Both the position numbers and the translations under genes were made by a program. Below are positions 1 to 42,590 of a stretch of DNA of 42,590 nucleotides, piece by piece. The stretch covers positions 1 through 42,590 of the IMG/VR virus record IMGVR_UViG_3300045953_000260; one strand, given 5' to 3'. Positions within the stretch are counted from its first letter, which is position 1, and each line of letters opens with the position of its first letter. Source of the stretch: a virus. The notes under the pieces are model-generated. The model was not told where the DNA came from, ran no database searches, and saw only the letters and a list, made by a program, of their open reading frames with translations.

Positions 1-127
1 CACCGACGTTACGGAGGGCGCGTCCGGTGCGGAGGGCTCATGGACGCAGATCGCGTCGTCGACGAGCGAGGATCACTTTGCATTTGTCCCGAGCTATCAC
101 CCGACCGACGGCGACACCACGTTGACC
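1..127. repeat. 127-bp terminal direct repeat, left copy
   Basis: These bases are identical to the last 127 bases of the window. A gene reads in frame through the join when one copy is removed, so the molecule is circular (or circularly permuted) with a unit length of 42,463 bp. The length of exactly 127 equals a common maximum assembler k-mer, so the repeat is probably an assembly overlap and not a biological terminal repeat. Confidence 0.95.
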
Positions 128-364
128 GGAGTGAAGACGGTGTGGCTCGACATGGGGATCGGTGCCGCGACGGAAGAGGCAATGCTCGGCGCCGAGCAGA
201 GCTACGTTTTCCGCTACGGGTCCGGCGAGCTCTGCGAAGGGCCTTGGAGTCCGTTCCCATGCTTCCAGGACGTCCCGTCAGGGACGAGACTCGTCGCCCG
301 CTGCTCGCTCAGCGGTGCTGCAGATACCGGCCCGGGCGATGTTGCGATCCATGCCGTGAGTTGA
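1..364 (+). CDS. 3' part of fibre/virion-type protein that starts at 41976
   Basis: This is the continuation of the gene whose ATG is at 41976. The codon frame at position 2 matches the frame left at the end of the unit sequence, and the stop is at 362-364. The complete protein is 283 residues. This segment holds the second of two related halves: GAATEE at about residues 217-222 echoes GSATEE at 77-82 in the first half, and both are followed by an aromatic-rich stretch, a VPSG/IPAG turn and a hydrophobic strand. No catalytic motif is visible. It lies in a run of late genes after the endolysin, so a tail-fibre or virion-decoration role is likely but inferred. Confidence 0.7.
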   Translation, partial: TDVTEGASGAEGSWTQIASSTSEDHFAFVPSYHPTDGDTTLTGVKTVWLDMGIGAATEEAMLGAEQSYVFRYGSGELCEGPWSPFPCFQDVPSGTRLVARCSLSGAADTGPGDVAIHAVS

Positions 365-374
365 GGGAGGAGAA

Positions 375-725
375 ATGGCGATCAGCGAACCGTACGAACT
401 GGATGGTGTCACGGTCGGCTCAAGCGAACTCTCGATCGTGTCGGGCACGACCACTCTCCAAACCATCACGGACGACGGCGTCTATCAACTCTGGATCGAC
501 GCGAACACCATGGCGAAGGGTGACGAGTTCAAGATCAGGATCTACGAAAAGGTGGAGGCGACGGGCGGCACCAAGCGCGTTGTCCTCGTCGCAACGCTCA
601 GCGATGCACAGAGCGAGATCTTCGTCACGCCGACGCTGATCCTCATGCACGGATGGGACATGACGATCCAGAAAATCGCCGGGACCGACCGCGCGTTCGA
701 CGCGTCAATCCGAAAGATTGCGTGA
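375..725 (+). CDS. Small late structural-type protein, unknown function
   Basis: Protein of 116 residues, starting at ATG 375 behind a strong ribosome site (GGGAGGAG, 5-6 bases upstream). The N-terminal half is rich in beta-type sequence (Thr, Val, Ser and Gly, with alternating hydrophobics), and it has no signal peptide or membrane segment. It sits between the 283-residue virion-type protein and the 22-residue-repeat protein, in the group of late genes that follow lysis, so it probably belongs to the fibre or adaptor set. I do not recognise a named family with confidence. Confidence 0.65.
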   Translation: MAISEPYELDGVTVGSSELSIVSGTTTLQTITDDGVYQLWIDANTMAKGDEFKIRIYEKVEATGGTKRVVLVATLSDAQSEIFVTPTLILMHGWDMTIQKIAGTDRAFDASIRKIA

Positions 726-728
726 TCC

Positions 729-1529
729 GTGAGCGGCGGTGCGGCGGCGTTCTGGTACGGGGGCGCGGATGCCGCCGCTCAACTTCAAGCGGCGGGCGCC
801 TATACCCTCGTCGCCGAGACCGGGAGCTACGTTTTCTCCGGCCAAGCGGCCGAGCTTCGCGCGACGCGCACGATCGGTGCGCAAACTGGAACCTACGCGC
901 TCAGCGGCAACGCGGCATCGCTCGTGCACGGGTACGCGATGGCCGCCTCGACAGGCGCGTACGTCCTCGGCGGGAACGCAGCCGACCTCCGTGCGAGCCG
1001 AACCGTCTCCGCGAGCACCGGCGCCTATACATTGAGCGGGAACGCTGCAGGCCTGCTCGTCGGGCGCGCACTCGTCGCGGCCGCTGGTGGCTACGTTCTG
1101 AACGGGTCGGTCGCGGGTCTTCACGTCGGGCGCGTCGTGCAGGCGGTGACCGGTGTGTACGCGTTCGGCGGGAACGCGGCAGGCCTCGCCGCTGCGCGCT
1201 TTCTCGCCGCCGCTCCCGGCGCCTACGCCGTGGCCGGGAACGCGGCCGGCCTCGTCGTGGGGCGCGTGCTCGGAGCGAGCCCGGGTGCCTACGTGTTCAC
1301 CGGCCGCGCCGCAGATCTTATTCACGGCACGGGCGGAAGCTACACCCTGGTAGCCGCGACGGGCGCGTTGACCCTAACGGGGAACCAAGCACAGCTCGAG
1401 CTCGACACGAACCTCGAGGCGGCGCCCGCGCACACAGCGCGAGCGCAGGATCGGCACGGGACCCACGTCGAGGACGCGTCCGCAGCGCACGCCGCGCGCG
1501 AGTCGACGACGGCACGAGCAAGGAGATAA
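729..1529 (+). CDS. 22-residue-repeat protein, probable fibre component
   Basis: Protein of 266 residues with a GTG start 3 bases after the upstream stop; the ribosome site is weak, so translation may be coupled. Residues about 28-229 form nine units of roughly 22 residues with the pattern A-x-T-G-x-Y-x-L-x-G-N-A-A-x-L-x-x-x-R. Conserved Gly/Tyr pairs and alternating hydrophobics suggest a repetitive beta structure such as a solenoid or fibre shaft. The last ~35 residues are different: Arg/Ala/His-rich and of low complexity. Similar Gly-Tyr repeats occur in fibre-region proteins of phages of Gram-negative bacteria (family knowledge). Position next to an adaptor-like gene supports a fibre role; the exact function is inferred. 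Confidence 0.75.
   Translation: MSGGAAAFWYGGADAAAQLQAAGAYTLVAETGSYVFSGQAAELRATRTIGAQTGTYALSGNAASLVHGYAMAASTGAYVLGGNAADLRASRTVSASTGAYTLSGNAAGLLVGRALVAAAGGYVLNGSVAGLHVGRVVQAVTGVYAFGGNAAGLAAARFLAAAPGAYAVAGNAAGLVVGRVLGASPGAYVFTGRAADLIHGTGGSYTLVAATGALTLTGNQAQLELDTNLEAAPAHTARAQDRHGTHVEDASAAHAARESTTARARR
810..1415 (+). repeat. Nine tandem ~66-bp coding repeats
   Basis: Diverged tandem units of 66 bp inside the 729-1529 gene. Seven successive units keep an exact 22-codon period (residues 28-181). The eighth is followed by a 6-residue insertion (26-residue spacing) before the ninth. DNA divergence between units with protein-level conservation points to an old expansion under selection. Confidence 0.85.
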
Positions 1530-1533
1530 CGAG

Positions 1534-1821
1534 ATGACGGACCCCGTTTTGGCAGAGTTCCCGAAGGACCCCGACGACGATCGACCTTTCGCCATCGACT
1601 GGACCGACGCGCTCCCGCCTGGCGAGACGATCACGAGCGTTGTATGGGCCGTCCCGGCGGGGATCACCAACGTCTCGACCTCGAACACCGCGACGACGGC
1701 AACGATCCGGCTCTCGGGCGGGACGGATGGGACGACCTACAGGGTCGGGTGCAAGATCACGACGATGCCGAGCGGCTACAAGCTCGAGCGGTCCATCGGG
1801 ATCCGGGTCGCGCATCGCTGA
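1534..1821 (+). CDS. Fiber-tail adaptor-like Ig-fold protein
   Basis: Protein of 95 residues, ATG at 1534 preceded by AAGGAG. The sequence shows the layout of small phage adaptor proteins: D-W-T near residue 23, a V-V-W-A-V-P-A-G strand, a T-A-T-I-R-L-S-G-G stretch and a Y-R-V-G-C-K-I strand, ending in an E-R-S-I-x-I-R-V strand. This arrangement (W-x-V-P-x-G ... L-S-G-G-T-x-G-T-x-Y) is typical of the fiber-tail adaptor family that links tail fibres to the tail tip. It is the last rightward gene; the leftward operon ends just beyond it. The family call is from pattern recognition only. Confidence 0.6.
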   Translation: MTDPVLAEFPKDPDDDRPFAIDWTDALPPGETITSVVWAVPAGITNVSTSNTATTATIRLSGGTDGTTYRVGCKITTMPSGYKLERSIGIRVAHR

Positions 1822-1831
1822 CCGTGCGCGC

Positions 1832-1852
1832 GCCACGGTTCCGCCACGGTTC
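1832..1852. repeat. Paired GCCACGGTTC repeat, candidate integrase arm site (left)
   Basis: Two exact direct copies of GCCACGGTTC at 1832-1841 and 1843-1852, 11 bp apart. A matching pair lies on the other side of the attP core at 2038-2059. Tyrosine integrases of the lambda type bind short direct repeats in the P and P' arms with their N-terminal domain; the placement 80-100 bp from the core fits such arm sites. Confidence 0.55.
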
Positions 1853-1900
1853 AGTCGTCCGAGCAGGCAAAAACCGGCGCTCCGAGCACCCAAGACCCCT

Positions 1901-1929
1901 CAAAAACCAGCGGGAAGCGCTTCCCCCTG
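1901..1929 (-). terminator. Intrinsic terminator of the leftward operon
   Basis: Read on the minus strand, 1929-1908 forms a hairpin: outer CAG/CTG, one G-G mismatch, then GGGAA/TTCCC around a GCGC loop. It is followed directly by GTTTTTG (1907-1901). The GGGAAGCGCTTCCC palindrome is at 1912-1925. It lies about 70 bases past the last leftward stop and faces the end of the rightward late genes, so it should prevent read-through between converging operons. Confidence 0.6.
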
Positions 1930-1932
1930 AAA

Positions 1933-1974
1933 CTGGGGGTCTGGGGGTCGCTGGTTCGAATCCAGTCGCCCCGA
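1933..1974 (+). other. attP: attP core: 3' half of a tRNA-Pro(GGG) gene
   Basis: The sequence parses as a tRNA 3' half. Anticodon loop CTGGGGG (1933-1939, anticodon GGG), 3' anticodon stem TCTGG, variable loop GGGTC, T stem and loop GCTGG-TTCGAAT-CCAGT (1950-1966), acceptor strand CGCCCCG and discriminator A at 1974. The 5' anticodon stem needed (CCAGA) is absent upstream, so no complete tRNA is present. A tRNA 3' half next to an integrase is the classic attP layout; integration would rebuild the host tRNA-Pro gene. The exact crossover cannot be placed without a lysogen. Confidence 0.8.
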
Positions 1975-1995
1975 TTTTCTAAACGCTCGGGACCG

Positions 1996-2442
1996 CTACG
2001 TTTTCTGTCCGGTCGGTTCCGAGCCCTCCGAGGCTCCGCCACGGTCCGCGCCACGGTTCAGCGCGTCGGTGTACTTCTCGTTGAAGCGATCGGTTGCGTC
2101 GCTGAGTACCTCGGTGTGCGCCAGGATGGCGTCTTGCAGTTCTTCCGCGGCCTCCACTATGCCGCGCAGTTGCGCGTTTTCTCTCCGCAGATTGACGAGC
2201 TCGGCTTCTTCGACCTGCACGAGCCGCGCCGGCTCCCGCTCGAGCTCCTGCACGACGCCTTCCCAATCGGGAAGCCCAAGGCGCCGCCGCAACTGCTCGT
2301 ACCCCCTCCGCAGCTTGACGAGCTCGTCGCACGCCTCCTCCAAATCGCCGAGGTGGAAGTGCGCCATGGAATCGCCGGCGCGCCGCGCGGCGATGTAGGC
2401 CCGCAACCGGTCGACCATGCCGTCGTCTTGCTCCTCGCTCAT
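1996..2442 (-). CDS. Coiled-coil protein downstream of integrase
   Basis: Protein of 148 residues. I chose the ATG at 2442, which overlaps the integrase stop as ATGA; an ATG nine bases earlier is possible. The sequence is strongly charged and helical, with long heptad-like stretches (residues about 28-60 and 75-125) and no cysteines or hydrophobic segment. It is the last gene of the leftward operon, and its 3' end contains the right-hand pair of arm-type repeats, so coding and attachment-site DNA overlap. I do not recognise the family. A structural or accessory role in integration or excision is only suggested by position. Confidence 0.7.
   Translation of the reverse strand: MSEEQDDGMVDRLRAYIAARRAGDSMAHFHLGDLEEACDELVKLRRGYEQLRRRLGLPDWEGVVQELEREPARLVQVEEAELVNLRRENAQLRGIVEAAEELQDAILAHTEVLSDATDRFNEKYTDALNRGADRGGASEGSEPTGQKT
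2038..2059. repeat. Paired GCCACGGTYC repeat, candidate integrase arm site (right)
   Basis: GCCACGGTCC at 2038-2047 and GCCACGGTTC at 2050-2059, in the same orientation as the left pair. The copies at 1843 and 2050 match over 12 bases (GCCACGGTTCAG). The pair lies 64-85 bp beyond the attP core, inside the 3' end of the coiled-coil gene. Confidence 0.55.
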
Positions 2443-3515
2443 GCCTTCCATCCCTTCTTCCTCGCCTCGACGCCAGCCGGCCCGATCCGGGGCGCGAGCG
2501 ACACGGCGCCCCGCGCTCGCTCAACCTGCTCGGGCAGCAGGTGCGCATACATCGCCGTGACCCGCTCCTGCGACTGCCCGAGCATCCGGCCGAGCAGGTA
2601 GAGGTCCGGCGTACTCGCCAGGAAGTGCGTCGCGAACGTGTGCCGGCTTTTGTGCGGCCCGCCGGCGAGCTCGGCGGCGCGCACGACGGCCGCGAAGCGC
2701 TTCTTCGGAAAGCTCTCGTAGCGGCGCTTCGACCGCGTCGGGAAGACCCACTCGCACGGGCGTTTCGCTCGAGCGAGGAACGGGAGCAGTGCATCCGAGA
2801 TCGGCACCTCGCGCGGCTCGCCGCTCTTCGTGTCGAAGTCGTCCTCGTCTTCGTCCGGCCGCGGCCAGATCCGCACGAGCCGGCGCTTCACATCGACCTC
2901 GCTCCATCGAAGGCAGATCGCCTCGGTCTTCCGGCAGCCCGTGTTCAGCAAGAAGACGAGCAACGGGAGCAGGCCGGGATCCTCCTTCTCGCATGCGAGG
3001 TAGAGGCGTTCGACCTCCGCACCCGTCCAGGCCTCGGCGTGCCGGCGCTTCGAGGGCGCACGGTACTTCCGGATCGCTGGCGAGGCGCACGGGATCCCGA
3101 GGCGCCGTGCGTGCGAGAGGATCGCCGAGAGGGCCATCAGCTCCCGATTCACTGTGCGCTTCGCGACCTCGCGCGCCCGTCGCGCGCGGTACGTCTCGAC
3201 CAAGTCGGTCGTGATCGCCGTGAGCTTCATCGCGCCGAACGCCTCGGCGAGCTCGGCGATCTCGTACTTCCGGTTCGCCCAGGTCGTCTTGCGGAGCTCA
3301 GCTTCCGCGTGGATCCGGTAGCGGCCGGTTGAGAAGTCGGAGAACGTCGGCGCGACGCGTACCTTTGACGGCGCCGCGGCGTCGAGCTCGAGCTTCTTCA
3401 GCGTCTCGTACGCCTCGGCTTCCTTCCGCGTGCCGTTCACGATCCACTCGTGCCGCACGCCCCGATGCCAGAGCACCACCCGATACTTCTTCGGACCCCG
3501 CTTGTAGATCGCCAT
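2439..3515 (-). CDS. int: Tyrosine integrase
   Basis: Site-specific recombinase of 358 residues that would integrate the phage at a host tRNA-Pro gene. It has an N-terminal arm-binding region (1-60), a SAM-like core-binding domain (about 60-150) and a C-terminal catalytic domain. Catalytic residues are visible: R195 in NTGCRKTE, K230, H288 and R291 in HKSRHTFATHF, and nucleophile Y323 in MYAHL. The usual third His/Trp of the LGH box is Gln here (LGQ, Q314), which is unusual. Start ATG 3515 follows GAGG. It overlaps the excisionase-like gene by about 218 bp in another frame, and attP lies downstream. Confidence 0.95.
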   Translation of the reverse strand: MAIYKRGPKKYRVVLWHRGVRHEWIVNGTRKEAEAYETLKKLELDAAAPSKVRVAPTFSDFSTGRYRIHAEAELRKTTWANRKYEIAELAEAFGAMKLTAITTDLVETYRARRAREVAKRTVNRELMALSAILSHARRLGIPCASPAIRKYRAPSKRRHAEAWTGAEVERLYLACEKEDPGLLPLLVFLLNTGCRKTEAICLRWSEVDVKRRLVRIWPRPDEDEDDFDTKSGEPREVPISDALLPFLARAKRPCEWVFPTRSKRRYESFPKKRFAAVVRAAELAGGPHKSRHTFATHFLASTPDLYLLGRMLGQSQERVTAMYAHLLPEQVERARGAVSLAPRIGPAGVEARKKGWKA

Positions 3516-3693
3516 CGTCCTCGCCCTCGAAGATCGCCATCACGCCGCGCCGGAGCATACGCCATTGCCGCCCGACCTTGCGCGCGGTGGGGATCCGGCC
3601 TTGCTGGCAGAGCTGCACGATCGTCTTCGGCGAGAGCTTCAGGATCGCACCGGCCTCGGTGGGCGTGAGCACGTCGTCGGCAGCTTCAGCCAT
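3298..3693 (-). CDS. xis: Excisionase-like MerR/HTH_17 protein
   Basis: The first ~60 residues match the short excise-family DNA-binding domain: L-T-P-T-E-A-G-A-I-L, then S-P-K-T-I-V-Q-L-C-Q-Q-G-R-I-P and K-V-G-R-Q-W-R-M. Such proteins bind att DNA and direct the integrase to excision. The frame stays open to 3298, giving 131 residues, but the last ~72 lie inside the integrase gene in another frame and have low-complexity Arg/Ala/Glu composition, so they may be unimportant or poorly conserved. ATG 3693 overlaps the upstream stop. A long xis/int overlap would couple the two translations. Confidence 0.75.
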   Translation of the reverse strand: MAEAADDVLTPTEAGAILKLSPKTIVQLCQQGRIPTARKVGRQWRMLRRGVMAIFEGEDDGDLQAGSEEVSGGALASGRAARVDRERHAEGSRGVRDAEEARARRRGAVKGTRRADVLRLLNRPLPDPRGS

Positions 3694-3970
3694 GCCGCTT
3701 CCGATGCTTCCCCGCGTTCGGACACGTCGCGAAGTGGCTCTTTCGCCGAACGATGGGCTCACCGATCTGCGCGACACGCGAGCGCCAGACGCGTCGGCCG
3801 CGCTCGTCGACGTCGACGTTGATCGCGACGGTTCCGTCCGTGCTCGGCGCGAAGTCGACCGGCATCGGCTTCCCAGCCTCGGTGAGCGTCCAGAGGATGA
3901 GCGCGCCGCAGCTCTTACACCGGCGCGCGCCGAGCTCGGGGTCGCTCTTCGAGACGCGCACGTCACTCAC
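3686..3970 (-). CDS. Zinc-ribbon-like small protein
   Basis: Protein of 94 residues from GTG 3970, which overlaps the upstream stop (GTGAGTGA). Cys pair C-K-S-C-G near residues 18-21 and a C-terminal S-H-F-A-T-C-P motif give a likely four-ligand zinc site (CxxC ... HxxxC). The sequence between holds K-P-M-P-V-D and a Val/Asp strand. This pattern is common in small uncharacterised phage proteins. It sits in the leftward operon just before the excisionase-like gene. Nucleic-acid binding is plausible but not shown. Confidence 0.7.
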   Translation of the reverse strand: MSDVRVSKSDPELGARRCKSCGALILWTLTEAGKPMPVDFAPSTDGTVAINVDVDERGRRVWRSRVAQIGEPIVRRKSHFATCPNAGKHRKRHG

Positions 3971-4355
3971 CGGTGGCTCCTCGGTCCCGGATGGCGCGGA
4001 GGGCGCTGGCGCAGTCAGCAGCACCCTGGCCTCGGCCCATCAGAGTCCACTTGTCTGCGGTTTGGTCGCACACCGCGATCGCCTCTTCCCATGTCGCGCG
4101 CCTGGTCACGGCCATCGCGACGCGAAGATCCTTCGCCTCGTCTCGCGGCGCCCGGCTGACGTCGCGTTCGCTCGCCGCCTCGAGTTCGGCGAGCTGATAG
4201 CGCGCGTCGTCCCGCTCTCGCTCCGCGCGGTCGAGCGCGGCGAGGAGGACGCGCATGTTGACGCACTCGGCACACTCGCAGCGTGCAGAGGGCGTGTCGC
4301 GACGGAAGGCGTCGCGTGTCTCGCGCACCCTGCGATCGATTTCGTCGTCGGTCAT
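3963..4355 (-). CDS. Hypothetical protein with CxxC pair and coiled coil
   Basis: Protein of 130 residues starting at ATG 4355, an ATGA overlap with the upstream stop. It has C-E-C-A-E-C near residue 26 and a following helical, Arg/Glu-rich coiled-coil stretch (about 33-65). The C-terminal third is Ala/Trp-rich with A-T-W-E-E-A-I-A-V-C. It ends 5 bases into the next gene. No recognised domain; a role in the early leftward operon is all that context gives. Confidence 0.65.
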   Translation of the reverse strand: MTDDEIDRRVRETRDAFRRDTPSARCECAECVNMRVLLAALDRAERERDDARYQLAELEAASERDVSRAPRDEAKDLRVAMAVTRRATWEEAIAVCDQTADKWTLMGRGQGAADCASALRAIRDRGATGE

Positions 4356-4585
4356 GACGCCGCTTTCCACGACTCGGCACGCACCACGGTGCCAGTGCTC
4401 TCGTCGACGAGTTCGACGCGGCCGTAGAGCTTCACCGGGCGATTGCGCGGCGTTGCTGGGACGAGAACCTCGACCCATCCCTCGCCGGGGCTCGCGCGCG
4501 AGACGCTGCCTTCGACGCGTACGCCGTCGAGGTACGCGACGAGACCGGCGCTCGACTGCGCGTGCATGTCGATCGGCTCACGCAT
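4352..4585 (-). CDS. Small hypothetical protein
   Basis: Protein of 77 residues from ATG 4585, behind GGAGGGCGGC. The sequence is beta-type (L-V-A-Y-L-D-G-V-R-V-E-G, V-E-V-L-V-P, V-K-L-Y-G-R-V-E-L-V) and suggests a small barrel-like fold. It lacks cysteines and membrane segments. Its start region shares an exact 17-bp sequence with the start of queC, so it marks one edge of the queC-dpdA2 cassette. Function unknown. Confidence 0.6.
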   Translation of the reverse strand: MREPIDMHAQSSAGLVAYLDGVRVEGSVSRASPGEGWVEVLVPATPRNRPVKLYGRVELVDESTGTVVRAESWKAAS

Positions 4586-5192
4586 GCCGCCCTCCGAACA
4601 AGTCGCCTTGCCGCCGAGCTCGATCGAGCCTGCCGATGTTGCGGGCGAACCGCGTGACGCTCGAGCCGTCGAACGAGTCCGCGCCGGCCTCGGCGCACAA
4701 TCGAATGCGCCGCACGGTGTTCACGCGGCCGACGTGGTAGTAGAGCCCGCGCGCGCGACACCACCGGCCCCACCGCACGAGGTTCGCGAGCTTCCACTCT
4801 GTCGAGCCGCCCATGAAGATCCCGACGCGCGGTCCAACGAGACCGTCGACATCGTCGGCGCACATGCCGTCCTGGACCGAGACGAGGACGAGACGAGCGT
4901 CTACGAGCCTCGGCAGCCACGCGCGGGTGAGCTCGAGCGACGCGGTGGCATCGGCCACGACGTCCGGCGCGATCACGAAGTCGGCGGCCGCGCCGAGCCG
5001 CGCGTAGGCGCGTTCAAAAGCGAGCTCGTCGAAGCTCTCGCCGCGTTGGTGTGCCGTCCATGCGCCGTTGTCGAGCGCGTACGCAAATCCCTCGGCGCGC
5101 AGCACGCCGCGCGCGCTCACCATCAACCGCCAGCCGGCGCGCCGCAGCGCTTCGAGGTTTCGGCGCGTGCCGGTCCGCGAGGCGTACGCCAT
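4578..5192 (-). CDS. dpdA2: DpdA2-like DNA 7-deazaguanine transglycosylase
   Basis: Protein of 204 residues; ATG 5192 overlaps the queC stop (TGATG). It looks like the short phage branch of the tRNA-guanine-transglycosylase superfamily that exchanges guanine in DNA for a 7-deazaguanine base. Visible elements: A-Y-A-L-D-N-G-A-W (D41), I-A-P-D-V-V (D77), V-G-I-F-M-G-G-S-T-E-W-K, H-V-G-R-V-N and G-A-D-S-F-D-G-S-S (D172, D175), the expected spacing for a TIM-barrel enzyme with acidic active-site residues. Genetic linkage to queC, which makes preQ0, strongly supports the assignment. Predicted product in DNA: dPreQ0. Family membership is from motif recall, not a search. Confidence 0.8.
   Translation of the reverse strand: MAYASRTGTRRNLEALRRAGWRLMVSARGVLRAEGFAYALDNGAWTAHQRGESFDELAFERAYARLGAAADFVIAPDVVADATASLELTRAWLPRLVDARLVLVSVQDGMCADDVDGLVGPRVGIFMGGSTEWKLANLVRWGRWCRARGLYYHVGRVNTVRRIRLCAEAGADSFDGSSVTRFARNIGRLDRARRQGDLFGGRHA
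4581..4597. repeat. 17-bp direct repeat at the queC-dpdA2 cassette edge (left copy)
   Basis: CGCATGCCGCCCTCCGA is identical at 4581-4597 and 5838-5854. Each copy covers the end of one gene (both encode a C-terminal G-G-R-H-A), the ribosome site and the first codons (M-R) of the next. The pair brackets queC and dpdA2 exactly. Confidence 0.8.
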
Positions 5193-5842
5193 CACGGCAC
5201 CCCCAGATCGCGAACGCCGGCCTCCGCGAATCCGCGCGCCCGATGCTCGCACGCGAGGCAGCGGCCGCACGGGGTCGGCGAGCGCGCACCGGCATCCTGC
5301 GGGTCGTAGCAGCTCCACGACCTCGCGACGGCTTGCTCGCAAGCTTCGCCGAGCTCGCGCATGAGTGCGATCGCGGCTGCCTTCGAGCGGTGGACGAGCG
5401 GAGCGTCGATCGCGAACGGTACGCCGAGGCCGAGCGACAGCGCGCGCTCGGCGACTCGGAGGTACTGCGGGCGGCAGTCGGGGAAGCGCTCCGCGTCGTC
5501 CTGGCAGCAGCCGATCACGACGCGGTCCGCGCCGTACGAAAGCGCGCGCGCCGCCGCAAGCGTCAGGAGGATCGTGTTGCGGCCCGGAACGACGACGCGG
5601 TCATGGTCGAGCGCGCCGCCGCGCGTGAGGCTCGTGCCTGTCCACGGAAGCAGAGCCTCGACACGTACGACCGGGACCCCAGCTCTCGCCGCGATCACGC
5701 TCGCCCGCACGAGCTCGATTCGGTGGCGCTGGCCGTAGTCGATCGCGAGCGCCGCGACCTCGCCGCGGCCGTGCTCGCGAAGCGCCCAATGCAGCGCGAT
5801 CGCCGAGTCCATGCCGCCGGAGAGCAGCACGACGCTACGCAT
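5192..5842 (-). CDS. queC: QueC, 7-cyano-7-deazaguanine (preQ0) synthase
   Basis: Protein of 216 residues that converts 7-carboxy-7-deazaguanine to preQ0 using ATP and ammonia. The PP-loop S-G-G-M-D-S is at 8-13, V-P-G-R-N at 85-89, and four zinc-binding cysteines lie at C178, C192, C195 and C198 (CxxCxxC at the end). Length and motif order match cellular QueC. The start ATG 5842 has a GGAGGG site and overlaps the upstream gene end. FolE, QueD and QueE are not in this genome, so the precursor must come from the host. Together with the DpdA2-like gene it should feed DNA, not tRNA, modification. Confidence 0.93.
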   Translation of the reverse strand: MRSVVLLSGGMDSAIALHWALREHGRGEVAALAIDYGQRHRIELVRASVIAARAGVPVVRVEALLPWTGTSLTRGGALDHDRVVVPGRNTILLTLAAARALSYGADRVVIGCCQDDAERFPDCRPQYLRVAERALSLGLGVPFAIDAPLVHRSKAAAIALMRELGEACEQAVARSWSCYDPQDAGARSPTPCGRCLACEHRARGFAEAGVRDLGVP

Positions 5843-6623
5843 GCCGCCCTCCGAGGAACAGCGAGCTGCCCGCGAAGAGCTCGCGGCCGCGCTTCTCGGC
5901 CAGGCCGTTCGTCGTCAGGTTCCCGAGGTAGGTCGAGAACGTTCCGCTGTCCGGCGAGATGCCGCACCGCCGCCCGAGCTCGTCGCGCTCGCGCTGCATC
6001 TCGGCGAGCGCGGCGAAGCCGTCGCCGATCGTCGCCGGCGGATCGATCTCGAGCGGCGCGCTTTCCAGCTTTCGCGTCGGCGGCTGCGTCGGCTGCCCCG
6101 GGTACGCCGGCACGAGCGGCCGCGACTCAAGTGCATCGAGCCGGCGCTCGTGCGTGGCGATCAGCGATTCGTGGGCGCCTCGGAAGATGTTCAGCGCATC
6201 GACTTCGGCGCACGTCGCAGCGACGCGCGCCGGGATCGAGGCGAGCGTGGTCGCGATGTCGAGCACCGCCTCCTGGCCCTGCGCCATCTGCGCTTCGAGC
6301 GCGCCGACGCGTGCGCCGAGATCGTCGGACGCCCGCACCTCTTCGGCAGGCCGCGGCTCGAGGCCATGCGCGCGGCACACGGCGACGGCGTGCTTGACCG
6401 TGCTCGGGCCATCGTTGAGGGCGGACACGATGCGCTCGGCGAGAAGGCGTCCGAGCGCCATCGCAGCTGCGCGCTCGACCTCGTCGCGCAGCGAATGAAT
6501 GCGCGGTCGGACGCCGATGTGCGGCGCGATGTCGACGTCGCACGTGATCGCGTAGTCGCCCTCGGACGGACGCCATTTTGCGGACCACACCGTGGGACCG
6601 TCGGTCTCCGCTGGCGCGTTCAT
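5835..6623 (-). CDS. Hypothetical protein with coiled coil and winged-helix-like C-terminus
   Basis: Protein of 262 residues; ATG 6623 overlaps the recT stop (ATGA). The N-terminal part (1-90) is mixed, with I-T-C-D-V-D-I-A-P-H-I-G and an Ala/Arg helix; the middle (about 90-150) is a likely coiled coil. The C-terminal region contains S-G-T-F-S-T-Y-L-G-N-L-T-T-N-G-L-A-E-K-R-G, which resembles the recognition helix and wing of winged-helix proteins. It sits between RecT and QueC. It may assist recombination or regulate, but I do not recognise a family. Confidence 0.65.
   Translation of the reverse strand: MNAPAETDGPTVWSAKWRPSEGDYAITCDVDIAPHIGVRPRIHSLRDEVERAAAMALGRLLAERIVSALNDGPSTVKHAVAVCRAHGLEPRPAEEVRASDDLGARVGALEAQMAQGQEAVLDIATTLASIPARVAATCAEVDALNIFRGAHESLIATHERRLDALESRPLVPAYPGQPTQPPTRKLESAPLEIDPPATIGDGFAALAEMQRERDELGRRCGISPDSGTFSTYLGNLTTNGLAEKRGRELFAGSSLFLGGRHA
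5838..5854. repeat. 17-bp direct repeat at the queC-dpdA2 cassette edge (right copy)
   Basis: Exact match to 4581-4597, at the start of queC. It is followed by GGAACA where the other copy has ACA, so similarity extends slightly beyond the exact block. Confidence 0.8.
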
Positions 6624-7456
6624 CCGACGCCCTCGCCTTCGATGACCTCGCACGTCTCTTCGTCGACGATCTCCGTCGGCGCGCCCAGCCGATCGAGCAC
6701 CTCGGCGGCGACGCCGTCGGTCACGGTGGCGATGTGCCGGCCGCGCTCGCCGGCGTCGTCGAGCGCTTCGGCGCTCGCCATCTCCGCGCTCTTCGGCAGG
6801 TACGGCCAAAGCGCACGGATCGCCGTCTTGCGCATCATCGCGATCGTGTCGGTCACCCACGGGCCGGCGTTCTTCGCCATCGAGCGCTTCCGTCGTGCCT
6901 CGACCTGCTCGCGCGTCAGCACCTCGAAGATCGGATCGGCATCGCGGATGCGCGCGACGGCGTAGACGTGCGTCACGAGCTCGGGGTCGACGCGCGGGCC
7001 GCCCGCGGGCACGTGGTGGATCTTCGGATCGGTTCCGAGCGACCACGTGAACGAGTCCCCCTCGAAGACGGGGAAGGCGTAGCAGCTCGTCACGAGGCCG
7101 CTGCGACGTGCGAGGTCGAGGTAGCCTTGGTAGCCGATCATGATCGTTGTCTCGGTGCGGCCCGTGCGTTTGTTGTCGCGCGGGATCAGCCACGCGAGGC
7201 CGAGCGGCGTGGACGGCTCGAGCCCGAGCTGCGCGAGCGCGAGCACGCTGCCGATGAAGCTCACCGCATCCGACTGCGCTAGCTTCGGCACGGTTCGGAT
7301 CGCTGTCGTGCAGATCCGCGCCATGCGCTCGGGCGACACGTGCTTCGGCACCGCTCGCGCGATCTCGCTCTTCATGTCGCCGACGAGCTTCACGAGCGAG
7401 TCGCCCGGTTTGCTGCTCTTCACGATCTTCCCGTTGTCGTTCGTCTGCACCGTCAT
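6620..7456 (-). CDS. recT: RecT-family single-strand annealing protein
   Basis: Protein of 278 residues; ATG 7456 overlaps the nuclease stop (ATGA). It has the RecT core: V-L-A-L-A-Q-L-G-L-E-P near residue 65, I-G-Y-Q-G-Y-L-D-L-A-R-R-S-G, and the basic W-V-T-D-T-I-A-M-M-R-K-T-A-I-R block with R-A-L-W-P-Y-L-P. RecT anneals complementary single strands and works with a 5'-3' exonuclease, which is encoded just upstream. The acidic tail (E-T-C-E-V-I-E-G-E-G) is typical of the region that binds SSB or partners. It would serve phage recombination and circular-genome replication. Confidence 0.93.
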   Translation of the reverse strand: MTVQTNDNGKIVKSSKPGDSLVKLVGDMKSEIARAVPKHVSPERMARICTTAIRTVPKLAQSDAVSFIGSVLALAQLGLEPSTPLGLAWLIPRDNKRTGRTETTIMIGYQGYLDLARRSGLVTSCYAFPVFEGDSFTWSLGTDPKIHHVPAGGPRVDPELVTHVYAVARIRDADPIFEVLTREQVEARRKRSMAKNAGPWVTDTIAMMRKTAIRALWPYLPKSAEMASAEALDDAGERGRHIATVTDGVAAEVLDRLGAPTEIVDEETCEVIEGEGVG

Positions 7457-8373
7457 GCTTCGGTCCTTTCCTTCGCAGCCTTGCGCCGCAGCGATCGCCG
7501 GCCGCGCTTGTCCGCGCGGAGCGAATAGGTCACGTGGTTCGGCAGCACCGCGTAGGAGTGCCGCCCGATCGCGCCGCGAAGCGCGTCGTCGATCTGCTCG
7601 AGCCGCGCGTCGATCTCGCGGCGCTTCTCGGCCAGCCCGACGCGCTCTTCGTCGGCCTCGATCCATTCGCCGTCGAGCTCGACCGTGCTGCCCTCGTCGC
7701 GCGGGTAGACCGCCGAGAGTGACTTCGTGTCGAGTGGGCCGGGCGGGATCTGGCCAGCCTCGATGCGCGCCCAGAAGCGCCGGCCGGCCATGCGCAGCCG
7801 CGTGATCGCGTCCTCGTCGCGGACGACGTCATCCCACACGAGGCGGTGGACACCGAGCAGGCACGCGATCGACGCGCACTGCGCACCGGTCACGCACATC
7901 TGAGCTTGTAGCTGCCACCAGTACGACCGCGGGCAGCCGTGCTCCCAGCTGTCCGCGCGCCAGATCTCCGCCGTCTTCAGCTCGAGCGGGATCGTCCCGT
8001 GCACCGGGTGCGACGTCCACGCGTCGAGCGTCGCGAACAGCCAAGGCTCCTCGACCGACCGCAGCAGCGAGCCGGCCCGCCACGACCTGCGGTCCGCGTA
8101 CCGCTCCGATGCGTACGCCGACAGGATCGTCGGCTCGTGCCACAGTCCCCATTCGAGATGCTCCGCGGCATCGCCGTCGTCAACGTCGTCCTCGACGTCG
8201 AGCAGCGCGCGCTTCTCCGTCCAGAGCCGCGCCGGTGTCTTCCAGCGCGACTCACCGACGATGATCGCCGCTTCGCTCGCACCAACGCCGGTGCGGCGAA
8301 TGCGCAGCCAGGCCTGGCGGTCTGCGCTGTCGGCTACGACTTCGTAGCGTTGATGCACGGTGTCCGTTTGCAT
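7453..8373 (-). CDS. YqaJ/lambda-Exo-like recombinase exonuclease
   Basis: Protein of 306 residues of the PD-(D/E)xK viral recombinase family. Visible: G-A-S-E-A-A-I-I-V-G (31-40), W-G-L-W-H-E-P (E80), T-L-D-A-W (D117), L-E-L-K-T (E131, K133) and W-W-Q-L-Q-A-Q-M (Q154). These are the metal-binding and catalytic positions of YqaJ enzymes. It would resect double-strand ends for the neighbouring RecT. The C-terminal ~70 residues are charged and helical. The gap to the upstream gene is only 3 bases. Confidence 0.92.
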   Translation of the reverse strand: MQTDTVHQRYEVVADSADRQAWLRIRRTGVGASEAAIIVGESRWKTPARLWTEKRALLDVEDDVDDGDAAEHLEWGLWHEPTILSAYASERYADRRSWRAGSLLRSVEEPWLFATLDAWTSHPVHGTIPLELKTAEIWRADSWEHGCPRSYWWQLQAQMCVTGAQCASIACLLGVHRLVWDDVVRDEDAITRLRMAGRRFWARIEAGQIPPGPLDTKSLSAVYPRDEGSTVELDGEWIEADEERVGLAEKRREIDARLEQIDDALRGAIGRHSYAVLPNHVTYSLRADKRGRRSLRRKAAKERTEA

Positions 8374-8376
8374 GGC

Positions 8377-9213
8377 TCAGATGTGGCAGTCCACGACGGT
8401 TAGCCGCGTGTCGTCTGGCAGAGCCGCGTACGACGCTTCCCACTGGGAACACCAGTCGTCTTCGCCCATCGCATCCGCAACGCACGCGAACATCAGCATG
8501 CGGCCCTTCTCGTGCCACACGCCGTCCGGCGTTACGTAAGCGAATGGCGTTACGATCGCGCGACGACGACGCGCGACGTACGCCTCAACGTCATAGCCGT
8601 AGTCGAGAGGCGGATCGGAATCGAACGCTTCCCACTGATCAACGCTCTTGCACAGCGCTTTCCACTCGACGATCTGGATCTGGGCCGCGTACGCGGCGCG
8701 AGCCGCGTCGATGTCGTGGGGGTACCGCTCACGCATCCCTGGCCACGAGAGTGGTCGTGGCACGGCCGCGTGCATGTCGAGCGCCAGCTGCCATCGTGCA
8801 AAGCGTGCGCGCGCAGTGATCTCCTCCGCGTCGCGCTTGCGTGCCCAATCGATCTCGGACTTGAGCGCTGTGTTCCTGTCGCCGGTCTTCGTGGGGAAGT
8901 ATCCTGCCCACCGTCCACCAACCGTCCACCAATCCCATTTCGCGTTCGGGTTCTCCATGTATCCGAAGCGCTGTTCGCCGTCGACGACCGGGTGTGCGCG
9001 ATAGCCGTGGTAGTCCACCGCATACGCTGCGATGCCGCCGACGTATTCAGCGCGCTCGTCGGCGTCCAAGCCGGCCCACCCATCGACGACGTCGGCCGTC
9101 TGATCGTGGAACGACAGAAACCGCTCCGGGCAGTCGCCCATGTTGTTTTCCTGGTACGGCGCGAGCGCTCGCTCGATCTCCGATCCGATCACGACAACCG
9201 CAAAGTGGCTCAT
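8377..9213 (-). CDS. Conserved phage protein of the MSHF...WDWW-GGRW type
   Basis: Protein of 278 residues with a very strong ribosome site (AAGGGAGGAGGAG before ATG 9213). It begins M-S-H-F-A-V-V-V-I-G and carries N-P-N-A-K-W-D-W-W-T-V-G-G-R-W, a signature shared by an uncharacterised family found in many phage genomes. A Trp-rich centre and an acidic C-terminus are visible, with no membrane segment. Its strong site suggests high expression in the leftward operon. Function unknown. Confidence 0.75.
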   Translation of the reverse strand: MSHFAVVVIGSEIERALAPYQENNMGDCPERFLSFHDQTADVVDGWAGLDADERAEYVGGIAAYAVDYHGYRAHPVVDGEQRFGYMENPNAKWDWWTVGGRWAGYFPTKTGDRNTALKSEIDWARKRDAEEITARARFARWQLALDMHAAVPRPLSWPGMRERYPHDIDAARAAYAAQIQIVEWKALCKSVDQWEAFDSDPPLDYGYDVEAYVARRRRAIVTPFAYVTPDGVWHEKGRMLMFACVADAMGEDDWCSQWEASYAALPDDTRLTVVDCHI

Positions 9214-9497
9214 CTCCTCCTCCCTTCGCCATCGAGATCTTCGCGGGCCCACATGACCGTCAACTCCCCGCCGACCTCGTGCCGCGTCACGTCCTCGACA
9301 AGTGCCGAACGAAGCACCGGGACCGGCAGCGCGTGCCGACGCGCGCGTGCGATGAGCTCCGCGTGCGGCAGCGCCGCGAGCTCGGCGCGGCGGCTGTTGA
9401 GAGTACGCTCGTACTCGGCGGCCCGCTCGAGCGCGGAGCGTGTGCTGCGCGCGGGCATGCTGGCCATGTGGGCAACGACCTTGGCGAGTTGGTTCAC
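9210..9497 (-). CDS. Hypothetical small protein
   Basis: Protein of 95 residues from GTG 9497 (GGAGGAG seven bases upstream), overlapping the next gene as ATGA and the previous as GTGA. It is rich in Ala, Arg and Leu and mostly helical (residues about 10-60), with a short beta end (G-G-E-L-T-V-M-W). No known motif. Tight coupling on both sides shows it is a real operon member. Confidence 0.65.
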   Translation of the reverse strand: MNQLAKVVAHMASMPARSTRSALERAAEYERTLNSRRAELAALPHAELIARARRHALPVPVLRSALVEDVTRHEVGGELTVMWAREDLDGEGRRR

Positions 9498-10042
9498 GTT
9501 TGTTCTCCTCCTGTGAGCCGCGCGGCAAGTGCGCATAGGTGTCGGGCCTCGCGCTGCGCAGCCGGCAGGCGTTCGCGCGAATACCGGGCCGCGGCCTCGA
9601 CGGCGATCGCGTGCTCTTCGAGGGCACCGGCAACGACGCGCAGCACGCGCTCGGCGAACGCTGGCGAGCAGCCGACGACGTCGCGCACGTGCCCGATCAC
9701 ATCGGCGCCAGCCGGCGGGCACGTGAGCGTCCGGGCGAGCCGGCGCGCGCGGTCATCGGCGCCGATGATCCCGGTCCGCACGAGGAGCAGGCGGAGCTCC
9801 GACTGCACGCGCTCGACCGCGTACGTGCTGACGGGCAGCGCGATCGACACCGGCTCGCGCCGGACCGCGATCGTGTGCTCGCCACGGCATTGCGGGCATT
9901 CATCGGTCGGATGCGCCGCGCAGCGTGGGCACACGAGATCCGAGGCCCGAGGAGCGCATCGATCACCCGGCACCTGGGGGAGGGGCGGGCCGGAATCGAT
10001 GCGCTCGTCGGAGCGCGGAGCGACGCGGGCGCGGGCGATCAT
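9494..10042 (-). CDS. Protein with double CxxC zinc finger and helical C-terminus
   Basis: Protein of 182 residues from ATG 10042 (TGATG overlap). A rubredoxin-like zinc site is visible near residues 38-54: V-C-P-R-C ... D-E-C-P-Q-C-R-G. The rest is helical, with L-L-L-V-R-T-G-I-I-G and an Ala/Arg-rich end. It is one of four adjacent Cys-rich small proteins. Nucleic-acid binding or a structural zinc role is possible; no family recognised. Confidence 0.65.
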   Translation of the reverse strand: MIARARVAPRSDERIDSGPPLPQVPGDRCAPRASDLVCPRCAAHPTDECPQCRGEHTIAVRREPVSIALPVSTYAVERVQSELRLLLVRTGIIGADDRARRLARTLTCPPAGADVIGHVRDVVGCSPAFAERVLRVVAGALEEHAIAVEAAARYSRERLPAAQREARHLCALAARLTGGEQT

Positions 10043-10227
10043 CACGGCACCTCGACCGGGTGCGGGCCGAGCGCGTCGACGAGGTCGTCGAACGGCATCA
10101 TCTCCTCGCCGGCGCACGAAGGAATCGCGGTGCACTCGTGATCGCGGTCGAGCTCAGCGCCGCAGTCGCAGCGCTCGAACATGTCGAAGGCGTCGCCGAT
10201 CAACGCGTCGAGGATGTCGCGGCTCAT
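10042..10227 (-). CDS. Small acidic Cys-containing protein
   Basis: Protein of 61 residues from ATG 10227 (ATGA overlap); an ATG 12 bases earlier is possible. Acidic, with C-D-C-G-A-E-L and two more cysteines (E-C-T-A-I-P-S-C), which could form one zinc site. Function unknown. Confidence 0.6.
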   Translation of the reverse strand: MSRDILDALIGDAFDMFERCDCGAELDRDHECTAIPSCAGEEMMPFDDLVDALGPHPVEVP

Positions 10228-10538
10228 GACGCCCCCCACTCTTCCGGCGACGCCTTCGCGTCCTCGCCCGCGCTCGGGATGCGGCGCACGAGCCGGTCGG
10301 CTGCGCGCTGATCACGCATCGCTTCGGCGACGCATGAGACGCAGACGCGAGCAAGGTTCTTGCGACAGCACTCGCACCGTGACGGCGCGTCCGAAGCGAG
10401 CACAAGCGCCGCGAGCGATGCGCAGCCCTGGCAAACTCGCTGCCGCACGGCGCCCTCTTGCGTGATGCGGAGCACGAGCTTGCCGCGAAGGAAGGATGAG
10501 CCGCAGCTTGGGCACGCGCGTTTCTTCGTGCGCTTCAC
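10224..10538 (-). CDS. Multi-zinc-finger small protein
   Basis: Protein of 104 residues; I chose GTG 10538 because it overlaps the upstream stop as GTGA (a GTG at 10547 is also possible). It begins with a basic K-R-T-K-K-R stretch, then C-P-S-C-G, V-C-Q-G-C and C-E-C-C-R-K ... V-C-V-S-C, enough ligands for two zinc sites. Basic residues plus zinc ribbons suggest nucleic-acid binding or transcription-factor-like activity; this is inference. Confidence 0.65.
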   Translation of the reverse strand: MKRTKKRACPSCGSSFLRGKLVLRITQEGAVRQRVCQGCASLAALVLASDAPSRCECCRKNLARVCVSCVAEAMRDQRAADRLVRRIPSAGEDAKASPEEWGAS

Positions 10539-10765
10539 GACGCGCACCTCGTCGCCCAGTGCTGGCGCTCTTCGTCGTGCTTCGCGTCGAGCGTGTCGAG
10601 CTCGTCGGCTCGCTCGAGCCAAGCCCGCGCGCGCCCGTACGTGCGCCCGGCACCGCGCGCCCACACCGTGTCCGCGGGGTATTGGCGCTCGAGCAGGAGG
10701 TACTCTCCGAGCTCGAGGAGCGCGTCGAGCGCGAAGCGACGTGCCGAGTTGCGACGCGTGGTCAT
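10535..10765 (-). CDS. Small helical hypothetical protein
   Basis: Protein of 76 residues; ATG 10765 overlaps the upstream stop (ATGA). Almost wholly helical and charged (F-A-L-D-A-L-L-E-L-G-E-Y-L-L-L-E, then R-A-R-A-W-L-E-R-A-D-E-L). No cysteines or membrane segment. Function unknown; it is held in the coupled leftward operon. Confidence 0.6.
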   Translation of the reverse strand: MTTRRNSARRFALDALLELGEYLLLERQYPADTVWARGAGRTYGRARAWLERADELDTLDAKHDEERQHWATRCAS

Positions 10766-10962
10766 GCTGCCCTCACTCCGCGGCGCCGCGGACGATCGGG
10801 GATCGTCTTCGCGAGCCGACGAGGGCGCGTGTCGAGCGGCTGCGCGTCGATCACCATGGTCGCGTTCGCCGCAGGGAGCAGCGCGGAACCGAGCTCCACA
10901 CCTTCGTCGAGCTCGACGATCGCCATGAACCCGATCACCAAAATGCGCTTCCGTTGAGCCAT
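10762..10962 (-). CDS. Small hypothetical protein
   Basis: Protein of 66 residues. ATG 10962 is preferred because GGAGG lies five bases before it; a longer start at 10989 is possible. The N-terminal part is hydrophobic beta-type (R-I-L-V-I-G-F-M-A-I-V-E-L), and the C-terminus is strongly basic. It overlaps the next gene as ATGA. Function unknown. Confidence 0.6.
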   Translation of the reverse strand: MAQRKRILVIGFMAIVELDEGVELGSALLPAANATMVIDAQPLDTRPRRLAKTIPDRPRRRGVRAA

Positions 10963-11004
10963 CTCGACCTCCGACCAGAACACTGCCAAGCGTATTGCCG
11001 ACTG

Positions 11005-11244
11005 TCAATGCTTCTGGCAAACAAAATTGCGGCTGGCCGTCCGGGCTGCGAACGTCGTGATCAGGAAGTCGAGGAACGCATGCTTGCGCTCGTCGGGCAG
11101 GCGCTCGTCCCACAAGATGCCGATGCCTGGGAGGTGCGCTCCCGGGCAACCGGCCACATGGGAGATCGCGAAGCCCTCTACCCGGGCTCGGTCCTCAGGA
11201 CTCAAACGTTGGACATCGTTATCGTTTTGGCTTCGCGTTCCCAT
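11005..11244 (-). CDS. Small hypothetical protein
   Basis: Protein of 79 residues from ATG 11244, with GGGAGG five bases upstream. It contains H-V-A-G-C-P-G-A-H-L-P-G-I-G near residue 29 and a helical end. His and Cys positions could bind a metal, but no family is recognised. It is separated from the lipoprotein gene by about 90 bases that hold a perfect inverted repeat, so it may have its own control. Confidence 0.6.
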   Translation of the reverse strand: MGTRSQNDNDVQRLSPEDRARVEGFAISHVAGCPGAHLPGIGILWDERLPDERKHAFLDFLITTFAARTASRNFVCQKH

Positions 11245-11290
11245 CTCGTCCTCCCTTTGGTTTGGGGGGACGGACGATCTCGACGCGAAC

Positions 11291-11314
11291 CGACTGACGC
11301 TGTCCGATCAGTCG
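11291..11314. repeat. Perfect 7-bp inverted repeat between lipoprotein gene and next gene
   Basis: Arms CGACTGA (11291-11297) and TCAGTCG (11308-11314) around 10 bases. It lies 23 bases after the lipoprotein stop on the minus strand. No T run follows in that direction, so an operator or RNA-stability element is as likely as a terminator. CGACTGAT also occurs at 12101-12108 in the divergent control region. Confidence 0.4.
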
Positions 11315-11336
11315 ACGCAAATTTTCTGCAAGCCGC

Positions 11337-11597
11337 TCACTGGCGCCCGCAGACGACGCTTCTACTGGTGCCCACGAACCGGCAGACCCACCGCGACTGG
11401 TCGTCGGGGCACGTCGCGAGCCATCGTTCGTCCCAGCCGGTGCATTCGCCGCGCGGCCGGTTTGGGCAGCTGACGATGGGCTCGCCGAGGCACGTCCATC
11501 CCTCGGACTCCAACGTCTGCGCCCGCCGTGCCGAGCCGGCGTTCGAGTAGCATCCGGCGCCGAGCGCAACGAGCGTAAGGAAGAGCAGGTTCCTCAT
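11337..11597 (-). CDS. Small Cys-rich lipoprotein next to the repressor
   Basis: Protein of 86 residues; ATG 11597 overlaps the repressor stop (ATGA), so it should be made together with the repressor in a lysogen. It has a signal peptide (M-R-N-L-L-F-L-T-L-V-A-L) and lipobox L-G-A-G-C with Cys16. The mature part has several further cysteines and tryptophans, suggesting a disulfide-bonded periplasmic domain. Lipoproteins co-expressed with a prophage repressor often serve superinfection exclusion or lysogenic conversion; here that is inference. Confidence 0.75.
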   Translation of the reverse strand: MRNLLFLTLVALGAGCYSNAGSARRAQTLESEGWTCLGEPIVSCPNRPRGECTGWDERWLATCPDDQSRWVCRFVGTSRSVVCGRQ

Positions 11598-12055
11598 CGC
11601 TCGCGCCCTCGCAAGTCCAGCACCCAGCTCGCGACCGTAGTCCAGGACTGCCAGGACGTGATCCCGGTCGTGTCGGTGAGCACGTTCCGGATCCGATCCA
11701 GATCGTCGGCCGTGAGTTCGTTGGTGCGAGAGTAGTTCGCGAGGAACTCGTCCCAGAAGGGCGGCTTGTCCCGCCGACGCAGGTGGTGGTCGTAGCGCGG
11801 GTTCTTGCCGAGCTCGGGCGAGAAAAAGAAGTTCGCGTCCAGATCGAGTCGTTGGACGGCCTGCGCCAGCGTCTTGACGTTCAAGCTCCGCCGAGGGTCC
11901 TTCCGAAGTTTCGATATCAGATCGGACTGGAGCCCTGTTCGGCGCGAGACCTCGACGTTTGTCCCGCATTCTTCGAGCAACTGCTCGAGGAGGAGCCTCA
12001 TCCGCTCGGCGGGCAGCTCGGGATCCACATGCATTCGCTCATCGTCGCGGCTCAT
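11594..12055 (-). CDS. CI-like repressor, HTH_XRE-type
   Basis: Protein of 153 residues. The helix-turn-helix is in residues about 25-65 (T-N-V-E-V-S-R-R-T-G-L-Q-S-D-L-I-S-K-L). The C-terminal domain (F-W-D-E-F-L-A-N-Y, T-T-G-I-T-S-W-Q-S-W) is not the LexA-type peptidase, so cleavage by RecA cannot be assumed. It is the first leftward gene, divergent from a Cro-like gene across a 51-bp control region with a perfect operator-like palindrome, the standard lysogeny switch layout. An internal ATG at 12034 is an alternative start. Confidence 0.8.
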   Translation of the reverse strand: MSRDDERMHVDPELPAERMRLLLEQLLEECGTNVEVSRRTGLQSDLISKLRKDPRRSLNVKTLAQAVQRLDLDANFFFSPELGKNPRYDHHLRRRDKPPFWDEFLANYSRTNELTADDLDRIRNVLTDTTGITSWQSWTTVASWVLDLRGRER

Positions 12056-12106
12056 GGCTCGTCAATGGTATTGACGTTCGTATAGACCTATGTCAGCGTT
12101 CGACTG
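12056..12106. promoter_or_regulatory. Divergent control region between repressor and Cro-like genes
   Basis: Only 51 bp separate the two divergent regulator genes, so both promoters must lie here or overlap the coding ends. It holds a perfect 17-bp palindrome (12060-12076), an ATAG-AC-CTAT dyad and a weaker TCAG-N7-CTGA dyad. TTGACG at 12071-12076 resembles a -35 box, but no well-spaced -10 is seen. Very short 5' leaders are expected. Confidence 0.6.
12060..12076. promoter_or_regulatory. Operator-like palindrome CGTCAATggtATTGACG
   Basis: Perfect 7-bp arms with a 3-bp spacer, five bases upstream of the repressor start. AT-rich compared with its surroundings. The size and dyad fit a dimeric HTH regulator such as the flanking CI-like or Cro-like proteins. 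Confidence 0.6.
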
Positions 12107-12310
12107 ATGACGCCGCGGGAAAAGCTTCAGGAGTGGATGACGGAACGGGAGCTCACGCGGACGCAGGTCGGCGCTCTCGCAGGCTGCTCCGAGTCGATGG
12201 TTGTCCGGATCCTGAAGGGTGAACGCACGCCGGGCGCGCGGATCGCGATCGCGATCGAACGCATGACCGAGGGCCGCATCCCCGTCGTCGCTTGGTACGA
12301 GGCCGCGTGA
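12107..12310 (+). CDS. Cro-like HTH regulator
   Basis: Protein of 67 residues, almost entirely one helix-turn-helix domain: R-T-Q-V-G-A-L-A-G-C-S-E-S-M-V-V-R-I-L-K-G-E (about 19-40), typical of HTH_XRE/Cro proteins. No ribosome site is visible before ATG 12107, so the mRNA may be nearly leaderless. It opens the rightward genes opposite the CI-like repressor and probably represses the repressor gene during lytic growth. Confidence 0.8.
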   Translation: MTPREKLQEWMTERELTRTQVGALAGCSESMVVRILKGERTPGARIAIAIERMTEGRIPVVAWYEAA

Positions 12311-12378
12311 CCGGAACGTAAGTCGCGATCGCGCTTCGCAACACTGATCGACTGCGCAGCGTGTGGAGGGAGACGGGG

Positions 12379-12618
12379 ATGGAAGCAGAAACGGTTCGCG
12401 TGCTCGTGCTGGCCGGCGTCTACGTCGTCGGCATCGGCGCGATCGTCGGCGCGGGTCTCGTGCTCGTGCACATCGCCGAACGCGTGGCCTCGCGCGGTGC
12501 TCGCCTTCGGAGGACGCCGCGTCGCGCGCGAGCTTCGCGCGTTGCTAGCCCCACTACGACCGCGCGACGAGTCCACAAGAAGCAGACGACGTGGCCGGAA
12601 CCCGAGGTGCGCGCGTGA
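12379..12618 (+). CDS. Small single-pass membrane protein
   Basis: Protein of 79 residues. ATG 12379 is preferred because GGAGGGAGACGGGG lies just before it; GTG 12361 is possible. One strong hydrophobic segment (V-L-V-L-A-G-V-Y-V-V-G-I-G-A-I-V-G-A-G-L, about 8-30) is followed by a long Arg-rich tail, so an N-out/C-in orientation is likely. It is the first gene after cro. It could act in exclusion or early host takeover; no family is recognised. Confidence 0.65.
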   Translation: MEAETVRVLVLAGVYVVGIGAIVGAGLVLVHIAERVASRGARLRRTPRRARASRVASPTTTARRVHKKQTTWPEPEVRA

Positions 12619-13124
12619 AGGTCTACGTCGCAGGGTCGAGCGCGGAGATCGCGCGTGCGAAGTACGTGATCGCGAAGCTGCGCGCCGCCGGGATCGAAGT
12701 GCCCGGCGACTGGCCGGCGATTATCGACGCGCACGGCGGCAAGGCCAACGCCGGGCTCACGAATGAAGAGCGCCTCGCCGCCGCGGTCGTGTGCCTCGAG
12801 CACGCGACGACGTGCGATGTCTTCCTGCTGCTCGTGCCGCACACGAACACGGTCGGTGCGTGGGTCGAGCTCGGTGCCGCGGTCGAAGCGGGCCGGCGGT
12901 GCGTCATGTCCGGCACGCCGGCGGACACGGGTTGTTCGATCTTCACGGCAATCTGCGCGCCCGTTTTCGAGTGCGCGCCGACGTTCGAGTCGTTTCGGAT
13001 CAGCGGCTACGAGAGCGAGCAGCACGTCCAGTTTGCGCAGGAGCGCGCTGATGATCTCGCGATCGCATGGATCACGGGCTGCGCGTCGGCGCTCGGTTGC
13101 GCAGCGGTGGAGGCCGCCGAATGA
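12615..13124 (+). CDS. Nucleoside 2-deoxyribosyltransferase-like protein
   Basis: Protein of 169 residues from GTG 12615 (GTGA overlap). It begins V-K-V-Y-V-A-G-S-S-A-E and has C-D-V-F-L-L-L-V-P (about 73-81) and G-A-W-V-E-L-G-A-A-V-E-A-G near residues 88-100. This strand-Gly-Ser, D-V-F and W-x-E-x-G-x-A layout is that of the NDT fold, in which the Glu is the nucleophile that cleaves the glycosidic bond. It may salvage or hydrolyse nucleosides, or act on NAD-like molecules. The exact substrate cannot be read from the sequence. Confidence 0.65.
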   Translation: MKVYVAGSSAEIARAKYVIAKLRAAGIEVPGDWPAIIDAHGGKANAGLTNEERLAAAVVCLEHATTCDVFLLLVPHTNTVGAWVELGAAVEAGRRCVMSGTPADTGCSIFTAICAPVFECAPTFESFRISGYESEQHVQFAQERADDLAIAWITGCASALGCAAVEAAE

Positions 13125-13786
13125 CGCGCGAACGACTCACGGCCTTCGGTCGCGTCGCGACGCTCGCCGGCATTTACTGCGTCGCGCTGCTCTCGCTGCG
13201 CGGCGCCTTCGCGCAAGATCGTGCTTTCGAGCGCGGCTCCGGGACGCCGGGCAATGGTGCCTCGGCGTTGGTTCCTGATCCGCATTCGGTCTCCCTAGAC
13301 ACACCTGGGGCCGCGCTCGAGCGCACGACCGAATCCGTCGCGCGCGTCTGCGTCGCCGAGGCCGGTTGGGATCTGCGCACCGGCGACTGCGCGGCGATCG
13401 CATGGCTGCTCCGTCGCCGCGCCGCGCGGCTTGGCGTGAGCGTCGACGTGCTCGTGCGCCGCTACAGCACGCGGCATTTCGACGAGGAGCGCACCGACGC
13501 GCGTCGGTGGATCGTCGGGCTCACACTCGCCGCGACCGTTGATGGCTCGCCGGCGCCCGAGGGCTGGCCAAGATCGCTCGAGTGGCCACCGTACCGACGC
13601 GCGCTCGGCGCCGCGCACAACCACGTCCGCGGCGTGCTCGTTGGCGACATCGGTGATCCGTGCCGCGGGGAGGCTGCGCATTGGGGCGCCCGCTTCGGCG
13701 ACGACGTCGAACGTGCTCGTCGCGCAGGGTGGCGGCTGCTCGAGTGCTCGGGCCGCGAACGCAACGCGTTTTGGAGTGTGCGCTGA
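13121..13786 (+). CDS. Exported protein, possible cell-wall hydrolase-like
   Basis: Protein of 221 residues; ATG 13121 overlaps the upstream stop (ATGA). A signal peptide ends near A-F-A-Q (about residue 31). The mature part has V-C-V-A-E-A-G-W (a candidate catalytic Glu), A-I-A-W-L-L-R-R-R-A, a Y-S-T-R-H-F block, P-E-G-W-P and A-A-H-W-G, then N-A-F-W-S-V-R at the end. The order is reminiscent of SleB-like hydrolases (E-A ... A-x-x-x-x-R-R ... W-G). It lies among early genes, far from the endolysin. The enzymatic call is tentative. Confidence 0.5.
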   Translation: MTRERLTAFGRVATLAGIYCVALLSLRGAFAQDRAFERGSGTPGNGASALVPDPHSVSLDTPGAALERTTESVARVCVAEAGWDLRTGDCAAIAWLLRRRAARLGVSVDVLVRRYSTRHFDEERTDARRWIVGLTLAATVDGSPAPEGWPRSLEWPPYRRALGAAHNHVRGVLVGDIGDPCRGEAAHWGARFGDDVERARRAGWRLLECSGRERNAFWSVR

Positions 13787-14364
13787 TGGAGCCTGCGCAG
13801 ACGCTCGTGGCCGATCCGCCGTGGCTCTTCGGCGACAAGCTGCCGGGGCAGACGCGCGGCGCCTCGCGCAACTATCCGTGCCTCTCAACCGATGAGCTCT
13901 GCGCCTTCCCGCTGCCGCCGCTCGCGACCGATTGCCGTCTCTTCATGTGGCGCGTGGCGAGCATGGTCGACGAGGCCCTGCGCGTCTGCGTGGCGTGGGG
14001 CTTCACGCCGAAGAGCGAGCTCGTCTGGATCAAGACGCGCGATCACTTCGCGCTCGAAGACGAAGGGATCCTGCCGCGCGCGACGATCCACTTCGGCATG
14101 GGCCGCCAGGTTCGGATGTCGCACGAGGTCTGCATCATCGCGACGCGCGGCAGGCCGCCGACGCTGAGCCGATCGATTCGCTCGGTCTTCTTCGCGCACT
14201 TCGGCGGTACGCACTCGCGCAAGCCGGAGCGCTTCTTCCGCATCGTCGAGCGGCTTAGCCCCGGTCCCTATGTCGAGCTCTTCGCGCGGCGTCTGCGTGA
14301 GGGATGGACGACGTACGGCAACGAGCTCCCGGGTGGGGCCATTCACGCGGAGCCCTCTCGATGA
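13786..14364 (+). CDS. MT-A70-family adenine-N6 DNA methyltransferase
   Basis: Protein of 192 residues; ATG 13786 overlaps the upstream stop (TGATG). The catalytic D-P-P-W is at residues 10-13, followed by L-F-M-W-R-V-A, F-T-P-K-S-E-L-V-W-I-K-T, H-E-V-C-I-I-A-T-R-G and K-P-E-R-F-F-R-I-V-E-R-L with P-Y-V-E-L-F-A-R, the usual order of MT-A70 enzymes. It would place N6-methyladenine in phage DNA to avoid restriction. There is no partner endonuclease, so it is an orphan methyltransferase. Confidence 0.92.
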   Translation: MEPAQTLVADPPWLFGDKLPGQTRGASRNYPCLSTDELCAFPLPPLATDCRLFMWRVASMVDEALRVCVAWGFTPKSELVWIKTRDHFALEDEGILPRATIHFGMGRQVRMSHEVCIIATRGRPPTLSRSIRSVFFAHFGGTHSRKPERFFRIVERLSPGPYVELFARRLREGWTTYGNELPGGAIHAEPSR

Positions 14365-14774
14365 TCCTCCGCGACTACCTCGACTGCGGCGAGTCGTTCG
14401 TCGTGATCGCGAACGCGAAGCGGTGCATTCGCTGCCGCAAGCTCTGCGTGCTCTGCAAGGCGCGCCCAAAGGCGATCCCAACACAGACACGCGGGCGGTG
14501 CGAGGAGTGCGCCGGCGTGCACGTCGGGGCCGTGGGCGCTCTCGTCGACGGGACCACGCGCTACGGCGACGACGTTGCCGCACAGCTGTTCGTCGGCACC
14601 TTCCCGCGTGGCGCGTCGCACGCGCTGATCGGCGACGCCATGGGTCTGACGCGCGCGCGCATTCAGCAGGTCGAGGCGATCGCGCTCCGCAAGCTCGCCC
14701 GGCGCCTGCCTCTCGTTGGGGTCGAGCCCGACGACGTGCTGCACTACCTCGCGAACCGGGAGCGTGCGGCATGA
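14361..14774 (+). CDS. Zinc-ribbon protein with sigma-70 region-4-like HTH
   Basis: Protein of 137 residues; ATG 14361 overlaps the methyltransferase stop. Six cysteines (22, 25, 29, 32, 47, 50) form one or more zinc sites. Residues about 88-113, I-G-D-A-M-G-L-T-R-A-R-I-Q-Q-V-E-A-I-A-L-R-K-L, closely resemble the -35-binding helix-turn-helix of sigma region 4. No region 2 is present, so it cannot be a full sigma factor. It may redirect host RNA polymerase, for example to late promoters; this is inference. Confidence 0.75.
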   Translation: MILRDYLDCGESFVVIANAKRCIRCRKLCVLCKARPKAIPTQTRGRCEECAGVHVGAVGALVDGTTRYGDDVAAQLFVGTFPRGASHALIGDAMGLTRARIQQVEAIALRKLARRLPLVGVEPDDVLHYLANRERAA

Positions 14775-15031
14775 CGGCGCGTCGCTGCGATCGCCTGCGT
14801 CTTGCCGCGAGCAGCTCGTTTTCGGCGGCGGAGATAGCTCTGCTCGACCAGCTGCTCGCGGCCCTGCGTCGTGGTGCCGATGTGCGGCTTCTCGTCCGGA
14901 CACCCGAGGCCCGCGCGATCATGCGCAAGGTCGAGGCGATGAAGCTGACGCTGGTGCGTCAGCACGTGAAGCGCGACGCGGCCATCGACGAGCTCGGCAA
15001 GCCGGATCCCGCGCGGGAGCGTGGACGATGA
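14771..15031 (+). CDS. Small helical hypothetical protein
   Basis: Protein of 86 residues from ATG 14771 (ATGA overlap). Helical, Arg/Ala/Leu-rich, with one Cys and no clear motif. Both ends overlap neighbours, so it is a genuine operon member between the sigma-like protein and the resolvase. Confidence 0.6.
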   Translation: MTARRCDRLRLAASSSFSAAEIALLDQLLAALRRGADVRLLVRTPEARAIMRKVEAMKLTLVRQHVKRDAAIDELGKPDPARERGR

Positions 15032-15630
15032 CGGCAATGCTTCTCGCCCTCGACCCGAGTATGCGCGCCACCGGATGGGTGATCGTGCGCATCGACACCG
15101 GCGAGCTCATGCGCGCTGGCGCGATCGAAACCGAGGCGCGTTGCGGGCGCGACGATTGGGCGCTCGAGCGCGTCCACGACGCCGGCCGCTGCGGCCTCGA
15201 GCTCGCCGAGGCAATCCAAGGCCTCGTGAACTTGCTTCCCCATCCCTCCGCGGTCGCGCTCGAAGGGCCGCTCGGATCGCAGGACGCGATCGCCGCGGCC
15301 GACCTCGCCCGTGCAAACCAGGCCGTGCGCTGCGGCATTCACTTCGCTGATCTGCGGCCCGAGCTCGTCGTGACCGTGAGTTCGTACGCGGCGAAGCGTG
15401 CCGCGACCGGAACGAAGCGCCCGAAGGACCCGAAGGGCGACGTGCGCCGCGGCGTCGAGGCGCGTTACGGCGTCGAGCGCATGGCCACGCTCGCGTCGGT
15501 CGCACGAACGCTGCGCGGGCGCGAGGGTATCTACGACGCTGCGGCTGTCGCCATGCGAGCTCTGAAGCTCGGCGCGGTACGCGCACTGATAGAACTGGAA
15601 ATCGAACTGGAAAGGATCCTCGAAGCATGA
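15028..15630 (+). CDS. RuvC-like Holliday-junction resolvase
   Basis: Protein of 200 residues; ATG 15028 (ATGA overlap). It has the RNase-H-fold pattern of RuvC: L-A-L-D-P-S-M-R-A-T-G-W (D9), V-A-L-E-G-P (E79) and G-I-Y-D-A-A-A-V-A (D170), the acidic residues that bind two metal ions. It would resolve branched DNA made by recombination or replication before packaging. The basic K-R-P-K-D-P-K-G loop is suited to junction binding. Confidence 0.85.
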   Translation: MTAMLLALDPSMRATGWVIVRIDTGELMRAGAIETEARCGRDDWALERVHDAGRCGLELAEAIQGLVNLLPHPSAVALEGPLGSQDAIAAADLARANQAVRCGIHFADLRPELVVTVSSYAAKRAATGTKRPKDPKGDVRRGVEARYGVERMATLASVARTLRGREGIYDAAAVAMRALKLGAVRALIELEIELERILEA

Positions 15631-16190
15631 GCAAGAAGAAGAGCAACGGAAAGGCCACCGGCGCCGTCAACGGCGACGTGATCGGCCGCGAGATGCGGAT
15701 CGTCCGTCGAAATCTCGACGACGAGGCGATCGAGGAACTGCGCGGGAAGATGCGCCGCACATACGCTGCGCAGCGCCAAGAACAATCGTCATTCACGGGC
15801 TTCCGCAAGTGGGCAGAGCCGCGGGCGCGCGCCGCGCTCGATCCCGACTACGAGAACGACTCGATCGAAGGCGAGAGGCTGCTCGACGAGGTCGAGGCGC
15901 GCGCGCTTCACGACGAGGTCGAGCACCGGCGCAAGCTGAAGAGCTCGAGGGTCAACGCGGTCAAGGCCGAGCGTCGGCTCCTCATGGATGCGATCGCCAA
16001 CGGCTACGAGCACCGCATCGTCGAGTGCGAGTGCCGTGCGAACGTCGACGCGCTCTCCGTGCAGATCGTCGATCCGGCCACCGGCGACGTCGTCGACGAG
16101 CGGCCCATGACGGGCCCCGAGCGGCAGATGTCGATGCCCGGCGACGAGCTCCCGAGCAACGGCGCGCAGGCGCCCGACGCGGTCATGTAG
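15627..16190 (+). CDS. Hypothetical charged helical protein
   Basis: Protein of 187 residues; ATG 15627 overlaps the resolvase stop. A Lys/Gly/Asn start, then long charged helices (residues about 30-60 and 80-125), then a beta-type end with C-E-C-R-A-N-V-D-A-L-S-V-Q-I-V-D. No known domain. Placed between resolvase and replication initiator, it may take part in DNA metabolism. Confidence 0.65.
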   Translation: MSKKKSNGKATGAVNGDVIGREMRIVRRNLDDEAIEELRGKMRRTYAAQRQEQSSFTGFRKWAEPRARAALDPDYENDSIEGERLLDEVEARALHDEVEHRRKLKSSRVNAVKAERRLLMDAIANGYEHRIVECECRANVDALSVQIVDPATGDVVDERPMTGPERQMSMPGDELPSNGAQAPDAVM

Positions 16191-16204
16191 GAGGAGCGGC
16201 GCCC

Positions 16205-17269
16205 GTGGCTCGGATCCGAACGTTGAAACCGGAGTGGCTCGAGGACGAGCGGTTGGCCGCCGCGAGCGACGCGGCGAGGCTCTTGTCCGTCGCGGTGATC
16301 CTGCTCGCCGACGACCACGGAAGGGGTCGAGCGAACACTACGCGACTTGCGGCGGACGTCTGGGGCTACCGCGACGAAGTCGACTCGATCGAAAAAGTCG
16401 CCGCGAGTCTCCGCGAGTTGGTCGAGATCGGCTTCCTGCGTCTCTACCGCGTGCGCGGCCAGAGCTACTACGAGATCGTAAACTGGCGAAAACACCAGCG
16501 AATCGACAACGCCGGGAAGCCTCGTGTGCCCGAGCCGAGCGAGGCTGAGACAGACCCAAACCCCGACGACCACGGGCCGAACGGAGGCTCGCGGAAACTC
16601 GCGGCGGGAAATCTCGCGGAGACTCGCGGCGTTTCGCTGCCTGACCCCGACCCCGACCCCGACCACGATCGAGGAAGAGCGCTCGCCGCGAAGCGCGGCG
16701 GCGCCACCGGCGGCGACTCGAATGTGGTGCCGATCCGGAAGCCGTCCGACCGTGCGCCGAGCGACCTGCAGGACGCACAACGCATTCTCGAGCGGCTGCT
16801 CGACGAGGCCTGGGTCCGGATCAAGGGCCACGGCATGGGCAGCGGGGGGACGAGCTACGTGCGGGCGGCGGCGGCCTGGATCTGGGAGACCGTACACGCC
16901 GACCCTCGTCGCTGGCAGCTACTCGCTCTGAGCCTGGTCCTGAAGTGGGAGGCGGATCCGTACCTGCGCGAGAAGCGGCTGCGAGGCCACCCGGCACGCA
17001 ACTTCGCGGACCGCGCGCGGGCGCTCTACGAGGACGAGCAACCGACGGCCGAAGCGCGGGGCGCCTATCAGAAGCCCTCGTGGAACGAGATCGACGACGC
17101 TCGCATGCGACACTACGCGCACGAGCGAGAGTGGCGCGAAGCCGATCTCGGACGGCCGCTCAACGAAGCCGAACTCGACGAAGCGATCGATGCCGCGAAA
17201 GCATCTTGGCCCGACGTCATGGAACGGTTTCTCGCTGAGCACCGGGCCGCATGGGAGCGCAGCGCATGA
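16205..17269 (+). CDS. Phage replication initiator, winged-helix
   Basis: Protein of 354 residues from GTG 16205, ten bases after TAGGAGGAG. The N-terminal ~105 residues (A-R-I-R-T-L-K-P-E-W, A-A-R-L-L-S-V-A-V-I-L-L-A-D-D-H-G-R, L-A-A-D-V-W) match the winged-helix initiator domain found in phage replication proteins. A low-complexity linker (P-D-P-D-P-D-P-D-H-D, coded by a GACCCC repeat at 16643-16664) leads to a C-terminal helical domain that could contact the helicase, which is encoded next. It probably binds the origin and loads the DnaB-like helicase. Confidence 0.75.
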   Translation: MARIRTLKPEWLEDERLAAASDAARLLSVAVILLADDHGRGRANTTRLAADVWGYRDEVDSIEKVAASLRELVEIGFLRLYRVRGQSYYEIVNWRKHQRIDNAGKPRVPEPSEAETDPNPDDHGPNGGSRKLAAGNLAETRGVSLPDPDPDPDHDRGRALAAKRGGATGGDSNVVPIRKPSDRAPSDLQDAQRILERLLDEAWVRIKGHGMGSGGTSYVRAAAAWIWETVHADPRRWQLLALSLVLKWEADPYLREKRLRGHPARNFADRARALYEDEQPTAEARGAYQKPSWNEIDDARMRHYAHEREWREADLGRPLNEAELDEAIDAAKASWPDVMERFLAEHRAAWERSA

Positions 17270-18645
17270 AGCAGGCCGTCGATCGCGAGCTCGCCGACGC
17301 CGAGATCGCTGTGCTCGCATGCGCGATGCTCGACGGGCGCGAGCTCGCACGCTGCACGCTCGACGCCACGGACTTCGTCAGCGTGCAACGCGCGCTCATC
17401 TTCGGCGCGCTCTTGCACCTCTGGCGATCGGGCACCGCGATCGAGATCCTCACCGTGCGCGCCGAGCTCGTGCGGCAGGGCGCGCTCGATCGCATCGGCG
17501 GCGACGACGCGTTGCTTGCGCTCACCGAGACGATCCCGAACGTCGAGAATGTCGAGCACTACGCGTCGATAGTGCGCGATGCGTCGATGCGTAGACGGCT
17601 TCGCGAACACGCGCAGCGCGTCGCCGCCTACGCGTCGAGCAGCCGATCGCTTGCCGAGCTCCGAGACGATGTCGCGCAGCTGACCGCGATCCTCGATCGG
17701 CACGACACGAGCCGCACCGAAATGAAAACGATCGGCTCGAGCGCGAGCGCTGCGATCGACGACGCACGAGAGCGCGGCGAGCGCGACGAGAGCACCACGA
17801 TCACGACGGGGCTACCCGCTCTCGATGCCTACTGCGACGGGTGGGACCGCGGCGACCTGATCGCGATCGGCGGCGACAGCGGCGCGGGCAAGAGCACCAC
17901 GATGTTGTACATGGCGCGCGCCCAAGCGCAGGCCGGAGAGCGCGTGCTGATCGTCTCTCTCGAAGACGCCGAGCTCCGGTGGGGGCGGCGTGCGGTCGCA
18001 GCTTCGAGCGGCGTCAGCGTGCGCGCGTTGAAGCGCGGGCCGTGGTCGGGCGAGCAGACGCGCTTGATCGACAAGGGCCTGCGATCCGTGCAGGCCGAGA
18101 ACGTCTGGGGCGCATACCCGCTCGGCGGCACGATCGACGAGGTGCTCGCTGCGATCCGCCAAGCCGTCTACGTGCTCGGCGTCACCGTCGTCTACGTCGA
18201 CTACCTGCAGGCCTTCGATGCGGGCGACGACGACAGCGAGCTCCGGCACCTCATTCGCCGATGGCTCACCGCGCTCCGACGTGAAGCGGCGAGCGGGCTC
18301 GTCGTGCTGGTCGGTTCGCAGTACCGAAAGCGCGAGGACGACACCAAGCGGCCGAAGGACAGCGACCTCTACGAGGCCGCCTACATCCGGCAGAAGTGCG
18401 ACGCCATCGTGCACGTGTGGCGTGATGCCGACAGCGGGCGCAGATGGTTCATGTCGAAGCACAAGGACGTCGACCCTGTCGAAGGGATCCTTCTGCGCGA
18501 TGAAGCGACCGGGCTTCTCGCACGCGCGGCGAGCGAGCAGGTCACGTCGTCGAAGCAGAAGCGCGGACAGCAGCAGGCGATGGACTACGACGCCCGTGAG
18601 TTCCGCGACGACGACGAGGGCGAACGATGGAGGGCAGGGCTGTGA
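17266..18645 (+). CDS. dnaB: DnaB-like replicative helicase
   Basis: Protein of 459 residues; ATG 17266 overlaps the initiator stop (ATGA). Residues 1-145 form the DnaB N-terminal domain and the rest the RecA-like motor. Walker A G-D-S-G-A-G-K-S-T is at 203-211 and Walker B V-V-Y-V-D-Y-L-Q at about 308-315. G-S-Q-Y-R-K-R follows where the DnaB Q-L-x-R motif is expected. It unwinds the fork and, with the upstream initiator, makes up the visible replisome; no primase is encoded, so the host primase is probably used. Confidence 0.92.
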   Translation: MKQAVDRELADAEIAVLACAMLDGRELARCTLDATDFVSVQRALIFGALLHLWRSGTAIEILTVRAELVRQGALDRIGGDDALLALTETIPNVENVEHYASIVRDASMRRRLREHAQRVAAYASSSRSLAELRDDVAQLTAILDRHDTSRTEMKTIGSSASAAIDDARERGERDESTTITTGLPALDAYCDGWDRGDLIAIGGDSGAGKSTTMLYMARAQAQAGERVLIVSLEDAELRWGRRAVAASSGVSVRALKRGPWSGEQTRLIDKGLRSVQAENVWGAYPLGGTIDEVLAAIRQAVYVLGVTVVYVDYLQAFDAGDDDSELRHLIRRWLTALRREAASGLVVLVGSQYRKREDDTKRPKDSDLYEAAYIRQKCDAIVHVWRDADSGRRWFMSKHKDVDPVEGILLRDEATGLLARAASEQVTSSKQKRGQQQAMDYDAREFRDDDEGERWRAGL

Positions 18646-18995
18646 TCGACACCTCGAAGCCGTGGCCCACGTTGCGTGTCGAGGGCGTGGACCACGTGGC
18701 GATCACGCTCGACAGCGTGCACGGGCATCTCATCCTGCGAGCATGGGAGCTCGCCGAGTTGTGCGCCGCTATCGAGCTCGACCGCGTACAGCGTCCGGAC
18801 ATGGCGAGGCTCTATGCGGTGCGCGCTCATCGCGGTTGGACGTGGGCTGACCTCATGGATGGAGCATTCGGACTCCGCACGCACCATGCACCTGGGCACA
18901 TGACGATCGAGGCCGCTTTGAAAAAGGTTGGGCTCGTCGTCGTAGAGAGCGAGGCCCGCGTGAGCGAGGCGGACAAGGGAGTCGAACATGAGTGA
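18642..18995 (+). CDS. Hypothetical protein
   Basis: Protein of 117 residues. GTG 18642 is preferred because it overlaps the helicase stop (GTGA) and has GGAGG eight bases upstream; ATG 18627 is possible. Mixed composition with H-V-A-I-T-L-D-S-V-H-G-H-L-I-L and W-T-W-A-D-L. No known domain. It follows helicase in the early set. Confidence 0.6.
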   Translation: MIDTSKPWPTLRVEGVDHVAITLDSVHGHLILRAWELAELCAAIELDRVQRPDMARLYAVRAHRGWTWADLMDGAFGLRTHHAPGHMTIEAALKKVGLVVVESEARVSEADKGVEHE

Positions 18996-19281
18996 CAACA
19001 GCAAGAACGGGGCATCGAGCACGTCTACCCGAACGATCTATGTCGAAGTGCCGGACGGAGACGGACGGACGAAAACGATCAGCTTCACCGATGAGCAAGC
19101 GGACTGGAACTTCTCGAAAGAGAATCCGCTCGCGATGAACATCGTGGTGTGGAAGGACCGCGAGCGAGATATCGCCGACGTCATCACGGTCGCGGTGTCG
19201 CGGTGCACGATCGTGCTCAAAAACGTGCAGCTGAGCCGAATCGCGCGTCCAGTCCCGAGCATCATCCAGGCGAAGGGCTAG
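18988..19281 (+). CDS. Hypothetical small protein
   Basis: Protein of 97 residues; ATG 18988 overlaps the upstream stop by 8 bases. A Ser/Asn/Thr-rich start leads into a beta-type core (R-T-I-Y-V-E-V-P-D-G, then D-V-I-T-V-A-V-S-R-C-T-I-V). Its base composition appears less GC-rich than the flanking genes by eye. Function unknown. Confidence 0.6.
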   Translation: MSDNSKNGASSTSTRTIYVEVPDGDGRTKTISFTDEQADWNFSKENPLAMNIVVWKDRERDIADVITVAVSRCTIVLKNVQLSRIARPVPSIIQAKG

Positions 19282-19283
19282 CG

Positions 19284-19592
19284 ATGGCGGCCGCGCCCAC
19301 ACGAGACCGCAAGTATGGCGCATGCACCAAGTGCGGGCGCTCAGTCTTCCATCGAAACCGGCGCCTCTGTCGCCATTGCTACGTGACGGAGTCGCTCCGG
19401 AACAAGTCGACGCCTCTTCGGCGGTGGCGCGCACGCACCGGCAAAAGTTTTCGGTGGCTCGCGAAAGAGATCGGCGCCGACTACAGGACGATCACCCGCA
19501 TCGCGAACGGCGGGAAGACGTCGCGCGCGATGCAGTATGCTATTCACGCGCTCACGGGCATTCCGCTCTCTGAGCTCCGGAAGAATGTATGA
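19284..19592 (+). CDS. Zinc-ribbon + HTH regulator before terminase
   Basis: Protein of 102 residues from ATG 19284. The N-terminal zinc ribbon is C-T-K-C-G ... C-R-H-C (about 11-33). It is followed by a Cro/C1-type helix-turn-helix: S-F-R-W-L-A-K-E-I-G-A-D-Y-R-T-I-T-R-I-A-N-G (about 53-75). It lies at the change from replication to packaging genes, a good place for a late-gene regulator. The promoter it would bind is not identified. Confidence 0.7.
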   Translation: MAAAPTRDRKYGACTKCGRSVFHRNRRLCRHCYVTESLRNKSTPLRRWRARTGKSFRWLAKEIGADYRTITRIANGGKTSRAMQYAIHALTGIPLSELRKNV

Positions 19593-20038
19593 ACAAGAAG
19601 CGCAAGAGGCCGCCGGTCCGAGAGATGAACCGCGAACGTGCAGCACGCGTGCTCGTCGAAGCGACGTTGACCAGCAACGCGAAAGCGGCGCACGCGCACG
19701 GCACCACGGTGACAACGATCGCGATGTGGCGGAAGAAGCTCGAGACCGACCCGGAGCTTGCTGGCATGTACGCCGCGGAGCTGCGCAGAGCTGACGGCCT
19801 ATGGCGGAACGAGCTTCGGCTCCTGATGCTCGAAGGCACAAGACGGACGCGCGAGCTGCTCGCTACCGCGAAGGCAGAGGATCTCCCGATCATACTGGAG
19901 ACCATCCGCATCGCGGGAGAGCTGCTCGTACAATGGGAAGCGCTGGTGTTCGATGGGCTCGATGCGGGTAATCGAGAGGGTCGCGCGCCTCCGGCGGACG
20001 CGCCGGGCGCTGGCGAGGGCACGCCGGCCGTCCACTAG
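19589..20038 (+). CDS. terS: Terminase small subunit-like protein
   Basis: Protein of 149 residues from ATG 19589 (ATGA overlap). Basic N-terminus, then a helix-turn-helix (S-N-A-K-A-A-H-A-H-G-T-T-V-T-T-I-A-M-W-R-K-K-L, about 29-52) and a long helical oligomerisation region, the usual layout of small terminases, which recognise pac or cos. It precedes and overlaps the large subunit by 86 bases. The family is inferred from layout and context. Confidence 0.7.
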   Translation: MNKKRKRPPVREMNRERAARVLVEATLTSNAKAAHAHGTTVTTIAMWRKKLETDPELAGMYAAELRRADGLWRNELRLLMLEGTRRTRELLATAKAEDLPIILETIRIAGELLVQWEALVFDGLDAGNREGRAPPADAPGAGEGTPAVH

Positions 20039-21395
20039 CGTCCAGGGCGATCCCGGACCGCTCGTCGACTTTGTCCCGAGGTTGCAACCGCGCTTCGAGC
20101 CGCCGCGCCACCTTGCACAGCTCGCTGACGCGCTCGAGCGAGCTCCAAACGGAAGGCTGCGCGCTGTCGTATCCATTCCGCCGCGCATGGGGAAGACCGA
20201 GCTCATCCTCTCGTTCTTCGCGTGGGCGCTGCTCTCGCGGCCGTGGCTTCAGTTCATCTATCTGACGTACGGCGGCAAGCTCGCGAAGTCGAAGAGCGGA
20301 AAGGCTCGCGCGCTCGCGCGCACGGCAGGCGTGGTGCTCGACGAGACCTCGACCGCGAAGGATGAGTGGCTGACGCCAGATCAGGGGGGCGTGCGCGCGG
20401 CGGGCATGGATCAGTCGGTCACGGGCCAGGGCGCGAACGTACTGATCATCGACGACCCCCACAAGAATCGAGTCGAAGCGGAATCAAAAGCGGAGAGAGA
20501 TCGGGTGTGGGATCTTGTGACGGGAACCGCGGAGACGCGGCTCGAGCCCGACGGGTCGATCATCATCTGCCAGCAACGATGGCACGAGGACGACGCCGCC
20601 GGACGTGCCCTCGCCACCGGCGAGTTCATGCACATCAACCTGAAAGCGATCGGCGACGACGGTTCTGCGCTCTGGCATCGATGGCCAGTCGAGGAGCTCG
20701 AGCGAAAGAAAAAGATCGTCGGCCCGTACAACTGGGCGTCCCAATACGAAGGTCGACCCATGCCGAAAGGCGGTCGCCTCTTCTTCGACGCCCTCCTCGT
20801 CGACGACATACCCGCCGAGCTCGTCGTCGCGATTGGCGTCGACCTGGCACACACCGCGCGGACGAGCTCCGACTGGTGCGTTGCGTTGGCGATGGGCCTC
20901 GATCGTCGCACGAGAATGCGATACGTCCTCGACGTTCGGCGGCGTCAAGCGAGGCTTGCGGACGTGGTCCGTGATGGACAGGTTCTCGAAATGGGGTTCG
21001 CCCGGGACGTCGCTGCACTGCAAGCGGCGTATCCGGGCGCACGCACGGTCTGCCACATCGGAGGGAAGGAAGACGTCGTGGTTGAACTGATGGGAGCCCT
21101 GAAGGAGTCGCCCGTGTACATCGAGACGATGCCGGCGCTCACCGATAAATGGGTCCGACATCAGGCCTACGGCGCAGCGTGGAACCGTGGGGAGATAGGC
21201 GTGCCGCGCCGCGCGCCTTGGGCGGCTCAGCTCGTGAGCGAGCACAGCGGCTTCCGAGGCAAGGACGGCGACGAGGACGACACCGTAGACGCTGCGGGGT
21301 CGGCGTATACTGCGCTCGAAGAGGCGGGCGCTCCTCCCGAGGCGAGCGGGAATGAGCGACTCACCGCGGGGTTGAGGAGAACGCGATGGACGTGA
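19953..21395 (+). CDS. terL: Terminase large subunit
   Basis: Protein of up to 480 residues (ATG 19953; ATG 19962 is equally possible, neither has a clear ribosome site). ATPase: Walker A-like I-P-P-R-M-G-K-T-E (75-83), Walker B V-L-I-I-D-D-P (163-169), and I-I-C-Q-Q-R-W-H-E-D-D. Nuclease: I-G-V-D-L-A-H-T (D297), S-S-D-W-C-V (D307) and D-G-D-E-D-D-T-V-D-A near the end. This is the packaging motor and nuclease that fills and cuts DNA into proheads. The packaging type cannot be told from sequence alone. Confidence 0.93.
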   Translation: MGSMRVIERVARLRRTRRALARARRPSTSVQGDPGPLVDFVPRLQPRFEPPRHLAQLADALERAPNGRLRAVVSIPPRMGKTELILSFFAWALLSRPWLQFIYLTYGGKLAKSKSGKARALARTAGVVLDETSTAKDEWLTPDQGGVRAAGMDQSVTGQGANVLIIDDPHKNRVEAESKAERDRVWDLVTGTAETRLEPDGSIIICQQRWHEDDAAGRALATGEFMHINLKAIGDDGSALWHRWPVEELERKKKIVGPYNWASQYEGRPMPKGGRLFFDALLVDDIPAELVVAIGVDLAHTARTSSDWCVALAMGLDRRTRMRYVLDVRRRQARLADVVRDGQVLEMGFARDVAALQAAYPGARTVCHIGGKEDVVVELMGALKESPVYIETMPALTDKWVRHQAYGAAWNRGEIGVPRRAPWAAQLVSEHSGFRGKDGDEDDTVDAAGSAYTALEEAGAPPEASGNERLTAGLRRTRWT

Positions 21396-21730
21396 CGAGG
21401 AGGATCTGCGCGGCGATATTGTTGCTCGGGTGTTCTGATGCGCGCGGTCCTGTGGACGACGCTTCCATGCCGTTCGACGCTGGCATGGCTGACGGAGGCG
21501 CTGACGCCGCGAACAATGTCGATGCTGCTGTGGTTGGCCCGGTGGTTCAATGCACCATGGAGACCGGAGTCTGGGAAGCCGAGTGCTTCGAGGGAGGAAC
21601 CCGACGGTTCGACCTCATTGCTCGGTGCAGCACGAAGGGTGCGGTGAGCGGGATAGCTGCCACGTGCGATTCATCCGGAAACCTCGTCGCATGCCCGACG
21701 CCCACGTATCCGCTCTGTAGCGATGAGTAG
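21386..21730 (+). CDS. Secreted lipoprotein inserted between terminase and portal
   Basis: Protein of 114 residues with GAGGAG before ATG 21386; it overlaps the terL end by 10 bases. Signal peptide I-C-A-A-I-L-L-L-G-C with the lipid Cys at residue 16, then an Asp/Ala/Gly-rich linker (D-A-S-M-P-F-D-A-G-M-A-D-G-G-A-D-A) and a Cys-containing C-terminal part. This linker style is typical of myxobacterial lipoproteins. It is not a packaging protein and looks like a moron gene altering the host cell envelope. Confidence 0.8.
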   Translation: MDVTRRICAAILLLGCSDARGPVDDASMPFDAGMADGGADAANNVDAAVVGPVVQCTMETGVWEAECFEGGTRRFDLIARCSTKGAVSGIAATCDSSGNLVACPTPTYPLCSDE

Positions 21731-21752
21731 CGCTCGGAACTTTCTCTGAGCG
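21731..21752 (+). terminator. Stem-loop after the lipoprotein gene, possible weak terminator
   Basis: CGCTCGGA ... TCTGAGCG gives an 8-bp stem with one G-T pair and loop ACTTTC, starting immediately after the lipoprotein stop. The following bases (AAAGTCGTTT) are not a good T run, so termination would be partial; it may instead protect the mRNA end. Confidence 0.35.
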
Positions 21753-21851
21753 AAAGTCGTTTCGGATGATCCCCGTGCGCAACGCAAACCAAATTTCCGG
21801 GGGTCACGCGCCCTAGTTCTCCGAGCTCGCGGAGCCACGCACTCTCCGGTC

Positions 21852-23093
21852 GTGGGCGTTGTCGTCCCGATCTCCTCGCACGTGACGCGCCCGTCGATGC
21901 GGGCTCGTCCGGTGACCGCACGGCTCGCGGCGATGAAACCGGAGCACCTCGCGGCCATCCTCGCGAGCGCGGAGCGCGGCGAGATCCAGCAATGGGCGGA
22001 CCTGTGCGATCGCATGGTCCAGATCGACGGGCACGTCCGGGCGAACTACGAGACGCGGCTCGCGACGGTGGCGGGCGCGCGCTGGGAGATGCTCGAGGGG
22101 AGGACGGGCGACCCCGCGCGCGACGCGTGGGCGCTGCCGGCGCGCGATTTCTGCGAGAACGTGTTGCGGTCGACGCCTGCCTTCGAGCCGGCGGTGATGG
22201 ATCTGCTCGACGGAATCGGAGTCGGGCTCGGCGTCGTCGAAGTCGACTGGGCGTGGCAGAGCAACGCGTGGGTGCCGATCGATCTGCGCTGGGTGCACCA
22301 ACGACGCTTCCGTTGGGGCGAGCAGTGGGAGCTCCGGCTCCTCGAGACCGGCTACGGCGGTTCGTGCGGCGGCAGGGGCAAGCCCGTTTCGGAGTGGCCG
22401 CGGAAATTCATTGTGCACACCCCGCGAGCTCGAAGCGGGACGCCCGGCGTGAGCGGATGCCTTCGCCCGGTCGCGTGGGACTTCCTGTTCAAGCGCTGGG
22501 CGAAGCAATTCTGGGTGCAAGGGGCTGAGCGCTTCGCATGGCCCTTCATGTACGGCGAAGTGCCGCGCAATGCGCCGCTCGAGGTGCGCGAGAAAATGAA
22601 GAAGGCGCTCGAGGAGATCTCCGCGGACCATTCCGCGGTGCTCGAGGCGGGCGACGCGATCAAGATCCTCGAGAGCGCGATCAAAGACGGGGGCACGTGG
22701 AAGGATTTGGTCGAAGCGCTGAACGGCGACATCTCGAAGTCGATCCTCGGCTCGGTCGACCAAACCGAACCCACAAAGGTCGGCGCGTGGAAGGCGGTCG
22801 AGAGCCGGAAGGGAACGACGGTCGATTCGCGGACCGCGATCGACGAGCGACAGCTGAGTTCGACGCTCGAGTCGACGCTCGTAACGTGGCTCTGCGAATT
22901 CAACACGCACCGTTTCGGCGGAGTCCTCCCGGCGATCCCGAAACCGCGTTGGGTTGTCGCAGAGAAGCGCCGCGAGATCCCCGAGCACCTCGCCGAGGCA
23001 CGCGTCGTCACTCGAAACGAGCTGCGAGCTTCCATTGGTCTCGACCCCATGCCCGGGCCCATCGGAGAAGAGCTCGTGGGTGAAGCGGACTGA
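21852..23093 (+). CDS. Portal protein, DUF935/Mu gp29-like
   Basis: Protein of 413 residues with GTG start 21852. Features of the Mu gp29 portal family: L-A-A-I-L-A-S-A-E-R-G-E near 35, V-R-A-N-Y-E-T-R-L-A-T-V-A-G, W-A-W-Q-S-N-A-W-V-P ... R-R-F-R-W, F-I-V-H-T-P-R, W-D-F-L-F-K-R-W-A ... F-A-W-P-F, and a long C-terminal helical region. The portal forms the dodecameric ring for DNA entry. It is somewhat short for the family. No minor head (gpF/gp30) gene follows it, unlike Mu. Confidence 0.85.
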   Translation: MGVVVPISSHVTRPSMRARPVTARLAAMKPEHLAAILASAERGEIQQWADLCDRMVQIDGHVRANYETRLATVAGARWEMLEGRTGDPARDAWALPARDFCENVLRSTPAFEPAVMDLLDGIGVGLGVVEVDWAWQSNAWVPIDLRWVHQRRFRWGEQWELRLLETGYGGSCGGRGKPVSEWPRKFIVHTPRARSGTPGVSGCLRPVAWDFLFKRWAKQFWVQGAERFAWPFMYGEVPRNAPLEVREKMKKALEEISADHSAVLEAGDAIKILESAIKDGGTWKDLVEALNGDISKSILGSVDQTEPTKVGAWKAVESRKGTTVDSRTAIDERQLSSTLESTLVTWLCEFNTHRFGGVLPAIPKPRWVVAEKRREIPEHLAEARVVTRNELRASIGLDPMPGPIGEELVGEAD

Positions 23094-23155
23094 GGCCCAA
23101 GGGCCCGGCACCTTGCCCCACTTCTACGCACTCGTCGCCGCAGTCAACGTCCGGG

Positions 23156-24367
23156 TTGATGGGCCTCCTCGTGGGTGCGGCAACGGAACCGCTCGCAGAC
23201 GTCGGCGAGAGCGATCTCGCTCGTCGTCTGCGAGCGGGCGGCTTTCTCGCATTCACGCGCTCCTCTCGAATCACTCTGAAGGACGGCGAGCGCGAGACTT
23301 GGATCCAGGTCTCGAAGCTCGGGGAGTGGAAGGGTCACGCCGCCGGCGAGTTCTCGCTCGAAGCGGAGCACCACGACTCGGCGGTCTCGCAGTTCGGACG
23401 AACCGCGAACGATCTGGTGCTCGACTACGAGCACCAGAGCGTCTCGTTCCTTCCCGTCGAAGCGCCGGCCGCTGGGTGGATCTCGGAGCTCCGTGTCGAG
23501 GACGACGGCGCATTGATGGCGCGCGTGAAGTTCACCGACAAAGCGGCGCAGTACATCCGCTCCGACGAGTATCGATACACGTCGCCCGTGTGGCTTTTCG
23601 ACGTGCCCGATCGCGAGAACGGCTCGCCGATCCTCGCCGAGCTGCACTCGGTCGCCCTTACCAACGTCCCCTTCCTCGACGGAATGCAACCGGTAGCGCT
23701 CAGCCGCCTCACCAAGAAGGAAATGATCATGAGCACCACGAAGACCAGGAAGAACGCAACCCCGGCCGGCGAGCAGGCGCTCGCAGAGCTTCAAACACTC
23801 CTCGGTCTCGGGAGCGAAGAGGAACTCGCGGCGTGGGTCTCGCAGAACTCGGGCGCGCTCGAGTCGATGGCCAGCGGCGAGGGCGGCGGCGAAGCAGAGA
23901 TGGTCCGCGCCGAGCTCACGCGTGCTCGCCGAGATCTCGAGACGAAGACGGCGGCGCTGTCGATCGCGATCGACGAAAAGACATCGCTCGCGGCGGAGGT
24001 ATCCGCACTCCGTGAGTCGGAGGCGCGGCGCCTCGTCGACGAGGCGATCAAGGAAGGGCGCGCAAGCGCGGGACAGCTCGATGCGCTCCTTACGCTCGCA
24101 CGGCATCCGGCGAAGAAGTCCGCCGATGCGCCGGATGGTCCGCGCGAGCTCTTCTTCGCGCTGACAGCGTCGAGGATCGCCACGCCGATCACCGATCAAG
24201 TCACGCGGCAGACCGGAGGCGGCGGTGCCGACGCCGATGAGCCGCTGAGCGGACGAGCACTCGCGTTCTACCGATCGCTGAAGCAATCGAAGCCTCGTCG
24301 AGGAGGCAAGGCGCTCTCGGATCAGGAGATCAGGGCGCTCGCACGTGAGAAGGCGGCGCTCGCGTAG
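23156..24367 (+). CDS. Mu I-like head maturation protease with scaffold domain
   Basis: Protein of 403 residues (TTG 23156 or ATG 23159; no strong ribosome site). The N-terminal ~185 residues resemble the Mu I protease: W-I-Q-V-S-K-L-G-E-W-K-G, then D-Y-E-H-Q-S with a likely catalytic His, and E-L-H-S-V-A-L-T-N-V-P. The C-terminal half is a coiled coil (about 245-300) typical of scaffolding, with a basic end. An internal start at 23729 probably yields the scaffold alone, as in Mu I/Z. Confidence 0.85.
   Translation: MMGLLVGAATEPLADVGESDLARRLRAGGFLAFTRSSRITLKDGERETWIQVSKLGEWKGHAAGEFSLEAEHHDSAVSQFGRTANDLVLDYEHQSVSFLPVEAPAAGWISELRVEDDGALMARVKFTDKAAQYIRSDEYRYTSPVWLFDVPDRENGSPILAELHSVALTNVPFLDGMQPVALSRLTKKEMIMSTTKTRKNATPAGEQALAELQTLLGLGSEEELAAWVSQNSGALESMASGEGGGEAEMVRAELTRARRDLETKTAALSIAIDEKTSLAAEVSALRESEARRLVDEAIKEGRASAGQLDALLTLARHPAKKSADAPDGPRELFFALTASRIATPITDQVTRQTGGGGADADEPLSGRALAFYRSLKQSKPRRGGKALSDQEIRALAREKAALA
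23729..24367 (+). CDS. Nested scaffold protein, Mu Z-like
   Basis: In-frame internal start inside the protease gene. ATG 23729 has AAGAAGG about eight bases upstream (23714-23720), better than the site of the full-length gene; ATG 23723 is the alternative. The product of 212 residues starts M-S-T-T-K-T-R-K-N and comprises just the scaffold domain: Ala/Glu-rich, coiled coil, basic C-terminus. Mu produces its scaffold Z the same way, from within I. Expression is inferred from the ribosome site. Confidence 0.6.
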   Translation: MSTTKTRKNATPAGEQALAELQTLLGLGSEEELAAWVSQNSGALESMASGEGGGEAEMVRAELTRARRDLETKTAALSIAIDEKTSLAAEVSALRESEARRLVDEAIKEGRASAGQLDALLTLARHPAKKSADAPDGPRELFFALTASRIATPITDQVTRQTGGGGADADEPLSGRALAFYRSLKQSKPRRGGKALSDQEIRALAREKAALA

Positions 24368-24406
24368 CGCAGAGGAACCCCAGATCACTCTGAAGGAGCA
24401 ACGACC

Positions 24407-24841
24407 ATGACGGCACTCGCAGCAGACACGGCTCGCCCGCGTCGTAACACGCAAAACATGATGAAGGGCTCCGTCGTAGGCGCGGACAGCCAGACGATTT
24501 TTCAGGGGGCCGTTCTCTGCCATAACGGCGCGGGAAAGGTCGCCGAGGGCGCCGACTCGGCCGGGTTCTTCATCGCAGGCGTCTCGCCGCGCAAGGCGAC
24601 TACGGGCACCTCGAACACGAAGGAGCTCGAGTACGAATGGGGCCACGAAGAGCTGTTCGCGCACGACGGCAGCCTCACCGCTGCGGACGTCGGAAAGAAC
24701 GCGGCCCTGCTCGACGACAACACCGTCTGCGATTCGACGGTCACGACGAACGACGTCGTCGCGGGACGGATTACCGAGTTCGTGAGCTCCTCGTTCGTGT
24801 GGGTACACGTCGGCGTGTTCGCGCTGACTACGGCAACCTGA
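24407..24841 (+). CDS. Head decoration/stabilisation protein, DUF2190-like
   Basis: Protein of 144 residues from ATG 24407 with AAGGAG eight bases upstream. Gly/Ala/Thr-rich beta sequence: F-Q-G-A-V-L-C-H-N-G-A-G-K-V, A-G-F-F-I-A-G-V-S, V-A-G-R-I-T-E-F-V. The position between scaffold and major capsid protein is where phages keep small capsid decoration proteins. Family membership is suggested by layout only. Confidence 0.65.
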   Translation: MTALAADTARPRRNTQNMMKGSVVGADSQTIFQGAVLCHNGAGKVAEGADSAGFFIAGVSPRKATTGTSNTKELEYEWGHEELFAHDGSLTAADVGKNAALLDDNTVCDSTVTTNDVVAGRITEFVSSSFVWVHVGVFALTTAT

Positions 24842-24876
24842 TTCTGAGTCAACGGAACGGACTAACGGAGTAAGAA

Positions 24877-25827
24877 ATGTCGATCATCGATCAGGACATC
24901 ATCGACGCCGCCTCGGCGACCTTCGAGATCAAGTTCCAGGAGGTCTTCGAGCACGACGACGAGACTCCGTCGGTCGCCGATGCGATCGGGGAGATCGTTC
25001 CGACCGAGTCGGAGGAGAATGAAGTTGATCTCCTCGGCGCGATGCCGGTCATGAAGAAGTGGATCGGCCCGAAGGAGATGCAGGTCCAGCGCGCGTATTC
25101 GCAGCGCGTGTTCCTCGAGAAGTACGAGGCGACCTTCGAGCTCCCGCGCATGAAGGTCTCCTACGACAAGCTCGGCTTGATCGGACGACGCATCGATCGC
25201 TTCATGAGTCGTAACCGTTACTGGAAGGAAAAGATCCTCTTCGACTTCCTGGTTACGAACCCGACGGGATACGACGGCGTCGCATTCTTCTCGACGGCGC
25301 ACCCTCACGGCCCCGGCGGAAACCAGAGCAACACGACGACCGCCGCTCTGGCGGTGGGCACGCTCGACACTGCCATTCAGACGATGCAGTCCTTGCGCGA
25401 CGAGAACGGCGAGAACCTCGGCATCTCGCCGACGATCCTCGTAACCGGCCCGAAGCTTCGTAAGACGGCGATCGAACTCACGGGGTCAGACCGAATCGCG
25501 AGCGTGAACGCCGCTGGCGCTCTCGACCCGGGTTCGGCGGCTGTCGCCGCCGCGACGTTCCCGAACTACTTCGTCGGTGGGTTCCTGGATTACTTCATGT
25601 GGCCGCGGCTCGTCGGGACACAGGACGATTGGTGGATGCTCTTCGCGACGACCGCGGACGCGAAGGCGTTCCTCCTCTACGAAGGCCGCGCCGTCGAGGG
25701 CATCCCCCAAACCGACATGAACGGCGAGCACCGATTCATCAACGACATGCTCCGGTGGTCGCTCGAATCGGATCACGTGCCGGCCGCCGGCGCGTGGCAG
25801 GTCGCATACGGCGGCATCGTCGCCTGA
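24877..25827 (+). CDS. Major capsid protein, Mu gpT-like
   Basis: Protein of 316 residues with GGAG before ATG 24877. It carries features of Mu gpT: M-K-K-W-I-G-P-K-E, V-F-L-E-K-Y-E-A-T-F-E-L-P-R, Y-W-K-E-K-I-L-F-D-F-L-V, G-Y-D-G-V-A-F-F-S-T-A-H-P, P-T-I-L-V-T-G-P-K-L-R and a hydrophobic C-terminus. This is the HK97-fold shell subunit. It follows the decoration protein and is expected to be among the most abundant phage products. Confidence 0.9.
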   Translation: MSIIDQDIIDAASATFEIKFQEVFEHDDETPSVADAIGEIVPTESEENEVDLLGAMPVMKKWIGPKEMQVQRAYSQRVFLEKYEATFELPRMKVSYDKLGLIGRRIDRFMSRNRYWKEKILFDFLVTNPTGYDGVAFFSTAHPHGPGGNQSNTTTAALAVGTLDTAIQTMQSLRDENGENLGISPTILVTGPKLRKTAIELTGSDRIASVNAAGALDPGSAAVAAATFPNYFVGGFLDYFMWPRLVGTQDDWWMLFATTADAKAFLLYEGRAVEGIPQTDMNGEHRFINDMLRWSLESDHVPAAGAWQVAYGGIVA

Positions 25828-25868
25828 TTCGCACGCTGGCGCTCACGCGCCGCAGCCAAAGGAGACCC

Positions 25869-26297
25869 ATGGATCCCATCACCGCTGTCGCCTTCTCGAA
25901 GATCGCGCGGATCGATCCTCCCCGGATCGATCCGCGTACGGGACTCGAGGAGGCCAAAGTTCGCGCACTCGTAAAGTGCATCCCTCTCTTGCAGGTTCTC
26001 CCGGGAGGCCACCTCGTCAAGAAGGGCGAGAACTACATCGAGGCGTACGTCTCCGACTTGCGCAAGATCGAAGCGCTCGTCGAGACGGCGACCGAGACCG
26101 AACTCGGCGACGTACAGCGTGAGTACGAGCGCCAGATGAAGAAGTGGCGCAAGGAAAACCGCAACGTCCCCGAGCGCGCGTGCCCGATCAACCCAGAGGC
26201 CGCGTTCCATCACGTGATGGGGCGTGATCGGCTCCCGCTCGAGTCCGTCGAAGTCCTGAAGGACGACGCGAAGAAGGGCGCAACGAAGGCGGCGTGA
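25869..26297 (+). CDS. Head-associated hypothetical protein
   Basis: Protein of 142 residues; ATG 25869 after GGAGA. R-I-D-P-P-R-I-D-P-R-T-G near 15, then V-L-P-G-G-H-L-V-K-K-G-E-N-Y, then a long charged helix (about 70-100) and P-E-A-A-F-H-H-V. It lies between the capsid gene and the gp36-like connector, so it probably belongs to the head or neck. No named family. Confidence 0.65.
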   Translation: MDPITAVAFSKIARIDPPRIDPRTGLEEAKVRALVKCIPLLQVLPGGHLVKKGENYIEAYVSDLRKIEALVETATETELGDVQREYERQMKKWRKENRNVPERACPINPEAAFHHVMGRDRLPLESVEVLKDDAKKGATKAA

Positions 26298-26301
26298 ACC
26301 C

Positions 26302-26742
26302 GTGTACATCAACGCGGAATTCCTGAACGCGGCCTACGGGACGGGCCAGGTCACCGCGTTGTGTGGCACGACCGAAGAGCTCACCGCGACGATCGAACTC
26401 GCGGAGGCCGAGGTCGAGAGCGCGTTGACGATGGGCGGCTACAGCGGCGCCGTCCCGTCGTCCGTGTACACGGCGATCGGTGATGTCCCGAAGGTCGTGA
26501 AGCTGGCGGCGTATGGCGCGTGGCTCGAACTCGCGCACGGCCGGAACAGCCTCGAGATCCCGAAGGAGTTTCAGCCGTATACCCGGAAGATCGAGGATAT
26601 CCGCCTCGGAAGGCTCGAGATCCCCGGGGTCCCGAAAGTTGTGGGGCGCGCCGTCGGCGGAGTCCTCACGACCGAGACGGACGACAGCATCGAGGGCGGG
26701 AAGCCGCAGATTTTTTCGCGCGATGCGCTCGAGGGATACTGA
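26302..26742 (+). CDS. Head-tail connector, DUF1320/Mu gp36-like
   Basis: Protein of 146 residues with GTG start 26302. Helical head completion layout: Y-I-N-A-E-F-L-N-A-A-Y-G at the start, I-E-L-A-E-A-E-V-E-S-A-L-T, V-V-K-L-A-A-Y-G-A-W-L-E-L and a C-terminal beta part. This matches the small gp36-type connectors of Mu-like heads. It would bind beneath the portal and receive the tail. Confidence 0.75.
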   Translation: MYINAEFLNAAYGTGQVTALCGTTEELTATIELAEAEVESALTMGGYSGAVPSSVYTAIGDVPKVVKLAAYGAWLELAHGRNSLEIPKEFQPYTRKIEDIRLGRLEIPGVPKVVGRAVGGVLTTETDDSIEGGKPQIFSRDALEGY

Positions 26743-27233
26743 TGCCGGTCATCATCACGGGGCTCGCGCAAGCGATTGCGGATCATCAGGAATGGGCCGC
26801 GCGCGCACACAACATTCGGCCGGTTCTTGAGGAGATCGGCGCCGACACCACGCGCGTGGTCGACGAGGCATGGAGCTCGCGGCGCTCGCCGGCGGGCGAG
26901 GCCTGGCCACCGGAGAAAGAACAGGCCCCGCCGACGCGGGCGGGGACGCGCAGCGCGCGACCCGCGCGTCGGTCCGCGGGCAGACGGCTCGAGGATGCGC
27001 ACGAGGTCATCGTCGAGCCACGTTCGATCACGATCAGCGTTCCGGTTCCGCACGCCTCGTTTCAGTTCTTCGGAACCGAAGCTGTTCCGGCCCGCAACCC
27101 GCTCCCGGTCGAGCGCGTGCGCGGCGGATACGTCATCCCCGGAACTGGCACCGCCGCGGCATGGCTCGAGCGGATGCTCGATCGGATCCGGGCGTACTTG
27201 ATCGCCGACGACGGAGATGCCGGTGGACGCTGA
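26742..27233 (+). CDS. Virion morphogenesis protein, Mu gpG-like
   Basis: Protein of 163 residues; ATG 26742 overlaps the upstream stop (TGATG). Pro/Arg-rich middle and H-A-S-F-Q-F-F-G-T-E ... P-A-R-N-P-L-P-V near 107-125, as in the family of phage virion-morphogenesis (gpG/gpS) proteins needed to finish the head-tail joint. The C-terminus is helical. Role from family resemblance and position. Confidence 0.7.
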   Translation: MPVIITGLAQAIADHQEWAARAHNIRPVLEEIGADTTRVVDEAWSSRRSPAGEAWPPEKEQAPPTRAGTRSARPARRSAGRRLEDAHEVIVEPRSITISVPVPHASFQFFGTEAVPARNPLPVERVRGGYVIPGTGTAAAWLERMLDRIRAYLIADDGDAGGR

Positions 27234-27738
27234 CGCGATCATCACGGCGATCCGGGAGGTCGCGACCGGTCAGGGCGGTACGGTCCGCAAGGTCGCGCAG
27301 AGCACGATCCAGGAGGGCGTGTACGAAGGCCTGAACGACTCGCGGACAGCGCTCCGAGCTCGCGTGAGGACGGCGATCGACGTCCGAGCGCCGCGGATGC
27401 AGCGCACGGGCGCCGTCGGTCCTCAAACGGCAAACCGCGAGGTCATCTCGATCGAGGTCGACGTGATGTTGACGCACTCGACGGAGCACGAGCTGCGCGA
27501 GGACGAGCGCCACGGCGCGCGGGCGGCCGCGGCAGAAGACGCGACCGCGATTCGGAGGGCGCTCGGGTGGCCCGGAAACGTCACGGTGACGATCGCAGGG
27601 ACCGCGACGGGAATCGTGAGCGGATGCCTCCTCGAGCGCTCTCCGTGGGCGATCACCCGCGAGGACTGGGGCAAGCGGATCTTGCAAAGCGAATTGCACC
27701 TTCGAGGGTGGGTCCTCGACACGCAACCGATCGCATGA
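27217..27738 (+). CDS. Neck or tail-terminator-like protein
   Basis: Protein of 173 residues; ATG 27217 (or GTG 27223, behind GGAG) lies inside the end of the previous gene. Two helices lead into a beta-rich domain (V-I-S-I-E-V-D-V-M, N-V-T-V-T-I-A-G-T-A, L-Q-S-E-L-H-L-R-G-W). The position between the gpG-like gene and the tube gene fits a tail terminator. I do not recognise a named family. Confidence 0.6.
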   Translation: MPVDADAIITAIREVATGQGGTVRKVAQSTIQEGVYEGLNDSRTALRARVRTAIDVRAPRMQRTGAVGPQTANREVISIEVDVMLTHSTEHELREDERHGARAAAAEDATAIRRALGWPGNVTVTIAGTATGIVSGCLLERSPWAITREDWGKRILQSELHLRGWVLDTQPIA

Positions 27739-27745
27739 GGCGAGC

Positions 27746-28996
27746 ATGAGCATCGAAATCGACGTTCTCCGGTGGATCGGCGTGTTCGAAGAGCCGGACG
27801 GCCAATACCAGATCGATCACTCGTCGACGCCCGGCGACTTCTCCCACTTCCCGTGGAAGGAAGGAACGCTGCAAGCGAATCTAGGCCGCGCCGGGCTCGA
27901 TCCGATGACGGGCAAGATGCGGCTCGACGGACACGACAAGAAGGTCCTCGGGATCCGGTCGTGTACGCTCTCGCTTGGGACGACGCTGCATTCTCACGGC
28001 CTTGATCTCGACGGCGACGTCGATCCGCCGACGAGTGCGCAGTGGGCACTCGACCGCGTCCTGAAAGCGATCATGGGCGGGCGCGTGGCGGACGGCGGTA
28101 TTGCAGCGGCGGGCACGCAAACGACCGTGCAAGCGGGCACGACGACGACGACCGTCAACGTCACCGCGGGGCACGGCGATCGGTTCACGGTCGGCGGCGT
28201 GATCGCGTGCCAGACGGTCAGCGGCTCATCTGCGCTCGAGGCGCGTGAGATCCTTTCCATCACGACGGACGCGATCTCCGTCAAGCAAGCCTTCAGTGCC
28301 ACGCCGACGACCGGGACGCCGGTTCGCGGAGGTGTGACCTTCTACCTGACCGAGAATCCGTCGACATCGCTTCAATGGCTCGTCGAGGGTCGCGAAGCCG
28401 AGGACGCCTACGTTCTCCGCGGGATGCAGGGAGGGTTCAACCTTACGCTCACGGTCGGAGATCTCGGGTTGCTCACGCTCTCGCTCGCCGGAGCGAGCTG
28501 GTCGTTGCTGTCGAGTGCCATCACGATCCCGAACTACCAGCGCTACTCGCCGATGGCCGGTGTCCCGCTCGAGGTCACGGTTCCGACGGTGGGGAGCACG
28601 ACCCGTGTGGTCGTGCCCGAGTCTTCGGTCACCGTGGAACCGGCGATCGCGTACGCGCCGGTGAAGAGCGGCGCGGCGACGGAGACGGTTGCGCGCATGC
28701 GACGACAGCCAGCGCGCCCGGTCGTGCGCGGCTCGTTCACGGCGCCGAAGGAAGATAACACCTGGTACACGGCGCGCGACAATCGCGAGACCCGCGCGAT
28801 GTTCGTGCAATACGGCGCGTTCGCTGGCTCGATCTGTCTGATCTCGTTGCCGACCATTCAGGTCACGGACTGCCAGCCCGCACCGGCGGACACGAACATC
28901 GCCGGGAACGTAGTTACGGTCGAAGGTCGCCACGACGAGGCGATCGGCGGCGTTACGGAGCTCGGATACTCGGCGTTCCGGGTGTCATTCCTCTGA
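27746..28996 (+). CDS. Major tail tube protein
   Basis: Protein of 416 residues, ATG 27746. Beta-rich with a Thr/Gly/Val-rich centre that may be an added Ig-like domain (about 125-195), flanked by two tube-like parts. It follows the neck genes and precedes the tail chaperones, the fixed position of the tube protein in siphovirus genomes. At 416 residues it is larger than many tube proteins, which supports an extra surface domain. Confidence 0.75.
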   Translation: MSIEIDVLRWIGVFEEPDGQYQIDHSSTPGDFSHFPWKEGTLQANLGRAGLDPMTGKMRLDGHDKKVLGIRSCTLSLGTTLHSHGLDLDGDVDPPTSAQWALDRVLKAIMGGRVADGGIAAAGTQTTVQAGTTTTTVNVTAGHGDRFTVGGVIACQTVSGSSALEAREILSITTDAISVKQAFSATPTTGTPVRGGVTFYLTENPSTSLQWLVEGREAEDAYVLRGMQGGFNLTLTVGDLGLLTLSLAGASWSLLSSAITIPNYQRYSPMAGVPLEVTVPTVGSTTRVVVPESSVTVEPAIAYAPVKSGAATETVARMRRQPARPVVRGSFTAPKEDNTWYTARDNRETRAMFVQYGAFAGSICLISLPTIQVTDCQPAPADTNIAGNVVTVEGRHDEAIGGVTELGYSAFRVSFL

Positions 28997-29006
28997 AGGA
29001 GTCCTC

Positions 29007-29546
29007 ATGTTCAAGAACACGATTTTCGAGCTCGTGCGCATGCACGATCCGGCGTTCGCCGGCGTCGCGCTCGAGAAGGTCAAGAGGTATGCGCGGAGCC
29101 GAGAGATCGCCGATCTCCCGGAAGTGGCGCCTGGTGCCCTGACGCCGGTTCGGTTTCACTGTCGGCGGCTCACGCGTTCTCAGGTGCTCGACTTCGTCGA
29201 GCTCGTCGCTCTCGATAACCGGAAGTTCGCGCGTGCCTTCGCGGCGGGCGTCGTGCGGGTGACCGGTGGTCGGTTCGGCGATGCGGGATGGGCGCCGGAG
29301 AACGCGGAGTCGAAAGAGCACCTCGCGATGACGGACGAGGAGCTCGACGAGGCTGGATTCGCAATCGCCGACCTCCTCGACATCGGGCAGGTGATCTACC
29401 TGAGGTCCGTCGCCCCTTTCGACTGTACGCCGCGCTATCCGCTGTTGCTTATGTCTCTGGCCGTCTGGGAAGGCAGCGCCCTCCACTTTGCGGAGCAGAG
29501 CCGGGACGCTGCTCCCCAGACCAGCGGGCCGCGCAAGGCCGCGTAG
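29007..29546 (+). CDS. Tail assembly chaperone (gpG type)
   Basis: Protein of 179 residues; ATG 29007 with AAGGAG upstream. Helical, with L-T-R-S-Q-V-L-D-F-V-E-L near 55 and a Ser/Gly/Pro end. Codon third positions remain GC-rich to the stop, so the zero frame is real to 29546. A slippery C CCT TTC at 29414-29420 (P137-F138) would let ribosomes shift -1 into the next frame to make a longer chaperone, as lambda G makes G-T. Confidence 0.75.
   Translation: MFKNTIFELVRMHDPAFAGVALEKVKRYARSREIADLPEVAPGALTPVRFHCRRLTRSQVLDFVELVALDNRKFARAFAAGVVRVTGGRFGDAGWAPENAESKEHLAMTDEELDEAGFAIADLLDIGQVIYLRSVAPFDCTPRYPLLLMSLAVWEGSALHFAEQSRDAAPQTSGPRKAA
29414..29420 (+). promoter_or_regulatory. Slippery heptamer C CCT TTC, -1 frameshift site
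   Basis: The only X-XXY-YYZ heptamer found in the zero frame between here and the stop of the first chaperone. Slippage re-pairs tRNA-Pro with CCC and tRNA-Phe with TTT. The -1 frame is open to 29989. No clear downstream stem or pseudoknot was identified. Confidence 0.6.
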
Positions 29547-29989
29547 GAGCACAGGAGCAGAATGCGCGATCGCGAGCACTCCGAGCCGAGCTCCGACGCG
29601 CGTACCGCTGTCCCTGTGACGATCGCAGTCACCGGGCGCCGGGACGTTGGCTCGGGGCCCTGGGCGCCTCGATCCTCGGCGAGCTCGCCGCGATCGAGTC
29701 GACCACCGGAGCGCGACCGTGGGCCTGCCCTTGGTGGGGCTTCCACGATCCCGACGTGCGCCAGATCCTTCAAGCGCACGATTTCTACGAATCGGGCCAG
29801 CTGCGGGAATGGTGGGGAGACGACCCTCCCTACTGGCAGGTCCTCGGGGTTCGGCACTTCCATCGTGTGCTCGGACAGGTCCGGGCGGAGTCGATCCGAC
29901 TCGCTCGAGCAGAGCGAAAGGCACGGGGAAAGCGCCTGCTCCCGCAGCTGCCCGCTGGAATGAACATTGAGCACGAGATCCGCGGATGA
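29420..29989 (+). CDS. -1 frameshift extension of the tail chaperone (gpT type)
   Basis: Second half of the predicted fusion protein (327 residues in total: 138 from the first frame, 189 here). This frame has no ATG, GTG or TTG between 29420 and the first well-coded part near 29650, so it cannot easily start by itself. The later part (A-R-P-W-A-C-P-W-W-G-F-H-D-P-D-V-R-Q) is well coded and ends in ATGA with the tape measure start. Absence of a start plus the -1 offset supports frameshifting. Confidence 0.7.
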   Translation, partial: RLYAALSAVAYVSGRLGRQRPPLCGAEPGRCSPDQRAAQGRVGAQEQNARSRALRAELRRAYRCPCDDRSHRAPGRWLGALGASILGELAAIESTTGARPWACPWWGFHDPDVRQILQAHDFYESGQLREWWGDDPPYWQVLGVRHFHRVLGQVRAESIRLARAERKARGKRLLPQLPAGMNIEHEIRG

Positions 29990-31683
29990 GCGACATCGGC
30001 ATCCAGATCGATTACACGGGCGTCGAGCAAGGAGGACAGCAGATCGATGCTGTCGTCCAGCGACTCGGCGCATTGCTCACCGCGGAGGAGCGGGCGGCGA
30101 TCTCCGCGCAGCAATTCGAGCGCGCGATGGAAGGCGAGGCGCGCCAGGCATCGGAGCTCCGCGGCGCGCTCGCGACCGCTGAGCAGGCGCACAACCGTCT
30201 CGGAACGGCCGCCCAGGGAGCCGGCCGGACGATGGTTCAGACCGCCGGCCAGGCCGGACAGCTCTTCGGGGCGTTCGGGAACATCGGACAGGCGCTCCAA
30301 GGGATCCATCCGCAGCTCGGACAGGCCGCGCAGGGGTTCTCGTCGATCGGATCAGCTGTCGCGGCATCCGCAACGACGATGGGCCCGCTCGGCGTCGCGA
30401 TTGGTGTCGTGACGGCCGCGATGGGCGGGCTCTCGCTCGCTCTTCAGCTGACGCGGGATGACACGGAGGACTTTCGCCAGTCGATCGAGAACACGATCCC
30501 GACTCTCGACGATCTCCTGACGAAGATCCGACAGGTGAACGCCGAGCGCGCCCGCGAGAGCCGGATCGGGCTCGGACTCGGCGCGGGCGAGGAGCAGGAA
30601 GCGGCACTGAGCCAGGCTCAACGTGCGGCGTCCCGGGCTCGCGGCGCGGAGACGACGCTCGAGCGGAACATCCGGGGCCGGCGGACCGCGGGGCAAGGCA
30701 TCTTCCAAGAGGAGGAGGATCAGCTCCGTCGGCTTCACGAGGCCACGCAAGCGGCCGAGCGTGAGGTCGAGCGGCTGACCGCTCTCCGCCAGCGACAGCA
30801 GACCGAAGAAGCGCAGAGCCTCGAAGAGGATCTCGCGGCAGCTGCGGCCGAGGATGAGGAGCGAGAGGCTCAGCGTGCTCGACGCGGTCGGCGAGGAGGC
30901 CGAGGGGCGGCGGCGCGCCGACAGGCTGCCGAGGAGCGCGAAACGTCGGAACTCGGCGCGGCCGTCCTCGGCGACCTCGACGAGGGAGACGTCGGGCGAG
31001 CGATCGAGGAGGAGGCCGCCGCTCAGGGGCTGCGCGAACAGATCGAGCTGACCGATCAGCTGCTCGAGATGAAACAATTCTTCCTCGAGCTCGACGAGCA
31101 GCAGGCCACGGCGCGCCAAGAAGCGCTCGAGAAGGAATCCGAGCTCGTCGAGAAGCTGAAGCAAGAGGAGATGGAGGCGGCGCAAGAACGCGAGGAGGCG
31201 GCGCGCGAGATCCATGGCCGCATCGAGGATACGCTCGCGTCGATCGCTGGCGCGTACATCGACGCTTTCGGCGAAGCGATCGAGGGGCAGAAGTCGATGG
31301 AGCAGGCCGCCCTCGACGCGACGAAGATGGTTCTCAAGGGCCTTGGCGAGGAGATGGTCGGGATCGGCTTAAAGGAAACGATCGAGGGCTTCGCGAACAT
31401 CGTGAGCAATCCGCCCGTCGCGGCTACGAAGATCCCCGCAGGCATCGCGCTGATCGGAATCGGCGTCGGGCTCGGCGCCGCGGGCGCAGCGATCCCGTCC
31501 CAACCGTCCGCGCCGCCGGAGAGTCCGCGGAGCGAGGAGGAGGAAAGCGGCGGTGAGGGCGGGACCGTGATCCTGAACATAAACCAGCCGATCATCTCGG
31601 CGGCGACGCATGCACAGCTCGCGCGCGGGCTGAAGCGCCAGATCGGCGGCGATCGAGAGTTCCCCGCGAGGACGACGCCGTGA
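29986..31683 (+). CDS. Tape measure protein
   Basis: Protein of 565 residues; ATG 29986 (ATGA overlap). N-terminal Gln/Ala-rich helices, a hydrophobic Gly/Ala region (about 120-150), then a long Glu/Arg coiled coil (about 190-400), and a Gly/Ala-rich hydrophobic end. This is the layout of phage tape measures, which set tail length and enter the cell with DNA. Using about 0.15 nm per residue (family rule), the tail would be near 85 nm, rather short. The stop overlaps the next GTG. Confidence 0.85.
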   Translation: MSDIGIQIDYTGVEQGGQQIDAVVQRLGALLTAEERAAISAQQFERAMEGEARQASELRGALATAEQAHNRLGTAAQGAGRTMVQTAGQAGQLFGAFGNIGQALQGIHPQLGQAAQGFSSIGSAVAASATTMGPLGVAIGVVTAAMGGLSLALQLTRDDTEDFRQSIENTIPTLDDLLTKIRQVNAERARESRIGLGLGAGEEQEAALSQAQRAASRARGAETTLERNIRGRRTAGQGIFQEEEDQLRRLHEATQAAEREVERLTALRQRQQTEEAQSLEEDLAAAAAEDEEREAQRARRGRRGGRGAAARRQAAEERETSELGAAVLGDLDEGDVGRAIEEEAAAQGLREQIELTDQLLEMKQFFLELDEQQATARQEALEKESELVEKLKQEEMEAAQEREEAAREIHGRIEDTLASIAGAYIDAFGEAIEGQKSMEQAALDATKMVLKGLGEEMVGIGLKETIEGFANIVSNPPVAATKIPAGIALIGIGVGLGAAGAAIPSQPSAPPESPRSEEEESGGEGGTVILNINQPIISAATHAQLARGLKRQIGGDREFPARTTP

Positions 31684-32483
31684 GCCTCTTCTTCGAAGCG
31701 GGCTACGACCTAGCCGAACTCGGCGGGTTTCAGGTCAACATCGTCGAGACGGGCGGCAACACGTTCTCCGTCACGAAGACGACGGGGAAGTATTTCCTCC
31801 GGACCTCGGGGTCGGGCGCGACGGGAGACTTTGTCTCGAAGATCTCCGCCTACATCGCACTCCTGACCGATCTTCAAACCGCGCTGAACGCGGGAACGGG
31901 AAGCGGGACGTACACAGTGACGTTTTCGCTGACCGGCGTGACGCCGGGTGCCGAGCGTGTCGTCGTCTCGCACGCGGGCGGAAGCGTGACCGCATTCTCG
32001 ATCGCGCCGGTGACGAACGCGACGCTGATCGGGCTCACGTCGACGCTGTCGGGGTCCCTCTCGCACACGATGCAGAGAACCCCGACCTACTTTCGAAACG
32101 CGCGCGTCGGATTCTGGACCGATTGGTCTGGAGAGTACGAGGGCGGCGAGGATATCGCGATCGATCAGGAGAGCCATGACGGGACGCCGCATGGCATCTC
32201 GAAGATGGACGCCCCTTCGTACCTCGATTTCACGGTCCCGCTCGAACCGGTAGCGGTCGTCGGGAACTATCCGAAGCAAGTCGCCGTGTCCGAGTCGTGG
32301 ACATGGCGATCGCTCTGGCAGCACGCCCGAAACATCTGGCCCATCGTGATGGACGACGCGACGGAGGCGTACTTCCTTCGCCTCCGCGCGGAGGGCGCGC
32401 GCTTTCGACCGCAGACCGTCGGCGGAAACTACATCGCGCACTGGGACCTTCCGTTTGAAACGCGCGTTCTCGCGAGGAAGTAA
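31680..32483 (+). CDS. Distal tail-like protein
   Basis: Protein of 267 residues; GTG 31680 overlaps the tape measure stop (GTGA). Beta-rich with T-G-K-Y-F-L-R-T-S-G, T-Y-T-V-T-F-S-L-T-G-V, F-W-T-D-W-S-G-E-Y-E-G-G and W-D-L-P-F-E-T near the end. In siphoviruses the gene after the tape measure usually encodes the distal tail protein or an equivalent hub adaptor. The call is positional. Confidence 0.55.
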   Translation: MSLFFEAGYDLAELGGFQVNIVETGGNTFSVTKTTGKYFLRTSGSGATGDFVSKISAYIALLTDLQTALNAGTGSGTYTVTFSLTGVTPGAERVVVSHAGGSVTAFSIAPVTNATLIGLTSTLSGSLSHTMQRTPTYFRNARVGFWTDWSGEYEGGEDIAIDQESHDGTPHGISKMDAPSYLDFTVPLEPVAVVGNYPKQVAVSESWTWRSLWQHARNIWPIVMDDATEAYFLRLRAEGARFRPQTVGGNYIAHWDLPFETRVLARK

Positions 32484-35168
32484 GTGCCCATCTACGCAAA
32501 CCAGATCGCCGAGGGCGAGGGGAAGTTCCGGTGCCGCGTCGTGATCGAAGGCTGGCCGTACATCTTCGTCGACCACCGTTCGCTCGTGCGCACGCTCTCG
32601 GACGGACGCGAGCAGATCTTGGGCCTGAACCCGCTCTCCGTTCGCTTCTCTGCGCGCGCAGATCTCGCTCGAGCACAGCTGCGAGAACAGGAGATGACGC
32701 TCGAGCTCTTCGACGACGACGAGCACCGAGTCACGAAAGCGCTTCACCGCGTCCCCGCCGTGCGGACCGCGTTGATGTCAGACCTACACGGACTCGTTAC
32801 TTTCATCACCGCCGCAGACACAGCTGGGTTCCCGAGCTCGGGCGTCGTGCACATCGGGAGCGAGGCGATCAAGTACACCGGGAAGACGTCAACGACCTTC
32901 ACCGGGCTCACTCGGAACCACTGGCAGTCGGTTTTCCAATCGCACTTCACGGGCGACGGCGCGAAGCTCTCGTTCCCCGCGATCACGGACCTTCCGCGCG
33001 CGCTGCACGGGCGCCGCGTGTACATCTATTTGTACGGCTCGGGCGACAGCTCGACGAGTGATGGGACGCTGCGCTGGCGCGGGATCGTGAGCTCGGACGT
33101 GGACTACTCCGCGGGCGTCTATCGCTTCAGCGTGGAGCCGCTCGCGCGCCTTCTCGAGCAACCGATCGGCGGCGACCTCGAGGAGCCGGTTCCGATCCGA
33201 GGGATCTATCTCCACGCGCACGGCGGTTGTTGGAAGGTTGTTCTCAAGAGGGGTTCGACGGCGGATCAGGGCACCGCAGCGGCGACGAGCGACATCGTGA
33301 CGATCACGATGTCGGGGTTCTGGAACGACAACGCGGATTTTTGTGCGGCGGTGAACACGAAGATCGCGGCCGCGACGGGCGGATGGGGCTGGTCCAGCGG
33401 CGCGAAGATTCGGCTCGAGCCGCTCGGTACCGACGGATACCGATTCGTCTACGTGACCGGATCGTCGGCGCACTGGGTCACGGTAGAGGGCGGGCGCCTA
33501 GATACTGGCGAGATCGCGCTGAGCCCAGTCGATATCGCCGGCGCCGGCGCCGAGCTCACACTTGGTCGGTGGCGAAACAGGGCGGGCGAGGACGTGTCGC
33601 TTCTGCTCGCGGACGACGAATACAAGATCGAGATGCTCGCGCCCGTGCCGCGCGGAACGCTCGGACTCCCAAGCCTCTCGACGCGTGCGCTGGAGTACTT
33701 CCGCGACAACGACGAGCCTGCGAACAACGACGGCTACATCTACCTTGGCGGGAATGTCGTACCGAACCTCGACATGATGGCGATCGTGCGAGCGGATGGC
33801 GGCGAGAGCGATGAGGAGGAATGGGGCGTGCTCTCCGAGGTCAATACGTCTCTCCGGCGGATCCGCGTGCAGTCTCAGCCCCTACCGAGAGCGCTCGGGC
33901 CCCAGACTCGCGTCCGACTCTTGCGCGTGATCGTGAAGTTCACCGACATCGGCGGGTTGGTCGACGCGGTCATCAGCGGCGCGCCCTCCGTTGCGAATAC
34001 GGGCGCGCTCCCGCTCATCGTGGGCGACGATTTCGCGGACTCGGCGCCAGTGGGCGGATCGTGGGCGGAGCTGCGCGAGTCGATCGCCGAGCTCGGCCTT
34101 GCGTGGGATCGGATCTACGTCACGACCGGCGGAGTCTCGCTCGGCGAGATGCTCGAGCACGAGCTTCGTCTCGCGAGCTGCTATCTCGCGATCGACAGCT
34201 CCGGGAGACTGAAGGTGCGCAGGCTCGGACTTGTCCTCCAAACGGACGCGGGCGCGATCGATCTCACCCCATCGGCGATGAAGGGAGAGCTTCCATCGGC
34301 CTCGATGAACGCCGACGGCATGCTTCGAGAAGTCCTCGTGAAGAGCGGGTGGGACCCCGACGAGAAGGAGCACAAGGGGTTGACGATTCGGGTGCGCGAC
34401 GTTCAGGCGCCGAGCCAGCTGTCGGGCGTGCTCGAGATCGCGCCGAGGAGTCGCTACGGCGGGTATCTCTTCTCCTCCGAGGACCCCGTCGAGGTTACGG
34501 TCGAGGAGGCGTATTCACTCGCGTCGAGCCTCCTGGGGCTCTTCGGCGACGGATACGAGATCATCACCGTGATGGTCGCGCTGACGCACTTCAACCTCGA
34601 ACTCGGGTCGACGGTTCTTCTCACGTCCCCGCATATCCCGGATTCCGACGGGACGATGGGGATCGAGAACCGACCGGCGCAGGTGATCGGATACGACTGG
34701 TCTCCGTACGAGGGCCGCGGCCAGTTCACCCTGCTGACGCATGCGCGTCGGATCGCGGGCTACGCCCCCGCGCTGCTGATCACGGATCGGGTCGATCTCG
34801 GCTCGAACAAGTGGAAGCTCGTCTTCAACGGGCACAATGCCTACACGCCGCACTTGATCTCAAAATGGTACGTCGCCGGCGACGAGGTGAGGGTGATCCA
34901 GCGCAACACGGCAACACCGACGCGGCTCTCTGGCGTCGTCGACACGGTCACGGACTCCTCGCCGCCAGAGATGAACGTGATCTTCGACAGCGCGTGGACT
35001 CCCGGGTCAAATACGTGGAGCCTCGGATACGACCGCGCGCCGAACGTCGATACGACGATCCCAGGGTCGCGCAAATGGGCGCAGACCGGGTTCTGCTACG
35101 TCGCGGACTCAGTCCGCCGCATCACCTTCGCGTCGGGCGACGTCGACGCATACAACTTCGCGCCATGA
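32484..35168 (+). CDS. Tail tip/baseplate hub protein
   Basis: Protein of 894 residues, the largest in the phage; GTG 32484 immediately follows the upstream stop. Many beta stretches, with an early part Y-I-F-V-D-H-R-S-L-V and L-N-P-L-S-V-R-F near 25-55, A-L-H-G-R-R-V-Y-I-Y-L-Y-G around 175, then an inserted Thr/Trp-rich part and a C-terminal domain. Length, position and composition match a tail hub or tail-associated protein. No lytic motif is visible. Confidence 0.65.
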   Translation: MPIYANQIAEGEGKFRCRVVIEGWPYIFVDHRSLVRTLSDGREQILGLNPLSVRFSARADLARAQLREQEMTLELFDDDEHRVTKALHRVPAVRTALMSDLHGLVTFITAADTAGFPSSGVVHIGSEAIKYTGKTSTTFTGLTRNHWQSVFQSHFTGDGAKLSFPAITDLPRALHGRRVYIYLYGSGDSSTSDGTLRWRGIVSSDVDYSAGVYRFSVEPLARLLEQPIGGDLEEPVPIRGIYLHAHGGCWKVVLKRGSTADQGTAAATSDIVTITMSGFWNDNADFCAAVNTKIAAATGGWGWSSGAKIRLEPLGTDGYRFVYVTGSSAHWVTVEGGRLDTGEIALSPVDIAGAGAELTLGRWRNRAGEDVSLLLADDEYKIEMLAPVPRGTLGLPSLSTRALEYFRDNDEPANNDGYIYLGGNVVPNLDMMAIVRADGGESDEEEWGVLSEVNTSLRRIRVQSQPLPRALGPQTRVRLLRVIVKFTDIGGLVDAVISGAPSVANTGALPLIVGDDFADSAPVGGSWAELRESIAELGLAWDRIYVTTGGVSLGEMLEHELRLASCYLAIDSSGRLKVRRLGLVLQTDAGAIDLTPSAMKGELPSASMNADGMLREVLVKSGWDPDEKEHKGLTIRVRDVQAPSQLSGVLEIAPRSRYGGYLFSSEDPVEVTVEEAYSLASSLLGLFGDGYEIITVMVALTHFNLELGSTVLLTSPHIPDSDGTMGIENRPAQVIGYDWSPYEGRGQFTLLTHARRIAGYAPALLITDRVDLGSNKWKLVFNGHNAYTPHLISKWYVAGDEVRVIQRNTATPTRLSGVVDTVTDSSPPEMNVIFDSAWTPGSNTWSLGYDRAPNVDTTIPGSRKWAQTGFCYVADSVRRITFASGDVDAYNFAP

Positions 35169-35845
35169 GCTCGCCGTTCCAAGGAACCATCCTCTTCGAC
35201 GCCGGTGACTTCGACACGGACGAGCCGCTCGACACCGTGCTCGTGCGCGATGCGCTCTTCGGGAGCGCGCTCCACAAGGCCGACATGCACGGTCAGACCC
35301 GCGCGTCATGGGTCGCGATCAAGGAGTCGCTCGTCGCGCAGAGCGAAACGCACCTTCACCCGGTTGTGCTCGGAACGATCGTGGTTGCGACATCATCGAC
35401 CGATACGGCCTGGTACGAGCTCCCGTGTCGAGCGACCTACACGCCGAAGATTCGGGCGGACGGAGGCGGCTATCAGTTGCGGGTCTGGCTCGCGGGCCGG
35501 AGCTCCGCCGGAGAACAGGTTGATTTTGCCGTCGTCGCAGTCCCGCGAGGAGCAGCTGCAACGCCGGACTCCTCCTACCCGAGCGTGAGGTTTACGAACG
35601 TGACGTCGACGACGATCGCTGCGCTCGAGCCGGACGGCGATCCGTGGATGAATCTACCGTCGACCTTCGTCGGCTCGGCTTCGGAAATGGAGCGAGCTTG
35701 GTGGACAAAGACAGACATCGGCGGTTCCGGGACCACGGTTGAAGTTCCCTTGATCGAAGTGCGCGTCTTCGGACAGACGTGGGACGAATCATCGCAACCT
35801 CAAGTGTTTGGATTTCACCTCTCCGAGTTCGTCGGGCCCGACTGA
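35165..35845 (+). CDS. Tail tip-associated protein
   Basis: Protein of 226 residues; ATG 35165 overlaps the hub stop (ATGA). Beta-rich C-terminal two-thirds with L-R-V-W-L-A-G-R-S-S-A and V-R-F-T-N-V-T-S-T-T. The N-terminal portion is acidic. It follows the hub and precedes the receptor-binding set, so it may attach fibres. No named family. Confidence 0.6.
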   Translation: MSSPFQGTILFDAGDFDTDEPLDTVLVRDALFGSALHKADMHGQTRASWVAIKESLVAQSETHLHPVVLGTIVVATSSTDTAWYELPCRATYTPKIRADGGGYQLRVWLAGRSSAGEQVDFAVVAVPRGAAATPDSSYPSVRFTNVTSTTIAALEPDGDPWMNLPSTFVGSASEMERAWWTKTDIGGSGTTVEVPLIEVRVFGQTWDESSQPQVFGFHLSEFVGPD

Positions 35846-35896
35846 CACCGCGCCTCAGTTCTCCGCGCCCACGCCGCCGGCCATCCTCGGGTCGAA

Positions 35897-36943
35897 GTGG
35901 CGGCGATCGTACCGAGCAAGCGGACGAATCCACGCTTTGGCGAGATCCAGATCGGCGCCGCGGTCCGTGCACGCGCGTGGCGCGATCTCGCGATGTGCCT
36001 GCATTGGGTCCGGGCCCACGGGATGCACCTGGTCCCGCAAACAAGCCCGCATCTTCAGCTCTCGAGCGGCTCGAAGACGCTTCGGTTCCGTGTGCACCCG
36101 AGCGGGCGTGCGATCCAGCGCATCTGGCAGGTGACTCTGCGGAGCGAGCCGTTCAGCGGTGAATCGCCATTTCCGACGGAAGTTGATGTCACGTTTCCGG
36201 ACTCCCAGACGGTTCGATACTACCCAGAGACCTATACGCTCCTCGCGAACTCTGTTGGGTTCCTCAATCGCAGGATCTACATCGAGGAGCTCAGTGCCAA
36301 GTCGAGCTCCCTGACCGAACTGACGCTCGTTTTCGCGCACGTGCGCGGCGTGCCCGCGTGGATCGAATCGGTGTCGTGCTTCGAGGCGCCGCGCGCCGTT
36401 CTGACTCAGGATTCGACCGATCGCGGCGTCGACCTGCAGACGCTCGTTCCCGGGCAAGCGATCTTCGACGGGAACACACCGTTTCGCAGCGTCGCCGCCG
36501 TCGCAACCGGATGGGTGAACACTGAGCCACGGCGTTCATTGGCGCAGCTCTATTTCGACACGGCGGCCGTGAACTCCGGGTCGTACACCGACATTTTCGA
36601 GCTTCCGGTGCCGATCATGCCCCGAAAGGATCTGATCACGTCGACCGGAAAGACGATCACATGGGACGTCTACGCGCGCACGACCGACGGGAGCACGAAC
36701 GGAGACATTCGGATCTCCACGACAACCGGCGCGGCCAACGCAACGCTCACGATCAACGGGAGCACGACGTTCAGCTGGCGTGGGACGTCGACCGTGGCCG
36801 CGGGGCAGGAAGATCTCGGCGATTACGATCACGCGGGCCTGATCGGCGGAACGGACTTCGAGTTCTTCCAGATCGCCATGCGCGTTACCGCGGGCGGCGG
36901 CTCGATCGAGATCCAAGCGGTGTCGGTTTGGGAGGCCACCTGA
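35897..36943 (+). CDS. Tail-associated beta-rich protein
   Basis: Protein of 348 residues with a GTG start 51 bases after the upstream stop; the ribosome site is weak and the start is uncertain. Beta-rich: T-L-R-F-R-V-H-P-S-G, V-R-Y-Y-P-E-T-Y-T-L-L, then a C-terminal part (about 255-345) rich in Thr/Asn/Gly like a jelly-roll or carbohydrate-binding domain. It probably forms part of a fibre. Confidence 0.6.
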   Translation: MAAIVPSKRTNPRFGEIQIGAAVRARAWRDLAMCLHWVRAHGMHLVPQTSPHLQLSSGSKTLRFRVHPSGRAIQRIWQVTLRSEPFSGESPFPTEVDVTFPDSQTVRYYPETYTLLANSVGFLNRRIYIEELSAKSSSLTELTLVFAHVRGVPAWIESVSCFEAPRAVLTQDSTDRGVDLQTLVPGQAIFDGNTPFRSVAAVATGWVNTEPRRSLAQLYFDTAAVNSGSYTDIFELPVPIMPRKDLITSTGKTITWDVYARTTDGSTNGDIRISTTTGAANATLTINGSTTFSWRGTSTVAAGQEDLGDYDHAGLIGGTDFEFFQIAMRVTAGGGSIEIQAVSVWEAT

Positions 36944-37749
36944 TGTTTCGTACGCGGCGAGCCGGGAAGTTCTCGTGGGGTCGAACGCGAACCAACCCAC
37001 GACACTGGCCGGGCGGCACCAAGCCGCTCGCGACGACAATCATCAACGCCTTCGGTGGCGCGGGATGGGTGGTCCCTTTCCTCTACCTCGCCCGCGCGGA
37101 TCTCGTCGACGCGGCCAGCGTTGGCACGTGGACGAATCTCGGGACGGGTCCGAATGCAACGCAGGGCACCGGAGCGCAGAAGCCGACGTTCAACGCGTCT
37201 GTTCTGAACGGTGGCCCTGCCCTGAGCTTCGACGGCGGCGATATCCTCTCGACGACGTCCATCGATCTCTCCGCGTATACCGCCGTCGCGTGCCTCGTCG
37301 TGATGCAGGACTCCGACACGTCCAATTCGCAGGTTTGCGAGTTCACCGGGGACGTCAACGCCGTGGACGGCGGCTTCGTCCTCGCGGTCAACAACGGCGC
37401 GACGGATGATCTCATGTTCGGGCAAGGGATCCCCTTGGGGTTCGTGCGGTCCGCCGCGTCGTTCCCCATGACGTCGCCGGCCGTTGTCACCGGAACCGCC
37501 GACCGAACGCTGGCGAGCAACGAGAACACGATCCGTCACAACGGAGTAGATGTCTCGAGCGCTCACACGTCGAGCAATACGAGCGGTGGCTACGCGAACT
37601 CGAATCTCTTCATCGGTGCGCGGACTGGTCTCGTAAACACGCTGACCGGTGATCTCGGCGCACTCGTGATCGCGTTCGGAACTACCTCGCCGCCGACCGA
37701 CGCCATCTCGACGTCGGAGCAAGCGCTCCGCGCGGAGTGGAGCTTCTGA
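36943..37749 (+). CDS. LamG/concanavalin-like receptor-binding protein
   Basis: Protein of 268 residues; ATG 36943 overlaps the upstream stop (TGATG). A basic start (T-R-R-A-G-K-F-S-W-G-R) is followed by a lectin-like domain: P-T-F-N-A-S-V-L-N-G-G-P-A-L-S-F-D-G-G-D, Y-T-A-V-A-C-L-V-V-M, N-L-F-I-G-A-R-T and G-D-L-G-A-L-V-I-A-F, the strand pattern of LamG/concanavalin folds. It likely binds host surface sugars. Confidence 0.7.
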   Translation: MFRTRRAGKFSWGRTRTNPRHWPGGTKPLATTIINAFGGAGWVVPFLYLARADLVDAASVGTWTNLGTGPNATQGTGAQKPTFNASVLNGGPALSFDGGDILSTTSIDLSAYTAVACLVVMQDSDTSNSQVCEFTGDVNAVDGGFVLAVNNGATDDLMFGQGIPLGFVRSAASFPMTSPAVVTGTADRTLASNENTIRHNGVDVSSAHTSSNTSGGYANSNLFIGARTGLVNTLTGDLGALVIAFGTTSPPTDAISTSEQALRAEWSF

Positions 37750-39269
37750 TGCGCAACACGGTCCACGTCGAGGATCACGGCGCGCGCGGAGACGGTGTTT
37801 CACGCGACGACGAGGCGATCCAGTCTGCGATCGACATCGCTTTCGAACTCAACCGAGACGTCGAGTTGGCCGCGCGGACATACGTGCTCCACGCGCCGGT
37901 TCGGATCCCGAAGTTCGTTCACTTGAAGGGCCACTACCGCGGCGGCGACACAGCGCACGAGGGTACCGGCGACGGGCGCACGATCTTGCGCGCGGCTCAG
38001 CCGATGCGCGCGGTCCTCGATCTCCACGGAAACAAAACCTTCCGCCTGTCTGACGTCGTGCTCGACGCCAACTGCAAAGCCGATCACGCGCTCTATCTCG
38101 CAGGGTGCTCGCGCTCGCACTTCGATCGCGTGGAAGTCGGCGGCGCATTGTACGACGGCGTCCACCTGGCGAAGCACCAGGACGGCGGGGCGCATGCGAT
38201 CAACGACGCCAACGCGTTCGCCGGGCTCACCGCCGGCGGAAACGGAGTCTTCTTCCGGACGCCAGGCGTAGGCACGGAGCACCTATTCGCTCAGCAGATC
38301 TCGACCCTCACCGGTGCCTCGGCGAGCGTCGCGGCCGGCTCCAACATTGTCTCCTTCGATGGCGTCGATCTGACCGAACTCGGGATCCGCGCAGGGGACC
38401 CGCTGCGGGTTGTCACCGGTGGCCGCGAGTTTTTCTTGATTCAAGGCGTGCTCTCGGAGAGCACGCTTCGCGTTTCGCTGGCGCCTGACGTATCGGTGTC
38501 CGGCTGCGACTTCGCGATCGGCCGCGGATGCGGCTACTACGAAGAGGACGGTTCGGGCGACAACAATACGAATCAGTTCCTCGGCGGGCTCTTCCGATGC
38601 AACGCGGGCTACGGGCTGGCGCTCGGCGGCGGTTACGGCCCGTCGGTTGTCGCCACGCAATTCGACTTCGGTCGATTCTGGGCGATCCGCGTCGGGTGCG
38701 ACAGCACGGAAATCGGGATCACGATCTCCATGTCGCCTGCTTTCTGGCGACCGTACTTCGAGACCTTCGAAGCAAAGCCGTTTCTCGTGCGCGCGTGCAC
38801 CGGCATGGGCGTCTACCACCCGAACGCGCCGGCAGATCTCTTCGACATCCCGCATCCCGAGAATGCGCGCGGCGTTTGCGTGGACGACGAGGGCATCCGG
38901 CCGATCGGGTTCTCGCGTTCGTACGTCCCCGCCACGAAGACGCTGGACGCACGGCTCGAAGGGCACACGGAGCTAGGTGGCGCTGCGATCCAACCCGTGC
39001 CGACCGGTGCGCCGCTTGATGCGTCGGGCGTGCACTGGATCCTGCGGCCCGGCTTGGAACCGATCACGCTGTCGGGCACGCCGACACTTGCGATCCGGGG
39101 GTCGAAACCGTTGTGGCTTCAGAACGACGGTCCGGGCTCCATCACTCTTCAAGACGAAAGCGTACTCGCGGGCAGCAAGCTAAAACTGCGTAGCCCGACG
39201 CTCACTCTCGAAGAAAAGCAAATCGTGCACCTGCTGTGCGACGGCGTGCACTGGATTCATGTCGGGTGA
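37749..39269 (+). CDS. Pectate-lyase-like tailspike
   Basis: Protein of 506 residues from ATG 37749 (TGATG overlap). It opens with V-E-D-H-G-A-R-G-D-G-V-S-R-D-D-E-A-I-Q-S-A-I, the hallmark start of the pectate-lyase-3 right-handed beta-helix found in tailspikes, followed by repeated short turns with Gly/Asn/Asp. The C-terminus has a different, beta-sandwich-like composition. Such proteins bind and often cut capsule or O-antigen; catalytic residues cannot be assigned from sequence. Confidence 0.85.
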   Translation: MRNTVHVEDHGARGDGVSRDDEAIQSAIDIAFELNRDVELAARTYVLHAPVRIPKFVHLKGHYRGGDTAHEGTGDGRTILRAAQPMRAVLDLHGNKTFRLSDVVLDANCKADHALYLAGCSRSHFDRVEVGGALYDGVHLAKHQDGGAHAINDANAFAGLTAGGNGVFFRTPGVGTEHLFAQQISTLTGASASVAAGSNIVSFDGVDLTELGIRAGDPLRVVTGGREFFLIQGVLSESTLRVSLAPDVSVSGCDFAIGRGCGYYEEDGSGDNNTNQFLGGLFRCNAGYGLALGGGYGPSVVATQFDFGRFWAIRVGCDSTEIGITISMSPAFWRPYFETFEAKPFLVRACTGMGVYHPNAPADLFDIPHPENARGVCVDDEGIRPIGFSRSYVPATKTLDARLEGHTELGGAAIQPVPTGAPLDASGVHWILRPGLEPITLSGTPTLAIRGSKPLWLQNDGPGSITLQDESVLAGSKLKLRSPTLTLEEKQIVHLLCDGVHWIHVG

Positions 39270-39754
39270 CCCTCGTGGAACAAATCCTCGCTTTCGCCGC
39301 CGGGCCCGCCGGGATCGGGATCGGAATGGGGATCCGCGAGTGGATGAAGCGACATCAGGAGCGCCGTGAGCGCGTCGAACTCGCGCGGATTGCGGCGGAG
39401 GACCACGAGTCGGAGCGCGACGATCGCACGCTCGAGCGAGTCTGGGACCGTTTGGACCGCCACGAGGCGGCCCTCGCGGACTGCTACGAGCGCGAGCGGG
39501 CACACGTCGAACAGCGCGCGAGAGATCGGGTCGAGGCCGAGCACCAGCGGCGAGAGGACTCACAGAGGTGCCGCGAGGAGATCGCCGACGCGGTGAGGAA
39601 CGTTCGCGCGGAGCTCGGCGCGGATGTCGGGACGATCGCGACGCATACGCGGAAGCTCGTTCCCGAGGCGGACCGCACGGGCCGACACGCGCTCGCGCAG
39701 ATCGCTCGCCGGTCGTCGCCATCCATCCCGCGCAAACCGGGAGCCTCGGAATGA
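39266..39754 (+). CDS. N-terminal membrane + coiled-coil protein, candidate i-spanin
   Basis: Protein of 162 residues; GTG 39266 overlaps the tailspike stop (GTGA). A short hydrophobic N-terminal segment (I-L-A-F-A-A-G-P-A-G-I-G-I-G-M-G-I) is followed by a long Arg/Glu coiled coil (about 25-130). This topology is that of an inner-membrane spanin such as Rz, and it sits just upstream of a lipoprotein and the amidase. No family motif confirms it. Confidence 0.55.
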   Translation: MTLVEQILAFAAGPAGIGIGMGIREWMKRHQERRERVELARIAAEDHESERDDRTLERVWDRLDRHEAALADCYERERAHVEQRARDRVEAEHQRREDSQRCREEIADAVRNVRAELGADVGTIATHTRKLVPEADRTGRHALAQIARRSSPSIPRKPGASE

Positions 39755-39755
39755 A

Positions 39756-40112
39756 ATGCGACGACCTCCGCGCCGCCGCAGCTCGCAGAGCTGGCACCTG
39801 CCGCACTCCGAGCGTCGCGAGATGTTCGTCGCACGGACGCTGCTCGCGGAGGTCGACATGTTAGAGCAGGCGTTGGACGAACTCGCCGCGACAAACGCGA
39901 GTCCGGAGGAACGCCGCGGTCGGCTCGAGGTCATCATTGGTCGCCTGATCCGCCGCACGTGGGACGAAGCTGCGCGCTTCGAGGCCGAGCTCCGAACCGC
40001 GCTCGACGGCGAGCGCGCGATCCGTCTGAGACACGAGATGGATCTCCGGCGTCACGGGATCCCCGTGTCGACCGATCGAATGGACTCCGAACCTCCGGAG
40101 GGCTCCCGATGA
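39756..40112 (+). CDS. Small helical protein in lysis region
   Basis: Protein of 118 residues from ATG 39756. The nearby ATG 39751 is in another frame that ends after 37 codons. Basic start, then helices (M-F-V-A-R-T-L-L-A-E-V-D-M-L-E-Q-A-L-D-E) and a charged tail. No membrane segment. It overlaps the next gene as ATGA. Function unknown. Confidence 0.6.
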   Translation: MRRPPRRRSSQSWHLPHSERREMFVARTLLAEVDMLEQALDELAATNASPEERRGRLEVIIGRLIRRTWDEAARFEAELRTALDGERAIRLRHEMDLRRHGIPVSTDRMDSEPPEGSR

Positions 40113-40594
40113 AGAACGGTGCTCTGGCACTCCTTGGCGCGCTCACCGTGGGATGCGGCGCGAGCGCTCTCGGCGCGCAAGCGGACCTCGTAGCGATCGC
40201 CGGCGCGGCCGCGGCCGACGCCGACGCGGCGCTCGTCGCGGCGCGCGCGCGCGAGCTCGATGCCATCGTCGACGAGGCGCGGACCGAATGTGGTGCGGCG
40301 GGTTGTAGTGAGGCTCGAGCGGAGGAGGTCCGCACGCGATTCGCTGCCGCCGAAACGCGATGGGCGCCAGCGCTCGCCTGTCGGGCGCCCGTCGTCGAGG
40401 CGCTCCGCGCGTGGGCGGCCGGATTGGAGACGGCGAGCGCCGCGGGGACGCCAGAGCTCGGCGTGGCGCTGCTCCTTCGGCTGGGTGCGCGCTTCGTCGC
40501 GGAGTTCCGCGCGCTCGAGCGGTGTGTCGAGACGGCAGCACCGGACGTCGATCTCCCCGGGCTACCGCCCGGGTTCCTCGAAGGGAGTCCGTAG
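40109..40594 (+). CDS. Lipoprotein, candidate o-spanin or lysis lipoprotein
   Basis: Protein of 161 residues; ATG 40109 (ATGA overlap). Signal M-K-N-G-A-L-A-L-L-G-A with lipobox L-T-V-G-C (Cys16). The mature part is Ala-rich and helical, with four further cysteines. It lies one gene after a membrane coiled-coil protein and two before the endolysin. Larger than typical Rz1, so the o-spanin call is weak; an envelope lipoprotein is certain enough. Confidence 0.6.
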   Translation: MKNGALALLGALTVGCGASALGAQADLVAIAGAAAADADAALVAARARELDAIVDEARTECGAAGCSEARAEEVRTRFAAAETRWAPALACRAPVVEALRAWAAGLETASAAGTPELGVALLLRLGARFVAEFRALERCVETAAPDVDLPGLPPGFLEGSP

Positions 40595-40812
40595 TGGAAG
40601 GCGTTCTCGCAGCATTGAAGCTTCTCGAAGCTGCCCTGGATATCGGGGAGGGGATCGTCGGCGCGATCATGGAAAAGGACGAAGCCGACCTACGCGAGCG
40701 GATCGAGAAGGCACGGGCGGCGATCAAGGACCCGATCGACACGTCGGCGGCCGACTCCGCGCGCCGAGCCGAACTAGAGCGAGTGCTGAAAGGCAACCGC
40801 GGGCCGTCATGA
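40594..40812 (+). CDS. Small protein with hydrophobic N-terminal helix
   Basis: Protein of 72 residues; GTG 40594 overlaps the upstream stop (TAGTG). The N-terminus V-L-A-A-L-K-L-L-E-A-A-L-D-I-G-E-G-I-V-G-A-I-M is amphipathic to hydrophobic, and the rest is charged and helical. It directly precedes the endolysin, the usual place of a holin, but the acidic residues in the helix argue against a true transmembrane holin. Function unresolved. Confidence 0.55.
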   Translation: MEGVLAALKLLEAALDIGEGIVGAIMEKDEADLRERIEKARAAIKDPIDTSAADSARRAELERVLKGNRGPS

Positions 40813-41534
40813 CGGTCCAGCACGGCATGGTGATCGGCGGCGAGCTCATCCCGGGTACGGAATGGTGCCTCAGGGATTCGCGCGCGTGGTGGGAGCCGCT
40901 GATGCGCGGGACGCGTCAGCGCGCACCGCTCGTCGATCTCCTCGTCGGACATGCAACGGGCGGCGAGGCCAGTCTCGCATCGTACGACGACGACGGTCCT
41001 TTCGTGGTGCGCGGGATGCGCGCTCGTGTGCGCTCCGATGGCAGCCCGCTCCGCGTGGGGATCCATTTCGTGATCGGCGCGTGCGCTCGAGATGCGGAGC
41101 ACGCGAAGGTCTGGCAGACATGTGATCCCGGTCTGATCGCGACGACGCACGTCGGACTCGGGGCCGTGAACCGCCGCTCGATCGGAGTCGAGATCGTCTC
41201 GGCGCTCTTCCCGGGCCCGCTCGACCACCGGAAGCGATCGCAGCTGAACGCGCATCTCCTCGGAAAGGTCGTCCGTGTGCTCGCCTTCGAGCGCGGCCAG
41301 GCCCGATCCTGGGTGAGGCTCGCGGAGGCGATCGCCGGACTCGATGGACTCGCAGGGATCGCGATTCCGAAGCGCGTACCTGCGCAACTTGCAGCGCACC
41401 GATTCACCCGGCGCGCGCTCGCGGCATACAGCGGCGCAATGGAGCACCTCCACGTGCCAGGAACGAAGAAGTCGGACGCGGCGGGGCTGCTCGTCGCGGA
41501 GCTCCTCGACGCCGGATGGCAACTGAACGCCTGA
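40809..41534 (+). CDS. Endolysin, N-acetylmuramoyl-L-alanine amidase
   Basis: Protein of 241 residues; ATG 40809 (ATGA overlap). Amidase-2 (PGRP-like) layout: V-G-H-A-T-G-G (H48), G-I-H-F-V-I (H86), N-R-R-S-I-G-V-E-I-V (121-130), then H-R-F-T-R-R-A-L and V-P-G-T-K-K-S-D. The histidines and late K-x-D region are the zinc and catalytic positions of the family. It would cut the amide bond between MurNAc and the stem peptide. No signal peptide, so release depends on a holin that I could not identify with certainty. Confidence 0.8.
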   Translation: MTVQHGMVIGGELIPGTEWCLRDSRAWWEPLMRGTRQRAPLVDLLVGHATGGEASLASYDDDGPFVVRGMRARVRSDGSPLRVGIHFVIGACARDAEHAKVWQTCDPGLIATTHVGLGAVNRRSIGVEIVSALFPGPLDHRKRSQLNAHLLGKVVRVLAFERGQARSWVRLAEAIAGLDGLAGIAIPKRVPAQLAAHRFTRRALAAYSGAMEHLHVPGTKKSDAAGLLVAELLDAGWQLNA

Positions 41535-41547
41535 GGGAGAAGGACAG

Positions 41548-41976
41548 ATGGTCGCCTACAACAAGTTCAACGCCTTTGTCGAGCACCAGGCCGAGAAGGT
41601 CCATGACCTCGGCGCCGATACTCTGAAGATCATGCTTGTCAACTCGCCGGCGCCGGCGTCGTCGAATAGCGTGAAGGCGGATCTCACTGAGATCAGCGCG
41701 GGCAACGGCTACAGCGCCGGCGGGACCGCGGTCACGATCACGGCGAGCTCGCAGAGCGCGGGCACGTACAAGCTCGTCGGAAACGACGTCGTCTTCACTG
41801 CTAGCGGTGGAACGATCGGACCGTTCCGATACGCCGTCCTCTACAACGACACGCCGAGCTCACCAGCCGATCCGTTGATCGGGTGGTGGGACTACGGGAG
41901 CTCGATCACGCTCAACAGCGGCGAGACGTTCACGGTTGATCTCGACCAGTCGGGCGGAATTCTCACGGTCGCCTGA
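41548..41976 (+). CDS. Conserved late phage structural-type protein
   Basis: Protein of 142 residues with GGGAGAAGGA before ATG 41548. It starts M-V-A-Y-N-K-F-N-A-F-V-E and contains D-T-L-K-I-M-L-V-N, A-D-L-T-E-I-S-A-G-N-G-Y-S-A-G-G and a repeated beta pattern ending in G-G-I-L-T-V-A. This start-and-core pattern is shared by a widespread family of small phage virion-region proteins of unknown role. The next ATG overlaps its stop. Confidence 0.7.
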   Translation: MVAYNKFNAFVEHQAEKVHDLGADTLKIMLVNSPAPASSNSVKADLTEISAGNGYSAGGTAVTITASSQSAGTYKLVGNDVVFTASGGTIGPFRYAVLYNDTPSSPADPLIGWWDYGSSITLNSGETFTVDLDQSGGILTVA

Positions 41977-42590
41977 TGCTTTGGGCGCCGCAGAAGGGGG
42001 TGTACCGCATCGAGCACAACCTCGGCGGAGTAGGAACTACAACGCCGGGGACATCGGTCACGACGGGGGCCTCTAGCTCAACAAAGGGAACGCCGGCGGA
42101 GCTCATCGCGAGTACAGCGTTCGATGCGTATTGGGTCACCGTGATCGCAACGAACTACGGTCTCGCGGCCACGACATCGCAGGGATGCCTCGACATCCTG
42201 ATCGGGAGCGCGACGGAGGAGGTTTTGATCCCGAACCTGTTGATGGGGTTCTGCGGAGGCGGAAGCGTTCTCGGAGAGTCCGCGAAGATCTGGGAGTTCC
42301 CCCTGTACATCCCGGCCGGGTCACGTCTCGCCGCGCAAGCCGCAGGCGATCGCACGTCCACCGCGATGCGTGTAGGGATCATCTTGCGCGGAGGCGACGG
42401 CACGCCGCATTTCAGAGTCGGCAGCAAGGTCACCACGTACGGGATCACGACGGTGCCGGCCGGCACCGACGTTACGGAGGGCGCGTCCGGTGCGGAGGGC
42501 TCATGGACGCAGATCGCGTCGTCGACGAGCGAGGATCACTTTGCATTTGTCCCGAGCTATCACCCGACCGACGGCGACACCACGTTGACC
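41976..42590 (+). CDS. 5' part of two-domain fibre/virion-type protein (continues at 1)
   Basis: ATG 41976 overlaps the upstream stop (TGATG). The frame is open to the window end and continues at base 2 after the 127-bp overlap is removed; the full protein is 283 residues with stop at 362-364. The first half contains a Thr/Gly/Ser-rich spacer, then G-S-A-T-E-E (77-82), I-W-E-F-P-L-Y-I-P-A-G-S-R-L (105-118) and V-G-I-I-L-R-G. The second half repeats the plan, so an internal duplication is likely. Role in fibre or virion surface is inferred from neighbours. Confidence 0.7.
   Translation, partial: MLWAPQKGVYRIEHNLGGVGTTTPGTSVTTGASSSTKGTPAELIASTAFDAYWVTVIATNYGLAATTSQGCLDILIGSATEEVLIPNLLMGFCGGGSVLGESAKIWEFPLYIPAGSRLAAQAAGDRTSTAMRVGIILRGGDGTPHFRVGSKVTTYGITTVPAGTDVTEGASGAEGSWTQIASSTSEDHFAFVPSYHPTDGDTTLT
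42464..42590. repeat. 127-bp terminal direct repeat, right copy
   Basis: Identical to bases 1-127. Removing it joins 42463 to 1 and leaves one open frame across the junction. Confidence 0.95.

Follow-up and report, generated by a model that had tools for sequence, protein, structure and literature searches.

Phage DpdA enzymes insert 7-cyano-7-deazaguanine (preQ0) in DNA, where deazaguanines block restriction enzymes (PMC6884629). The phages concerned have been grouped into those with a full pathway, those with DpdA only and those with the pathway but without DpdA (Hutinet 2019); a phage with DpdA only can draw on a host precursor for its modification (PMC8306585). A similar pair of folds serves bacterial immunity: in type IV CBASS the QueC-like protein Cap9 links a deazaguanine to the N-terminus of a protein, and the product is bound by Cap10, which is a remodelled tRNA-guanine transglycosylase (TGT) (PMC11996544, PMC13329287). 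Here we describe a closed phage genome that has only QueC and a transglycosylase and thus fits none of the groups of Hutinet 2019. We consider it quite probable that the two genes form a minimal 7-deazaguanine DNA-modification cassette, giving most likely dPreQ0 from the 7-carboxy-7-deazaguanine (CDG) of the host.

A two-gene unit in a closed phage genome

The window, that is, the whole stretch of 42,590 nucleotides analysed, is the IMG/VR record IMGVR_UViG_3300045953_000260 of an uncultured phage. It ends in an exact direct terminal repeat of 127 bp (1-127 and 42464-42590), and a tail reading frame runs on across the join of the repeat; for these two reasons we take the genome to be closed, at ~42.46 kb. 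The features around the gene pair are as follows.

1926-1974, plus strand: likely attP core, the 3' part of a tRNA-Pro(ggg)-like sequence adjoining the integrase gene (sequence match)
2439-3515, minus strand: tyrosine integrase (PF00589, 72 bits)
4352-4585, minus strand: 77-aa gene directly downstream of the pair, overlapping the end of dpdA by 8 bases (no family found)
4578-5192, minus strand: dpdA, predicted short DpdA-like guanine transglycosylase, 204 aa (phrog_15826, fold, register)
5192-5842, minus strand: queC, predicted preQ0 synthase, 216 aa (PF06508, motifs)
5835-6620, minus strand: 261-aa gene directly upstream of the pair, overlapping the start of queC by 8 bases (no family found)
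6620-7459, minus strand: RecT recombinase of the same early block (PF03837, 126.6 bits)
7453-8373, minus strand: YqaJ exonuclease of the same early block (PF09588, 90.1 bits)

Both queC and the gene of its 204-aa partner are intact frames starting with ATG, and they have one base (5192) in common. The pair lies inside a tightly packed early block of the minus strand, with RecT and YqaJ upstream and the tyrosine integrase downstream; a homologue of the 77-aa downstream gene sits elsewhere in a related phage (L011). The integrase beside the tRNA-Pro-like att sequence supports the earlier description of this phage as temperate, which it probably is. The att sequence has matches in the tRNA-Pro of many Acidobacteriota, with identities of up to 92% across its 49 bases and no exact long match, and no tRNA gene was found in the window; the style of the lipoproteins suggests a host among the Myxococcota. 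Despite its tyrosine integrase, the phage has Mu-like portal and major head proteins (21852-23093 and 24877-25827; PF06074 and PF10124).

Searches of the whole window for FolE, QueD/PTPS and radical-SAM proteins gave no match, which bears out the statement of the first-pass annotation that folE, queD and queE are lacking. Because the genome is closed, this absence is meaningful.

The QueC protein and its partner

The QueC identity, which the first-pass annotation had called certain, holds. The protein scores 159.5 bits (E 1.1e-46) against PF06508, where the Pfam cut-off is 22, and 142.4 bits against the NCBIfam equivalog TIGR00364, just below the cut-off of 150.3; the NCBIfam search also places it far from QatC. 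Its match to the solved QueC 2pg3 (94.7 bits, E 5.3e-26) far exceeds that to Cap9 (22.9 bits, E 4.9e-4). The published signature of canonical QueC consists of SGGxDS, YxQxHxxE, VPxRN, YPDC, CY and the zinc cysteines (PMC13329287), and in the window protein we find SGGMDS (the PP-loop), YGQRHRIE, VPGRN, CY and CGRCLAC. The four-cysteine zinc motif C(x)nCxxCxxC, together with CY, reads CYDPQDAGARSPTPCGRCLAC, its first spacing exceeding the published 8 residues. By motif and score the window QueC is thus canonical, and it would be expected to convert CDG to preQ0. Failure in a queuosine assay need not speak against such a role: the Gat-QueC of phage 9g gave no queuosine rescue of E. coli delta-queC, yet it supplied DpdA (PMC6884629).

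The sole departure from the signature is FPDC for YPDC, and it bears on a reading in which the pair is indeed a DNA cassette but installs another base, such as ADG or CDG, either because QueC is only partly active or because the transglycosylase prefers that base. E. coli QueC with the corresponding change, Y131F, retained part of its activity (PMC13329287), and the DpdA-only phages 7-11 and MED16 carried dADG, not dPreQ0 (PMC8306585). However, the remaining canonical QueC motifs are all present, and FPDC is common to other canonical-type siblings. We regard this reading as unlikely.

The partner is harder to place by sequence. It matches phrog_15826, a family of no known function, at 172 bits, but no Pfam family above the cut-off; sequence searches of Pfam, NCBIfam, PADLOC and the PDB with the partner alone gave nothing useful, and none led directly to TGT or to an experimentally tested DpdA. 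A hit to DUF3151 (E 0.05) was dismissed as chance. The AlphaFold model, built with 25 relatives, is a TIM barrel (pLDDT 91.4, pTM 0.88). Foldseek against the PDB placed human TGT QTRT1 first (E 7.9e-5), with many TGTs and other TIM barrels below it, and predicted DpdA/TGT proteins from other viruses are among the structure matches. The suggested kinship with DpdA and TGT therefore has the best PDB match on its side, and other TIM barrels score close: VIA-align gave Z 15.7 to TGT over 199-201 residues and Z 15.5 to pyruvate kinase, so the fold alone is not decisive.

The register of the active-site residues appears to decide for a TGT-type active site where the fold does not. In a profile alignment with 15 bacterial TGTs, a weak match (P 0.043), partner residues D77, Q107, G128-G129 and D175 fall on active-site residues of TGT, which we take to be D156, Q203, G230-L231 and D280 in Zymomonas numbering. 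By motif position, D41 (in DNGAW) stands at the place of DSGGFQ in TGT. All of these partner residues (D41, D77, Q107, G128-G129, D175) are invariant across the 25 relatives. Against three canonical phage DpdAs, D41, G43, D77, D81 and G128-G129 align as identical, while the conserved His of those proteins is Q107 in the partner. Taking the fold and this register together, we predict that the partner exchanges guanine.

The more specific name given to it earlier, DpdA2, did not survive comparison. The DpdA2 of Vibrio phage nt-1 (YP_008125322) has 464 aa, against 204 here, and neither BLASTP (E 0.46) nor hhalign (probability 0.1) detected any similarity between its sequence and that of the partner, which leaves the label unsupported. 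The two are alike in a distant TGT-like fold, with nt-1 DpdA2 among the viral structure matches at E 2e-4, and nt-1 encodes a full pathway. The partner does lack the conserved His of 9g-type DpdA, as does the nt-1-type DpdA2 family (Hutinet 2019), but the missing His is not diagnostic, since TGT has Gln at this position too. Of the proposed QueC and DpdA2 cassette, the QueC and the TGT-type transglycosylase are therefore supported and the name is not. In a comparison that covered nt-1 DpdA2 and the three canonical phage DpdAs, the partner is best described as belonging to a distinct, short DpdA-like family, phrog_15826.

The central interpretation, in which QueC acts together with a TGT-type transglycosylase on DNA and the host feeds in the precursor, has the support of the fold, the register of catalytic residues, the conserved pairing, an apparent DpdA-QueD fusion and the graded gene contents of relatives (the last three are described below). 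In the proposed mechanism, FolE, QueD and QueE of the host would provide CDG; we look to the host for it because folE, queD and queE are absent from the closed genome, and that the host has these upstream queuosine steps is accordingly a deduction. Phage QueC, to judge by its motifs, would turn host CDG, with ATP and ammonia, into preQ0. The 204-aa TGT-type barrel would then exchange guanine in DNA for preQ0 through a covalent Asp intermediate at D175, leaving most likely dPreQ0 in the phage DNA and protection from restriction enzymes. dPreQ0 is the likely final base. One point against the reading is that a host in which the pathway is complete already has QueC, and there the phage enzyme would not be strictly required; its part would then be to increase or channel the supply, not to close a gap.

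Relatives of the pair

We collected 81 distinct dpdA relatives from IMG/VR, the window included. A queC gene lies near 27 of them, in every case on the strand of dpdA and usually no more than 35 nt away (in L094 it was recognized only by a short partial match), and this consistency argues that the pairing is not due to chance. For the other 54, the majority, no queC was found in the DNA examined, which counts against the cassette reading; most of the records, however, are fragments, in which absences mean little. A scan of viral contigs that started from QueC alone gave no relatives, and the pairs were thus found via dpdA.

Several relatives carry further genes of the pathway. The related phage L011, whose tail protein is 71% identical to that of the window phage, has queC-dpdA, and its dpdA runs on into queD without a break in the frame (L011:739-1947), an apparent DpdA-QueD fusion, although an internal queD start is possible. 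Gene order is queC-queD-dpdA in L098 and queC-dpdA-queD-queE in L087. For L087 the names QueD and QueE come from inspection of the sequences, that of QueE having the support of a weak radical-SAM match. In L021, FolE, QueD, a radical SAM protein and QueC are all present. These graded gene contents connect the short transglycosylase with the making of preQ0 by evidence that does not depend on the window.

The QueC proteins of the relatives are of two types. YxQxHxxE occurs in eight of them, the window included, and most others are shorter and have a Cap9-type motif, [YF]x[QH]x5E. Proteins of this shorter kind with Cap9-like motifs make up the majority of the sibling QueCs (L002, L005, L009, L012, L024, L026, L027 and others), and one sibling scores 54.7 bits to QueC and hardly less, 50.6 bits, to Cap9. 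Such motifs mean that products other than preQ0 are possible in those phages. Tentatively, and with the odds against it, phrog_15826 might be a separate class of DNA guanine-exchange enzyme, recurrently paired either with a canonical QueC that makes preQ0 or with a shortened Cap9-like QueC, for which another deazaguanine may be the end point or the base that is conjugated. In that case the siblings would differ in the base they install, or would target proteins to counter QueC-based immunity.

The short siblings also bear on the idea that the pair carries out protein-directed chemistry as in type IV CBASS, modifying a protein or undoing such a modification. The fold pair is the same as that of Cap9 and Cap10, and Cap10 (9ntn) is among the structure matches of the partner (E 4e-4). 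Against this, the window QueC has YxQxHxxE and 216 aa, not the short Y/FxQ(x)5E form, besides its far better score to QueC than to Cap9; the partner keeps the TGT active-site positions; and QueD and QueE, to which relatives are linked, make the free base. No CD-NTase was found in the two flanking genes, neither of which has a Pfam match, and none was noticed elsewhere in the phage. We consider protein-directed chemistry improbable for the window pair.

At 56 bacterial loci a dpdA relative occurs with no queC in the DNA examined. Among 15 bacterial genomes with such lone relatives, TGT is present in all 15, a strong QueC in 14 and PTPS in 11. That the pair instead acts on tRNA, raising queuosine or preQ0-tRNA during infection with no DNA modification, is very unlikely. 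In its favour, the best match among solved structures is a TGT, Q107 of the partner corresponds to Q203 of TGT and to a His in canonical phage DpdA, and preQ0-gene phages without DpdA have been suggested in the literature to boost tRNA queuosine. Against it, the 204-aa partner is about half the size of a bacterial TGT and lacks its C-terminal zinc-binding part, and hosts of relatives already have TGT, as those 15 genomes do.

Many lone dpdA relatives of Caballeronia and Paraburkholderia (as at L038:8694-10529) are followed by a gene for a ~612-aa protein that looks, by eye, like PAPS reductase. Several species have this gene in pieces; L040 and L044 share a break at residues 77-79, where the two parts lie ~6-7 kb from each other, which suggests a repeated insertion site.

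Some known phages with the short family infect Mycobacterium, for example mycobacteriophage Phegasus (L183:3959-4570). Mycobacterium is reported to lack preQ0 genes (PMC6884629). This counts against the preQ0 reading, and the base or the role may be a different one where the short family occurs without queC.

Comparison with known systems

The DNA-modification reading places the window pair beside the phages with a preQ0 pathway, such as CAjan and Rosebush (FolE, QueD, QueE and QueC plus DpdA; PMC6884629). These likewise combine QueC with a TGT-family DNA transglycosylase and are predicted to make dPreQ0. The window phage differs from them in lacking folE, queD and queE, in having a shorter transglycosylase of a separate family and in encoding an integrase. 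With the DpdA-only phages (Salmonella 7-11, Pantoea MED16 and Mycobacterium Orion) it shares the dependence on the host for the base; those carry no queC, whereas the window phage keeps the last step to preQ0, in a queC that overlaps the transglycosylase gene.

Described phages that infect actinobacteria or Erythrobacter also have short 'DpdA-like' proteins (in Aoka, Sonali gp81, Phegasus and R6L), which have 203-213 aa, are 33-57% identical to the partner and are related to phrog_15826. In the regions inspected, none of these has a queC adjoining the gene, unlike the window. Arthrobacter phage Sonali has both the short DpdA-like gp81 and a canonical DpdA, gp87 (L182:5929-6546 and 8916-9806), with a full preQ0 cluster.

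Cap9 and Cap10 of type IV CBASS resemble the window pair in joining a QueC-like to a TGT-like protein, but their target is a protein and the window QueC is canonical. Canonical and Cap9-like QueC recur as alternatives next to one family of transglycosylase, and phrog_15826 gains a function that can be tested.

The window pair is best described as working like the phage preQ0-DpdA system, with a transglycosylase of a short DpdA-like family and a cassette of two genes. It would be a very small unit for installing deazaguanine in DNA, showing how far such a cassette may be reduced, and it looks like a stripped-down form of a known phage system for evading restriction, with the host doing the earlier steps.
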